From: Klebsiella pneumoniae | GTDB lineage: Bacteria; Pseudomonadota; Gammaproteobacteria; Steroidobacterales; Steroidobacteraceae | Length of the DNA: 64,000 nucleotides | Assembly: GCA_945873095.1 (NCBI GenBank) | Contig: CAMCBU010000002.1 | Location: 1 to 64,000 of the forward strand | Direction of reading: 5' to 3' | Shown: one piece after another, positions 1 through 64,000 of the stretch | Layout of the letters: every line of letters begins with the position of its first letter | How positions within the stretch are numbered: the first letter of the stretch is position 1 | Made by a program: the position numbers and the translations under genes | The notes under the pieces: generated by a model | Database searches by the model: none | Told to the model about the DNA's origin: nothing | What the model saw: the letters and a program-made list of their open reading frames with translations, nothing else

Positions 1-19
1 CATCGAGGCGCGGGGGTAG

Positions 20-62
20 GATCAAGTACTAACATCGTATACACTTTATTAGTACTAATTGA
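20..62 (+). promoter_or_regulatory. Candidate operator/promoter of the parD/relB-like TA pair
   Basis: AGTACTAA repeated at 25-32 and 51-58 (26 bp apart); the second copy lies in a perfect 12-bp palindrome ATTAGTACTAAT (48-59); just upstream of the antitoxin ATG at 76. Confidence 0.45.
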
Positions 63-75
63 TCTGGAGTCGGCG

Positions 76-369
76 ATGTCCAAAGAAGCCGTTTTCACCC
101 TGAAGCTGGAATCGGACTTGCGTGAGGCCTTCATGGCCGAGGCAGAGGCCAGCCATCGCCCAGCGTCTCAAGTTGTACGGGATTTGATGCGCGAGTTTGT
201 TGAACGTCAGCGACAATCGCGAGACTACGAGACTTTTCTTCGCGGAAAAATAGAAGCGTCTCGCGCGCAGATAGCATCAGGTGATTTTGTGGCCGGCGAA
301 GAAGTCGAGGCACGCTTCGCGGCCCGCCGTGCCAAGCTGCGCTCTCAAGTAGGTGACTCTGAGTCATGA
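76..369 (+). CDS. Ribbon-helix-helix type antitoxin (ParD/CopG-like)
   Basis: 97 aa; N-terminal FTLKLESDLREAFMAEAEASHRPASQVVRDLMREFV resembles an RHH fold; overlaps downstream toxin ORF (ATGA). Confidence 0.75.
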   Translation: MSKEAVFTLKLESDLREAFMAEAEASHRPASQVVRDLMREFVERQRQSRDYETFLRGKIEASRAQIASGDFVAGEEVEARFAARRAKLRSQVGDSES

Positions 370-644
370 AAGCGCTCTGGTCGCTCGCGGCAGAGCAAGA
401 CCGAAGCCACATCATCGATTTCATCGCGGCAGAAAACCCCCTAGCGGCAATCCACATGGACGAATTGTTCGCGGCAGCAGCAGCTAGGCTCGGCGAGCAT
501 CCCTTGATGGGTCGAGTCGGCACCATTCCCGGTACGCGCGAATGGATCCCGCATGAGAGTTACCGCTTGGTTTACGAGGTTCGTCGCGACAGCGTCTGGA
601 TCTTGGCCCTCGTGCACAACGCCCGCCTCTGGCCACCAGCTTGA
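366..644 (+). CDS. RelE/ParE-family toxin
   Basis: 92 aa; HPLMGRVGTIPGTREWIPHESYRLVYEVRRDSVWILALVHNARLWPP is a ParE/RelE-like C-terminal pattern; coupled to antitoxin. Confidence 0.85.
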   Translation: MKALWSLAAEQDRSHIIDFIAAENPLAAIHMDELFAAAAARLGEHPLMGRVGTIPGTREWIPHESYRLVYEVRRDSVWILALVHNARLWPPA

Positions 645-693
645 CTCGAAAAGCATCGAATCATCACCCCCGGCCGGGGAACTTTGGGGGGTA

Positions 694-722
694 TTTAGCA
701 CTCGAATTGGGGGAGTGCTAAA
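694..722 (+). promoter_or_regulatory. CIRCE element (HrcA operator)
   Basis: TTTAGCACTC-GAATTGGGG-GAGTGCTAAA: perfect 10-bp inverted repeat with 9-nt spacer, containing consensus TTAGCACTC-N9-GAGTGCTAA. Confidence 0.93.
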
Positions 723-743
723 CTTCGGCTGGAAGGTACCCCT

Positions 744-1634
744 ATGAACGTAACCGCCCTCGCCCCCCGACATACCGATCTCGCGCTGACTGGACCGCTT
801 GGTAGCCTCGATGCCTACCTCGAGCGAGTCTCACGCGTCCCGGTGTTGTCGCGAGAAGACGAACAGGCACTCGCCCGTCGCTTCCGTCAGGACGGGGATG
901 TGGATGCCGCTCGCGACCTCGTGCTCTCGCACCTGCGCTTCGTGGTGCACATCGCCCGCGGCTACTCCGGTTACGGTCTGCCGATGGGCGACATCGTGCA
1001 AGAAGGCAACGTCGGTCTCATGAAGGCCGTCAAACGTTTCGACCCGGAGATGGGCGTGCGTCTCGTCTCGTTCGCGGTGCATTGGATCCGCGCCGAAATT
1101 CACGAATACGTGTTGCGCAATTGGCGCCTCGTCAAAGTGGCAACTACCAAGGCTCAGCGCAAGCTGTTCTTCAATCTGCGCCGCATGAAGAAGAACCTCA
1201 CCTGGCTCTCGCCGAGCGAGACGCAGACGGTGGCTAACGAACTCGGTGTCACTCCGGCCGAGGTGACCGAGATGGAACGTCGCCTCTCGGCGCGTGATCT
1301 GTCCTTCGATCCAACGCCGGGCGAGTCGGAAGAAGACGAGACCTATTCGCCGGCCACCTACCTGCCGGCGGCCGATGCCGACCCAGCCGAGCAGGTCGAG
1401 AACGAAGAGTGGGACAACGAATCGCATGCGAGCCTCACTCGCGCGATTGCCTCGCTCGATGTGCGCAGTCGTGACATCTTGGCGAGCCGCTGGATGGCGG
1501 GCGATGCCGAGAAAGCGACCTTGCACGATTTGGCTGGCAAATACGGCGTGTCGGCCGAGCGTATTCGCCAGCTCGAAGCCAACGCGATCAAGAAACTGCG
1601 CGGCCTGATGCTCGAGGGCGCTGCGGTCAGTTGA
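744..1634 (+). CDS. rpoH: RNA polymerase sigma factor RpoH (sigma-32)
   Basis: 296 aa; sigma70 regions 2 and 4 plus the RpoH box (QRKLFFNLR). Confidence 0.95.
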
Positions 1635-2160
1635 CCCCTTCGCGCGGCGCCGGCGGTGTCGTCGCCTTGCTGTAACCGCGCGGCCGGATGGCCACCGTGT
1701 TGACGATGCGAGTGCAGCATCGTCCATCACTCAAGTAATAACCGTATTCGAACGACGGCGTGGCTCGCCCATCGCGAGCGAGCTGCTCGCGAATGGTGTG
1801 CTCGAGCGCTTCGGGAAACGTAAAGCGAAGTTCGAGATCCGTGCTGCCGCCCAACTCGAAATCGACCCGCATCGAACGAGTCCATACCGAATAACCCGGG
1901 AAGACGCGCGCACAAGCGAGCGCTGGCACCGGATCGGCGAGCGCCGCTTGATAGCCACCGAACATCACACCGCCCGGGTTACGCGAGATGGCATTCAAGG
2001 GCAATCGAATTCGCACCTCACGCCAGTCGCGATCGAGCTGGATGACCTTGATGCGCATGGCGAGAAACGGCGGATACCACTCGAGCATGCGTGCCTCGGG
2101 TAACAATCGACGCTCGGCAAAAAAGCGCAACACGCGTTGCATCAACCGCGGTCGACTCAT
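1627..2160 (-). CDS. DUF4442-like hotdog-fold thioesterase protein
   Basis: 177 aa; [23 protein letters not shown] pattern; overlaps stop/start with the HDAC-like gene. Confidence 0.65.
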
Positions 2161-3047
2161 CGTATGGCCTCCTCGAAAACGATGCTGTGCAGCAATGCCG
2201 TGCGCAGCGCATCCGCGGCATATCCGCCTGCCAGCGTGATCACGAGCGGCAAGCCCAGATGATCAGCAAACTCGATCACCCGGCGATCGCGCGTTCGAAT
2301 GCCCGCGTCGCTCAAGGCAAAACGACCGTAGCGATCGCCCGCTGCGACATCGACTCCCGCGAGATAAAAGATCACCTCGGGCCTGAAGCCACGCGTGAGC
2401 AGCGGTAAGTGTCGCTCGAGCTCCTCGAGATATCGCGCATCGTCGATGCCGTCGGGTAGACCGACATCCAGCGACGAGCGCATCTTGCGCGCAGGGTAAT
2501 TACGCTCGCCGTGCATCGAGAATGTGAACACCGATTCGTCACCCTCGAAAATCGCTGCGGTGCCGTTGCCTTGATGTACATCAAGATCGATGACGAGCGC
2601 GCTGCGCAGCACACCCTCGTGCTGCAGACGGCGAATGGTGATCGCCACATCGTTCAAGACACAAAAGCCCTCGCCGTGATCAGCGAATGCATGATGGGTG
2701 CCGCCCGCCAGATTGCCGGCTCGCCCATCGACGAGAGCGGCTCGGGTGGCGAGCAAAGTGCCTTGCACCGCAAGGCGCGATCGCCGCAGCAAACGCGGCG
2801 TCCACGGCACACCGAGCGCGCGCTGCTCCAGCGCCGATAAACCCGTCTTGAACAAGCGCTGCAGATAGTCCTCGGTGTGCACCCGAGCGAGATCCTCTCG
2901 GACGGCCTCCTCAGGGATGACGATGGATGCTGCCGGTAGCAGTCCGCGCTCACGCAGCAGATCGTAGATCAGCGTGTACTTGGCCATCGGGAACGGGTGC
3001 CCGTCCGGCAGCGGCAGGAAGTAATCGGGATGGTGACTGACTTTCAA
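2157..3047 (-). CDS. Histone deacetylase family protein (AcuC/AphA superfamily)
   Basis: GGTHHAFADHGEGFCVLNDVAI and VIDLDVHQGNGTAAIFEGD motifs. Confidence 0.93.
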   Translation of the reverse strand: MKVSHHPDYFLPLPDGHPFPMAKYTLIYDLLRERGLLPAASIVIPEEAVREDLARVHTEDYLQRLFKTGLSALEQRALGVPWTPRLLRRSRLAVQGTLLATRAALVDGRAGNLAGGTHHAFADHGEGFCVLNDVAITIRRLQHEGVLRSALVIDLDVHQGNGTAAIFEGDESVFTFSMHGERNYPARKMRSSLDVGLPDGIDDARYLEELERHLPLLTRGFRPEVIFYLAGVDVAAGDRYGRFALSDAGIRTRDRRVIEFADHLGLPLVITLAGGYAADALRTALLHSIVFEEAIR

Positions 3048-3092
3048 GTTAAGGCCGAATGAGCTAGAACGGAGCGCTGCCGAGGAGAGCGC

Positions 3093-4445
3093 ATGACACG
3101 CAACGAGACGATCCCTTACCCGAACCCCCTGTACTCATGGTACGTGGTGTTCGTTCTGCTGCTCGCTTACATCCTAGCGTTCGTCGACCGCGAGATCATT
3201 GCGCTGCTCGTGCCGGACATCAAGGCCAGTTTGCAGATCAGCGATACCCAGATGAGCCTCTTGCTAGGCGGTGCCTTTGCGGTGTTCTACACCTTCTTCG
3301 GTGTCGCGATCGCCTGGTTCGCCGATCGCGGGAATCGTCGCTGGTTGATCTTCTGGGGTGTCGTCTTCTGGAGTCTCATGACGGCAGCGTGCGGATTCGC
3401 CACCTCTTATTTAGCGCTGTTTCTCGCGCGTGTGGGTGTCGGCGCGGGTGAATCTGCCCTCAACCCCTCGGCGATGTCCATCCTCAAGGACTACTTCCCG
3501 CCAGATAAGATCGGGCGCGCGATTGGTCTTTACACCGCGGGCGTCTCGAGTGGCAGCGGTATCGCCTTCATCTTCGGTGGCGCGATCTATCCCAAGCTCA
3601 AAGAAATCGGTCCGGTCGAACTGCCGTTGATCGGCTGGCACGAGCCGTGGCAGTTGATGTTCATCTACGTGGGCTTACCCGGCCTGCTGGTCGCGCTGCT
3701 GATTCTGACCATCAAGGAGCCCATCCGTCGCGAGTTTTTGGTCAGTGGCATCAAGCCCATCGCGTCGCCCGTGAATCAAACGCTCGCTTACCTGCTCAAG
3801 CGTTGGCGCGCCTTTTTGGTGTTGTTCTTTGCGCTGTCGGGCCTTGCCATCATGGCCTATGGCATCGGTTTCTGGATTCCGGAGTTCCTGCGTCGCACCT
3901 ACAACCTGACGCCTGAAGAGCTCGGCTACTGGATCCAGTGGCGCGGCGTGATCACCATCGTGTTCGGTTTGACCGGCGTGCTGATCGGCGGCTTTTTGAG
4001 CGATTGGTTCCAGCAGCGTTACGAAGATGGCTACGTTCGTGTCTGCTTGCTCGCCTTCGTGGTGATGGCAACAGGCTACTGCCTCTTCACGCTGATGCCG
4101 ACACCGTTGCTGTCGGTGCTGTTCCTGATTCCGGCAACGATCGGCGCTGCGGCACCGACCGCAGCGGGCGCAGCAGCGGTGGTCGCGATCGCGCCACCCA
4201 CCATGCGTGCCCAAGTCGTGGCGTTCTACTACTTCGTGTTGAATGCGGTCGGCTTCTTCATCGGACCGACGGCGGTCGCCATGGTGACCGACTACTACTT
4301 CGCCGACGAAGCACAATTGCGCTACTCGATGTTCATCGTCGCCACGATCGTCTCGATCATCGGGGCGGCTTTGCTCACCTACAACTTGCCACACTTCCGC
4401 GCTGCGGCACGTGAGGCGCGTGAGTGGGCGAATTCGACCGGTTGA
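3093..4445 (+). CDS. MFS transporter (spinster-like)
   Basis: 450 aa polytopic; FVDREIIALLVPDIKASLQISDTQMSLLLGGAFAVFYTFFGVAIAWFADRGNRR. Confidence 0.9.
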   Translation: MTRNETIPYPNPLYSWYVVFVLLLAYILAFVDREIIALLVPDIKASLQISDTQMSLLLGGAFAVFYTFFGVAIAWFADRGNRRWLIFWGVVFWSLMTAACGFATSYLALFLARVGVGAGESALNPSAMSILKDYFPPDKIGRAIGLYTAGVSSGSGIAFIFGGAIYPKLKEIGPVELPLIGWHEPWQLMFIYVGLPGLLVALLILTIKEPIRREFLVSGIKPIASPVNQTLAYLLKRWRAFLVLFFALSGLAIMAYGIGFWIPEFLRRTYNLTPEELGYWIQWRGVITIVFGLTGVLIGGFLSDWFQQRYEDGYVRVCLLAFVVMATGYCLFTLMPTPLLSVLFLIPATIGAAAPTAAGAAAVVAIAPPTMRAQVVAFYYFVLNAVGFFIGPTAVAMVTDYYFADEAQLRYSMFIVATIVSIIGAALLTYNLPHFRAAAREAREWANSTG

Positions 4446-4494
4446 GATCTACACTCGACCCGTCAATCATTTTCCGTCAGAGGAGCGTTCATCC

Positions 4495-5265
4495 ATGGCA
4501 CAGCCCCCGGCCGATCCGAAACTTCCGATCCTGCAACGCGATCATCGCAGTGTGATGGGGAAGATCCTCTACACCAGCAAGAAGCCGGACCGCCTGAACC
4601 AAGAGCGTGGTCGCGAGTACTTCCGCATGGATGTCCACGCCGACGGCACCCGCACTTGCACGGCGCACTGCGAAATCGACGATCGCCCCTCGGTGATGCG
4701 CGACATCACCTACTCGCTCGATGCCCACTGGATGCCCACCGACTGTTTCGTCAGGCTGTCGGTCGGCAGTAAATTCATGGGCTCGGGTTGGTTCCGCTTC
4801 CATCCGCAATACGCCGAATGTGAAGCCTGGACCTCACTCGAAGGTCGCGTCACGCAAACGATGGACCTCTCGACGCCGCTGCTGACCTTCCAGAACCACG
4901 CGATCGCTTGCGATGCCTGGCATCTGCGGCTGATCGACCAGAACAAGCCCGGGGTCGTGCAACGTATCAACCAAATGCTGCTCTCCTCGCCCGATCATCG
5001 CGGTGCGACGGGACCCATGCTGTTCTCGATCGGCCTCAATCTCGTGTTCGTCGGCCCCGAGAAGGTCACGGTCGGCGCCGGCACCTTCGATGCGCTGCAC
5101 TACCAGTTCGTCAGCAACCCGGAGTTGCCGCAAGAGCACCCGCCCTACGATGTGTGGTGTACCGCTGACGGCGACTACCTGTTCCTGAAGGGACAGGTCG
5201 CGGGCTATATGCAGACGTACTACGAGCTGGTTGAACTGTCTCGAGGACCTCACTGGGGAAATTGA
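4495..5265 (+). CDS. Conserved hypothetical protein
   Basis: Start taken at ATG 4495 (preceded by GAGGAGCG); MAQPPADPKLPILQRDHRSVMGKILYTSKK... ; no family recognised with confidence. Confidence 0.6.
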   Translation: MAQPPADPKLPILQRDHRSVMGKILYTSKKPDRLNQERGREYFRMDVHADGTRTCTAHCEIDDRPSVMRDITYSLDAHWMPTDCFVRLSVGSKFMGSGWFRFHPQYAECEAWTSLEGRVTQTMDLSTPLLTFQNHAIACDAWHLRLIDQNKPGVVQRINQMLLSSPDHRGATGPMLFSIGLNLVFVGPEKVTVGAGTFDALHYQFVSNPELPQEHPPYDVWCTADGDYLFLKGQVAGYMQTYYELVELSRGPHWGN

Positions 5266-5300
5266 TCCCGCTTCTGTGATCTATGTCGCATTTTTGTCAC

Positions 5301-5328
5301 TAGACAGTCATCTTGTTGGTTGTATACT
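5301..5328 (+). promoter_or_regulatory. Sigma70-like promoter TAGACA-N16-TATACT
   Basis: -35 TAGACA 5301-5306, -10 TATACT 5323-5328; each 5/6 to consensus. Confidence 0.6.
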
Positions 5329-5330
5329 CA

Positions 5331-5552
5331 CCACGTTCGTGGCAGTTAGACAACACAGAACCTTGGCAGGCGACGTGGACACGGAAAAGGGTGATCCCTC
5401 ATTTTGGGGCTCCCGAGGAATCGGCCAACAGCGCGGTTCCGCCGGATTCGATTAGCGTCCACGGGGCGACTCTTTTGCAGTCGCCGCATAGTGTCAGACC
5501 CGGGAGTGACGAATTCTGCCGAGCAAACCCCGCGCTTGCGCGGGGTTTTTTA
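5331..5552 (+). ncRNA. Candidate structured non-coding RNA (class not recognised)
   Basis: Promoter upstream, intrinsic terminator at end; closing stem CTTGGCAG(5362-5369)/CTGCCGAG(5516-5523), inner stem CGTGGAC(5374-5380)/GTCCACG(5457-5463), hairpin GGCGACT-N7-AGTCGCC (5465-5485). Confidence 0.6.
5528..5552 (+). terminator. Rho-independent terminator
   Basis: CCCCGCG-CTTG-CGCGGGG followed by TTTTTTATT. Confidence 0.9.
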
Positions 5553-5569
5553 TTGCCCTGATCAAATAA

Positions 5570-7054
5570 TTAGGGCAATTCCGTCGAGCCCATCAACCAG
5601 CGATCGCACTCGCGCGCCGCACCGCGACCTTCGTTGATCGCCCACACGACCAAACTCTGTCCGCGGCGACAATCGCCTGCAGCGAAAACGCCCGGAGTAT
5701 TGGTGGCGTAGTGGCCGTACTCGGCTTTGACGTTGCGCCGATCGTCGAACTCGATCCCAAGATCCTGCGGCAACGACGTCTCAGGTCCCGTGAAGCCCAT
5801 CGCAAGCAGCACGAGTTGCGCCGGCTGGATACGCTCGGTGCCCGCTTGCTCGATCGGCGCAAATTGACCGCGCTCGTTTTTCTCCCAACGCACTTCGACC
5901 GTGACGATTTCTTTGACTCGACCGGTTTCATCACCGATGAGTCTCTTGACCGTCGTGAAGTAAGCGCGTGGATCCTGGCCGAACTTGGCTGCCGCCTCTT
6001 CCTGGCCGTAGTCCATCTTGTACACGCGCGGCCACTCGGGCCACGGGTTGTCGACCGCGCGCTCGAGCGGCGGCTTCGACAAGATCTCGAATTGCGTGAG
6101 CGTGCGACAGCCTTGGCGCATGGCGGTGCCGACACAATCGGTGCCGGTGTCGCCACCGCCAACGACGACGACGTCGAGTCCCTTGGCGTGCAAGGCGGCA
6201 GCGGCCGGATTCTTCGCCAATACGGCATCGGTCGCGCCGGTGAGATAGTCCATCGCGAAATGCACGCCCGTAAGCGCGCGGCCTTCCACAGCGAGATCTC
6301 GCGGTTGCGTCGAGCCGGTGCACAAGACGATCGCGTCGAAGTCGCGGCGCACCATCTGCGCCTCGTAGTTATCGCCGACGTTCGTGTTGCAGACGAACTT
6401 GATTCCTTCTTGCTCGAGCAACTTGATGCGACGCATCACGACGTCCTGCTTATCGAGCTTCATGTTGGGAATGCCATACATCAAAAGTCCACCCGGCCGG
6501 GCAGCACGCTCGAGCACGGTCACCGTATGGCCGGCGCGATTCAGCTGCTGCGCGGCAGCAAGTCCCGCGGGTCCCGAGCCCACAACAGCGACTTTCTTGC
6601 CGGTCCGAGTCTTCGGCGGTTCGGCTACCACCCAACCCTCTTCGAAGCCCCGCTCGATGATCGAATTTTCGATGTTCTTGATCGTGACCGGCGGCGCATT
6701 GATGCCGAGCACACAAGACCCCTCGCAAGGTGCGGGACACACGCGTCCGGTGAACTCCGGAAAATTATTGGTCTTGTGCAGACGATCGAGTGCCTCACGC
6801 CACAGTCCCCGATAAACGAGATCGTTCCACTCAGGAATGAGGTTGTTGACGGGGCAGCCTGCCGCGCCACCACTGATCATCTTGCCGGTGTGACAAAACG
6901 GCACGCCGCAATCCATGCAGCGCGCTGCTTGGTTGCGCAGGCTACGATCATCGAGATGGTGATGGAACTCGCGCCAATCTTTGACCCGTTCGATCGGCGA
7001 TCGGTCGAGCGGGATTTCGCGTAAATATTCGATGAACCCGGTCGGCTTGCCCAT
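5570..7054 (-). CDS. gltD: Glutamate synthase small subunit
   Basis: 494 aa; Cys-rich N-terminus ([21 protein letters not shown]), dinucleotide-binding motif [13 protein letters not shown]. Confidence 0.97.
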
Positions 7055-7056
7055 GA

Positions 7057-11688
<4,632 letters not shown>

Positions 11689-11767
11689 CTCGCACTCCTG
11701 CTGGGCTTCGAGCGAAAACGACTATACCCAGCCTATTTCCCGCATTAAACGAAAATCGTCGAATTTT

Positions 11768-11797
11768 ACTCATTGACATGAGTCAGTTAGACTCATG
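11768..11797 (+). promoter_or_regulatory. Candidate TA operator overlapping translation start
   Basis: CATGAGTC-AGTTA-GACTCATG perfect 8-bp inverted repeat (11777-11797) interlocked with ACTCAT-TGAC-ATGAGT (11768-11783). Confidence 0.65.
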
Positions 11798-11800
11798 CAT

Positions 11801-12067
11801 ATGACAAAGCGACTTCAGGTGCTGTTCGACGACGCGGACTACGCCGCCTTGCAGGAGGCGGCAGCCGCGAGCGGCTTGAGCGTCGCCGACTGGGTGCGAC
11901 ATGCCGTCAGCGCTGCCCGTCGCCGCGAATCGTCAGCGGACATCGATCGCAAACTCGATGTCATCCGTGCCGCCGTCAGACACACCGGACCGACCGGACA
12001 GATCGAGCGTGTCACCGGGGAAATCGAGCGGAGCTATCGAGGCCCGACGGAGGGGAGCGGTTACTGA
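11801..12067 (+). CDS. RHH antitoxin (VapB-like)
   Basis: TKRLQVLFDDADYAALQEAAAASGLSVADWVRHAV; alternative start ATG 11795. Confidence 0.75.
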   Translation: MTKRLQVLFDDADYAALQEAAAASGLSVADWVRHAVSAARRRESSADIDRKLDVIRAAVRHTGPTGQIERVTGEIERSYRGPTEGSGY

Positions 12068-12462
12068 TGGTTTTCATCGATGCCAATGTGCCGATGTATC
12101 TCGTGGGCGCCGCGCATCCCAACAAAGTGGACGCGCAGCGACGCCTCGAGGCGCTCGTCACCGCGCGCACCCGCCTCATCACCGATGCCGAGGCACTGAA
12201 CGAGATCCTCCATCGCTATCACACGCTCGAGCGACGCGGCTATGTGCAATATGCCTTCGATACACTGCTCGGAGTGGTCGATGAGGTATTACCGATCGGG
12301 CGCGAGACGGTCGATCTGGCCAAGCAGCTCGTCCTGCAGTACCCGATGTTGCCCGTACGCACGGCGATCCATGTCGCTGCGATGCAGCAGCAAAATATCG
12401 ATACGGTGCTGAGCTTCGACCCGGGATTCGATCGCGTCCCGGGCCTCAACCGATTGCGTTGA
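12067..12462 (+). CDS. PIN-domain ribonuclease toxin (VapC-like)
   Basis: MVFIDANVPMYL..., internal acidic residues, C-terminal DTVLSFDPGFDRVPGLNRL. Confidence 0.92.
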   Translation: MVFIDANVPMYLVGAAHPNKVDAQRRLEALVTARTRLITDAEALNEILHRYHTLERRGYVQYAFDTLLGVVDEVLPIGRETVDLAKQLVLQYPMLPVRTAIHVAAMQQQNIDTVLSFDPGFDRVPGLNRLR

Positions 12463-13197
12463 TCAGAACGGGATCGGCGATCCGTCGTAAGCCCAGAGCT
12501 TGCCCGTATCGGCGGGCTTAAGCGCATCGAGCGTTGCTAACATCCGCCGTGCCGACTCGGCGGGCGTTTGCAATTTGCGTGGATCGACCGCCGACTGGAA
12601 AGGGCGCGACAAACCGGTATCGACCGTGCCGGGGTGCAGCGCCACACACAACGCCTGCGAGTTGCGCTGCCGCAGCTCGATAGCGAGATTGCGCACCAGC
12701 ATGTTGAGCGCAGCCTTGGAAGCGCGATACGCATGCCAGCCGCCCAGTCGATTATCTTCGATCGATCCCACCTTAGCCGAGATGCAGGCGAACACAGACT
12801 TCGTATCTCGGCGCAGCAAGCCGAGCGTGTGCTTGGCGATCAGAGCAGGCCCGATGGCGTTGATCGCGTAGGCACGACTCAATACGGCGGAATCCAGCTG
12901 ACGCCAGCTCTTCTCCGGGTTCGGCAGCAACACGCCGGTTGCGACCAGCACGAGATCGACAGGCCCTTCGGCGGCGACGGACTGAGCCACGGCCTCGATG
13001 GAGCGCTCATCCTCCAGATCGAAGCACCATGGCGCTGCGGCCTTACGCGATGCCGCAATGACGTCGGCAACGCGCGGATTCGCCTCGAGTGCAGCCACGC
13101 ACGCGCCACCGATCCCGCCGCTTGCACCCCACACCAAGGCGCGTAGCGCAGGCCTGAAACTGGCGAGTGGCGGTATTGCATCTTGTGGCTCGGGCAT
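12463..13197 (-). CDS. SDR family oxidoreductase (CsgA-like)
   Basis: VWGASGGIGGACV and YRASKAALNMLVRNLAIEL motifs. Confidence 0.9.
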   Translation of the reverse strand: MPEPQDAIPPLASFRPALRALVWGASGGIGGACVAALEANPRVADVIAASRKAAAPWCFDLEDERSIEAVAQSVAAEGPVDLVLVATGVLLPNPEKSWRQLDSAVLSRAYAINAIGPALIAKHTLGLLRRDTKSVFACISAKVGSIEDNRLGGWHAYRASKAALNMLVRNLAIELRQRNSQALCVALHPGTVDTGLSRPFQSAVDPRKLQTPAESARRMLATLDALKPADTGKLWAYDGSPIPF

Positions 13198-13202
13198 CGC
13201 TC

Positions 13203-13739
13203 ATGCTCCTGCTCGGAAAGGGTGCTCGGAAAATTTTCGCCCAAGGTATTGCACTCGTCGGAGTTGTGCCTTACTTTTCGCGCGCGTTGCGGGGTGTGGT
13301 ACCGCCCGTGACGCCCAGAAATGGTGGTCTGGACCCCTCGGAGGTGTGGCAAGAAGAAATGAAGAAGTTATCAGCGTCGCAAGACAACGACCCTGGACCC
13401 CGTCTCCTCAAGGTTAACCAATACCTCGAGAAGAATTTTCCGGACTTCTTCGCTGAAGCGCGTTTCCACGTAGGGGATGACGATTACTTCCTCTATTCCC
13501 GCTTCGGTCAGTACCTCGCCCGTTCCATCGAAAATCGCCGCGCGCCGCGCTCGAAGATTTATCGCGGCTTCACCGTCCTCAACAAAATGGCTGCCGTATC
13601 GCGGAAAGATCCGCAGGTACTGCGTATGCTCGTCTCCGGCCCGCTCGAGCATTTGCTCGATGCGCCAAAGGCTCGCGCTCTGGCGATGAAGCGCCTCTCG
13701 CCGGTCGCGCAGGGCTATCTGGAAAGCCTCTGCGAGTAG
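13203..13739 (+). CDS. Hypothetical protein; start uncertain
   Basis: ORF ends with a compact acidic/aromatic domain (YLEKNFPDFFAEARFHVGDDDYFLYSRFGQYL); start could be as late as ATG 13359. Confidence 0.5.
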   Translation: MLLLGKGARKIFAQGIALVGVVPYFSRALRGVVPPVTPRNGGLDPSEVWQEEMKKLSASQDNDPGPRLLKVNQYLEKNFPDFFAEARFHVGDDDYFLYSRFGQYLARSIENRRAPRSKIYRGFTVLNKMAAVSRKDPQVLRMLVSGPLEHLLDAPKARALAMKRLSPVAQGYLESLCE

Positions 13740-13780
13740 CCGCGCCGCAACGCGACTACGGCCACCGCGCGCGAATCGGC

Positions 13781-14485
13781 GTGGCGGTGCCGCAGGCCAA
13801 TCCCACCGTCGAGCCCGAGCTTCGCGCTTTGCTGCCCGAAGGCGCAGCGCTTTACGCGACGCGGCTCGTGCATCCGGCGTCACGAGTCGAGGAGCGACTC
13901 GATCACTACATCCATCACATGCCGCAGGCGCTCGCGCAATTCGGCACGCTGGATCTCGCTGCCTTCGGCTATGGCTGCACGGGCTCAAGCTATCGCGTGA
14001 CGCCTGCACGCGAGGATGAACTGACCGCCGCCGCATCCACTCGTATCCCGGTGATCACCGCGGCCCAAGCGATCCGGCAAGCGCTGCGGGTTTTGGCAGT
14101 CGATCACATCGCACTCGTGTCGCCCTATCCGCAGAGTCTCGCCGACGAGGGCTGTCGGTATTGGCGCGAGGCGGGCATGACCCTGACCGATACGGCGCGG
14201 GTCGACCCGACGCTGACCGATACCCACGCCATTTACGAACTTACCAGCGAGGATGCACGGCGCGGACTTGACGCCCTCTCGCTCGATGGGGCGCAATGCG
14301 TCGTCATCAGTGGCACGGGGATGCCCACGCTGCGTGCGCTCCAAGCTTGGTATCGAGACGAAGCGAATCGGCGTTGTCCGCCGGTGATCAGCTCGAATCT
14401 TTGTCTGGCTTGGGCGCTTTGGAATGCAGCGCAGCTTGAGCCCATACTCGCCACTCCCATGGATTTGATACGCAGAGGAGCTTGA
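13781..14485 (+). CDS. Asp/Glu racemase superfamily protein (maleate isomerase/arylmalonate decarboxylase-like)
   Basis: VPQANPTVEPELRALLP..., FGYGCTGSSY, ALVSPYPQSL, VVISGTGMPTL. Confidence 0.85.
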   Translation: MAVPQANPTVEPELRALLPEGAALYATRLVHPASRVEERLDHYIHHMPQALAQFGTLDLAAFGYGCTGSSYRVTPAREDELTAAASTRIPVITAAQAIRQALRVLAVDHIALVSPYPQSLADEGCRYWREAGMTLTDTARVDPTLTDTHAIYELTSEDARRGLDALSLDGAQCVVISGTGMPTLRALQAWYRDEANRRCPPVISSNLCLAWALWNAAQLEPILATPMDLIRRGA

Positions 14486-15405
14486 ACATGCTGACGATCG
14501 ACCGACGGCTTGCCATGCAACTCGGCTTGGCTTTCGCGGCCTGCGGAGCCTCTGCCGCCTCGCCCCTGATCCGCAAGGCGATTCCCAAAAGTGGCGAGCG
14601 AATACCCGTCGTCGGACTCGGCACGAACAACTACAGCCCAAAGACGCCCGAGGAGCGCGCAGCGCGACGCGACGTGATCGCCGGGCTCACCGGCGGCGGC
14701 GCGAGCGTCATCGATACGGCACCTTCCTATCGCCAATCCGAAGAGACCCTCGGCGAGCTGATCAACGAAATCGGAAATCGGCGTCAAATTTTCCTCGCCA
14801 CGAAGGTGACCGCACGCGGCGGCACGCGTGATGAGGGCCTCGCGATGTTGGATAACTCGTTTCGCATGTTGCGCACCGAGACGCTCGATCTCGTGCAGGT
14901 GCACAATCTCGTCGGCACTGCCGTGCTGCTGCCACTGCTGCGCGAGCAAGTCGCAGCGAAGAAAATTCGCTATGTCGGTATCACCACCTCGCAGGATGCG
15001 CAATACGCGGAGATGACGAGCATCATGAAAAGCGAGGCACTCGATTTCATTCAGATCGATTACTCGCTCGGCAATCGCGGTGCGGCCGATGAACTGCTGC
15101 CGCTCGCGGCCGAACGTGGCATGGCGGTGTTGATCAACTTGCCCTTTGGCGGACGGCGCGACGGCAATCTGTTCTCGAAGGTACGTGATCAGGAGTTGCC
15201 GGGCTGGGCCAGCGACATCGGTGCGAAGAGCTGGGGGCAACTATTCTTGAAATACGTCATCTCGCATCCGGCGGTGACTTGCGCGATCCCCGGCATGACG
15301 CGACTCGCCAACCTTGAAGACAATCTCACCGCCGCGCAAGGGATGCTGCCCGATGCCGCCATGCGCCGCCGCATGGAGAGCTGGTGGGATTCGCTGCCGG
15401 GCTAA
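14482..15405 (+). CDS. Aldo/keto reductase with possible Tat-type signal
   Basis: DRRLAMQLGLAFAACGASA N-terminus; VIDTAPSYRQSEETLGEL AKR motif. Confidence 0.85.
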   Translation: MNMLTIDRRLAMQLGLAFAACGASAASPLIRKAIPKSGERIPVVGLGTNNYSPKTPEERAARRDVIAGLTGGGASVIDTAPSYRQSEETLGELINEIGNRRQIFLATKVTARGGTRDEGLAMLDNSFRMLRTETLDLVQVHNLVGTAVLLPLLREQVAAKKIRYVGITTSQDAQYAEMTSIMKSEALDFIQIDYSLGNRGAADELLPLAAERGMAVLINLPFGGRRDGNLFSKVRDQELPGWASDIGAKSWGQLFLKYVISHPAVTCAIPGMTRLANLEDNLTAAQGMLPDAAMRRRMESWWDSLPG

Positions 15406-15423
15406 TAGCTTCGGTCGACGTGC

Positions 15424-16374
15424 ATGGGCCGAACCGCCATTATTTTTGACTGCGACCCCGGCGTCGACGACGGCGTAGCTTTGCTGTTGGCCTTCGCGGC
15501 ACGCGATGCGCTGCAGCTCCTCGGGATCACGACGGTCGCGGGTAACGTCTCAGCCAAACTCACCGCACGTAACGCGGGTATTTTGCGCGAGATCGCCTCG
15601 CGCGAAGACGTGCCGGTGTTCGCCGGATGTGAGCGCCCTCTCAAACGCAGCCCGATCGAGGCCGGCCATTTTCATGGCGAGTCTGGTTTGGGCGACCTCC
15701 CGCTCTTTGAGCCTCGACATGCCGCCGAAACAGAACACGCCGTCGACTGGTTGATCCGCACGCTGCGCGCTGCGCCTGCTCGAAGTATTTCTTTGGTGGC
15801 GACCGGCCCGCTGACCAATGTCGCAACGGCTTTGCTGCGTGAGCCCTCGATTACCCAAGCCGTGCGCGAGATCGCCATCATGGGTGGCGCACGCAGCGAA
15901 GGTGGCAACATCACGGCCTCGGCCGAATACAACGTCTATGCCGACCCGCACGCGGCGCAGGTCGTATTCGCTGCGGATGTCGAGATCGTGGCCTTCGGCC
16001 TCGATGTGACTCACCAAGTTCGCGCGACGCCAGCGCGTATCGACATGCTCGAAAAGTTGGGCACGCCAGCTGCGATGGCGACCGCCAAGCTGCTGACCTT
16101 TGCGACTTTTCTACCCGCGAATAGCCCGGCAGCACTGGGCTCGCCGCTACACGATCCTTGCCCGATCGCCTGGCTGATCGAGCCTGCGCTGTTCGAATTT
16201 CGACGTTGTCACGTCGCGGTGGAAACCGAATCGGCGTTGACAGCGGGTCACACGGCGGTCGAATTTCGCGCGACCGCGGCACTGCGTCAAAATGTTCGCT
16301 GGGGTGTTCGAGCCGATGCGCACGGAATCTTTGAACTGCTGAGACGAACGCTGGCTCAATCGGGCAAGGCGTAA
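15424..16374 (+). CDS. Nucleoside hydrolase (inosine-uridine preferring type)
   Basis: IIFDCDPGVDDGVALLLA, TTVAGNVS, MGGARSEGGNITASAEYNVYADPHAA. Confidence 0.95.
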   Translation: MGRTAIIFDCDPGVDDGVALLLAFAARDALQLLGITTVAGNVSAKLTARNAGILREIASREDVPVFAGCERPLKRSPIEAGHFHGESGLGDLPLFEPRHAAETEHAVDWLIRTLRAAPARSISLVATGPLTNVATALLREPSITQAVREIAIMGGARSEGGNITASAEYNVYADPHAAQVVFAADVEIVAFGLDVTHQVRATPARIDMLEKLGTPAAMATAKLLTFATFLPANSPAALGSPLHDPCPIAWLIEPALFEFRRCHVAVETESALTAGHTAVEFRATAALRQNVRWGVRADAHGIFELLRRTLAQSGKA

Positions 16375-18296
16375 GCGATCAGATAATCTCCAAGCGCAGT
16401 ACCGACCTGTGCATTGCCGCCCGCGGCAATGACGACGAACTGCTTGCCGCCGGCTTGATAGGTCATCGGCACCGCCATACCGGGCACCGGCAACTTCGCC
16501 GACCACAACTCACGCCCGGTGGTCGTTTCGATCGCGCGCAACTTCGCATCCATCGTGGCCGCGATGAAGGTCAGACCACTTGCCGTCGTGATCGGTCCAC
16601 CCACGTTTGGCGAACCCCATTGCGCTTCTTGCGGAATCGTGACGCCCGCCCGCTGGATCTGCCCGAGCGGGATTTTCCAGCGCACTTGGCCACTCGCAAG
16701 ATCGATGGCGGCGAGCGTCCCCCACGGCGGCGGTGTGCACGGGATACCGAGCGGAGATTGAAACAGTTCGCCTTCCACTCGATAGGGAGTGCCGAGCAGC
16801 GGCCGAGTCAAATAATCTTTGGGCGCTTGCTGATCTTCTTTGGCGATATCTTGCTTGGGCACGACCTTGATGACCGTGGCCAGGTTCTCGGCCTTGACGA
16901 TGAGTAGATTGCGCGTGGGATCGTAAGCGGCACCACCCCAGTTACCACCCCCCAAGGCCGAGGGGAACAAGATCGAACCTTGGGCGGATGGCGGGGTATA
17001 CATGCCCTCGTATCGCAGACGATCGAACTGCCGGCGGCAGGCGAGTCGATCGAGCGGCGTCAAACCAAAGAGGCTGTCGCGCGTGAGGGTTTGGCGTGCA
17101 AACGGCGCCATGCCCGTTGGCACCGGCTGAGTGCGACTCGCCAGCTCGCCGGGCACATCACTCGCAGGCACTGCCTGTTCGACGATTGGCCACAGCGGCT
17201 CGCCGGTCAAACGATGGAAGCCAAACAGCCAGCCCATCTTGGTTTGCAGCAAAGCGGCCGGAACGGTGTGGCCGTCACGCTGGATGTCGACCAACAGCGG
17301 ATGACCGACGAGGTCATAATCAAAGATATCGTGGTGCACGACTTGTCTCGACCACACGACTTTGCCGTTTTTCGCATCGAGCGCCACGATGGCGTTCGCC
17401 AGCGGCAGATCGAATCGTCGACCTCCACCGTAATAGTCCGTCGAGGGGCTGGTAGTCGGCAGAAACACCAACTGGTGCTTGGTATCGACGCTGATGGTCG
17501 ACCACACGTTGGCAGCCCCGCTGAGATCGCGATACTCGGCCGGAATCGGATTGAACTCCCAGCGCAACTCGCCCGTGCGCACATCGAAGGCGCGCACCAT
17601 GCCATCTTTCGCGTTGGCGATCCCATCGTTGACCATCATCGCCGCAATAACCAGATCGCCGATCACGACGGGTGGTGACGTGGACGCGGCGAGGATGCCG
17701 TCACCATGATTTTCGTAATCGTGATGCGACACCCAACCCTCATGGCCCTTGGCTTTACCGAAGTCGGCGCAGCGTTTACCCGTGTCGGCATCGAGTGCAT
17801 ACATCCGCCCCGAATCGCCATTGCGGAAAATGCGGCGTGCGCAAACGGTCTCCGATGACCCGATCGAATCCGCCCAGTAAGCGACGCCGCGGCATCGCAT
17901 CGGTCGATCTGGCGGCGGACTGACCCCGTCGCGATGCGGATCAAAGATCCAACGTTCACGACCCGTGCGTGGATCTAACGCAAAGACGCGATTCAGCGGC
18001 GTGCAGAAATACAGCGTGTCGTTCACGTGCAGGGGTGTCGTTTGCAAAATCGTGCCGTTCGGCGCCGGCGCATCGATGACATCCCCTGAGCGATGCGTCC
18101 AGACTCGCTTGAGCTGCTTGACGTTGGTCGGATCTAGTTGGCTCAGTGGCGAATGCTGACCGCCGCCCGGGTCGCCACCGAAGCTCGGCCAATCCGCAGC
18201 CGCGGGCATGCAGAGCACCGCAAATAAGCCGCCGAGCGCCACCACCCGATTCCAGATAGAACCCGACTCACGCACTCTTCGGACCATAGCGCTCAC
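16356..18296 (-). CDS. PQQ-dependent dehydrogenase (glucose dehydrogenase-like beta-propeller)
   Basis: 646 aa; ADWPSFGGDPGGGQHSPLSQLDPTNVKQLKRVWTHRSGD; VWSRQVVHHDIFDYDLVGHPLLVDI; GSPNVGGPITTASGL. Confidence 0.93.
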   Translation of the reverse strand: MSAMVRRVRESGSIWNRVVALGGLFAVLCMPAAADWPSFGGDPGGGQHSPLSQLDPTNVKQLKRVWTHRSGDVIDAPAPNGTILQTTPLHVNDTLYFCTPLNRVFALDPRTGRERWIFDPHRDGVSPPPDRPMRCRGVAYWADSIGSSETVCARRIFRNGDSGRMYALDADTGKRCADFGKAKGHEGWVSHHDYENHGDGILAASTSPPVVIGDLVIAAMMVNDGIANAKDGMVRAFDVRTGELRWEFNPIPAEYRDLSGAANVWSTISVDTKHQLVFLPTTSPSTDYYGGGRRFDLPLANAIVALDAKNGKVVWSRQVVHHDIFDYDLVGHPLLVDIQRDGHTVPAALLQTKMGWLFGFHRLTGEPLWPIVEQAVPASDVPGELASRTQPVPTGMAPFARQTLTRDSLFGLTPLDRLACRRQFDRLRYEGMYTPPSAQGSILFPSALGGGNWGGAAYDPTRNLLIVKAENLATVIKVVPKQDIAKEDQQAPKDYLTRPLLGTPYRVEGELFQSPLGIPCTPPPWGTLAAIDLASGQVRWKIPLGQIQRAGVTIPQEAQWGSPNVGGPITTASGLTFIAATMDAKLRAIETTTGRELWSAKLPVPGMAVPMTYQAGGKQFVVIAAGGNAQVGTALGDYLIAYALPD

Positions 18297-18699
18297 TCAA
18301 CGAACCCTCATAAGACCACTCACGCGGCGTGACGATTTCTGAACTCGCACTCTCGAGCAGCCGGCAGGCCGCCACCATCGCCTGATCGCCATCGATCGTG
18401 ACATGCCCGTAGTCCAACCAATCGCACAAGGTGGTGATTCCGGCACGCTGGTCGACCACGACGAAGTCTTTGGCCATGCCGTTGACTTCATCGACGTAGT
18501 CGAGCCCAGCTTCCATCAGTGCCACCACGAACTGCTGACACTGCTCGGAATCGGTGAAGCCCACACGGGCGATCTCGGCGTCATCACAGAGCGTCGCTTG
18601 CGGCAACTGCGCGAGTAGCGCCACCCAGCCGCCTTGGAATCGACCGTCGATCGCGCTGCGACGAATGACGACCGAGAGCCCTTCGATGAGTACCGCCAT
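18268..18699 (-). CDS. Hypothetical protein
   Basis: 143 aa ORF overlapping the PQQ dehydrogenase start by 29 bp. Confidence 0.6.
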   Translation of the reverse strand: MAVLIEGLSVVIRRSAIDGRFQGGWVALLAQLPQATLCDDAEIARVGFTDSEQCQQFVVALMEAGLDYVDEVNGMAKDFVVVDQRAGITTLCDWLDYGHVTIDGDQAMVAACRLLESASSEIVTPREWSYEGSLSERYGPKSA

Positions 18700-18714
18700 G
18701 GCACGAGTCTAGCG

Positions 18715-19623
18715 TCAACGCCGCAGCAACACCCACGCACTCGCAACGAGGACGAGCAAAACGGTCAAGCCCAGCAAAATCCATGCACGGCGGGGGCGCT
18801 CATTCCTATCGGCATCGCCGCGAACTTCAGCCGCCGCAGCCCGCACGAGTCGTGCATCGATCTCGTGACGATTTCCGACATAGGCTGCGAGCATGGCGCG
18901 ATCGGCGATGATGTTGATCAACCGCGGGAAACCACCGGACACCCGATGCAAGCTGCGCAATGCCCGTGGCGTGAAAATCTCGTTGCGCGCGCCGGCGACC
19001 CGCAGTCGATGCCGGACATAGGCAGCCGCCTCATCGGCATCGAGTGGCGCCAGATGATATCGACCGGTTATGCGCTGGGCGACCTGACGCAGGTCGTCGC
19101 GTGCCAGCAGCTCGCGTAACTCCGGTTGCCCGATGAGGATGATCTGCAGCAACTTGCGAGTCGGTGTTTCGAGATTGGTCAGCAACCTCACCTGCTCGAG
19201 CACATCGCGTTCGAGTAGGTGCGCCTCGTCGATGAGCACGGCAACACGTCGACCGGCCGTGTTGGCGGCAAGCAGGCGTGCCGTGAGCGCATCCATCAGT
19301 TGCTTGACGCTATCGCACGCGCCACCTTCGACGGTCACCCCAAGCTCCTCGCAGATCGTCAGCAGGAACTCGTTGACCGTGACGCGCGGATTGAGAATCA
19401 ACGCGACATCGACATCGGGCAATTGCCGCGCAAGCAAAGAGCGCACGAGCGTCGTCTTGCCGGTGCCGACCTCGCCGGTCAGTTGGATGAAGCCGCCGGC
19501 ACCACTGACGCCGTAGACGAGGTGAGCGAGGGCGTCCGCATGTCGCGCGCTCGGAAAGAGATAACGAGGATCTGGCGTGATGGCAAAAGGGTTCTCATCC
19601 AGCCGGAAGAAACCGAGATACAC
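18715..19623 (-). CDS. AAA ATPase, ExeA/GspA-like
   Basis: YLGFFRLDENPFAITPDPRYLFPSARHADALAHL; Walker A GEVGTGKTT; Walker B VAVLIDEAHLL; start taken at GTG 19623. Confidence 0.88.
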   Translation of the reverse strand: MYLGFFRLDENPFAITPDPRYLFPSARHADALAHLVYGVSGAGGFIQLTGEVGTGKTTLVRSLLARQLPDVDVALILNPRVTVNEFLLTICEELGVTVEGGACDSVKQLMDALTARLLAANTAGRRVAVLIDEAHLLERDVLEQVRLLTNLETPTRKLLQIILIGQPELRELLARDDLRQVAQRITGRYHLAPLDADEAAAYVRHRLRVAGARNEIFTPRALRSLHRVSGGFPRLINIIADRAMLAAYVGNRHEIDARLVRAAAAEVRGDADRNERPRRAWILLGLTVLLVLVASAWVLLRR

Positions 19624-19631
19624 GCGATCGC

Positions 19632-20417
19632 TCAGCGTTCCGGCGGAACGTAAACGCAGGGCTGACCCGATTTGACGAGCACGCGGCAAATCTCGCGAGC
19701 GCGAGCCTCGCTGACGACACTCGCTTGCAGACGATGGATGGGACCATTCGAGCCCGCACCAGCGACGACCTGCGAGACGAGCCCCTGCAACTCGGGATAT
19801 CGCTCGCGCGCACTCCGCCAGCCCTCGAGCGCCTTGTCGCGCGACGAGAAGGCGCCCAACTGAATGCGGTGCTCAACCGGACTCAGCGCCGGGCTCAGCG
19901 CCGGGCTCAGCATCGGGCTCGCCGCCGCCTGCACCGAGGGCTCAGCCGGCAACATCGCCGGTGGTGGCGCCGGTTCGATCGGTTCGATTGGTTCGATGGC
20001 TGCCGGACCCAACACACCCGGCGTCGACAAAAAGTTTTGCAGTCTGACCCGAGCCTCACGCACCCAGCGACCTTTGGGGTGGGTATTGATGAAATTTCGA
20101 TAGGCTTCGGCCGTGTCGACCTCCGAGGCGGATAGCCAGTCGCGCTGCTCGATGAGATCGCCGAGGCGCCGCTGCGCGACCGGTGCGTATTGGCTCTCGG
20201 GGTGTTGCTCCAAGAAAGCCTCGTAGCTCTCGATGGTGTCGGCTTGCTGAGTGCTGCGCCACTGCTGCAAATCACTGCACGCAGCCAGGGTCATCAGCGC
20301 GACCGCCGACAACAATCCGACCCAGCGGCGAGATGAACTACCCATGCTTCTGATTCTAGGGATCGATCTCGTTGAGCACCAGCCGATCGATCCAACCAGG
20401 ACCCGTGAACGACTCAA
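19632..20417 (-). CDS. Lipoprotein-like SPOR-domain protein with repeat linker
   Basis: LAACSDLQQW lipobox-like; C-terminal HRIQLGAFSSRDKALEGWRSARERYPEL...CVYVPPER SPOR pattern. Confidence 0.8.
   Translation of the reverse strand: MSRSRVLVGSIGWCSTRSIPRIRSMGSSSRRWVGLLSAVALMTLAACSDLQQWRSTQQADTIESYEAFLEQHPESQYAPVAQRRLGDLIEQRDWLSASEVDTAEAYRNFINTHPKGRWVREARVRLQNFLSTPGVLGPAAIEPIEPIEPAPPPAMLPAEPSVQAAASPMLSPALSPALSPVEHRIQLGAFSSRDKALEGWRSARERYPELQGLVSQVVAGAGSNGPIHRLQASVVSEARAREICRVLVKSGQPCVYVPPER
19877..19998. repeat. Coding microsatellites: 12-bp x about 4 and 9-bp x 3
   Basis: CCGGGCTCAGCG-type units 19877-19924; GGTTCGAT(C/T/G) units 19972-19998. Confidence 0.85.
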
Positions 20418-21333
20418 AAAAACCGCAGTGCCCGCCGGTCGCGGTGGTGATGATCTTGAGTGTGGGCGGCTGCGCGATGCGCGCTAAGTCGATTGCAGGA
20501 ATGATCGGGTCGTCCAGTGCCGTCACCAGCGTCGAGGGCACCACGAGATTCGCCAGCCGATCGCCCGTGATCGCATAACCCGCAAAGTAGTCCTCAACCT
20601 GCGGGTAGCCCGCATGCGACAAAACGAGCTCGCGTGTCATCCGACGCAAATCCTGCGACGCCATCAATTCGTTCAGATCAAACTGACCGGGCCAAGCCTG
20701 TTGCTTCAGCCGTAGAGAGCGCGACCATTTGCGCACGAAATACCATCGATACAACAGCGCACCACGCTCGAGCGCATCGAGCGTCACCGCCGGATCGAGC
20801 ACCGGTGAAATCCCGATCGCGCGGTGAATTCGCAAATCGGCCCGCTGCGCCTGCGCCGCCACGCGCAGCATGAAGTTACCGCCCAAGGAAAAGCCGGCCA
20901 GCACCAACCGATCCGTGACGAAACGAGACTGGATTTCCTGGATTGCTCCGATGACCTCATCGAGACGACAAGAGTGGAACAAATCCCGATTCAGATGATG
21001 GGTATCGCCGTGATCGCGCAAGTTCAATCTGACGACATCGAAGCCCTGCGCATGCAGCGACTGCGCCAACGAGAGAACATACAGCGATTGCGCACTTCCC
21101 TCCCACCCGTGCAAGAGGGTGACGAGCGTAGGCGGCTTGTCGCGGTTGGGTGAACTCGCGGGCGCATGAAACGCTTGCAGACGCACACCATCGCCACAGT
21201 CGAGCAAATACTCCCGACTCGCTGCGAGCAGCGGTGCAGCGCGACGCTCGACGAGCGGCCGTCGTCCCGGGAAGCTCGGCAAAATCGACTGCAGGTGCTG
21301 GCCGCGCAACCACCAGCTCGGCTCGAAAATCAT
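20356..21333 (-). CDS. Alpha/beta hydrolase, YheT family
   Basis: WWLRGQHLQSILPS, LLHGWEGSAQS, LAGFSLGGNFMLRV. Confidence 0.92.
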   Translation of the reverse strand: MIFEPSWWLRGQHLQSILPSFPGRRPLVERRAAPLLAASREYLLDCGDGVRLQAFHAPASSPNRDKPPTLVTLLHGWEGSAQSLYVLSLAQSLHAQGFDVVRLNLRDHGDTHHLNRDLFHSCRLDEVIGAIQEIQSRFVTDRLVLAGFSLGGNFMLRVAAQAQRADLRIHRAIGISPVLDPAVTLDALERGALLYRWYFVRKWSRSLRLKQQAWPGQFDLNELMASQDLRRMTRELVLSHAGYPQVEDYFAGYAITGDRLANLVVPSTLVTALDDPIIPAIDLARIAQPPTLKIITTATGGHCGFFESFTGPGWIDRLVLNEIDP

Positions 21334-21337
21334 CTGC

Positions 21338-22120
21338 TCAGTCACGCAAGCCGGCACTACGACTCATCAATTGTAGAGCGATGAAGAACAACACCACCAC
21401 CGCGAGACTCATGATGGTGAAAGCGGCCAACACATTCACATCGCTACGACCGAGAAAACCGTAACGAAAGGCATTGACCATGTGCAGGATGGGATTGGCA
21501 TAAGAGAGGGTCCGCGCCCACTCGGGTAACAAATTGATCGAATAGAAAACACCGCCGAAATAGGTCAGCGGAGTCAGGATGAAGGTCGGGATCCAGTTGA
21601 CTTGATCAAAGTTTTTGGCGAACACGCCATTGATCAGCCCGGCGAGTGAGAAAATCGTTGCGGTCAAAAACACCGCCATGAAAATCGACAGCAGGTGCTG
21701 CACCGGCAGGTGGGTGAAAAACAAGGTCACCACGGTGACGGCAAGCCCGACCAACAGGCCTCGCAGCACGCCACCGCCGACATAGCCCAGCACGATCACC
21801 CAGTTGGGCAGCGGCGAGACGAGGACTTCTTCGAAATAGCGCCCAAACTTGGCGCCGTACAACGACGAGGAGACGTTGGCGTAGGAGTTGGTGATCACGG
21901 CCATCATGATCAGGCCGGGCGCGATGTACTGCATGTAATCCGTGCCGTCCATCGAACCGATACGCCCACCGATCAACGAACCGAAGATCACGAAATACAG
22001 CGCCGCCGTGACGACCGACGGCACGATCGTCTGCCCCCAGATACGCAGAATGCGGCCGAACTCTCGCAGGATAATCGTCTTGAAGCCGATCCATCGCGCT
22101 CGCGTGATCGTCTTGCTCAT
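21338..22120 (-). CDS. ABC-2 type transporter permease (YadH-like)
   Basis: 260 aa polytopic; NSYANVSSSLYGAKFGRYFEEVLVSPLPNW; 4-bp overlap with ATPase gene. Confidence 0.93.
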   Translation of the reverse strand: MSKTITRARWIGFKTIILREFGRILRIWGQTIVPSVVTAALYFVIFGSLIGGRIGSMDGTDYMQYIAPGLIMMAVITNSYANVSSSLYGAKFGRYFEEVLVSPLPNWVIVLGYVGGGVLRGLLVGLAVTVVTLFFTHLPVQHLLSIFMAVFLTATIFSLAGLINGVFAKNFDQVNWIPTFILTPLTYFGGVFYSINLLPEWARTLSYANPILHMVNAFRYGFLGRSDVNVLAAFTIMSLAVVVLFFIALQLMSRSAGLRD

Positions 22121-23040
22121 GCCGGCACTCCGGACTTGTCGACGAGCCGCATGAAGATCTCTTCGAGGCGATTCACCTTGTTGCGCATCGAGAGAACCTG
22201 GACTCCATCGGCCGACAACTGGCTGAACAACTCGTTGAGATTACGATCTTTGCTGACCTCGACCTCGAGCGTTTGTGGATCGATGAGCGTCAAGTCGTAA
22301 CCCGCCATCTGCGGCGCGCGATCGATCGGCGCGCGTAAGCTGAGCACGAACGATTCGGTATGCAGCTTGCGCAACAGGCTGTCCATGCGATCCGCCTCGG
22401 CGATTTGGCCGCGATCGATGATGGCGATGTTACGACAGAGCGATTCCGCCTCTTCGAGGTAATGGGTCGTCAAGATGATGGTCGTCCCGCGCGCGTTCAA
22501 CTCACGCAGAAACTCCCACATCGAACGCCGGATCTCGATGTCGACGCCGGCCGTCGGCTCATCGAGAATCAACAAGCGCGGTTCGTGCATCAGTGCCCGC
22601 GCGATCATCAAACGGCGCTTCATGCCACCCGAGAGGGTGCGCGACATCTTGTGGCGCTTATCCCAGAGCGACAACGCCGTGAGATATTTTTCGGCTCGCT
22701 CGCGTGCCACCGAACGCGGGATGCCGTAAAAGCCCGCTTGATTGACGACGATGGTCTCCGGCGTCTCGAATTGGTTGAGATTCAGCTCCTGCGGCACGAC
22801 CCCGATGCAGGCCTTCGCCGCCTCGAGATCGCGGTCGAGGTCGTGGCCGAAAACGGCGATTCGGCCTGCCGACTTGCTCACGAGCGAGGTGCAGATGCCA
22901 ATGAGGGTGCTCTTACCCGCGCCGTTCGGCCCGAGCAGGGCAAAAAAGTCGCCCTCGGCAACATCGAGATCGATGCCTTTGAGAGCTTGGACGCCGTTGC
23001 GGTACTGTTTGACGAGACCGCGAACCTCAAGTGCTTGCAT
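22117..23040 (-). CDS. ABC transporter ATP-binding protein (YadG-like)
   Basis: GPNGAGKST, TLSGGMKRRLMIARAL, LLILDEPTAGVD. Confidence 0.97.
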   Translation of the reverse strand: MQALEVRGLVKQYRNGVQALKGIDLDVAEGDFFALLGPNGAGKSTLIGICTSLVSKSAGRIAVFGHDLDRDLEAAKACIGVVPQELNLNQFETPETIVVNQAGFYGIPRSVARERAEKYLTALSLWDKRHKMSRTLSGGMKRRLMIARALMHEPRLLILDEPTAGVDIEIRRSMWEFLRELNARGTTIILTTHYLEEAESLCRNIAIIDRGQIAEADRMDSLLRKLHTESFVLSLRAPIDRAPQMAGYDLTLIDPQTLEVEVSKDRNLNELFSQLSADGVQVLSMRNKVNRLEEIFMRLVDKSGVPA

Positions 23041-23085
23041 GCGGGCGAGAAGATACCACGCCGGCGCTGTTTTTCGCGGACGCGC

Positions 23086-23706
23086 TCAGGCGGGAACCGC
23101 CGGACGTGACAGCGACGCCAAGCGCTGCACACCCGCGTAGGTGGTTTGCCAGAGCCGCCGATGATCCGCGGCGTTGGCCGCCTCAAGGCGACGCCCCCAG
23201 AACCAAGGATCGGTGTTCCAGCGCAGGCGCAAACCGCCGCGATTGCGATCCGCAAGCGGATCGAGCTCAGGCAGGGGGAGCGCGCTCAGTCTCGCCACCA
23301 CTTGCGGTGCGAGGCCGAGCAGCAACGTCGCCGCGACGGCTCTGCCCCGACACACCTGCCACGCGAAATGACAGAGCAAGCGGACATAGTCGCGGCCCGA
23401 CGCGGTCGACCAAATCTCTCGGTGAGCATCGCACTGATCGTCCGCTTGTTCGCCCTCGAAGACGGTGCTCGGATCGAACGGCAGATCGAATAAAAGATAG
23501 GGCGCCTCCGCGACCTGCTTGAGAGCGACCTCGGTGAGACCACTCCACAGGGCGCGATCCGCGCAGGCGACGATGGAGACGGCGGGATCACGGCCGATCA
23601 AATTGTGGCGGATCAGCTTCAAGCCGCGAAAATTAAGATCGCCGACCTGACGAATGATTTCGCGATCGACGCTGTGGGTGAAATCGGTTTCAGTTGGCTC
23701 TTTCAT
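23086..23706 (-). CDS. Conserved hypothetical protein divergent from flhC-like gene
   Basis: MKEPTETDFTHSVDREIIRQVGDLNFRGLKLIRHNLIG...; start at ATG 23706. Confidence 0.65.
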   Translation of the reverse strand: MKEPTETDFTHSVDREIIRQVGDLNFRGLKLIRHNLIGRDPAVSIVACADRALWSGLTEVALKQVAEAPYLLFDLPFDPSTVFEGEQADDQCDAHREIWSTASGRDYVRLLCHFAWQVCRGRAVAATLLLGLAPQVVARLSALPLPELDPLADRNRGGLRLRWNTDPWFWGRRLEAANAADHRRLWQTTYAGVQRLASLSRPAVPA

Positions 23707-23779
23707 GCATTCCTCCGTTGTTTGACGAAAAATGATGGCCGAGTGCGCCTTGGAATGCAGCCTGAGTTTTGGGATATTT

Positions 23780-23798
23780 TGAGTGCAAATACCACTCA
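23780..23798. promoter_or_regulatory. Candidate operator between divergent genes
   Basis: TGAGTG-CAAATAC-CACTCA inverted repeat. Confidence 0.35.
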
Positions 23799-23821
23799 TA
23801 TTGAATGCATCGGGAGTTGTC

Positions 23822-24436
23822 ATGCGTGTTACTGATGATCGTTACCGTCGCGACCGCTCGCGTCTCGAACTCGCCCTGCGCCTCGTCAAACACGAGGCAC
23901 GCACCCAAACCATCAGACAGTGGACCGGCCTCAGCGATGACCGTGTTCGCAAACTGATCCGCTCCTACATTCGTCCCGGCGCAGCCATCCGTCGTCATCG
24001 TGGCAAGTCACCACAACAAGTCGGATTTTTTCTTCGATCTGCCCAACTCGACCACGACACCCACGTGCTCGCAGCGATGCTCGTGCTGTTCGGTGTTCTC
24101 CCGACACGACAACGCGGATCAGCGCCACGTCGCGCGGCGCCGATCCAACAAGGCAGGCTGCTCTGTGACGCCTTCGATGCGTACACGCGCATCGTCGACA
24201 ACGCCCGGATCGACTTCGAACGTGCGGCTTTCCTCGCCGACGCCTTGAGCACGGGCGATGAAATCCGTTTGCAATGGTGCGAGCACTGCGGCGGCGTCAA
24301 CGTGATCGAAGCGCTGCGCTTGCGCGAAGTCGAATGTCGCGCTTGCAGCGAGATGCTGCCGCCCCAGCGCCCTGGCAGAGCGGTACGCGCGACGACACGT
24401 CCGCCTGCTACACTGAGTCACCGAACAGGGCTCTGA
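23822..24436 (+). CDS. FlhC-family transcriptional activator-like protein
   Basis: ELALRLVKHEARTQTIRQWTGLSDDRVRKLIRSY..., CEHCGG-N14-CRAC paired CxxC like FlhC zinc site; no flhD visible. Confidence 0.65.
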   Translation: MRVTDDRYRRDRSRLELALRLVKHEARTQTIRQWTGLSDDRVRKLIRSYIRPGAAIRRHRGKSPQQVGFFLRSAQLDHDTHVLAAMLVLFGVLPTRQRGSAPRRAAPIQQGRLLCDAFDAYTRIVDNARIDFERAAFLADALSTGDEIRLQWCEHCGGVNVIEALRLREVECRACSEMLPPQRPGRAVRATTRPPATLSHRTGL

Positions 24437-24480
24437 ATTCGAACGAGGTCGTTTCCGTTTCAGTGCGCCCGGATCACGCC

Positions 24481-25386
24481 ATGCGCGCTTTGCCAGAACA
24501 CCGTCAAGCCAATTTCCTCGCAGGTCCCTACATCGACCGCCGCGCGCATTTGCGTGAGGTATCGAATTGGCAGGCTGAGGCGCGAGGGGATCCGCACGCA
24601 CGATTTTTATTGAGTCGGGGTACGACGCTGGCCGTCGATATGGATCCGCTGCGGGCGGCGTTCGTCGACCATCGTCATCCGCTCGTGCAACAAGCGGCGG
24701 ATTCGGCCATGGTTCTGCTCGGTTGGTTCGAAGAGAGCCGCTGCGTGCTGATCCAAATCGACGAGGCGTTCGCAGCACCGATCGAGATGCGTTTCGAGGA
24801 ACTGCGTCCGCTGGCCTCGGAACTTGATGCGGCGGAAGCCGGCTTGTTGGCGTATGCGCGTGCCTTGATCCATTGGCAAAAACGCCATCGTTACTGCGGT
24901 AGCTGCGGCGCGCCCAACGAAGCGCAACGCGGTGGCCATGTCATGCACTGCAGCAATGCGAGTTGCGGCGTCGATTGCTTCCCCAGAATCGACCCCGCCA
25001 TCATCGTGCTCGTCACCGACGGCGATCGGGCGTTGCTCGGCCGCCAAGCGTCTTGGGCCCCGCATCGCTATTCGACCATCGCGGGCTTCGTGGAACCCGG
25101 CGAGAGTCTCGAGGATGCCGTCGCACGTGAAGTGCTCGAAGAAACCAGCGTGGTCATCAGCCACTGCCGCTACCACTCATCGCAGCCCTGGCCGTTTCCC
25201 TCCTCGCTGATGCTCGGCTACTTGGCAACGGCCGTGCCGGGCTCCCCCGCGATAGCGGGCGATGAGCTCGAAGATGCTCGCTGGTTCAGCCGCGCGGATG
25301 TCCGCGACGGTCGCGCGATTCTGCCGCCCGTCACCTCCATCTCGCGACGCTTGATCATGCACTGGCTCGACGCCGAGTCACGCTGA
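24481..25386 (+). CDS. nudC: NAD(+) diphosphatase (NADH pyrophosphatase)
   Basis: Zn ribbon YCGSCGAPN...CSNASCGVDCFPRIDPAIIVLV; Nudix box GFVEPGESLEDAVAREVLEETSV; SQPWPFPSSLMLGY. Confidence 0.97.
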   Translation: MRALPEHRQANFLAGPYIDRRAHLREVSNWQAEARGDPHARFLLSRGTTLAVDMDPLRAAFVDHRHPLVQQAADSAMVLLGWFEESRCVLIQIDEAFAAPIEMRFEELRPLASELDAAEAGLLAYARALIHWQKRHRYCGSCGAPNEAQRGGHVMHCSNASCGVDCFPRIDPAIIVLVTDGDRALLGRQASWAPHRYSTIAGFVEPGESLEDAVAREVLEETSVVISHCRYHSSQPWPFPSSLMLGYLATAVPGSPAIAGDELEDARWFSRADVRDGRAILPPVTSISRRLIMHWLDAESR

Positions 25387-25406
25387 GTCGCGCGGAGTCA
25401 CGCCGC

Positions 25407-26198
25407 ATGTGTCTCGCCGCCGTCGCGTTCGACACGCACCCCCACTATCGCGCCGTGGTGGTGGCCAATCGGGACGAGTTCCACGCTCGAGCTGCCGCAC
25501 CGCTTGCGCTCTGGCACGATCGACCGAACATTTTGGCGGGCCGTGATCTGCAGGCGGGCGGCACTTGGCTGGGTCTCGAGCAGCGATCGCGCTTTGGTCT
25601 CGTGACCAACTTCCGCGAAGCTCTGAAAATGCCCGAGGCACCGACGCGCGGCGACCTCGTCCCCGCCTTTCTGACGAGTTCGGACTCGGCAGAATCGCAT
25701 CTCGATTCGCTGGCACGCCATGCGAGTCGCTATGCCGGCTTCAACCTGCTGCTGCACGATGGTGATGCGCTTTGGTATGCCAGTAACCGCGATGCCCAGT
25801 TCGCTCGGCGACTCTCCGCCGGCGTGCACGCACTGAGCAATCACGTGCTCGACACGCCTTGGCCCAAACTGCTGCGGCTGCGCGGCGCCTTGGCAGATTG
25901 GTCGAACGCCGGCGCGACGGATCCGGCTGCGCTTTGGCAGGCACTCGCTGATCGCGAACGCGCCCCGCTCGATCGCTTGCCCGATACCGGTATCGGCGCT
26001 GCGTGGGAGTCGATCCTCTCCTCACCCTTCGTACTCACCGAGGGTTACGGAACTCGTTGCTCCACCCTGCTGCTGCTTGATCGACTCGGAAACTGGTCGC
26101 TCGAAGAACGCCGCTACGACGCAGCGGGGCAGCCGGACGGGCAAATCCGCTGGCAAGCAACACGCGCCAAGTGGCCGCCCGAAGCAGCGAGTCTCTGA
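25407..26198 (+). CDS. NRDE-family protein (TANGO2-like)
   Basis: MCLAAVAFDTHPHYRAVVVANRDEFHARAAAPLALW. Confidence 0.95.
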   Translation: MCLAAVAFDTHPHYRAVVVANRDEFHARAAAPLALWHDRPNILAGRDLQAGGTWLGLEQRSRFGLVTNFREALKMPEAPTRGDLVPAFLTSSDSAESHLDSLARHASRYAGFNLLLHDGDALWYASNRDAQFARRLSAGVHALSNHVLDTPWPKLLRLRGALADWSNAGATDPAALWQALADRERAPLDRLPDTGIGAAWESILSSPFVLTEGYGTRCSTLLLLDRLGNWSLEERRYDAAGQPDGQIRWQATRAKWPPEAASL

Positions 26199-26215
26199 AG
26201 TAGAATCGGGGCACG

Positions 26216-28057
26216 ATGCTGCTCTCGTTCATCTCGAATAGTCGTCGTCGCGCGGCATGCGCCGGAGTGCTGGCGGCGCTATGGTCGGTGATGGTGAGCA
26301 ATCCCGCCCGCGCCGACATCGACATCCAGATCAATGGCGTGGAAGGCGAGCTCCGTCGCAACGTGCTCGCCTATCTCAGTCTCGAGCGCTACAAGGGTCG
26401 CGACGATCTCGATGCCAGTCTGGTCGAACGTCTGCAAGAGCGCGCCGTTCGCGAAGCGGCTGCCGCACTGCGCCCCTTCGGTTACTACGATGCCAAGGTC
26501 GAAGCCTTGGTCGACAAGATCGACGCAACGCGCTGGCGTGCTCGCCTGCAAATCGACACCGGTATTCCAGTCATGATGCAGGATGTGATCCTGCGCGTCG
26601 AAGGGCCCGGCGTCGAGCACCCCGCGTTTGCGGAAATACTGCGAGATCCACCGTTACGTATCGGTAGGCGACTCGATCACGCCGCCTACGACTCGATCAA
26701 AGATTCGCTGCGTCGTACCGCCGCGACGCTCGGTTTCGTCGAGGCGCAGCTGACGAGCAGCGAGCTGCGGGTCGACCCCGAGTTGAAAACCGCAACGGCT
26801 ACGCTGATTTTGCAAACCGGGCCTCGCTACAGCTTCGGCTCGACTCTCATCGAGCAACGCTCGTTGGACGAAAGCCTGTTGCGCCGTTATCTACGCTACG
26901 AAGACGGCTCACCCTACGACGCCACTCAACTGCTACGCACCCAGTTCGCGCTGGACGACAGTCAGTATTTCTCGGCGGTGGAGGTGCTCGCTGGCGAGCC
27001 CGATTCTCAAACTCGCCTTATTCCAGTCAGCATCCGCACCGAACCCAACCGGCGTAACCGATATTCAGCCGGTGTGGGATTCGCGACCGACAGCCGTGCG
27101 CGCGGCACACTCACTTGGGAGAATCGGCGACTCAACGACAAAGGGCATCGACTGCGGGCTGACGTGAAAGCCGCACAAGTCGAGCAGTCTTTCGAGGCGC
27201 GCTACCTCGTTCCCATCGGGGATCCCGCACTGGAAAAATTCACCACCGAGTGGCGCTACTCGCGCGATGAGCTGGGTGACCTCGACACGCGAACGACTCG
27301 ACTGCAGCCGTCGATCACGCAGGTGCGTGGCGACTGGCAACGGGTATTCTTTGCCTCACTGAGCCGAGTGCGCACGGCGACCGCCAATTCCGCTCGTACG
27401 ACCTCTCTCGATACCAGTGATACGCTCGTCATACCCGGGATCAGTCTTGCCTCGGTGCCTCGCGGGTATCTTGGTGAGGCGCTGTTCTCGCGAGGTCTGT
27501 TGGCTGAGCTGCGCGGCTCCACTCAAAATCTCGGCGCGCCCGACGACTATTTGCAATTACGTATCGAGGGCGAACGGGCATTCGACCTCGCACCCCAGTG
27601 GCACCTGTTTCTTCGCGGTCAAGTTGGGGCGACTTGGGTATCCGCAACGCAAAATCTGCCGGGCACCGAGCGCTTCTTTGCCGGCGGCGATCGGAGTGTG
27701 CGTGGCTTCGGCTACACCGATCTCTCACCAACCGATGAGCTGGGCGCGAAAGTCGGCGGTCGCCATCTGTTGACGGCCACTGCCGAAGTCATTCGCGATC
27801 TGCCGCGCAACTTCGGCATTGCGGCGTTCGTCGATGTGGGCAATGCCTTCGACAACTTCGGTGATCCACTGCAATATTCAGCCGGCATCGGGCTGCGACT
27901 GCGTTTACCCGTCGTCACTCTGGGGATCGACATCGCACAACCCTTGACCAATCCGGCTTGCCGCAGTCTCCGCCCCGACCCGCGCTGCAGCGTTGAGAGC
28001 GGCTTCGACAAGCCCTCCGGCCCGCGTTTGCACCTGAATTTCTCGCCGAAACTGTGA
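26216..28057 (+). CDS. tamA: Autotransporter assembly complex Omp85-family protein TamA
   Basis: POTRA domains then Omp85 barrel; FFAGGDRSVRGFGY motif; followed by tamB. Confidence 0.92.
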   Translation: MLLSFISNSRRRAACAGVLAALWSVMVSNPARADIDIQINGVEGELRRNVLAYLSLERYKGRDDLDASLVERLQERAVREAAAALRPFGYYDAKVEALVDKIDATRWRARLQIDTGIPVMMQDVILRVEGPGVEHPAFAEILRDPPLRIGRRLDHAAYDSIKDSLRRTAATLGFVEAQLTSSELRVDPELKTATATLILQTGPRYSFGSTLIEQRSLDESLLRRYLRYEDGSPYDATQLLRTQFALDDSQYFSAVEVLAGEPDSQTRLIPVSIRTEPNRRNRYSAGVGFATDSRARGTLTWENRRLNDKGHRLRADVKAAQVEQSFEARYLVPIGDPALEKFTTEWRYSRDELGDLDTRTTRLQPSITQVRGDWQRVFFASLSRVRTATANSARTTSLDTSDTLVIPGISLASVPRGYLGEALFSRGLLAELRGSTQNLGAPDDYLQLRIEGERAFDLAPQWHLFLRGQVGATWVSATQNLPGTERFFAGGDRSVRGFGYTDLSPTDELGAKVGGRHLLTATAEVIRDLPRNFGIAAFVDVGNAFDNFGDPLQYSAGIGLRLRLPVVTLGIDIAQPLTNPACRSLRPDPRCSVESGFDKPSGPRLHLNFSPKL

Positions 28058-28058
28058 T

Positions 28059-31000
28059 GTGCCGGTCGTGAAGCGTATCTCTGTCATCGCCGGTTTGATG
28101 TTGCTGTTGTTGCTCAGCCTGCCGGTGATCGCGCTATTCACGCTCGGGCACTCGGAGGCGGCGCTGCGCTACGCCGTCGCTCAACTGCCGACCAAAGCCG
28201 GCTCGTTGGAAAAGCTGCAGATCGACAACCTGCGTGGAACCTTGGCGGGTGGCTTTACCGTTGATCGCATCGTCATCGAGCATGACCTCGTCTATTTGCG
28301 TATCGACGGGATCCGCGCGCGAATCGAACTGCTGCCGCTGCTGTGGCAGACCATCGATGTCAGCAACGTCGAAGTTCGCGACCTCGAGATTGCGCCACAG
28401 CCGCGCAATCAGCCACCGCCCCTTGAAGCGAAACCGTTTCTCCCGCGACTGCTGACTCTCGAAGCACGTCAGACCCGAGTGCAATCGACCACCATCCGAC
28501 CACCCGCAGGATCGCCGGTGCTATTCAAAAACGTGACGGCCCACGGCACCATCCGCGAGCGTCGTATTTGGATCCGTGATGCCAAAGGTTCTCTCGGTAA
28601 CATCGAACTCGAGGCTGAGGGTGTTCTCAAAGCGGCGATGCCGCTTGGCCTCGAGGCGAAGGCCAAAGCGACGTTGGGATCGAGCCGAGGCCCGCGCTGG
28701 GTCGCGAGCGTCAGCACGGACGGAGATCTCGAGACCTTGCCGTTGCAGGGGGGGCTCGTCGAGCCCTTCATCGCTGAGCTCGATGCAGCCACCTTGCGCG
28801 CTCTGCCGCCGTGGAATCTGCGCGGCACCGCGAAAGTGTCGAAGCTCGATTTCACCCGCTTCGGTGGTTCCGCTTTTTTCGGTGATATTGCAGGCACACT
28901 CGCGCTCGAATTCGATTCGGCGGGATATCGTGCGAGCGGGTCGCTCGACTCGCCGAGTCTCGGTGCCGGCCCTTTTGATGTCGAGTTCGATGGCCGCTAC
29001 GCTCGCAACACCCTGCAAGCCCGAACGTTGACACTCGCACACCAGCCGAGCCGCCTGCGCGTCGACACCAGCGGCACCGTGACATTCGAAGCGGCCGGCA
29101 CGCGCCTCGCCCTCAGCGGACGCTGGCAAAATTTCCGCTGGCCCCTGCTCGGGAAAGACATCGCATTGCAGAGTGAGCGCGGCCTGTTCACCTTTCAAGG
29201 TATGGGCAGTTACGACGTTCGAACCGAAGCGGCCTTGCAGATCGGGGTGCTGCCGTCGATGCAGACCGTCATCGATGGATCGCTGCAACCCGGACGATTC
29301 GTTTTCACCAATAGCCGTTTTGATTTTCTCAAGGGCACGAGCCGCTTCTCTGGCGAACTCGGCTGGCGACCCGATTTGTCATGGAGAATCACTGGACAAG
29401 TCAAAGATATCGATCCCTCGGGTTGGCGAGCCGGTCTTGACGGCAAAGTCGATTTTTCACTGACTGCAGCGGGACGTACCGGCGGCAAGAATGCCGGTAT
29501 CGAGATCGACCTGCGCCAACTCGGCGGACGGCTGCGAGGGGCCACCGCCAGCGGTAGCGGAAAACTGCGCATTACCAAGGGCGACTATCGTTTCGACGCT
29601 GTCGATGTGAGCTTCGGCGGTTTTGATCTCGAGCTGAATGGTCTGTTGTCGGACACCCGACGTGATCTCGATTTTCGGGTCAAGGCGAATGATCTGGCCG
29701 TCGTCGCTCCTGGGGCGACAGGCAGTCTATCGGCGAGAGGCGTATTGCGCGGCACGCCTAACGCCATGCGGGTGCTGCTCGAAGCCGACGGCGACAACCT
29801 GAAACTACCGATGATGCAGATCGGCCGCTTGCGTGCTGCAATCGATGTCGACCCGCTGACCGACGCGTCGGCGCCGGCGTCGATCGATGTGACCCTGGCG
29901 GATACACAAGCGGCAGGCCGAGATATCGAACGGCTTGAGTTCAAGCTGCAAGGTTCGACGGCGACGCACCGCCTCACTCTCGATATCCGGGATCGCGAGG
30001 CGACGTTGCAGGCCCGTGGCGTCGGTTCGTTCGATGCGCAAACTTGGCAGCATCGCTGGGATCAGCTCGATCTCGATCTGCCCGCCGACATCGGACTCGC
30101 CGTAGTTGAGCCACTGACGGCGACTTTCACCATGAGCAGCGCCGATGTCGAGCCGTTCTGTTTGCGGGCTCGCAAGTCGAATGAGCTGACCGGCAGCGCC
30201 GAACTGTGTCTCGCAGCGGCATGGAGCGAAGGCGCATGGAACGCGCGCTTCGACATCGCGCGCCTGCCCATTGCGTCAGTCCTGCCGGAGCCTTGGCTCA
30301 AAGCGAGCTACGACGGCACGATCAGCGCCGCAGCCAGTATCGGCGCGCCCGCTGCGGGACCTCTACTCGGCACCCTGCGCGCCGACTTTCGCGATGCCCG
30401 ACTCAACTGGCTACGCGCGAGCGGCAAGCGCGACATCATTCCTTTGGGCTCGGGTTATCTCGATATCCGTTCATCGTCGGATGCCGTCATCGGTCTGCTG
30501 GATATCGCCGCCGGCGAGCGCGGGCGCGCCAGCGGTCAATTATTAGCGCTACGCGGTACCGGCACCTGGTCCGAGATGCCTCTGCAGGCGAAGCTGATCG
30601 CCGACTCGACCGCGCTCGGTTTATTGAATCTCTACGTGCCGGAAATCGATCGATCAGCGGGTGATCTGTCGATGGACTTCGACTTCAGCGGCACCGTCGG
30701 TGCTCCCCTCGTCAACGGCGTGTTACGACTCGAGCGGGGTGAGCTCGATTTCTACCAGATCAATCTCGCACTGCGTGACATCGATGCCGAAGCGCGCTTG
30801 CTCGACAATCGAATTAGCCTGCAATCCTCTGCGCGCGCCGGCAAGGGAACCATTCGTGCCGATGCCGATCTCGAATGGCGCAGATCGTTGCCCTTCGGAT
30901 CATTGCGAATTCAGGGTGCTGATCTTCCAATCATTGATCTTCCGGAAGCGCGGATCACGGCGACGCCGAAGCTGGAGTTCAAAGTCACGGGTCGCGATCT

Positions 31001-31829
31001 GCTCGCGACAGGCACCGTGTTGGTGCCGAGCGCTCGGCTAACGCCGGTCGATCTGACCGGCGCCGTCTCGACCTCGACCGACGAGATCATCGTCGGCGCC
31101 GAACCTGTCGACCCGGCGAGCTCGTTTCGGGTATCGAGTGACGTCAAGCTCACGCTCGGTGATCGTGTGACTGTCGACTCCTTCGGTCTCAGCGGCCGAG
31201 TCGCCGGTAATATCAATCTGCGCAGCACGCCCGATGGGATCAATCGCGGTAGCGGCGAGCTCGGGGTCGTCGAAGGAAAATACGCCGCTTTGGGGCGACG
31301 CCTGGACATCGAGCGCGGCCGGCTCATTTTTTCGGGTGGGCTCATCAACGACCCGGGTGTCGACATCAGAGCGACCAAAGAATTCCCGGATGTGAAGGCC
31401 GGTGTGAACGTGCGCGGGACGCTACGTGAGCCACGGATGAGCTTCTTCTCGGAACCGTCGTTACCGCAATCGCAAGTGGTGTCGCTAATTCTCGCAGGCG
31501 GCACTATCGAGGCGACTCAAGCGGGCGACTCGAGCTCCAGTGCCAGTCGAACCGCCCTCTTGGCGCAAGGCGGTGCAATCCTGGCGCAGCAGTTGGGGCA
31601 GCGCATCGGCATCGAAGACGTCGGCATCGAGCAGAACCTCGCGAATGAGACCTCGCTGGTCTTCGGCAAATATCTCTCGAGTCGGCTCTACGTCAGCTAC
31701 GGTATATCACTGGCCGAAACTTTGAACACTCTCAAGCTTCGTTACAGCATCAACGATCGTTGGACGGTGCGAACGGAAGCCGGCAAAGAAGTGAGTGCCG
31801 ATGTGGTCTACACGGTTGAGAAGCCGTGA
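28059..31829 (+). CDS. tamB: Translocation/assembly module TamB
   Basis: 1256 aa; N-terminal TM helix, C-terminal DUF490 (SRLYVSYGISLAETLNTLKLRYSINDRWTVRTEAG). Confidence 0.95.
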   Translation: MPVVKRISVIAGLMLLLLLSLPVIALFTLGHSEAALRYAVAQLPTKAGSLEKLQIDNLRGTLAGGFTVDRIVIEHDLVYLRIDGIRARIELLPLLWQTIDVSNVEVRDLEIAPQPRNQPPPLEAKPFLPRLLTLEARQTRVQSTTIRPPAGSPVLFKNVTAHGTIRERRIWIRDAKGSLGNIELEAEGVLKAAMPLGLEAKAKATLGSSRGPRWVASVSTDGDLETLPLQGGLVEPFIAELDAATLRALPPWNLRGTAKVSKLDFTRFGGSAFFGDIAGTLALEFDSAGYRASGSLDSPSLGAGPFDVEFDGRYARNTLQARTLTLAHQPSRLRVDTSGTVTFEAAGTRLALSGRWQNFRWPLLGKDIALQSERGLFTFQGMGSYDVRTEAALQIGVLPSMQTVIDGSLQPGRFVFTNSRFDFLKGTSRFSGELGWRPDLSWRITGQVKDIDPSGWRAGLDGKVDFSLTAAGRTGGKNAGIEIDLRQLGGRLRGATASGSGKLRITKGDYRFDAVDVSFGGFDLELNGLLSDTRRDLDFRVKANDLAVVAPGATGSLSARGVLRGTPNAMRVLLEADGDNLKLPMMQIGRLRAAIDVDPLTDASAPASIDVTLADTQAAGRDIERLEFKLQGSTATHRLTLDIRDREATLQARGVGSFDAQTWQHRWDQLDLDLPADIGLAVVEPLTATFTMSSADVEPFCLRARKSNELTGSAELCLAAAWSEGAWNARFDIARLPIASVLPEPWLKASYDGTISAAASIGAPAAGPLLGTLRADFRDARLNWLRASGKRDIIPLGSGYLDIRSSSDAVIGLLDIAAGERGRASGQLLALRGTGTWSEMPLQAKLIADSTALGLLNLYVPEIDRSAGDLSMDFDFSGTVGAPLVNGVLRLERGELDFYQINLALRDIDAEARLLDNRISLQSSARAGKGTIRADADLEWRRSLPFGSLRIQGADLPIIDLPEARITATPKLEFKVTGRDLLATGTVLVPSARLTPVDLTGAVSTSTDEIIVGAEPVDPASSFRVSSDVKLTLGDRVTVDSFGLSGRVAGNINLRSTPDGINRGSGELGVVEGKYAALGRRLDIERGRLIFSGGLINDPGVDIRATKEFPDVKAGVNVRGTLREPRMSFFSEPSLPQSQVVSLILAGGTIEATQAGDSSSSASRTALLAQGGAILAQQLGQRIGIEDVGIEQNLANETSLVFGKYLSSRLYVSYGISLAETLNTLKLRYSINDRWTVRTEAGKEVSADVVYTVEKP

Positions 31830-32464
31830 GCCGTCATCTCGCAATCCGACTGATGTCGGGCGTTTTCCTCGTGGTTTGGGGCGTGCTCGCTATTGCGCCC
31901 ATCGATCGAGCCACTTGGTGGCTCGAGAACGTGTTGATCTTCGCTGCAGTTGCCGCGCTGATCGCCATACGCAACGTATTGCCACTGTCGCTCCCGTCCT
32001 GCGTGCTGATTTTCGGATTTTTGACCATACACGCGATCGGTGCCCACTACACCTACTCATTGGTGCCGATCGCAGAGGTCACTGACTGGCTCGGATCGAG
32101 TCGTAATCACTATGACCGACTCGTACACTTTTGTTACGGACTATGCCTCGTGCTGCCACTTCGCGAGCTATTGATGCTGCACGCCAAGGTGCGGGGTTTT
32201 TGGAGTTACTTTTTACCGCTAGATCTCGTGATGTCGACGTCGTTGTTGTACGAATTGCTCGAATGGGCAGCAGCCATCCTCTTCGGCGGCGGGCTCGGCG
32301 CCACTTTCCTCGGCACGCAGGGCGACGAGTGGGACGCCCATCAAGATATGCTGATGGCCGCTGCGGGCGGTATCGTGGCAACGCTGCTGATCTGGTGGCG
32401 CAACCATCGCTGGCAGAGCGATATGACGCTAGCTTGGTTTCGGCACATCGGCCGCACTCGCTGA
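31826..32464 (+). CDS. DUF2238 membrane protein (YjdF-like)
   Basis: HYTYSLVPI...NHYDRLVHFCYGLCLVLPLREL...LLYELLEWAAAILFG...LGTQGDEWDAHQDM. Confidence 0.93.
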   Translation: MSRHLAIRLMSGVFLVVWGVLAIAPIDRATWWLENVLIFAAVAALIAIRNVLPLSLPSCVLIFGFLTIHAIGAHYTYSLVPIAEVTDWLGSSRNHYDRLVHFCYGLCLVLPLRELLMLHAKVRGFWSYFLPLDLVMSTSLLYELLEWAAAILFGGGLGATFLGTQGDEWDAHQDMLMAAAGGIVATLLIWWRNHRWQSDMTLAWFRHIGRTR

Positions 32465-32474
32465 TGCCAAAGAT

Positions 32475-32936
32475 ATGCCAAAGATATTGATCGTCTATGG
32501 CGGTCATCGTGGTGGGCGCACAGAGCAGTTGCGGCTGGCCTTGGCGGACGGAGCACGCGCCAGCGGTGAGTCGCTCGAGCTGCGTGAGCAACCCGCCTTG
32601 GCCGCAGACGCGACAGATCTGCTCTGGGCGGACGGCATCCTGCTCGCAACCCCCGAGCACTTTGCATATATGAGTGGGGCTCTGAAAGACTTTTTCGACC
32701 GCACCTTCTATGCGGTCGAGACGCACACCGTCGGTCGACCTTACGGCCTCGTCGTGAGTGCGGGCAACGAGGGCCAGGGAACCATCGGCGCGGTGCGCCG
32801 TATCGTCACCGGCTATCGGTGGAAGGAGATCGCCGAGCCTGTGTTGGTGGTGGGCGAACCCAAGCCGGCAGACATCGAGCGCTGCCGCGAACTCGGCGCG
32901 ACGCTGGTGGCAGGCCTCGCAGCTGGAATCTTTTGA
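32475..32936 (+). CDS. Flavodoxin / NAD(P)H-dependent FMN reductase-like protein
   Basis: KILIVYGGHRGGRTEQL...ILLATPEHFAYMSGALKDFFDRTF. Confidence 0.88.
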   Translation: MPKILIVYGGHRGGRTEQLRLALADGARASGESLELREQPALAADATDLLWADGILLATPEHFAYMSGALKDFFDRTFYAVETHTVGRPYGLVVSAGNEGQGTIGAVRRIVTGYRWKEIAEPVLVVGEPKPADIERCRELGATLVAGLAAGIF

Positions 32937-32942
32937 CGACTC

Positions 32943-33614
32943 TCAGCGACCGAGCGCTTTTTTGGCGATGGCCAGGTTCGGATCCAGCACGAGCGCCTTT
33001 TCGAATTCGGCACGGGCCGTTGCGACATCACCGGCATCTCGCGCACAACGACCGCTCCAGTAGTGAGCTTCGGCCGCGCCCCAATCCACTGGCGACTTGG
33101 ACGAGGATGGCGCGCCGTTCGGGTAGTTTGCAGCGAAGGCCTTGGTCGCTTCACGGATTCGAGCGCAACCCTTGCCTTTGTCGCCACCGACGAATTTCGG
33201 GCGGAAATAAAGGCCGAAACCATCCACGAGGATGACTCGCGGATTTTTCGGCGCCAAGCCGAGTGCCGCCTCGATGCTCTTGCCGCTACGCGAGCCGTTA
33301 CGGATCGCGGCCATTCCACCCAAGTTGGCAAGGTAGCCGTAGCAGGCCGATTGCAACGCCAAGGCCTCGAAGGATCGAGGCTGGCGTTTGATCAATGCAT
33401 CGAGCGTCGTGACACAGGCATCCCCTGCCCGCTTGGCATCACTGTCACGCTTGGCCAAGACGGCCTGTTGCAGCACGCGAAATTGCTGATAGGCCACAGC
33501 GTATTGAGGATCAGCAAGCGCGGCATCGGGCTCAGCACTCTGCGCCAACGCTGCCGCCATCGACAGAGCGACGACTACCAGAGATCGCCACCCGCGCAAG
33601 GCGATGACACTCAC
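32943..33614 (-). CDS. Exported TPR-like protein
   Basis: Signal-like N-terminus; C-terminal YWSGRCARDAGDVATARAEFEKALVLDPNLAIAKKAL; start at GTG 33614 (GTGA overlap). Confidence 0.7.
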   Translation of the reverse strand: MSVIALRGWRSLVVVALSMAAALAQSAEPDAALADPQYAVAYQQFRVLQQAVLAKRDSDAKRAGDACVTTLDALIKRQPRSFEALALQSACYGYLANLGGMAAIRNGSRSGKSIEAALGLAPKNPRVILVDGFGLYFRPKFVGGDKGKGCARIREATKAFAANYPNGAPSSSKSPVDWGAAEAHYWSGRCARDAGDVATARAEFEKALVLDPNLAIAKKALGR

Positions 33615-34507
33615 GGTGCTGATTTGACGAAGCGCAGGGTCATGCGATCGGATTCCCCGATCGCGTCGTACTTGCTGCGATCGAAATTCGGATCGGGTGC
33701 TTTGCCCGAGCCGTAGGGCACTGTGCTCCGTGTCGGCGGGAGCGTCCACACACCGAAGGGGTGATCTTTGGTGTCGTTGGGGTTTGCATTGATCTGCGAT
33801 CGATCCGCTAAGCGTAGCCCGGCTTTCTCAGCCGCCGCGATCACGTAAGCCTCGGTCACGTAACCACTCTCGGCCTTCGGATCTTGCGGCCCCGGATTTG
33901 CCCGATGCTGCTCGACAGCCAACACGCCACCGGGCTTCAAAGAAACCGCGAGACTCGCAAAGTGACGATCAACCAAGCCCTCGACTCGCATCCAGCCATG
34001 GATCACCCGCGACAACAGGATGAAGTCGTAGCTGCTCGCGGCCAGAGGCGCCGCGGTGGCGCCCCAGTTGACGAGCTCGACCTTGCCATAGATTTTGTCG
34101 TCGGCGAAACGCGCCGCGAAATCGGCGCGGCTCTTGCGAGCGGCCTCGGTGATCGACGGATTGGCAAGATCCGCGGCCGTTGCGCTATACCGGCCGCCGG
34201 TGCGCGCCGCATAAGGGGCCAGGATACGAGTCCACCATCCGCCGCCCGGCTGCACCTCGAGAATGCTCGCGCCCGGCTTCAAACCCCAGAACTGCAAGTT
34301 TTCGACGGGCTTACGGGCCGCATCGCGCGATTTCTCATCGGCCGAGCGCCAATCGCCGGCGATGACCTCACTCAAGACGGGATCCTTCGGCGTTGCAGCG
34401 CTTGCACTCGTCGCGGCGAGCGCGCTCGTCACGATAAGCGCACTAGGCGCGGCCAAGCTTGCGACGATCGAAGCCAAAATAACTTGCTTGAGTAACGGGA
34501 TTTTCAT
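33611..34507 (-). CDS. Predicted exported SAM-dependent methyltransferase (COG4798-like)
   Basis: Signal peptide MKIPLLKQVILASIVASLAAPSALIVTSALAATSASA; ILEVQPGGGWWTRILAPYAARTGGRYSA; SYDFILLSRVIHGWM. Confidence 0.82.
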   Translation of the reverse strand: MKIPLLKQVILASIVASLAAPSALIVTSALAATSASAATPKDPVLSEVIAGDWRSADEKSRDAARKPVENLQFWGLKPGASILEVQPGGGWWTRILAPYAARTGGRYSATAADLANPSITEAARKSRADFAARFADDKIYGKVELVNWGATAAPLAASSYDFILLSRVIHGWMRVEGLVDRHFASLAVSLKPGGVLAVEQHRANPGPQDPKAESGYVTEAYVIAAAEKAGLRLADRSQINANPNDTKDHPFGVWTLPPTRSTVPYGSGKAPDPNFDRSKYDAIGESDRMTLRFVKSAP

Positions 34508-34666
34508 CGAGACGCCTCATGTCCTTGAGTATTGGCGGACGGGAATGCCCGGCAAAGGCTAGCAGAAGCCTGTTGCAGCGCCCAGTCGGGGGACGCGGCG
34601 ACCACGGCTCGAACGCGATGAGCGCATCCTTGAGCCTACGAGCGCGACTTTCGGCTATCTAACGAC

Positions 34667-35497
34667 ATGAACACCAAACTCGACATCAAAACCATCACCG
34701 AATTCCTCGCCGAGCAACCGAACGTCGACGTCAGTCGGGCGTGGGAGCGTTGCTGGGGCATCCATTCCGGCATCGTCGAGCGCGTCAAACAGCGCTTCGC
34801 CGTCGAGAAGCACCCCTCGACGCTCGGCAGCGAGTATTACACCTCGCTCGATGGCGGTATGGAGGGCTCGTTCAATGCCTGGACCGGCCCACGCGTCGAA
34901 TGGCTCGTGCACTCTTGGCTCGGTAATCGCAAGGCGAGCTTGCTCGATATGAATGCGACCGTGTTTCTCTCACAACAAAATCGAGTGCCGCACTTGGTCG
35001 TGATCTTCGGCACCGTACCGAAACTGTTTTTCTATGCGGACTACACGCCGCGCGTCGACCTGCGCACCAATCTCGACTACGTCAATCATTACTACGAGCC
35101 CGCCAACGCCAGTGCGATTCGGTTTCGAGGGCTGTCGAAATTCACTTGGAATTGGAGCCACGGCACGTATCTGCGCGGCTTGATGTCGCCGGTCTGCACG
35201 AGTGTTATGGGTGAACTCAACGAGGAGAATATCGCCACCTGCGAAAGCTACTTGCAAGAATTCGTCGGACGCTGGTTCGACTGGATCGACGAAGCCGAGC
35301 AGCAGCCTCTCGCTCCCGAAGAGCGTCTCGCGCAACAGGCCTACGATCACTATGTGCGCGAAATCGGGTACCGTACCGATCCCATGAACGTACTCGCGCA
35401 GCGTGCTTTTGGTCCGGACGAGTTTCAGCGTCGCCTCGAGCTGCGCATGGGACTTGGCCAGATCGCCGAAACCCGAGGCAAGGTGGCGATCGATTGA
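34667..35497 (+). CDS. Red chlorophyll catabolite reductase (RCCR)-like protein
   Basis: Collinear with recalled Arabidopsis ACD2: VPHLVVIF, TPRVDLRTNLDYVNHYYE, YLRGLMSPVCTSV, ESYLQEFVGRWFDWID. Confidence 0.72.
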   Translation: MNTKLDIKTITEFLAEQPNVDVSRAWERCWGIHSGIVERVKQRFAVEKHPSTLGSEYYTSLDGGMEGSFNAWTGPRVEWLVHSWLGNRKASLLDMNATVFLSQQNRVPHLVVIFGTVPKLFFYADYTPRVDLRTNLDYVNHYYEPANASAIRFRGLSKFTWNWSHGTYLRGLMSPVCTSVMGELNEENIATCESYLQEFVGRWFDWIDEAEQQPLAPEERLAQQAYDHYVREIGYRTDPMNVLAQRAFGPDEFQRRLELRMGLGQIAETRGKVAID

Positions 35498-36030
35498 TCG
35501 CCGTCAGGCTAGCCCGTCCCGAGGATGCTGCGGCGATCGTCGCGCTCGTGAATGCAGCTTATCGCGGCGATAGCAGCCGCGCGGGCTGGACAACCGAGGC
35601 GGACCTGCTCGGCGGTCAGCGCACCGATGCAGCGGCGATTGCCGACTTCATCGCAGGGGCACCGCAGCAGCGGATGCTGGTCCACGAAGCTGCGGATGGC
35701 GCGCTGCACGCGTGCGTGCAGCTGCAGAACCGCGGTGACTATGCGTATCTTGGCATGCTGACCATCCGGCCCACACTGCAAGCTGCCGGGCTTGGCCGCG
35801 CCCTGCTCACGGCGGCCGAGCGTGACGTACAAACTCATTGGGGCAGTCAGCGTATGGTCATGACGGTGATCGAACAGCGTCGCGAGCTCATCGCTTGGTA
35901 TGAGCGCCGCGGCTATGTCTGCACGGGCGAGACTGCCGCATTCCCGTATGGCGATCCGCGCTTTGGCGAGCCCAAACGAGCCGATCTGCGCTTCGTGGTG
36001 CTTGCCAAAGAATTGCTTGTCGTACCGTGA
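35494..36030 (+). CDS. GNAT family N-acetyltransferase
   Basis: RLARPEDAAAIVALVNAAYRGD; YLGMLTIRPTLQAAGLGRALLTAAE; overlaps RCCR-like stop. Confidence 0.93.
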   Translation: MIAVRLARPEDAAAIVALVNAAYRGDSSRAGWTTEADLLGGQRTDAAAIADFIAGAPQQRMLVHEAADGALHACVQLQNRGDYAYLGMLTIRPTLQAAGLGRALLTAAERDVQTHWGSQRMVMTVIEQRRELIAWYERRGYVCTGETAAFPYGDPRFGEPKRADLRFVVLAKELLVVP

Positions 36031-36091
36031 TGCGCGGGCAACCTTATCCGCTCGTCATAGATTCGTCATGCGGGCTCACTAACCTGCAGTC

Positions 36092-37168
36092 ATGCGCAAA
36101 TTTCCCCTGCTCATCAGCTGTGTATTGGCGGCGTACATGGTGAACACCATCGCTGCACCCATCGTCATCGCCCATCGTGGCGCCTCGGGTTATCGCCCCG
36201 AACACACGCTCGAGGCGTATCAGCTCGCTATCGACATGGGTGCGGATTACATCGAACCCGATCTCGTCGCGACGCGTGATGGCCATCTCGTCGCGAGGCA
36301 CGAACCGGATATCAGCCAAACGACTGATGTCGCCTCGAGGGCGGAGTTCGCCGATCGAAAACGCACCGTCATGATCGATGGCATCGAAACGACCGGCTGG
36401 TTCACGGTGGACTTCACCCTCGCCGAACTACGCCGCTTACGAGCCGTGCAGCCGAGACCGGATCGATCAAAAGAATTCGATGGTCAGTTTCTGGTGCCAA
36501 CTTTCGAAGAAATCATCGCTCTCGCGCAACGCGAATCAAAAGCGCGCGGCCGAACCATCGGTATCTATCCTGAAACCAAGCATCCGAGTTGGCACTGCGC
36601 CCTCGGGTTGTCGCTCGAACAGCCGTTACTGGCCGCGCTTGCGAAAGCCGGCTGGAGCGATCGGCAGGCGCCGGTCTTCATTCAGTCCTTTGAAGCTGGC
36701 AATTTGCAGTGGTTACGCAGCCGCACTTCAGTGAAGCTGGTTCAACTCGTGGGCGGCGTCGGGTCGAACGCCGATGGTTCGGTGATCCTGCCACCGTCGT
36801 TTGCACAAGCCGGCTGTGCAAGCTATCCCGTGGGGAACCTGCCGACGAACTTCGCATCAGCTGAGGCGTTTGAAAAGATCGCAAGCTATGCAGACGGTAT
36901 CGGTCCTTGGAAACGCTTTTTGATCGGCGAGCGCGAGGGGCGTGCGACCCCACCGACCGACTTCGTCAAGCTCGCACACGCCGCCGGCTTGCAGGTCCAC
37001 CCTTGGACATTCCGCAACGAGCAGATGCATCTGCTTGCCGACTATGCTGGCGATCCGCTCGCCGAATATCGAGCCTTCATCGAACTCGGTGTCGATGGCG
37101 TTTTCAGCGATTTTCCGGATACGGCTCGTAAAGCCATCGACACGCCATCGCAGTCGGCATCGCCGTAG
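36092..37168 (+). CDS. Glycerophosphodiester phosphodiesterase (exported)
   Basis: IVIAHRGASGYRPEHTLEAYQLAIDMGADYIEPDLVATRDGHLVARHEPDI. Confidence 0.97.
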   Translation: MRKFPLLISCVLAAYMVNTIAAPIVIAHRGASGYRPEHTLEAYQLAIDMGADYIEPDLVATRDGHLVARHEPDISQTTDVASRAEFADRKRTVMIDGIETTGWFTVDFTLAELRRLRAVQPRPDRSKEFDGQFLVPTFEEIIALAQRESKARGRTIGIYPETKHPSWHCALGLSLEQPLLAALAKAGWSDRQAPVFIQSFEAGNLQWLRSRTSVKLVQLVGGVGSNADGSVILPPSFAQAGCASYPVGNLPTNFASAEAFEKIASYADGIGPWKRFLIGEREGRATPPTDFVKLAHAAGLQVHPWTFRNEQMHLLADYAGDPLAEYRAFIELGVDGVFSDFPDTARKAIDTPSQSASP

Positions 37169-37177
37169 ATCGCCCAA

Positions 37178-37208
37178 AGAAAAAGGCCCGGCGTTTGACG
37201 GCCGGGCC
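37178..37208 (-). terminator. Intrinsic terminator for the TonB-dependent receptor gene
   Basis: GGCCCGGC-N8-GCCGGGCC; minus strand runs into CCTTTTTCTTT. Confidence 0.85.
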
Positions 37209-37254
37209 TCAACAACTGCGGTCTGTCGCCGCTTAGAACTTAACCACTTAAAAC

Positions 37255-39768
37255 TTAGAAGTTGTAACTAAAGTCGAGTCCGATCTGACGCTCGCGACGC
37301 AGCACCCCGAAGAAGCCACGCGGCAGCGAGTAGGAGGCGACGGACGTTGCCGGGGTGGCCGGCACGGTCAAACCGTTCACGCCGATCAGGTTCTGCTGCA
37401 ACCAACGAGTCGCACCCGGCGAGGAATCTTCGTTGGTCAGGTTGCGACCGTAGATACCCACCTTCCAGTCGTTGGTCTGGATACCGAAGCGCGCACCGAG
37501 CAAGGTTGCCGCACCGGTATTAGCGAGGTTATGTACCTGCACCCACTTCTTGCTGGTGTAGGACAAGTCGCTGTTGAGGTAGAACTCGTAGTCACCACCG
37601 AACACCGGGCGGATGAAGTCGGCCGTCAAAGAAGCCGTGTTCTTTGCCGCCAGCGGGAACTCGTTACCGGCGATCGAGCAGCTGCCCTGACCGTTCAGGT
37701 TACGAGCCGTCGAGTTCGGATCGTTCGGATTGAAGATGCCGCCACCACTCGTGATGGTGAATTGCATGTCATCGCAACCCTTGGTGAACTCGGTATCCGC
37801 CAACGCGTAGTTGAAGCCGAGGGTCAGTTCGTCGGTGGCAGCGAACTTGGCTTCGACTTCGAAGCCCTTCACTTCGCCATCACCCTGGTTGGTCGAGATC
37901 GAGGTCACGGCACCGGTCGACGCTTGGATCGGCGTCGTCAGCTGAATCGCAGTGACGTCCATCTTGAAGACGGCGACGTTGAACACGAGGCGGTTGTTCA
38001 TCCACGTGGACTTCATGCCGACTTCGTAGTTGACCGACTCTTCCTGATCGAATGACTCGTCCAGCGGGCGGCCATTGATGATCGCGATCGAACCGTTGAA
38101 CCCGCCCGGCTTGTAGCCCTTGGCGTAGTTGGCGTACAGCGTCAGATCGTCAGCGGCCTTGTAGTTGACCGTCACGCGCGGTGTGGTCGACTTCCAGGTG
38201 TCGTTACCACGCAGGCTCGAGTCGTAAGTCACGACGGTCGGGCCCCCCTGCAGATTCACGACGGGCGTGTAGTCGATCTGACCTTTTTGTTCCTCGGCGC
38301 GGCGTACTTCAGCCGACGCCGACAGCTTGTCGGTGAAGTCGAACTCGACCGAACCGAAAATGGCTTCGTTCTCGATCGTAAAGATTTTCTCGGGACGATC
38401 CTGGCCATTGAGGCTCGCAAAGTCGACGCGATACTGCTTCTGCTCCCAGTCGAACTGGTAAGCGCCCACGGACCAACGGAAACGCCGATCTTGTGGTGAT
38501 TCGATCTTGGCCTCGAGCGACCAGTCTCGATACTTGTCGACCGCCGAGCTCGCACCCGTGGCCATCGGCTGCACGCCGTTGACGTTGGCACCGATGATGT
38601 TCATCGACGAATGGTCGCTATCCGCGCCCGTCTTGCGATCGTCGCGGCGGCTGCCGGCATTGATACTCGCCGTGTAGCCCGAGCCGTTGATATCCCAGCT
38701 CAAAGACGCGAGCAGTAAATCGAGGTCACGATGCACGCCGGAGAACGCCACGCCTTGGCGGGTATCGTAGACACCGTTCGGCGTCGCCGGCACCAAGTAA
38801 TTCACGTTCGGGATACCCGGGACCTGAACGATGGGCTGGGTGACCGGCGCATCGTTCAAGTAAAGCGGCCGCGCTTGGATCTCGCCGCAAAAATATTGGT
38901 TGCGGTTGGTGGATCCCGTCAGGCGGTACGAGGCCAGCGAACGCGTGCCGGGCGCGCAATTATTGAATTCCGGCGACTGATAAAACAGCGGACGCGTGCC
39001 GTCACGGTCGCGATTGTGCGCAGCACGCAATCGCAGCTCGACGTTCTCGGTCGGCTGGAAATTCAGCGTGCCGCCAAAGGAGACGCTGTTCTCGTCACCG
39101 ATGGTCTTGCCGGTCAACTGGTTCTTCCATTGACCGTCGAAGTCGTAGTAACGAACTGAGAGACCGCCGGACAAGGTGTCGGACACACGGCCGCTCAAGC
39201 GACCGCTGATTTGGCGCTCATCGCCATCAGCACCGCCGCTGACCGACGCCTTCATCTCATCGCCAGGGCGGCGCGTGATGAAGTTGATCGCGCCCGCATA
39301 GGTGTTGCGACCGTAGAGAGCGCTCTGCGGACCGCGAATGACCTCGACGCGCTCGACTTCGGCCATATCCAAAGTTTGGATATCGCCCGGGTAGTAGACG
39401 CCGTCGACGAAGTAGGCAACACCGGTCTCGACGGTGGCGTTCGTGCCGGCGAGCACGCTCGCCAAGCCACGTACCACCGGACGCTCGTTGGAGCGACCGA
39501 AAGACTTGGAGAACACGAGACCCGGCGCAAACTTCGCGAGGTCGTCGATCGAATTGACTTGGCGGTTGGTGATGTCGGCCGCTGACAACGCCGTCACGGC
39601 GAGCGGCACTTCCTGCAGTGACTCTTCGCGCTTACGCGCGGTCACCACGATCTCTTCTAGAGCCGGGCCCGCCGAAGCAGATTCCGATTGTGCAAACCCG
39701 GCTTGGCCCGCAAGCGCACCGGCACCCATCGACAACAATGCCGCGAGCGGCACTTTCTTCAGACTCAT
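37255..39768 (-). CDS. TonB-dependent receptor
   Basis: Signal peptide, ALEEIVVTARKREESLQEVPLAVTAL plug, DMAEVERVEVIRGPQSALYGRNTYAGAINFITRRP. Confidence 0.97.
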   Translation of the reverse strand: MSLKKVPLAALLSMGAGALAGQAGFAQSESASAGPALEEIVVTARKREESLQEVPLAVTALSAADITNRQVNSIDDLAKFAPGLVFSKSFGRSNERPVVRGLASVLAGTNATVETGVAYFVDGVYYPGDIQTLDMAEVERVEVIRGPQSALYGRNTYAGAINFITRRPGDEMKASVSGGADGDERQISGRLSGRVSDTLSGGLSVRYYDFDGQWKNQLTGKTIGDENSVSFGGTLNFQPTENVELRLRAAHNRDRDGTRPLFYQSPEFNNCAPGTRSLASYRLTGSTNRNQYFCGEIQARPLYLNDAPVTQPIVQVPGIPNVNYLVPATPNGVYDTRQGVAFSGVHRDLDLLLASLSWDINGSGYTASINAGSRRDDRKTGADSDHSSMNIIGANVNGVQPMATGASSAVDKYRDWSLEAKIESPQDRRFRWSVGAYQFDWEQKQYRVDFASLNGQDRPEKIFTIENEAIFGSVEFDFTDKLSASAEVRRAEEQKGQIDYTPVVNLQGGPTVVTYDSSLRGNDTWKSTTPRVTVNYKAADDLTLYANYAKGYKPGGFNGSIAIINGRPLDESFDQEESVNYEVGMKSTWMNNRLVFNVAVFKMDVTAIQLTTPIQASTGAVTSISTNQGDGEVKGFEVEAKFAATDELTLGFNYALADTEFTKGCDDMQFTITSGGGIFNPNDPNSTARNLNGQGSCSIAGNEFPLAAKNTASLTADFIRPVFGGDYEFYLNSDLSYTSKKWVQVHNLANTGAATLLGARFGIQTNDWKVGIYGRNLTNEDSSPGATRWLQQNLIGVNGLTVPATPATSVASYSLPRGFFGVLRRERQIGLDFSYNF

Positions 39769-39798
39769 GTTGTACTCCCCGTTGGCATCGTCTTACGG

Positions 39799-39830
39799 AC
39801 GGATATCCGTAAAGCGACGATTAATTCGTC
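39799..39830. promoter_or_regulatory. Palindrome-rich region upstream of TonB-dependent receptor
   Basis: Perfect palindrome ACGGATATCCGT (39799-39810), then GACGA-TTAAT-TCGTC (39816-39830). Confidence 0.35.
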
Positions 39831-39956
39831 TTTATGGCATGACTTTATCCCACAATATTTCGAGGATGTAACCCCCCCAACCACCGTGTCGCCCGATCAC
39901 CACAATGAGGTTATTCTGATATTTTTTAGAATGAGTCTGATTCGCTAAACCAAAGC

Positions 39957-41909
39957 CTATCCGCGCAGCTGATCGATGATCGCCGGGTTCTCCAAAGTAC
40001 TGATGTCCTGCGTGATCGCCTCGCCGCGTGCGATGGCGCGCAACAAGCGGCGCATGATCTTGCCCGACCGGGTTTTCGGCAGATTGTCGGCGAATCGGAT
40101 GTCGTCGGGCTTAGCAATGGCGCCCAATTGTTCACTCACCCAGTCGCGCAATTCTTTCTCGAAGGCGCTCGTGTCTCCCACCGGTCTCGCGCCGCGACAG
40201 ACGACGAAGGCGAAAACTGACTCACCTTTGATCTCGTGTTGCTTCCCTACCACGGCGGCCTCCGCGATCCGTGGATGCGCGACGAGCGCCGACTCGATTT
40301 CCATCGTCCCGAGGCGATGCCCCGCCACATTCAAGACATCATCGATACGACCCATGATCCAGTAGTAACCGTCGGCGTCACGATGTGCGCTGTCACCCGC
40401 GACGTAATAGCGGTTTTGGAACTTCGACCAGTAGGTGTCGAGGTAGCGCTGGTTATCACCCCAGATGGTGCGCAACATCGACGGCCAAGGCTCCCGAATG
40501 ACGAGATAACCACCCGCGTCAGGCGTTGTCACGCTCTGCCCCGCATCGTCGACGATATCCGCCGCGATACCCGGCAAAGGTTGCGTGCAAGAGCCTGGCT
40601 TGGTGGCCGTCACCCCCGGCAGCGGTGAAATCAACATCGCGCCCGTTTCGGTCTGCCACCATGTATCCACGATCGGACAACGGCCGCGCCCGATCACGCG
40701 GTGGTACCACATCCACGCCTCGGGATTGATCGGTTCACCGACGCTGCCGAGCAAGCGCAACCGCGACAAATCGTAACCTGCCGGGATCTCGTCACCGAGT
40801 TTCATCAAAGCGCGAATCGCGGTCGGCGCCGTATAGAGAATGGTGACACCGTGTTGTTCGCAGATACGCCAAAACCGCCCTCCATCGGGGAACGTGGGAG
40901 CGCCTTCGTACATGACGATCGTTGCGCCCGCGGCCAGCGGTCCGTAGGCGACGTAACTGTGGCCGGTGATCCAACCCACATCCGCGGTACACCAGAAGAC
41001 ATCGGTCGCCTGCAGATCGAAGACCCAAAGATAGGTGAGCTTGGCGCCGAGCAGATATCCCGCGCTCGCGTGTTGAATGCCTTTGGGCTTACCGGTCGAC
41101 CCGGAGGTGTAGAGCAAAAACAGCGGATGCTCGGCATCAACCCAGCGCGGCGCGCAATCCGTCGGCATGTCTGCGACGAGTTCGTGCCACCAATGATCGC
41201 GCCCGGTTTTCATCGGCACCGCAGCGCCCGTTCGTCGCAGCACGATGACATCCCGCACGCTCGCGCAACCGTCGGCAAGCGCCTTGTCGGTGGCCGCCTT
41301 CAATTCGACGATATTGCCGCCGCGCCAGCCACCATCGGCGGTGACCACACAGACCGCACCGGCATCCTCGATGCGATCTTTGAGCGACACTGCCGAAAAG
41401 CCACCGAACACCACCGAGTGAATCGCACCGATGCGCGCGCAGGCCTGCATCGCGATCACCGCCTCGGGTACCAGCGGCATATAGATCACCACACGATCGC
41501 CACTGCCGATACCACGCGCCGACAGTGCGTTGGCGAAGCGGCAAACTTCGGCATGCAACTCGCGATACGTGAGCTTGCGGATATCGCCAGCTTCGCCCTC
41601 GAAAATGATGGCGGTCTTGTCACCTTGCTGCTCGAGATGCACATCGAGGCAATTCCACGACACGTTCAGGCGACCGTCGGTAAACCAACGGAAATTCGGT
41701 GCCTGCGATCGATCGAGCGTAACGGTGAAGGGTCGCTGCCAAGCCAGATGCGCGCGCGCGAGATCCGCCCAGTATCCGGGCGGATCTTCGGCTGCCTGCG
41801 CGCGCAAGCGAGCGACCTCTGCAGCACTGAGACGCGCCGCTGCCACGAAAGCCGGATCCGGCTCGAAACGTCGCTGCTCGATCAGCACTGATTCGATGTT
41901 CTGCTGCAT
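39957..41909 (-). CDS. acs: Acetyl-CoA synthetase (AMP-forming)
   Basis: 650 aa; [47 protein letters not shown]. Confidence 0.97.
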
Positions 41910-41931
41910 GCCCCCTCCGCTCCTTGCGAGC

Positions 41932-42828
41932 TTATACGTACGGATCCACCGACAAGCGCTTGAACCGTTTGTGCAACCAAAGATATTGCGATGGCAACCG
42001 ACGAATTTCGGCTTCGATCAATTCGTGATGCAAGCGCGTATCGGCGATGCTATCGCCGGAGGGAATACGTTCGAGCGCCGGCCCGATTCGGACTCGATAG
42101 CCCGTGCTACCCGCAAGTCGTTCCACGAAATACGGCAAGACGATGGCGCCAGTCAGCTCGGCAAGGCGCGACGTCGCCGTGTTGGTGGCGACGGGCTGCC
42201 CGAAGAACGGGACTTCCTCAGCGCCTTTGCCGCGAAAGGCTTGATCTGGCGCATACCAGACGATACCGGCTCGCTTGAGCACTCGTACCATGCTGCGAAT
42301 GTCGTCGCTGGCGATCATGCCGGCTGAGACGGCGCCGCGATACCGCCGAAAGAACTCCGTCATCAGTAGATTCTTTGAAGGCTTGTACACGGCATGCACC
42401 TCGCGGATCGCGGTGGCGAGGCGCGCGCCGATTTCGAGCGTCGTGAAATGGGCGGCCAGCAGGATCACGCCGCGCCCGGCAGCGTGATAGCGATCGAGTT
42501 CATCGAGCCCCTCGAACTCTGCCAGTGAGAGCAATCGTTGTCGGTCTGCGAACCAAGCGAGTGCCGTCTCGCATATAGTGATACCGGAATCCCTGAAATG
42601 TTCTGCTGCGACCTTGGCGCGTTGCTCCGGCGACCAATCGGGAAAACACCAGCGAAGATTTCGATCGACGACCGCTCTCTGCGGCAGCGGGAGTCGGTAA
42701 GCAAAACTCCCGACTCGGGCACCGAACTGCAGGAGCTTGGGATAATCCCAGTGCGCCAAGCGGCGCAGCAGCAGCAAGGCCGCCCAAAGGGGCCAGTAGA
42801 GCGGCAACAGAAAGCGCAGTCGAATCAC
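41932..42828 (-). CDS. Lysophospholipid/lipid A acyltransferase (LpxL/HtrB-like)
   Basis: [66 protein letters not shown]. Confidence 0.95.
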
Positions 42829-43727
42829 GCGGATCTCGCCGTCGACTGCAGCGCTGCGAGCCGTTCGCTCTGACGGCGCAACATCGGCCCGAACTGGTGT
42901 CGATCGAAAAATTCGTCGAGTGCGACCCGATTTGGTGCGGAAAGTCGCAAATCCTCGCGCACCGCTGCGATGGGCGCATCGCGAACGATCTCGGTCAGGC
43001 GGCGCGCCAAGAAGGCGGCGTCGCGGTGCTCCAGCAACTTCTCGGGCAGCTTCGTGGCACCGCGAATCGGCAGCTGCGCCACCACATCGAGATTGTCGTA
43101 GAGCTCTTCGAGCGAGACGAATTCTTTGAGCAAAGCCGCGGCCGTCTTGGGGCCAACACCCGGCACGCCCTTGATGTTGTCGACGGCATCGCCCGTCAAA
43201 GCAAGATAATCGGCATACCGCTCGGGTGCCACTCCAAAGTGGGCCTCGATGTCGTGATATTGCAGCCGCAAGTTTTCGGTGTAGTTCCAGTAGGTGTCGC
43301 CTTCGCAGATCAACTGTGCGAGATCCTTGTCGCGCGTGACGACCGTCGAGGCGATACCCTCGCGGCGCAATTTCGCATGCAAAGTACCAATGATGTCGTC
43401 GGCTTCAAATTCGCCGCTGCCGAACTCGGCCACACCGAGATGACGACAAAATTCCCGGCATCCCTCGAACTGCAGCTTGAGATCGGGCGGTGCGGGCTCA
43501 CGATTGGCTTTGTAGCTCGGATCGATCCGATTACGAAACGAGGTGGTCAAGCTCTCATCGAACGCCACGGCGAGATAGGTCGGCTTGGCACGCTCGATGA
43601 GATCCCCCAAAAATCGCGCAAATCCGAACACGGCGTGCGCGGGATTCCCGTCGCGATCGACCATGTCGGGCGGCATCGAGTAATACGCGCGGAATATATA
43701 GACCGAGGCGTCGACGAGGTGGATCAC
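42825..43727 (-). CDS. 5'-3' exonuclease (PolA N-terminal/ExoIX-like)
   Basis: MIHLVDASVYIFRAYYSMP; SGEFEADDIIGTLHAKLRREG; GDAVDNIKGVPGVGPKTAAALL. Confidence 0.95.
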   Translation of the reverse strand: MIHLVDASVYIFRAYYSMPPDMVDRDGNPAHAVFGFARFLGDLIERAKPTYLAVAFDESLTTSFRNRIDPSYKANREPAPPDLKLQFEGCREFCRHLGVAEFGSGEFEADDIIGTLHAKLRREGIASTVVTRDKDLAQLICEGDTYWNYTENLRLQYHDIEAHFGVAPERYADYLALTGDAVDNIKGVPGVGPKTAAALLKEFVSLEELYDNLDVVAQLPIRGATKLPEKLLEHRDAAFLARRLTEIVRDAPIAAVREDLRLSAPNRVALDEFFDRHQFGPMLRRQSERLAALQSTARSA

Positions 43728-43764
43728 GAAGTCGGGCCTGGTGATCGGCTGCGGTTGACCGGGG

Positions 43765-44418
43765 TCAACCGAAGAATTGACGGATGCGACCGTGCAAAGG
43801 ACTGCTGCGGGGAAAGTGGGCCAGCAAATATTCCATTTGGTCGAAAAGCACTCGACGGCCCTTGAGGAAGATGTACTCGGCGTAAGTCGGCGTGAACGGC
43901 ACCGCGAGCAACTGCATCTTGGCCTGCTCGGGCGTACGCCAGGCCTTGAAGTTGTTACAGCGACGGCAAGCGGTCACCACGTTCGTCCAGACATCACGCC
44001 CGCTTTGCGAAAAAGGCCGGACGTGATCGCGAGACAGCTCGCGCGTCGGGAACCGCTGTCCGCAGTAAAGACAGAGATAGGCGTCGCGCCGAAACAAGGT
44101 CTGGTTGTTGAGCGGCGGGACGTAATCCTGGCGCAGATGACCCGGATTACCGCTTTGGCCGCGAGTGGCGATGATCGAGTTGACCTCGAGCACCGTCCGC
44201 TGACCCGTCAATGCGTTGGTGCCACCATAGAGACGAATGATCGGCGTGCCGCAGGTGTAGGCGACCTGTTCCTGATGATAGAGCCGAGCAGCCTCTCGGT
44301 AATCGATCCATTCGAGCGGCATACCCGAAACGTCGGTGCGTAGCACCGGCTGTTGCAAACTCACCCCTTCGGCAGGGCGGGCAACAATGCGGAGGTCCTC
44401 GTGATCGGCAGCACTCAT
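43765..44418 (-). CDS. HNH endonuclease family protein
   Basis: CLYCGQRFPTRELSRDHVRPFSQSGRDVWTNVVTACRRCNNFKAWRTPEQA. Confidence 0.93.
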   Translation of the reverse strand: MSAADHEDLRIVARPAEGVSLQQPVLRTDVSGMPLEWIDYREAARLYHQEQVAYTCGTPIIRLYGGTNALTGQRTVLEVNSIIATRGQSGNPGHLRQDYVPPLNNQTLFRRDAYLCLYCGQRFPTRELSRDHVRPFSQSGRDVWTNVVTACRRCNNFKAWRTPEQAKMQLLAVPFTPTYAEYIFLKGRRVLFDQMEYLLAHFPRSSPLHGRIRQFFG

Positions 44419-44513
44419 CTGTCCGTTAAAGATAGCAGTCCGGCGACGAGATTCAACGGTAAAAACGTGAACGTCGTATCATCCGCCCTGCCCGCTGCGA
44501 CCCTGAGGTTCCC

Positions 44514-46115
44514 ATGTCGTTGACCATCGGTATTCCGCGTGAGATCTATCTTGGCGAAAAGCGTGTCGCCGCCGTTCCGGATGTCGTAGAGAAATGGCGC
44601 AAACTCGGGTTCGCCGTCGCCGTCGAGTCCGGTGCTGGCGCGCTCGCCAACTTCGCAGACGATACCTATCTCGCTGCCGGCGCCACAGTCGCAAGCAGCG
44701 CCGAGGCGCTTTACGCGCAGGCCGATGTCATCCTCAAGGTTCGCGCTCCGACCAGTGCCGAGGTGGTCGCCATGCGTCCCGGCACCACCGTGATCAGCTT
44801 CATCTGGCCGGCACAAAATCCGCAATTGATGCAGGAGATGGCTGCAAGGCAGCTCACGGTGCTCGCCATGGACAGCGTGCCGCGCATCTCGCGAGCGCAA
44901 AAGATGGATGCCCTCTCTTCGATGGCCAACATCGCAGGCTACCGCGCCGTGATCGAAGCGGCGCATCACTTCGGACGCTTCTTCACGGGCCAGATCACGG
45001 CGGCAGGCAAAGTACCCCCCGCTAAAGTCTTCGTCATCGGCGCGGGCGTTGCCGGCCTCGCTGCGCTCGGCGCAGCGGTGAGCTTGGGCGCCATCGTGCG
45101 CGCCAACGATACGCGGCCGGAAGTCGCCGATCAGGTCAAATCGATGGGTGCGGAATTCGTGCCCGTCGATTATCAGGAAGAAGGCAGCGGTGTTGGCGGC
45201 TATGCCAAAGTGATGAGCGAAGGCTTTCAGCTTGCGCAGCGCGCCACTTTCGCCAAACAGGCGGCCGACGTCGACATCATCATCACGACCGCACTCATCC
45301 CGGGTAAACCGGCGCCGACCTTGATCACTGCGGAGATGGTCAAATCGATGCGCCCCGGTAGCGTCATCGTCGATCTCGCTGCCGAACAGGGCGGTAATTG
45401 CGAACTCACCGTGCCCGGCGAGGTCGTGGTGCGCGAGGGCGTCACGATCATCGGCTATACCGATCTGCCGAGTCGTCTCGCCAAACAAGCTTCTACGCTC
45501 TACGCCACCAATCTTTTGCGCTTGATCGAGGAGCTCTGCAAAACCAAAGACGGTCGCATCGACGTCAATTTCGACGACGAGGCGATCCGCGGCGCCACCG
45601 TGATCAAGCAAGGCGAGATCACCTGGCCCCCGCCGCCACCGCGTCTTTCGGTCGCACCGCCCGCTGCAAAATCAGCCGCAGCCTCCGCACCGACAACCGC
45701 TGCCAAAAAATCCTCGCATGGCCACGGCGGCGGCGGCGAACCGATGGCGGCCACAACGCTGGCCGGTGTGTTCGCTGTCGGCGCATTGCTCTTCTGGTTG
45801 GTCGGTGCTTACGCACCGCCCTCGTTCGTCGCGCACTTCACGGTGTTCGTGCTCGCTTGTTTCATCGGCTACATGGTCATCTGGAATGTGTCACCCTCAC
45901 TGCATACGCCGCTGATGAGCGTGACCAACGCCATCTCGAGCATCATCGCCGTCGGTGCGCTCGTGCAAGTTGCCCCGCCCCTCATCGACGGCGGCGGCGA
46001 CAGACCCAACGAATTGATCTTGGGTCTGGCCATCACGGCGCTCACGCTCACTGCCATCAACATGTTCGGCGGCTTCGCAGTCACGCGACGCATGCTGGCG
46101 ATGTTCCGCAAGTAA
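44514..46115 (+). CDS. pntA: NAD(P) transhydrogenase subunit alpha
   Basis: SLTIGIPREIYLGEKRVAAVPDVVEKW; GAGVAGLAALGAAVSLGAIVRANDTRPE; C-terminal TM domain fused. Confidence 0.97.
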   Translation: MSLTIGIPREIYLGEKRVAAVPDVVEKWRKLGFAVAVESGAGALANFADDTYLAAGATVASSAEALYAQADVILKVRAPTSAEVVAMRPGTTVISFIWPAQNPQLMQEMAARQLTVLAMDSVPRISRAQKMDALSSMANIAGYRAVIEAAHHFGRFFTGQITAAGKVPPAKVFVIGAGVAGLAALGAAVSLGAIVRANDTRPEVADQVKSMGAEFVPVDYQEEGSGVGGYAKVMSEGFQLAQRATFAKQAADVDIIITTALIPGKPAPTLITAEMVKSMRPGSVIVDLAAEQGGNCELTVPGEVVVREGVTIIGYTDLPSRLAKQASTLYATNLLRLIEELCKTKDGRIDVNFDDEAIRGATVIKQGEITWPPPPPRLSVAPPAAKSAAASAPTTAAKKSSHGHGGGGEPMAATTLAGVFAVGALLFWLVGAYAPPSFVAHFTVFVLACFIGYMVIWNVSPSLHTPLMSVTNAISSIIAVGALVQVAPPLIDGGGDRPNELILGLAITALTLTAINMFGGFAVTRRMLAMFRK

Positions 46116-46127
46116 GAGGCTACGGAC

Positions 46128-47540
46128 ATGTCGGAAAATCTCGCAACCGTCGCCTACATCGGCGCGACTATTCTGTTCATCCTGAGTCTCGGCGGTTTGT
46201 CGAACGCCGAGACCTCTCGTCGCGGCAATTTCTACGGCATGCTCGGCATGACCATCGCCGTCGTGGCGACCGTGCTCGGACCGCGCGTCACCGCACTCGG
46301 CCTGCCGTGGATCGTGGGTTCACTGGCCGTGGGCGGCGCCATCGGACTGTATGCAGCGCGCAAGGTGCAGATGACGCAGATGCCCGAACTCGTGGCGTTG
46401 ATGCACAGCCTCGTCGGTCTTGCCGCCTGTCTCGTCGGCTTCGCAAGCTATGTCGACACCTCCATCGTCTACACGGGCGCCGAAAAAACGATTCATGAAG
46501 TCGAGATCTACATCGGCATCCTGATCGGCGCGGTGACTTTCTCGGGTTCGATCATCGCCTTTGGCAAGCTCTCGGGGAAAATCGGTGGCAAGCCGCTGCT
46601 GTTGCCGGCAAGGCATTGGCTCAACCTGCTTGGGCTGCTGGCGGTGATCTGGTTTGGTGCCGAATTCGTGGCCGCACACGATGTCGATGCCGGCATGCTG
46701 TCGCTCGCGATCATGACGCTCATCGCGCTGCTGTTTGGCATTCATATGGTGATGGCGATCGGCGGTGCCGATATGCCGGTGGTCGTGTCGATGCTCAACA
46801 GCTACTCCGGTTGGGCAGCGGCAGCGACCGGTTTCATGCTCGCCAACGATCTGTTGATCGTGACCGGTGCACTCGTCGGATCTTCAGGTGCGATCCTCTC
46901 GTACATCATGTGCCGCGCGATGAATCGCAACTTCATCAGCGTGATCGCGGGCGGCTTTGGTACGGGTGGTGGCGCAACGCCCGTTGCCACCGCTGGCGAG
47001 CAGCCCGCTGGTGAAGTGGTCGCCGTCAGCGCTATCGAAACAGCCGAGCTGCTGCGCGCGGCGAAAAACGTGATCATCGTGCCGGGCTACGGCATGGCGG
47101 TCGCGCAAGCACAGCACACGGTCTATGAAATCACGAAGCTGCTGCGCGAGCAGGGCGTGAACGTGCGCTTTGGCATTCACCCGGTTGCCGGTCGCATGCC
47201 GGGACACATGAATGTGCTACTCGCCGAGGCCAAAGTACCCTATGACATCGTGCTCGAGATGGACGAAATCAACGACGACTTCCCGGCCACCGATGTCTCG
47301 ATGGTGATCGGCGCGAACGATATCGTGAATCCGGCAGCGGAGGACGACCCGAACAGCCCGATCGCCGGCATGCCGGTGCTGCAAGTGTGGAGATCGAAGA
47401 CCTCGATCGTCATGAAGCGTTCGATGGCATCGGGTTATGCGGGTGTCGATAATCCCCTTTTCTTTCGTGAGAACAACCGTATGCTGTTCGGCGACGCCAA
47501 GAAAATGCTCGATGAGGTCTTGGTCGCTCTCAAAGTTTGA
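46128..47540 (+). CDS. pntB: NAD(P) transhydrogenase subunit beta
   Basis: [67 protein letters not shown]. Confidence 0.98.
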
Positions 47541-47570
47541 GGTCATCACTACTGGGCATAACTTGCAGGA

Positions 47571-48620
47571 GTGCCACCGATCATGAATAGGTTTGCGAAA
47601 GGATTCGCTGGCCTGCTGATCGCCCTCGCGACGCTCGCGCCGTCGATCGGTCTGGCTACGCCACAAGAGCCACCGATTTCGAATGCCACGCTGGAGATCG
47701 CGGTCGACGCCGATAACGTCGTCATCGACGACCCGGTCGTCGAGGAAGTCACGATCATCGGCGAAGCGGCTGGGCCCGGGCTCTGGAAGATCCGCAACGG
47801 AGACAACACGCTCTACATCCTCGGCACGTTGAGTCCGCTGCCCAAGAAATTGGAGTGGCGTTCGCGTGAAGTGGAGCGTGTGCTCGCGCGAGCCGACCGA
47901 CTCATCCCGGCGAGCAGCAAGGTCGATGCCGACATCGGCCCGATTTCGGCTGTACAACTCTATTTTCAGTATCGAAAACTGCGCGGCAACGAAGATAAAC
48001 AGTCGTTACAGACGATTCTGCCGCCCGAACTTTACGCGCGCTTCGAGCGGCTGCGTGTGAAGTACGCGCCGCGCGACACCGATATGCAGAAGCGTCGTCC
48101 CGTCCTCGCCGCCGGCGAATTGTGGCGCGAGGCAGTCTCGCGCAGCGGGCTGACCTCGCGCAACGACGTCAACAAAGCCGTCGAAAAATTGGCCCGTAAA
48201 AATAAGGTCAAGATCGTGCAGCCCGAGCTGCGGATCGAAGACCCCAAAGGCACCTTGGCCGAGGTGGCACGAATCCCGCGCGAAGCCGAACTCGCCTGCA
48301 TGCGATCCACGCTCGATCGTCTCGAATATGATCTCGCGCTGGCGCGTGAGCGTGCCGAGGACTGGTCGCTCGGAGACGTCGCTGGACTGCGCTCCTCGAA
48401 TGCACTCGCCCAACAGGAGACCTGCTGGTCGGCGCTCATGCAGAGCCCGAGAGTTGCGGACATTCGGCGCCAGTTCGAGGAGCAATGGCTCAAGCTCGTT
48501 TACGACTCGCTCGAGAACCATTCGATTTCTTTGGCGGTGGTGCCGATCACCGAGCTTTTCAAAGATAACGGTGTGCTTGATCTGCTGCGCTCGCGGGGCT
48601 ATCGCGTCGAAGAGCCTTGA
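47571..48620 (+). CDS. TraB/GumN-like family protein, exported
   Basis: LWKIRNGDNTLYILGTLSPLPKKLEWRSREVERVLARADRLI; C-terminal LAVVPITELFKDNGVLDLLRSRGYRVEEP. Confidence 0.85.
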   Translation: MPPIMNRFAKGFAGLLIALATLAPSIGLATPQEPPISNATLEIAVDADNVVIDDPVVEEVTIIGEAAGPGLWKIRNGDNTLYILGTLSPLPKKLEWRSREVERVLARADRLIPASSKVDADIGPISAVQLYFQYRKLRGNEDKQSLQTILPPELYARFERLRVKYAPRDTDMQKRRPVLAAGELWREAVSRSGLTSRNDVNKAVEKLARKNKVKIVQPELRIEDPKGTLAEVARIPREAELACMRSTLDRLEYDLALARERAEDWSLGDVAGLRSSNALAQQETCWSALMQSPRVADIRRQFEEQWLKLVYDSLENHSISLAVVPITELFKDNGVLDLLRSRGYRVEEP

Positions 48621-48621
48621 T

Positions 48622-48972
48622 TCAGCGCGCGATCAATATGCCCGGCTCGCCTCCCCGACTACCCCGTGGACTGGGTTGGGGGGGGGGGGGGAGGGGGGGT
48701 AAACGCCCCACTAGCCGATCCAGCAAACCATTGAGCTCAGCCAACAACTGCATGGCTCGTGGCGTCGGCGCAACGGCTTTTTCGCGCCGGTCACCCCTCA
48801 CGCCGGGCGCGATCGCAATCAATTCAAGACGCTCGAGCCGATGGATCAATTTGCGACAGCTGCGCGCCCCGCCGAAGCCCATCCGCTGATAGAGCTCGAC
48901 CAACTCGGAGATCGAAATCGCCCGGTGCTGGGCGATCAACAAGACCGCGGGAGCGAGACTGACGAGTTTCAT
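48622..48972 (-). CDS. Winged-helix (MarR-like) regulator, paralog A
   Basis: MKLVSLAPAVLLIAQHRAISISELVELYQRMGFGGARSCRKLIHRLERLELIAIAPGVRGDRREKAVAPTPRA; 3' end runs through the G/C homopolymer. Confidence 0.75.
   Translation of the reverse strand: MKLVSLAPAVLLIAQHRAISISELVELYQRMGFGGARSCRKLIHRLERLELIAIAPGVRGDRREKAVAPTPRAMQLLAELNGLLDRLVGRLPPLPPPPQPSPRGSRGGEPGILIAR
48678..48699. repeat. Homopolymer tract G14-A-G7
   Basis: Read directly: ggggggggggggggaggggggg. Confidence 0.95.
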
Positions 48973-49074
48973 AATCGAACAATAACTGTAGCTAATTAAG
49001 TTGCAAAGAAAATCTCATCGTTTGCCATGCGTCTTGGCTATCCAACGGAGGCAGAACGGGTGGGCGGAGCGATC

Positions 49075-49341
49075 TTAAATCGGCAGTTTTTGCAGTTGCG
49101 CCTGCAGTTCGCGCAGGAGCTGTCGCGACTCATCGGTGAGGCAGACCGACTTCTCGCGACGATCGTTGCGAGAGCCCTCGACGATCTTCAACAAATTCAA
49201 TTTTTCGAGACGGTGGATTAGCTTGCGGCAGGCACGATCACCACCCAAGCCGTGCATGCGATACGTCATGACGAGACTCGAGATCGAACTGGTGTCGTGT
49301 TGCGCGGCGATCAACAAAGCCGGCGTCAAGCTGAGATGTTT
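49075..49341 (-). CDS. Winged-helix (MarR-like) regulator, paralog B
   Basis: MKHLSLTPALLIAAQHDTSSISSLVMTYRMHGLGGDRACRKLIHRLEKLNLLKIVEGSRNDRREKSVCLTDESRQLLREL; start taken at ATG 49341. Confidence 0.78.
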   Translation of the reverse strand, partial: KHLSLTPALLIAAQHDTSSISSLVMTYRMHGLGGDRACRKLIHRLEKLNLLKIVEGSRNDRREKSVCLTDESRQLLRELQAQLQKLPI

Positions 49342-49586
49342 CATCGCACCTGTCGACGTTTTTCTCTTTGGAGGTCCGAGTCTGCGCGTGGGCCGGATCA
49401 ATATCCGAACCACCGCGCGGTCAGAGGGTATGGATGCGGAATGTAGTGCGCCTGTTGTCGCTTTCCCACAAAAAACTACGATCATTTTTACCCGCTTTCG
49501 ATACCTGCTTTTTTTGCCTAGCATCCAAACGTGATCTCGCGCACATTCGCGCGAGAGGCGGCCGCTTCCCGTATAGTTCGGCCCCC

Positions 49587-50486
49587 ATGAATTTGGCCAA
49601 TCACACCGGCAACCTCCGCGGCCTCGCCGCCATGTTCATCGCCGTCGCTGCCTTCTCGTTCATGGACGCGCTGTTGAAATTGTTCGCGGCGCACTACCCG
49701 CCGATGCAAGTCACCGTCCTGCGCGCCGCGGCGTCACTGCCATTCGTGTTGTTGCCCTTGATCTGGCAAGGCCGTCTGGCTGAACTGCGGATCCATCGCT
49801 ACGGCTTGCACCTTGTGCGCGGAGTGCTCGGCGTCGTGATGCTGGTCACGTTCATTTACGCCCTCGGCACAGCGTCGCTGGCCTCGGTGTACTCGATCTA
49901 TATGACGGCACCGCTGCTGATCGCGGCGATGGCAGCTGTTTGGCTTGGCGAAAAAGTCGACCGCGGTCGTTGGCTGGCCATCTTGGTCGGACTCGCCGGG
50001 GTTTGGATCATCCTGCAACCGCGCCCGGGCGGACTGCCGTTGCTCGCCGGGGTCGCGGCGACGGTCTCGGCGTTGAGTTACGCGCTCGCGGTGATCACCG
50101 CGCGCGTGCTCACCCGCAGCGAAACCTCCTCGTCGATGGTGTTCACCTTTTTGTTGCTAGTGACCCTTATCGCGGGTGGGCTCGCGCTGCCGCAATGGAG
50201 CGAAATCCGGCCGCAGGACTGGTGGCTCATCGCTGCAACGGGGGGACTCGGCGCCGTCGGTCAGTACTACATCACCGAAGCATTCCGGCATGCGCCGGCG
50301 GCCGTCGTTGCACCGGTCGAATATACGGCGCTGCTCTGGGGCATCGGTATCGACTGGGTGTTCTGGCAAGTATTTCCGCAAGCGGGGATGCTGGTCGGAG
50401 CGGCCATCATCGTGGGCGCAGGTCTCTACGTTGCGCTGCGCGAGCATCGCGAAGCCGATGCCGCCTCCGTGGGTGCAAACGGATGA
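49587..50486 (+). CDS. EamA/DMT family transporter
   Basis: Start ATG 49587; GLAAMFIAVAAFSFMDALLKLFAAHYPPMQVTVLRA; polytopic. Confidence 0.93.
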   Translation: MNLANHTGNLRGLAAMFIAVAAFSFMDALLKLFAAHYPPMQVTVLRAAASLPFVLLPLIWQGRLAELRIHRYGLHLVRGVLGVVMLVTFIYALGTASLASVYSIYMTAPLLIAAMAAVWLGEKVDRGRWLAILVGLAGVWIILQPRPGGLPLLAGVAATVSALSYALAVITARVLTRSETSSSMVFTFLLLVTLIAGGLALPQWSEIRPQDWWLIAATGGLGAVGQYYITEAFRHAPAAVVAPVEYTALLWGIGIDWVFWQVFPQAGMLVGAAIIVGAGLYVALREHREADAASVGANG

Positions 50487-51373
50487 CTTCGACCTACCTG
50501 CGCCTCGTCGGCGTCGCCGCGCTATGGGGCGGCACATTCATCGCAGGTCGCCTCGCCGCCCCACAAATGCCGCACTTCACCCTCGCCGCACTGCGCTTCT
50601 GGGCGGCAGCGGCGGTGCTGGTGCCCATCATGCTGTGGGTCGAACGAGGCTGGCCACGACTGCGTCGCCGCGATTGGTTCTACAGCGCTGCGCTCGCCGT
50701 CGCCGGTCTCGTGATCTACAACTTGCTGTTCTTGGGCGCGCTCGAACTGATTCCGGCGAGCCGCACCGCGCTGGTCGTCGCCCTCAATCCGGTCATGACG
50801 GCCGTTGCGATGGCAGTGGTGTTTCGCGAACGGCTTGCCTGGCATCGCTGGATTGGCATCCTGCTCGCCCTGACCGGGGTCTGCACCGTACTCGCCAAGG
50901 GCGATCTCACCGTCTTGTTTCAGCGAGTCGGTCGCGGCGAGGCGCTGATGCTCGGCGGGGCGCTGTGTTGGGCGGTCTACACGATCATCAGCCGCTACGC
51001 CCTCGCCGGCGAACGCGCGCCATCGGCACTCGCGCTCACGACGGTCACAACGCTCTGGGGCGCTGTGCTGCTCTCGGCAGGGATTCCCCTCGAATGGTCC
51101 AGTTGGAGCCTCGCCGCGGTGACCCCCGAAGCGTGGGCCTCGATCCTGTATCTGGGTGCCGGCGGAACCGCCCTCGCCTTCGTCTGGTATGCGCAGGGTC
51201 TCGCGCAGCTGGGGCCGGCTCGCGCCTCGGTTTTCAATAATCTCGTGCCGGTGTTCGGTGTCTTGTTTGGCACCTGGCTGCTGGATGAGCCGCTGCTCGC
51301 CTCGATGGTGGTTGGCGGACTGATTGCGCTGCTTGGCGTCAGTCTCACCAATTGGAGTCCGCGCCAAAAGTGA
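50483..51373 (+). CDS. EamA/DMT family transporter
   Basis: MTSTYLRLVGVAALWGGTFIAGRLAAPQMPHFTLAALRFW; ATGA overlap with previous gene. Confidence 0.95.
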   Translation: MTSTYLRLVGVAALWGGTFIAGRLAAPQMPHFTLAALRFWAAAAVLVPIMLWVERGWPRLRRRDWFYSAALAVAGLVIYNLLFLGALELIPASRTALVVALNPVMTAVAMAVVFRERLAWHRWIGILLALTGVCTVLAKGDLTVLFQRVGRGEALMLGGALCWAVYTIISRYALAGERAPSALALTTVTTLWGAVLLSAGIPLEWSSWSLAAVTPEAWASILYLGAGGTALAFVWYAQGLAQLGPARASVFNNLVPVFGVLFGTWLLDEPLLASMVVGGLIALLGVSLTNWSPRQK

Positions 51374-51395
51374 TGGGTATCGGAAAATCAGTCAC

Positions 51396-51603
51396 TTACG
51401 CACAGTGGTGAAGAAACCAAGTCACGAAACTGTCGTAAAAATCCTTGGATCGGGTCTGGGCCAGCGATAAGCCACTGATTTTAATGAGATTTAAGGAAAT
51501 TGATCATTTTTTGACCACCCCCGCGCATTACGGCCGATTTTCCCGAGTTTTTTCGCTGGAATTTCGTGTCATCCACAACGTTATCCACACTCTCTGTGGA
51601 AAA
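51396..51603 (+). promoter_or_regulatory. DnaA-box-like cluster with AT-rich segment upstream of priA
   Basis: TTATCCACA 51581-51589 (+), TGTGGAAAA 51595-51603 (= TTTTCCACA on -), TCATCCACA 51569-51577, TTACGCACA 51396-51404; AT-rich GATTTTAATGAGATTTAAGGAAATTGATCATTTTTTGA between. Confidence 0.5.
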
Positions 51604-51608
51604 ATGTC

Positions 51609-53834
51609 GTGATGACCGACGAGATCATCAGGGTCGCCCTCGACACGCCGTTGCGGCGAACCTTCGACTACCTGCACAGCACCGACTCCGGGGCTGCTAT
51701 AGCAGGGCAGCGAGTGTGCGTTCCGTTCGGGCGGCAGGAGAAGATCGGCTTCGTTGTCTCATTGGAGAGTCAATCAGAGATCGATTTAACTAAATTGAAG
51801 CGGATCTCGAGCTATGTAGATCCTCATCCGACCTTCGATCCCGCACTGCTCACGTTGCTACGCTGGGCGGCCGACTACTATCACCACCCGTTGGGTGAGG
51901 TCATCGCCACAGCCCTGCCCAAGCTCTTGCGTGCGGGCGCGCCACTGCGAGAGCGATTGTTTGGGTGGGCACTCACGCCGGCCGGACGCCTCGCGCTCGA
52001 GGCTGGTGAAGCCAAGCGCGCACCCCAACAGCGCGCTCTGCTCGAACGCCTCGCTCGCGAGCAGGCCGGAGTGGCCGAGGAGGCGCTCGCCGACGGGCCG
52101 CGCTGGCGCGATCACATCCGAACGTTGCGCGACCGAGGCTGGGCCGAGCGACGGGAGCGCGAGCCTGCCGGCTCGCCGCCAGCGGCGCCGGCGGCGGTCA
52201 CGCCGGTGGCGCGATCAGCCAACGGCGTCCCGGAACCGACGGCAGACCAACAAGCGGCACTCGATGCCATCATCGCGGGCGGCGATACGGGTTATCGGGC
52301 CTGGCTGCTGCAAGGGATCACGGGCAGCGGCAAAACCGAGGTGTACCTGCGTCTCGCGGCGAGACAGCTACAAGCGGGGCGTCGCGTCCTGATCCTCGTC
52401 CCGGAAATCGGTCTCACGCCGCAGTTGGTCGGTCGGTTTGCACAGCGTTTCGCCGGCGTCCCGCTCGCCGTGCTGCACTCCGGCCTCACGGATACCCAAC
52501 GCCTCGAGGCTTGGCGACGCACGCACGACGGGTCGGTGCGGCTCGTGCTGGGTACGCGATCGGCGGTGTTCGCACCGATTGCGGATCTTGGGATGATCGT
52601 CGTCGACGAAGAGCATGATGCGTCGTTCAAACAGCAAGAGGGCGGATTTCGGTATTCGGCTCGAGATCTGGCTGTGGTTCGCGCCCAGCAACTGGACATC
52701 CCGATCGTGCTCGGCTCGGCAACCCCCTCGCTCGAGTCTCTGCACAACGCGACTCTCGGTCGATTCCAGCAACTCAGTCTGCCGCGCCGCGCGGGTAATG
52801 CGCAGCCACCCACCCTGAGATTGATCGATCTGCGAGCCGAACACGTGCACGCGGGACTCTCGACGACGGCGGCCACCACCATCGAGAAACATCTGGCGGA
52901 TCAAGGGCAGGTGCTGGTCTATATCAACCGACGTGGCTACGCGCCGACGCTCGCCTGCACGGCCTGCGGCTGGGTCGCACCTTGTCTCGCTTGCGACGCA
53001 CGGCTGACGGTCTATCGAAACGCGGCGCGTTTGCGTTGCCATCACTGCGGCGCCGATCGTGAACTGGCGCGCCAGTGCCCGCAATGCGGCTACGCCGTCA
53101 AAACGGTGGGCCAAGGAACCGAGCGCATCGAGGAGAGCCTGGCCGAAACATTTCAGGGTGTCGGTATCGCCAGACTCGATCGCGATGTCGTGCGTCGCCA
53201 AGATGAACTCGAAGCGGTCGTCTCGCGTATCGCGAGCGGCGATGCACGCATTCTCGTCGGCACGCAGATGATCGCCAAAGGCCATGATTTTCCCGATGTC
53301 ACGCTCGTCGTGGTGCTCAATGCCGACCAAGGTCTCTTCAGCACGGACTTTCGTGCCGCCGAGCGCCTCGCGCAGACCATCGTGCAAGTGGCTGGCCGCG
53401 CGGGTCGCGGCGACCGTCGCGGCGAAGTACTCATCCAGACCGAATACCCCGACCACCCGCTGCTGCGCGGACTGCTCGACGGCGGCTACGAAGCCTTCGC
53501 GAGTGCGGCACTCGCCGAGCGGGAATCGGCCGCTTGGCCACCCTTCGCACGCCTAGCCGCGCTGCGTGCCTCGGCGTTGCAGGCCGACTGGGCAACCGAG
53601 TTTCTCGCCGCGGCGCGGCGTGCGGCCCCCACGGCTAACGTACGCCTACTTGGCCCGGCACCCGCTGCCATGGCTAAGCGAGCCGGTCGCTTCCACGCCC
53701 AACTGCTGATCGAGAGTCATGATCGCGCTGCCTTACACCGCTTTCTCGACCGCTGGATACCCACTGTCGAAGCGCTACCGGAAGTCAGACGCGTGCGTTG
53801 GGCACTCGATGTGGATCCACTCGAATTGTTTTAG
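51609..53834 (+). CDS. priA: Primosomal protein N' (replication restart helicase)
   Basis: LLQGITGSGKTEVYLRLA, VVDEEHDASFKQQEG, Zn-binding CTACGWVAPCLACDARLTVYRNAARLRCHHCG; ATG 51612 is an alternative start. Confidence 0.97.
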   Translation: MMTDEIIRVALDTPLRRTFDYLHSTDSGAAIAGQRVCVPFGRQEKIGFVVSLESQSEIDLTKLKRISSYVDPHPTFDPALLTLLRWAADYYHHPLGEVIATALPKLLRAGAPLRERLFGWALTPAGRLALEAGEAKRAPQQRALLERLAREQAGVAEEALADGPRWRDHIRTLRDRGWAERREREPAGSPPAAPAAVTPVARSANGVPEPTADQQAALDAIIAGGDTGYRAWLLQGITGSGKTEVYLRLAARQLQAGRRVLILVPEIGLTPQLVGRFAQRFAGVPLAVLHSGLTDTQRLEAWRRTHDGSVRLVLGTRSAVFAPIADLGMIVVDEEHDASFKQQEGGFRYSARDLAVVRAQQLDIPIVLGSATPSLESLHNATLGRFQQLSLPRRAGNAQPPTLRLIDLRAEHVHAGLSTTAATTIEKHLADQGQVLVYINRRGYAPTLACTACGWVAPCLACDARLTVYRNAARLRCHHCGADRELARQCPQCGYAVKTVGQGTERIEESLAETFQGVGIARLDRDVVRRQDELEAVVSRIASGDARILVGTQMIAKGHDFPDVTLVVVLNADQGLFSTDFRAAERLAQTIVQVAGRAGRGDRRGEVLIQTEYPDHPLLRGLLDGGYEAFASAALAERESAAWPPFARLAALRASALQADWATEFLAAARRAAPTANVRLLGPAPAAMAKRAGRFHAQLLIESHDRAALHRFLDRWIPTVEALPEVRRVRWALDVDPLELF

Positions 53835-53867
53835 GCGGACTTGCAACGTGGCTGTAGAATCGCGGCC

Positions 53868-55640
53868 GTGAAAACCGACCTCCAGCACCTGCTGCAGGGT
53901 GCACTGCAATCCCTCGAAGGCACATGGCTGCCACAACCGGTCGACCCCGCGTGGATCACGGTCGATCGCACCCGCGATGCGCAGCACGGCGACTTCGCCT
54001 CGAATATCGCGATGCGTCTGGCCAAGAGCGTCGGACGTAACCCGCGGGAACTCGCACTTGCGATCATCGCCGCGCTGCCTGCGAACGAGCTCATCGTCAA
54101 AGCCGAGGTCGCAGGCGCTGGTTTCATCAATTTCTTTCTCGTCAAAGATCTGTTCGCGAAGGAATTACTGCGCGTCCATCACGAAGGCGATCACTACGGT
54201 CGGTTCGACCCGGCGGTTCGGCGCAAAGTGTTGCTGGAGTTCGTCTCGGCCAATCCGACCGGCCCGATGCACGTGGGGCATGGCCGACAGGCGGCTTTCG
54301 GTGACGCACTGGGACGACTGCTCGCCGCTGCCGGAGACGATGTCACCCGCGAGTACTACATCAACGATGCCGGCAGGCAGACCGAGATCCTCGCCGTGTC
54401 GGTATGGCTGCGCTATCTTGAAGTCTGCGGCGAAGCACTCGTGTTCCCGCAAAACGGTTATCGCGGCGATTATCTGCTACCGGTGGCCAAAGAATTCCAG
54501 GCGCGCTTCGGAGCGAGTTGGCAGCACCCGGCTGCGACGGTATTCGCCAACCTGCCACCCGATGCACCGCTTGGCGACAAAGACCAGTACATCGATACCT
54601 TGATCTCCCGCGGCCGAGAGTTGCTCGGGGTCGATCAGTGGCAAATCCTCTTGCAGCAGAGCATCGAGGCGATGCTCGATGAAATCCGGGACGATCTCGA
54701 AGGCTACGGCGTGCACTTCGATCACTGGACTTCGGAGCGCGAGTTCAACGCAAGTGGTGCCATCGAGCGCGCGCTAGAGCGTCTGCGCAAGGACGATTTG
54801 CTCTACACCAAAGATGGAGCACAGTGGTTTCGCGCCACCCGCTTCGGCGACGACGAGGATCGAGTCGTCGTGCGTGACAACGGCATCACCACCTATTTCG
54901 CCTCCGATATCGCGTATCACCTCGAAAAACGGGAACGCGGCTTCGACACGCTGATCAATATTTTCGGTGCAGACCATCACGGCTATGTCACGCGTCTGCG
55001 GGGCGGGCTGCAAGCCTTCGGCCATCCGGGCGAGTGCCTAGAGGTTTTGCTGATCCAGCTCGTTGCGCTGTTCCGCAACGGCGAAAAACTCTCGATGGGC
55101 AAGCGCGAAGCCAACTTCGTCACGCTGCGTCAGCTCCGAGGTGAAGTCGGTAATGACGCGTGTCGGATCTTCTATCTGATGCGCAGCAACGATCAGTCGC
55201 TCGATTTCGATCTGGAACTCGCCAAATCGAAATCCAATGAAAATCCGGTGTTCTATATCCAGTATGCGCATGCCCGAGTGGCGAGCGTCATGAAGGAATT
55301 GGCGGCTCGCGCACTCGCTTACGATGCGGCGACGGCGGCGGATGTCATCGCGACGCAAGGCGCTCGTTTGCTCACCGGCACACATGCCGAAGCCATGCTC
55401 TCGTGCCTCTCGCGCTATCCGGAAGTGATTCGACAGGCGGCCGCCCAGCGAGCACCGCATGCGCTTGTGCACTATCTCAAAGAATTGGCGACCACCTTGC
55501 ATGCGTTCTACAACGCCGAGCGCGTCTTGGTACCGGAGGACGATCTGCGGCAAGCGCGTGTCTACGCCTTGCTCGCCGTGCAGCAAGCCTTGCGCAATGG
55601 GCTTGGCATCCTCGGTGCTTCAGCTCCGGAGTCGATGTAA
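53868..55640 (+). CDS. argS: Arginyl-tRNA synthetase
   Basis: FVSANPTGPMHVGHGRQAAFGDAL; KLSMGKREANFVTL; start taken at GTG 53868. Confidence 0.97.
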   Translation: MKTDLQHLLQGALQSLEGTWLPQPVDPAWITVDRTRDAQHGDFASNIAMRLAKSVGRNPRELALAIIAALPANELIVKAEVAGAGFINFFLVKDLFAKELLRVHHEGDHYGRFDPAVRRKVLLEFVSANPTGPMHVGHGRQAAFGDALGRLLAAAGDDVTREYYINDAGRQTEILAVSVWLRYLEVCGEALVFPQNGYRGDYLLPVAKEFQARFGASWQHPAATVFANLPPDAPLGDKDQYIDTLISRGRELLGVDQWQILLQQSIEAMLDEIRDDLEGYGVHFDHWTSEREFNASGAIERALERLRKDDLLYTKDGAQWFRATRFGDDEDRVVVRDNGITTYFASDIAYHLEKRERGFDTLINIFGADHHGYVTRLRGGLQAFGHPGECLEVLLIQLVALFRNGEKLSMGKREANFVTLRQLRGEVGNDACRIFYLMRSNDQSLDFDLELAKSKSNENPVFYIQYAHARVASVMKELAARALAYDAATAADVIATQGARLLTGTHAEAMLSCLSRYPEVIRQAAAQRAPHALVHYLKELATTLHAFYNAERVLVPEDDLRQARVYALLAVQQALRNGLGILGASAPESM

Positions 55641-55648
55641 GGACGCCC

Positions 55649-56224
55649 ATGAATACCCCCATCGGTCGCGACTTCAAACGAACATCTCGTCGCAGCGGTG
55701 TCCAACTCGGCCTGTCGCGCGAATTTTTCTTGGGGCTCGGCATCGGGCTCACGGTCGCAGTCGCGGTGTTTTTCTGGCAGTCGCGCGCCTTGAAAGCGGC
55801 CGAAGCACTCGCGGAGAGTCTTGCGCGCCCAGAGCCGCGGGTCGCCGCCAAATCGACCGCCGCCGACGAGACGGAAGAAGCCCGAAACTACGACTTTTAC
55901 GACATGCTGCCCTCGCAGGAAGTCGTGGTGCCGGAAGCGGGCAAGGAAGCGCCAGCCGAACCACTCCCGAATTCGCCCATCGCGCGGCCCGGCAATTACG
56001 TTCTACAACTGGGCGCTTACCGCGAGCTCGCCGAGGCTGAGCGCTTGCAGACGAAGCTGTCGCGTCTTGGCATTTCGGCCTCGTTACAGCGCATCGCCAT
56101 CGACGCCGATGTATTCCATCGCGTCCGGATCGGCCCGGTCAGCGACCTCGAATCTCTTAACCGAACGCGCGCACGGCTGCGAGCAGCCGATATCGATGTG
56201 GTCGTGATCCGCGTCAGCGACTGA
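55649..56224 (+). CDS. SPOR-domain (FtsN-like) membrane protein
   Basis: Single TM helix near N-terminus; YVLQLGAYRELAEAERLQTKLSRLGISASLQRIAIDADVFHRVRIGPVSDLESL. Confidence 0.9.
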   Translation: MNTPIGRDFKRTSRRSGVQLGLSREFFLGLGIGLTVAVAVFFWQSRALKAAEALAESLARPEPRVAAKSTAADETEEARNYDFYDMLPSQEVVVPEAGKEAPAEPLPNSPIARPGNYVLQLGAYRELAEAERLQTKLSRLGISASLQRIAIDADVFHRVRIGPVSDLESLNRTRARLRAADIDVVVIRVSD

Positions 56225-56227
56225 GCT

Positions 56228-57604
56228 TTACGACTCCGCCTCGTCGGTGACAGAGCGAAAATCGACCCCCAAAGATCGCAATTTTCGATAGAGGTGGGTG
56301 CGCTCCATGCCGACGCGCTTGGCGAGCTGCCCGACTTTGCCGTGACACAGCAGCAGTTGCTGCTGCAGGTAGGCGCGCTCGAAATGCTCGCGCGCCTCAC
56401 GCAAGCTCAACGCCAAGAGATCTTGTTTCACCAGCGTCTCTGCCGGCGGCGCTGCCTGATTGAGCTCGTATTCGATGTCGGCCAAAGAAATCTCCTCGGG
56501 GCCCCCACGCACGAGCAAGCGACGGACGAGGTTGCGCAATTCCTGCACATTGCCGGGCCAAGGATAATTGCGCAGTCGGTTCTGGGCTGCCACGCCAAAG
56601 CGACGGAAGGTCAAGCCTTCCATTTCGACCAGTCGGTCCACCTGTTGGCGCAACAGCTCTGGGACATCCTCGGCGTATTCGCGCAGCGGCGGCACACGCG
56701 CGACGATGCGATCAAGATGCGACAACAGATCGCGACGCGTCGAGCCGACCGCACCGTCGACGGTCTGTTCGATCCCGGGATGCGCGGAGCTGACCACTCG
56801 GGCGCGGAACGGTCGATCATGGCTCTCGCCCAACGGCCGGTAATGACCCGTCTCGAGGACGCCCAACAAAACCCGCTGCGCCGCCGGCGGCAAATCACCG
56901 AGTTCGCTGATAAAGAGCGTGCCATCGCCGACCCGGTCGAAAATCCCCGCTGCGCCACCCCCGGCTGAAGTCCGTCCGAGCAGAGCCTCCTCGGCATCGA
57001 GGTCGCGCAAACTGCTGGCGACCAAGACGACGAAGGGCGAACTCGGGCTCGACCCCTGTTCGTGCACGTAGCGCGCGAAGGTCTCGCGCCCACTGCCGCG
57101 CTCCCCGAGCAGCAACACCGAGTTGCGGCCGGATGCCACTGCGGCTAATTCGTGTCTGAGTTGCTGCACGACACGGCTCTTGCCGACCGGCACGGCAACA
57201 CCGCCGAGCAGGCGCTGGGCACCGCGGGATTTTCGGGCGCTCTCGAGACCTCGCTCGACCGTTCGCAACAACTTGGCCAACGATAACGGCTTCTCGACGA
57301 AATCGAGTGCGCCGAGTCGCGTCGCCTCGACCGCGGTTTCCACCGTGCCGTGCCCCGACATCATGACGATGGGACAGGAGCCGTTCCCAGCCGCCATCCA
57401 CTCGCGCAGCAACGTGATGCCATCGACATCGGGCATCCAGATATCGAGCAAAATCAACTCGGGAGAAAACGACCCCCGGAGCTGACGTGCCTCGCTCGCG
57501 TTGGCAGCGACGGCGACGTCATAGCCTTCATCGGTGAGAATTTCTTTCACGAGAGTCCGGATATCGGCCTCGTCGTCGACCACGAGTATGCGTGCTGAGC
57601 TCAT
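56228..57604 (-). CDS. ntrX: Sigma54-associated response regulator, NtrX-like
   Basis: Receiver RILVVDDEADIRTLVKEIL; AAA+ domain with GERGSGRETFARYVH; Fis-type HTH. Confidence 0.88.
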   Translation of the reverse strand: MSSARILVVDDEADIRTLVKEILTDEGYDVAVAANASEARQLRGSFSPELILLDIWMPDVDGITLLREWMAAGNGSCPIVMMSGHGTVETAVEATRLGALDFVEKPLSLAKLLRTVERGLESARKSRGAQRLLGGVAVPVGKSRVVQQLRHELAAVASGRNSVLLLGERGSGRETFARYVHEQGSSPSSPFVVLVASSLRDLDAEEALLGRTSAGGGAAGIFDRVGDGTLFISELGDLPPAAQRVLLGVLETGHYRPLGESHDRPFRARVVSSAHPGIEQTVDGAVGSTRRDLLSHLDRIVARVPPLREYAEDVPELLRQQVDRLVEMEGLTFRRFGVAAQNRLRNYPWPGNVQELRNLVRRLLVRGGPEEISLADIEYELNQAAPPAETLVKQDLLALSLREAREHFERAYLQQQLLLCHGKVGQLAKRVGMERTHLYRKLRSLGVDFRSVTDEAES

Positions 57605-59847
57605 GCCCGCTCCCTCCGAATGTCAGTTCGCCGCTCACGGGCTGCGGTCGACCGAGATTTGTCTCCAAATGGCAACATAACACGGACTCGGGCGCCACCC
57701 GCAGTCGGGTTGTCGGCCTCGATGACCCCGCCGTGGTCTTCGACGATCTTGCGCACGATCGCCAGACCCAACCCGGTACCGCGCGGCTTGCTCGAGACGT
57801 AAGGGTCGAAGATCCGTCCGAGGATCTCGGGGTGAAAGCCCGGACCGTTGTCCGTCACGGTCAGCAGCGCAACCGGCACCCCTTCGCGCTCACCGATACC
57901 GCTCTGCAGTTCGATGCGCGCGGTGGCGACGCCCTCGACTGCCTCGATGGCATTCGTGAGCAAATTGTTGAGCACCTGCCGGATGCGCGCTCTATCGCCG
58001 AGTATGAGCTCCAGCCCGCCGTCAAACCGGCTCTGTATGTCGATGTGGTCCTGCTCGGCGCGATACAAGTCGACCACCTCACCTGCCAATTGATTGAGGT
58101 CAAACAGATCGAACTTCATCGCCGGTGCGCGCGCGTACTCGCTGAAATCATTGACCATCTGCTTCATGGCTTCGACTTGCTGCACGATCGTGTGGGTTGA
58201 GCGCTCGAGCAAATCGGCCTCATCCCCGGTCAACTGCGGCAAGACTTTACGACGCAGTCGCTCAGCGGACAGCTGTATCGGCGTCAATGGGTTTTTGATC
58301 TCGTGCGCCAATCGCCGCGCCACCTCGCCCCAAGCCGCCTCGCGTTGGACTTGCAACAGACGCGTCACGTCGTCGAAGACGATCACGTAGTTCAGAGTCT
58401 CATCGACCGCTTGCGGCAGACGAACACAGGCACTCGCGAGAAACCGCGGGCCGCCCGAACCACCGCCCCGCAACTCGAGCTGCTCGCGCCACTCGGCGCG
58501 GCCTGCAGCGAAACGAGCCCGTATATCGTCGAAGAACGGCTTGGCGATACCCTCATCGCCGACGAGATCGGGCAAAGATTTCCCGATCATCGCCGTGAGA
58601 TCGACCCCGAGTATCGCATCGGCAGCTGCGTTGGCTCGCTGCAATACCAAGTCTCGATCGACGGTGATGACGCCGGTGGATAAGCGCGCGAGGATCACCG
58701 CGAGTCGTTCGCGCTCTCGATCGGTCGCGGCACGGCTGCTCTCGGTTTCCTCTCGGGCACGCCGCAGACGCTTGGTCATGTCGTTGAAAGACTGCACGAG
58801 AAAGCCCATCTCGTCGTGCGAACTCAGCGGCACACGGGTTGCAAAATCTCCTTTGGCTACAGCGCGAGTACCCGCCATCAAGTCTTGCACCGGCTTGAAC
58901 AACACCTCGGCCGAATAGATCGCACCGTAAATGGCTCCGAGCAAGGTGACGAGCAACACCATCGTCAGCGTCAAACTGAAGCTGTATTTGAGCGGCTCTC
59001 GTAACGCCGCCAGATCACCGTATTGAGAGAACGAACGCTGCACCGCGTCGGTCAACTCGGCGAACTGGCGCGGCAGGTCATGGGTGACGACGACGAAGCG
59101 GGCTCCACCAGGAAGCGCCACCGCACCCGGCAACAATGCGGCCGTCCGGATCACGTAGCCTGAATCACCCGCGGGCTCCAAACTGACGTAACTACGCCCA
59201 GCGATGACTTGTCGGACGAGCTCAGCCGACGGTCGCTCCGGCAAAGAATCGGGTACCGAACGGCTGCTCGCACCGATGATTCGTTCGTAACGACCGTATA
59301 AAACGAGCTCCGCGGCATCCGTGCGTCGCAGCTCCTCGTCCATGGCAACCAGCATCGCGCCGGATGACGACGCAGTCGAAAGCCGTTGCGCGAACCGCTC
59401 CGTCCGCTCCGACTGCTCGCGCATGCGCAAATCGAGCGCCGCACGCGAGAGTACAACGGCATCGTCGAGACTTTGCCTGATTTCGACTTGAAACCAACTA
59501 TCGATGCCGCGATTGAGAAATTGCAGCGAAAAAACGTAAACCGACAGCAGCGGCAACGCGACGAGTGCGCCGAAGACCAACACGGTTCGAGCGGTCAGAC
59601 GCGAACCGGGTACTCCGCTGCGATAGGCTCGGATGAGTTGGACCGTCTTGCGAATCAACATCGCAAGCAGCGCGATCACACCGATGGCGCTTGCCAACAA
59701 GATCCACGGTTGCCATCGGCCGAATTGCGCCGAGTTTTGCGCCGACAAAAAAAGTGCCGTCAACGCACCAAACACCAACAGTGACCAAAGAGTCACCGTC
59801 AGCAAAGATCGATGGCGTTTCAGCGCGGCAACGACCACGAGTACCAC
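57601..59847 (-). CDS. ntrY: Sensor histidine kinase, NtrY-like
   Basis: N-terminal TM region, HAMP, PAS, H-box RRLAHEIKNPLTPIQLSAERLRRK, GTGLGLAIVRKIVEDHGG. Confidence 0.93.
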   Translation of the reverse strand: MVLVVVAALKRHRSLLTVTLWSLLVFGALTALFLSAQNSAQFGRWQPWILLASAIGVIALLAMLIRKTVQLIRAYRSGVPGSRLTARTVLVFGALVALPLLSVYVFSLQFLNRGIDSWFQVEIRQSLDDAVVLSRAALDLRMREQSERTERFAQRLSTASSSGAMLVAMDEELRRTDAAELVLYGRYERIIGASSRSVPDSLPERPSAELVRQVIAGRSYVSLEPAGDSGYVIRTAALLPGAVALPGGARFVVVTHDLPRQFAELTDAVQRSFSQYGDLAALREPLKYSFSLTLTMVLLVTLLGAIYGAIYSAEVLFKPVQDLMAGTRAVAKGDFATRVPLSSHDEMGFLVQSFNDMTKRLRRAREETESSRAATDRERERLAVILARLSTGVITVDRDLVLQRANAAADAILGVDLTAMIGKSLPDLVGDEGIAKPFFDDIRARFAAGRAEWREQLELRGGGSGGPRFLASACVRLPQAVDETLNYVIVFDDVTRLLQVQREAAWGEVARRLAHEIKNPLTPIQLSAERLRRKVLPQLTGDEADLLERSTHTIVQQVEAMKQMVNDFSEYARAPAMKFDLFDLNQLAGEVVDLYRAEQDHIDIQSRFDGGLELILGDRARIRQVLNNLLTNAIEAVEGVATARIELQSGIGEREGVPVALLTVTDNGPGFHPEILGRIFDPYVSSKPRGTGLGLAIVRKIVEDHGGVIEADNPTAGGARVRVMLPFGDKSRSTAARERRTDIRRERA

Positions 59848-60461
59848 TCGCTTCGACGTTGCCAGTCGTCGGACCAGAACATCAGCGCACGCAGTGCATC
59901 GGTGAGACGCCCGCGGCGGACGACAGCGCGAACATTGACAAAATAATCGCCGCTCTCAGCGACCTGTGCCGAAACGAGTATGGGCCACCCGTCGACTTTT
60001 CCGAGATCGGCGAGCGCCTCCTCGAAACTCGCGAACGAGTGCGTCTCGACCAAGCCGCGCGGATCTTTGACCAGATAACGCTCACTGACGGAGTGATAAC
60101 TGAGTTCACGTCGCAGACTGAGATTGACGACGCTTGCCGCTATCCAAAAACGCCGCTCACGCGTCACTTCGAGATCCACGTCGTAAAACAGTGAGACCCC
60201 TTCCTGCAGCGCGCGACGGTCCTCGTTGCTCATCGGATAGCGAACCCGAACCTGCAGCTGGTAGACACCGTTGACCACATTGACGAAACCCGATTGGATT
60301 TCGAGTGCGTCATTTTCGAGTGCAGCACTGCTCGGTGCAACGACGGGCTGCGCCGACGCTCGTCCGGAAAACGAGCTCGACAGCACCATCGTCACCATCA
60401 CGATGGCGAGCCGTGCGAGCACGGTGCGCATATGTCGGCAGATGGCATGACCTATCGTCAT
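59820..60461 (-). CDS. DUF4390 domain protein, exported
   Basis: ATG 60461 overlaps rsmB stop; YQLQVRVRYPMSNEDRRALQEGVSLFYDVDLEVTRERRFW; conserved position between rsmB and ntrY-like. Confidence 0.88.
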   Translation of the reverse strand: MTIGHAICRHMRTVLARLAIVMVTMVLSSSFSGRASAQPVVAPSSAALENDALEIQSGFVNVVNGVYQLQVRVRYPMSNEDRRALQEGVSLFYDVDLEVTRERRFWIAASVVNLSLRRELSYHSVSERYLVKDPRGLVETHSFASFEEALADLGKVDGWPILVSAQVAESGDYFVNVRAVVRRGRLTDALRALMFWSDDWQRRSEWYSWSLPR

Positions 60462-61795
60462 CGCAAGCCCCTGTAACCGAGGCAAGCATAATAAAAACCG
60501 TCTGTCCCCGCTGCGCTTCCGGGCAGTAACTGCACACCGCAGGCCTGCCGGATGGCGCCAGGCGGTAACGCTACGCCGCTTGGCCATGGCAGTGCCTCGA
60601 GCTCCGGATGACCGGCGAGGAATGCCCGTACGACGTGTTCGTTTTCTTCGGGTAGCACCGAGCAGGTCGAATAGACGAGTCGCCCGCCAGTCGTAAGCTT
60701 GGTGAAGCATTGCTCGAGCAGGCGACGCTGCAAACGCGCGAGATGCTCGATATCTTCGGCCCGTCTCAATAATTTGATGTCCGGATGGCGGCGGATGACA
60801 CCCGTCGATGAGCATGGAGCATCGAGCAAAATTCGATCGAAAACGGTTTCATCGGCAAGCGCATCGCTACGCGAGAGATCACGCACCAACACCCGCGCCT
60901 CGGCACCGATGCGCTCGATGGTGCCTCTGACCAGCGCCAAGCGCTCTGCGTCGATATCGATGGCGAGCAGATCGACTTTGGGCTGCAGCTGCAGAATATG
61001 CGCGGTTTTCCCACCCGGTGCAGCACAGGCATCGAGAACGCGCTGCCCCGGCGCCAGATCAAGCAAATGCGCTGCGAGCTGCGAGCCGGCGTCCTGCACG
61101 GACACCCGCCCGGCATCGAAGCCCGGTAGCGTCGAAACCGCGACCGCATGCTCGAGCTGCAGCGCTTCGGCTGACCACTCGACCGATTCCGCACTTCGCC
61201 CCGTACCGGCAAGCTCGCGGCGATATTCTTCGCGCGCATGGGTTGCGAACGGCGCGACTCGCAACGTCATCGGCGGATGTTGATTGTTGGCGACGAAGAT
61301 AGCGTCGGCCGCGCCCGGCCAAGCAGCGCGGACGCACTGCACGAACCAATCAGGATGCGCGTGGCGCGCAGCCGGATCGACATCCACCGCGGTCAACAAA
61401 GATTCACGCTCGCGAACGAAGCGGCGTAATACCGCATTCACGAAGCCGGTCGCGCGCGGTAAGCCGAGCGCTCTGGCGGCATCGACGGCTAGATGGACGC
61501 TCACCTCGGGCGCACCACGCGAGTGCTCGATCTGATGCGCAGCGGTGATCAGGAGCGCACGCAACTGCGGATCGACATCGCTCGCGGGGCGCGCAACCAA
61601 CGCCGCGACGGCCGGCGCGAGACGCAGATACCAGCGCAAGGTGCCAAGCGCAATCGCGCGCACCGCGGCACGATCTTGGCGAGACTCCGCCTCTAGCAGC
61701 GCCACATCAGCCGATCGACCCTCGTGGGCCACGGTACTGACGGCACGCACGGCGGCAGCGAGCGTCGCCGCTCCGGGGGCCAACTCAGACTTCAT
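60458..61795 (-). CDS. rsmB: 16S rRNA (cytosine(967)-C(5))-methyltransferase
   Basis: NusB-like N-terminus; VLDACAAPGGKTAHILQL; LLDAPCSSTGVIRRHPDIKLLR. Confidence 0.97.
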   Translation of the reverse strand: MKSELAPGAATLAAAVRAVSTVAHEGRSADVALLEAESRQDRAAVRAIALGTLRWYLRLAPAVAALVARPASDVDPQLRALLITAAHQIEHSRGAPEVSVHLAVDAARALGLPRATGFVNAVLRRFVRERESLLTAVDVDPAARHAHPDWFVQCVRAAWPGAADAIFVANNQHPPMTLRVAPFATHAREEYRRELAGTGRSAESVEWSAEALQLEHAVAVSTLPGFDAGRVSVQDAGSQLAAHLLDLAPGQRVLDACAAPGGKTAHILQLQPKVDLLAIDIDAERLALVRGTIERIGAEARVLVRDLSRSDALADETVFDRILLDAPCSSTGVIRRHPDIKLLRRAEDIEHLARLQRRLLEQCFTKLTTGGRLVYSTCSVLPEENEHVVRAFLAGHPELEALPWPSGVALPPGAIRQACGVQLLPGSAAGTDGFYYACLGYRGLR

Positions 61796-62742
61796 GAAAA
61801 CTGCTCCGTCGCCGCGGTGAATCCGCGTGGAATGCCGTTGAGAAACTCGGTCGCGGTCACGCTGCGTTTACCGGCTCGTTGCAGCTCGGTGATCGCAAGG
61901 CAGCCCTCGCCGCAGGCTATTTGCAGAGCACCATCGGCCACAGCGACCCAAGTTCCAGGTGCAACAGCCGGCGCGGTGCTCGGCTCGTTCGCAAGCGGGT
62001 GCGCGCGATGGATGCGTACGATCTCCTCTCGCCACACGGTCTCTGCAACCGGCCAAGCCTTGAAGGCGCGAATGAGCCGATCGATCGCAACCGCGCTCTG
62101 CTGCCAATTGATACGTGCTTCGCGCTTGTCGATCTTGCGGGCGTACGTGGCGCCGATTGCAGGCTGTGCGATCGGCCGTGATTGACCTGAGGCCACGAGC
62201 GTCAACGTTTCGAGCAGAGCGTCGGCACCGACGACGCCGAGCTTGTCCTGCAACGATAACGCGTCGTCTTGATCGTCGATGACCACACGGCGCTGTAACC
62301 ACATCGGTCCGGTATCGAGACCCGCATCCATCTGCATGAGGGTCACGCCCGTTTCCGTATCCCCCTCGAGTATCGCTCGCTGGATCGGCGCTGCACCGCG
62401 CCACCGCGGCAGCAAAGAGGCGTGAATGTTGATGCAACCGTACTTTGGAATCGACAAGGCTTCGGGCGGCAGAATCAGACCGTAGGCCACCACCACCAAA
62501 ACATCGGGCTGCCAACGGCGCAACGACTCGCGCCCCTCCTCGGTGCGTAGCGACGATGGTTGACCGACTTCGTAGCCACGCTGGATCGAAAATTCTTTGA
62601 CGACACTCGGTGTCAATTTTCGTCCGCGCCCGGCTGGCCGATCCGGCTGCGTCAAAACGCCGACGATTTGATGGGGGGAGTCAGCGAGTGCAGCCAAAGG
62701 CGGCAACGCGAAAGCCGGCGTCCCGGCGAAAGCAATACGCAT
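61792..62742 (-). CDS. fmt: Methionyl-tRNA formyltransferase
   Basis: MRIAFAGTPAFALPPLAAL; CINIHASLLPRWRGAAPIQRAILEGDTETGVTLMQMDAGLDTGPM. Confidence 0.98.
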   Translation of the reverse strand: MRIAFAGTPAFALPPLAALADSPHQIVGVLTQPDRPAGRGRKLTPSVVKEFSIQRGYEVGQPSSLRTEEGRESLRRWQPDVLVVVAYGLILPPEALSIPKYGCINIHASLLPRWRGAAPIQRAILEGDTETGVTLMQMDAGLDTGPMWLQRRVVIDDQDDALSLQDKLGVVGADALLETLTLVASGQSRPIAQPAIGATYARKIDKREARINWQQSAVAIDRLIRAFKAWPVAETVWREEIVRIHRAHPLANEPSTAPAVAPGTWVAVADGALQIACGEGCLAITELQRAGKRSVTATEFLNGIPRGFTAATEQFS

Positions 62743-62760
62743 GGGAGAGTTCGGCGCGCG

Positions 62761-63309
62761 TCAGCGCGCACCGGCTCCGGCCGGTACCTTGTCGGCTCCC
62801 GTACGATCCGCACGGTCACGCTGGGTCTTCTCCAGCTTGCGTCGAATGCGATCGCGCTTCAGAACGGAGAGATAATCGACGAACAGCTTGCCCTCGAGAT
62901 GATCCATCTCGTGCTGCAAGCAGACGGCAGCGAGACCCGTCAAGTCACGCTCGAAGGTGATGCCGTGTCGATCTTGAGCGCGGACCGTGATTCTTTGGGC
63001 GCGCTCGATGTCGTCAAAAAAACCCGGCACCGAGAGACAGCCCTCCTGCATCACACCCACCTCCTCGCGAGCGAGGATCTCGGGATTGACGAAAATCAAC
63101 GGTTCGCTGTGGTCCTCGGTCACATCCATAACGAGCAGACGACGATGTACGTTCACCTGCGAGGCCGCAAGACCGATGCCCGGTGCGGCATACATCGTCT
63201 CGAGCATGTCATCGACCAGTTTCGCGAGTGCCGCGTCGAAGAGCGTCACCGGCTCCGCACGAGTGCGCAGCCGCGGGTCGGGAAATTCCAATATCGATAG
63301 CAAGGCCAT
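62761..63309 (-). CDS. def: Peptide deformylase
   Basis: [61 protein letters not shown]. Confidence 0.98.
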
Positions 63310-63415
63310 GCGCCGTTACTCCGCTCAAGGTTGTTCGTGACGCGCAGTATATCAGCGCAGATTGCCATCAAATCCGGCGAGGCCTCGCCCAGCGCGCAAC
63401 CGTAAGGTCGGCCGC

Positions 63416-64000
63416 ATGCACGCACCCAACCTCATGGAACTCTGCCAATGGGCACGACTGCCCGGGATTCACGCCCGTCGCTGGCTGGCCGCCCGCGCAG
63501 CCGGCATCCAGTCGGTCGACGACGCTCGTCGGGCATCGCCGAGCCTTTGGCGGAGCCTCGGCTGGCCCGCCGCCACACAAAAAGCCCTCGCGAACCCGCC
63601 ACGCGCACCTCTCGACGACGACCTCGCCGCCATCGAGAAACTCGGTCTGCAACTGATCGCCGCCGACGACCCTCGCTACCCCGCTTTATTGCTGACCATC
63701 GAATACGCTCCGGCGGTTTTGTTCGTGCAAGGCGACCCGGCCGTCCTCGCGGCAGCGCAACTGGCCATGGTCGGTAGCCGTCATCCGACCGCGCTCGGCG
63801 AGCGCACTGCGCGCGACTTTGCGTTTCATTTTGCGGCTTTGGGTCTCGTGGTCACGAGCGGCCTCGCCCTTGGCATCGATGCCGCCGGGCATCGCGCTGC
63901 GCTGCTCGCGGGCGGCAAGACCGTCGCGGTCTGCGCTTGCGGCCTTGACCGCATCTACCCCGAGCGGCATCGCCAACTCGCTGCCGATATCGCGGCAGCC
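63416..64000 (+). CDS. dprA: DNA processing protein DprA/Smf, truncated by window end
   Basis: Open frame from ATG 63416 to window end (absent from ORF track): YPALLLTIEYAPAVLFVQGDPAVLAAAQLAMVGSRHPTALGERTARDFAFHFAALGLVVTSGLALGIDAAGHRAALLAGGKTVAVCACGLDRIYPERHRQLA. Confidence 0.95.
   Translation, partial: MHAPNLMELCQWARLPGIHARRWLAARAAGIQSVDDARRASPSLWRSLGWPAATQKALANPPRAPLDDDLAAIEKLGLQLIAADDPRYPALLLTIEYAPAVLFVQGDPAVLAAAQLAMVGSRHPTALGERTARDFAFHFAALGLVVTSGLALGIDAAGHRAALLAGGKTVAVCACGLDRIYPERHRQLAADIAAA

Follow-up and report, generated by a model that had tools for sequence, protein, structure and literature searches.

A probable stand-alone structured RNA gene beside gltD and its homologues in the Steroidobacteraceae

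The question raised by this locus is what occupies the gap between two ordinary genes of the window, i.e. the whole stretch of 64,000 nucleotides analysed here. Upstream, the gene of a 256-aa protein without known family lies on the forward strand (4495-5265); downstream, gltD, which encodes the small subunit of glutamate synthase, converges from the reverse strand (5570-7054). Both are outside the segment in question (5301-5552, forward strand), which, judged by its sequence, looks like an independent single-copy RNA gene. A sequence-only reading had proposed an independently transcribed, structured non-coding RNA of unrecognised class, and the motifs it quoted are all present in the sequence at about the places where it had put them. 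The comparative analysis bears this proposal out with strong covariation, a conserved terminator, a promoter element at constant spacing and no Rfam match at the gathering threshold. We consider it very probable that the locus holds a stand-alone gene for a structured RNA that Rfam does not cover.

Transcription unit and distribution of homologues

The predicted promoter and strong terminator were both found. The promoter, TAGACA-N16-TATACT (5301-5328, forward strand), is the sole sigma70-like match between 5000 and 6000 on both strands, where 0.3 matches are expected, and a -10 hexamer of the TATACT/TATAAT type recurs in the homologues. Transcription would start near 5335. Upstream lies the element TGTCGC (5284-5289, forward strand), 39 bp 5' of the -10 hexamer; it is found 39 or 40 bp 5' of the -10 in 21 of the 32 homologues in which a -10 can be assigned, and this spacing is fixed, even as the modelled region begins anywhere from 33 to 168 nt after the -10. 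The surroundings of TGTCGC take the form GTGA-N6-TCG in 14 copies. The evidence for an own promoter, a -10 hexamer with TGTCGC at constant spacing, is thus evidence at the level of sequence. Positions 5275-5290 of the window read TGTGA-N6-TCGCA and overlap the conserved TGTCGC. This sequence resembles an operator of the CRP family (CRP/Clp/Vfr-type), and a regulator of that family may be the one that binds here.

The strong intrinsic terminator with its T run (5525-5552, forward strand) recurs in the homologues: a terminator follows within 90 nt of helix P1 in 34 out of 34 copies, whereas none of 544 control stretches taken from these loci has one. Both covariance models give one strong match per genome. 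Expression of the RNA is predicted from these sequence features.

In a DNA search, three genomes proved to carry near-identical copies and diverged matches came from others, and a motif common to the genus was found by reading the region 3' of gltD. A covariance model built from ten genus sequences (R1) has a match in 23 out of 24 genus genomes; in one of these (G012) a contig end truncates the copy, and the only genome lacking a match is 83% complete. R1 also gave an indication of larger versions in other genera. The second model (R2) was built from nine long-form copies, with the window copy and its short relatives left out; it recovers the window copy with E = 2.1e-13, and its matches are spread over 9 of the 25 sampled genera of the Steroidobacteraceae. 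With R2, no copy was found in 15 other families of the order, and among 274 genomes of the class a single doubtful one (G354) came up elsewhere; as candidates are pre-filtered in these searches, the lack of matches beyond the family does not prove absence. The doubtful copy lies on a 2974-bp contig (C111) together with the usual upstream gene of the 256-aa protein (L121), in a genome assigned to another family and with 6% contamination. Given the short contig, the contamination and a neighbouring gene typical of Steroidobacteraceae, it may be misbinned; both misbinning and a wider distribution are possible. One further match (G049, E = 0.06) was rejected, as it lies inside a coding region. A search of public genomes with the combined pattern yielded seven contigs; three carry the title Steroidobacteraceae, and the others come from MAGs of unspecified (Gamma)proteobacteria. 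Collections of plasmids, phages and viruses gave no match. So far, the RNA class has been seen in Steroidobacteraceae (order Steroidobacterales, Gammaproteobacteria).

A conserved fold with two three-way junctions

Folding of the single window sequence gives a z-score of -2.0 if the terminator is included and of -0.85 if it is left out. This signal is weak, and the case for a structured RNA therefore rests on comparison. The consensus fold has 52 pairs and consists of two stacked three-way junctions, P1/P2/P5 and P2b/P3/P4. In the nine long-form sequences, aligned structure-blind with MAFFT (the training alignment of R2), 93.3% of cells are in standard pairs, versus 34-43% when the partners are slid, and 23 of the 52 pairs show double changes, versus 11.2 +- 2.0 in shuffles. 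The ten genus sequences, taken separately, support P1, P2 and P5, with 94.8% paired and 25 double-change cells versus 9.8 in shuffles. For both of these sets the structures were chosen on those very alignments, which were not fitted to the model, as opposed to the alignments of the 21 and 32 sequences, which were. Among the 21 sequences, model-fitted as they are, compensatory double changes occur in 39 of the 52 pairs, versus 20.9 in shuffles, and 94% of pair cells are paired in the enlarged set, versus 33-40% in slid controls; among the 32, double changes reach 40 of the 52 pairs. Covariation, suggested beforehand as a check on this RNA, is strong across homologues: compensatory changes lie well above the shuffles, and the conserved secondary structure covaries.

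The outer junction is closed by P1 (5361-5372 paired with 5492-5504, forward strand, according to models R2 and R3), in which 9 of 11 pairs show double changes across the family, although the helix is weakened in the window copy. P2 (5374-5380 with 5457-5463) is the nested stem CGTGGAC/GTCCACG already recognised from the single sequence; it is conserved with compensatory changes, and 6 of its 7 pairs show double changes, GTGGAC/GTCCAC being exchanged for GCGGGC/GCCCGC. The hairpin GGCGACT-CTTTTGC-AGTCGCC, likewise singled out beforehand, proves to be P5, the second arm of the outer junction (5465-5485). It too is conserved with compensatory changes, which affect 3 of 7 pairs within the genus; its length is variable elsewhere. 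The inner junction is closed by P2b (CGG 5382-5384 with CCG 5442-5444), which gives no covariation evidence of its own, because it is invariant. P3, a hairpin with a U-rich loop (5389-5414), has double changes in 9 of 10 pairs in the family. P4 (5417-5440) is a simple hairpin in the window copy. In the long forms, it closes three further hairpins, P4a (GCGUG/CACGC), P4b (GGCU/AGCC) and P4c (GGGGC/GCUCC), and this cap is present in most other genera.

Other elements of the sequence-only reading fare differently. The closing stem that it drew between CTTGGCAG and CTGCCGAG (5362-5369 with 5516-5523) shows no compensatory change and has no counterpart beyond close relatives, among which two keep 7 of 8 pairs and a third 6 of 8. 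The conserved P1 shares the 5' arm of that stem but pairs with 5492-5504. For the window copy itself, unconstrained folding favours the 5362-5369/5516-5523 stem at -87.4 kcal/mol, versus -81.5 with the conserved P1 enforced. The mini-hairpin CCGA-GGAA-TCGG competes with the conserved P4 and finds no support. As for the small 5' hairpin CCAC-GTTC-GTGG (5331-5342, forward strand), it is present in the four closest genomes, but it is specific to this lineage and invariant there.

Most relatives carry a domain of about 100 nt in place of the small 5' hairpin. When this domain, which lies upstream of P1, is read by eye, hairpin motifs of the GUAAGU and GAUGC types are seen to recur (L064, L065 and most long forms). 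The clade of the window (G000, G001, G005 and G023) has neither the 5' domain nor the P4 cap, and its RNA is therefore a reduced form: the full class measures about 340 nt in most carriers, and the shortened window copy about 220 nt.

Outside the helices, conservation is lower (0.62 for unpaired versus 0.78 for paired positions). The conserved unpaired parts are the stretch GCUGACAG, which precedes P1, and the U-rich P3 loop, while the loop motif CUCNUUUG is limited to the genus.

Known RNA families and genomic neighbours

At the gathering thresholds of Rfam 15, no family matches anywhere in the 64 kb of the window, so that the comparison with Rfam proposed for this locus has been made and matched no known family. 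When thresholds were relaxed, for the window and 13 homologous loci, matches (rnk_pseudo, Leu_leader, asX2, isrJ and others) appeared only below the gathering scores; as weak hits due mostly to the terminator hairpin, they were rejected. Across window positions 1-64000, no tRNA or tmRNA was found.

The size of the RNA and its closing stem superficially recall 6S RNA, which raises the idea that a housekeeping RNA (6S, RNase P, SRP RNA or tmRNA) is present here in diverged form. We regard this as extremely improbable. As the sequence-only reading had held, the RNA is neither 6S nor RNase P: the true copies lie at other loci of the same genome (G000), 6S RNA at C6:45661-45850 with 64.4 bits and RNase P RNA (RF00010) at C25:21-395 with 318 bits, and identity with either was rejected on these grounds. 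It had also seen no hallmark of SRP RNA or tmRNA. No copy of these two was located in the genome, but neither family matches at the locus, and no Rfam family exceeds its gathering score even with lax filters. There is some likeness to 6S RNA (RF00013), since both are stand-alone, single-copy, structured RNAs that measure about 190 nt, possess a closing stem and may share a protein-binding principle. 6S RNA is a long rod whose central bubble mimics an open promoter. The present RNA has no match to its covariance model and forms two three-way junctions instead of a rod with a central bubble.

A role in binding CsrA/RsmA had been left open in the sequence-only reading, and an RNA that sequesters this protein in the manner of CsrB or RsmY would explain the five GGA trinucleotides of the window copy as well as the activator-like upstream element. 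Sponges of this type carry several conserved unpaired GGA (ANGGA) motifs, and the known GacA site is TGTAAG-N6-CTTACA. The likeness to CsrB, RsmY and RsmZ extends to a stand-alone, trans-acting RNA with a terminator. In the consensus fold, however, no GGA is fully unpaired in the window copy or in most relatives, the homologues have between 0 and 2 each, and none is conserved. Because GGA is not conserved in unpaired positions, the CsrA role is not supported; furthermore, TGTCGC differs from the GacA site, and no CsrB/RsmY family matches above its gathering score. Sequestration of CsrA is thus very unlikely.

Within the genus, the gene order is the 256-aa protein, the RNA and then convergent gltD, which adjoins the RNA in most genus genomes. 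This association suggests that the RNA controls a neighbour such as gltD in cis, as a leader, riboswitch or attenuator. We consider such a role highly improbable: gltD is on the opposite strand and convergent in every case, an orientation that refutes its cis-regulation, and the RNA ends in a terminator. Since gltD is convergent and the neighbours differ between genera, the RNA is not a cis element of gltD. Elsewhere, it adjoins rpoH or unrelated genes. In three genomes of two genera (G140, G179 and G200; L127, L128 and L135), it directly follows rpoH in the same orientation and ends in a terminator of its own. An rpoH-linked origin was considered and discarded, as no other convincing copy was found near rpoH in 28 further genomes of the family and order.

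The gene of the 256-aa protein is the same-strand upstream neighbour at 23 of 34 loci, including three outside the genus (G111, G232 and G354). The protein (window 4495-5265) has about 81-98% identity across loci. It has no match in Pfam or NCBIfam and is an orphan protein family.

A search for papers on RNA of Steroidobacter or Steroidobacteraceae, or on small RNAs 3' of gltD or rpoH, returned nothing relevant in a literature sample with thin coverage of subscription journals. Brewer et al. (2021, PMC8632094) described a riboswitch candidate of Selenomonadales and Veillonellales, the gltD motif (SRC-18-1), which is invariably located immediately 5' of gltD. This motif shares with the present RNA the association with gltD, whereas the latter converges on the 3' end of that gene, has its own terminator, occupies other sites in other genera and belongs to another host group.

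Comparative genomics has brought up other orphan structured RNAs (raiA, OLE and similar), whose function was not known at discovery. The present RNA is like them in its complex, conserved multi-junction fold and its own transcription unit, but none of them matched in the Rfam scans, and lineage and fold are different. With a fold kept across many genera and no catalogued family matched, the RNA appears to be a new class. Stand-alone structured RNAs of bacteria are already known as a kind; judged against Rfam, it is the family and the fold that are new.

Possible mode of action

The RNA's own terminator, one strong copy per genome and varied neighbours characterize a trans-acting RNA gene, and the RNA probably acts in trans. 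As a whole, the observations are best explained by a stand-alone structured RNA gene, present here in a compact lineage form, that regulates in trans via protein binding; we give this reading a probability of about 0.5. According to this model, transcription from the RNA's own promoter would be under regulation through the conserved upstream element, the transcript would fold into the two stacked three-way junctions, and the RNA would exert a regulatory effect in trans by way of this fold. Most likely, the fold would offer a protein a binding platform or a decoy, with the working principle of 6S or CsrB but identical to neither; taken as a mechanism of its own, the platform or decoy has a chance that we put slightly short of even.

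The main rival is a trans-acting, base-pairing small RNA of the Hfq or ProQ type that uses exposed loops. The compact genus forms expose C-U-C-N-U-U-U-G in the loops of P3 and P5 in many members, and these CUCNUUUG loops could pair with Shine-Dalgarno sequences (AAAGGAG); the wider family has a U-rich P3 loop, and the U tail of a Rho-independent terminator as well as a regulated-looking promoter would also suit such an RNA. On the other hand, the P5 loop is not kept beyond the genus, the length of P5 is strongly variable, conservation is lower in unpaired than in paired columns, and simple antisense RNAs need a less elaborate fold. The better conservation of paired positions, together with the elaborate fold, favours action based on shape over a long antisense seed, and base pairing is in our estimation possible but rather improbable. 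A ribozyme or another RNA with a tertiary fold and without a stable protein partner, e.g. a self-processing one, would be in keeping with the compact nested three-way junctions, the invariant P2b (CGG/CCG) and the conserved unpaired GCUGACAG. Since no known ribozyme family matches and the gene is single-copy with a terminator, we deem this quite unlikely. GCUGACAG and the U-rich loops could also have a part in base pairing or catalysis, a point against the protein-binding model.

A poorly studied bacterial family, the Steroidobacteraceae, turns out to host an RNA class that nearly every sampled genome of one genus carries and that is present in nine genera or more; Rfam 15 contains no family for it. 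The class now has defined boundaries, a promoter and homologues, and its covarying consensus of 52 pairs can directly supply the covariance model with which a new family would be entered. From the natural range of long and short forms it can be read which parts are dispensable (the 5' domain and the P4 cap) and which persist (P1, P2, P2b, P3 and P5). Large conserved RNAs of initially obscure function have repeatedly proved to be central regulators. Tentatively, and with more doubt than confidence, we suggest that this locus might be the first representative of a hitherto unrecognised class of large regulatory RNAs. Such an RNA would attach to a central protein of the cell and control it, in the way that 6S RNA binds RNA polymerase, under a dedicated transcriptional activator, and the lineage of the window may have kept its minimal working core.
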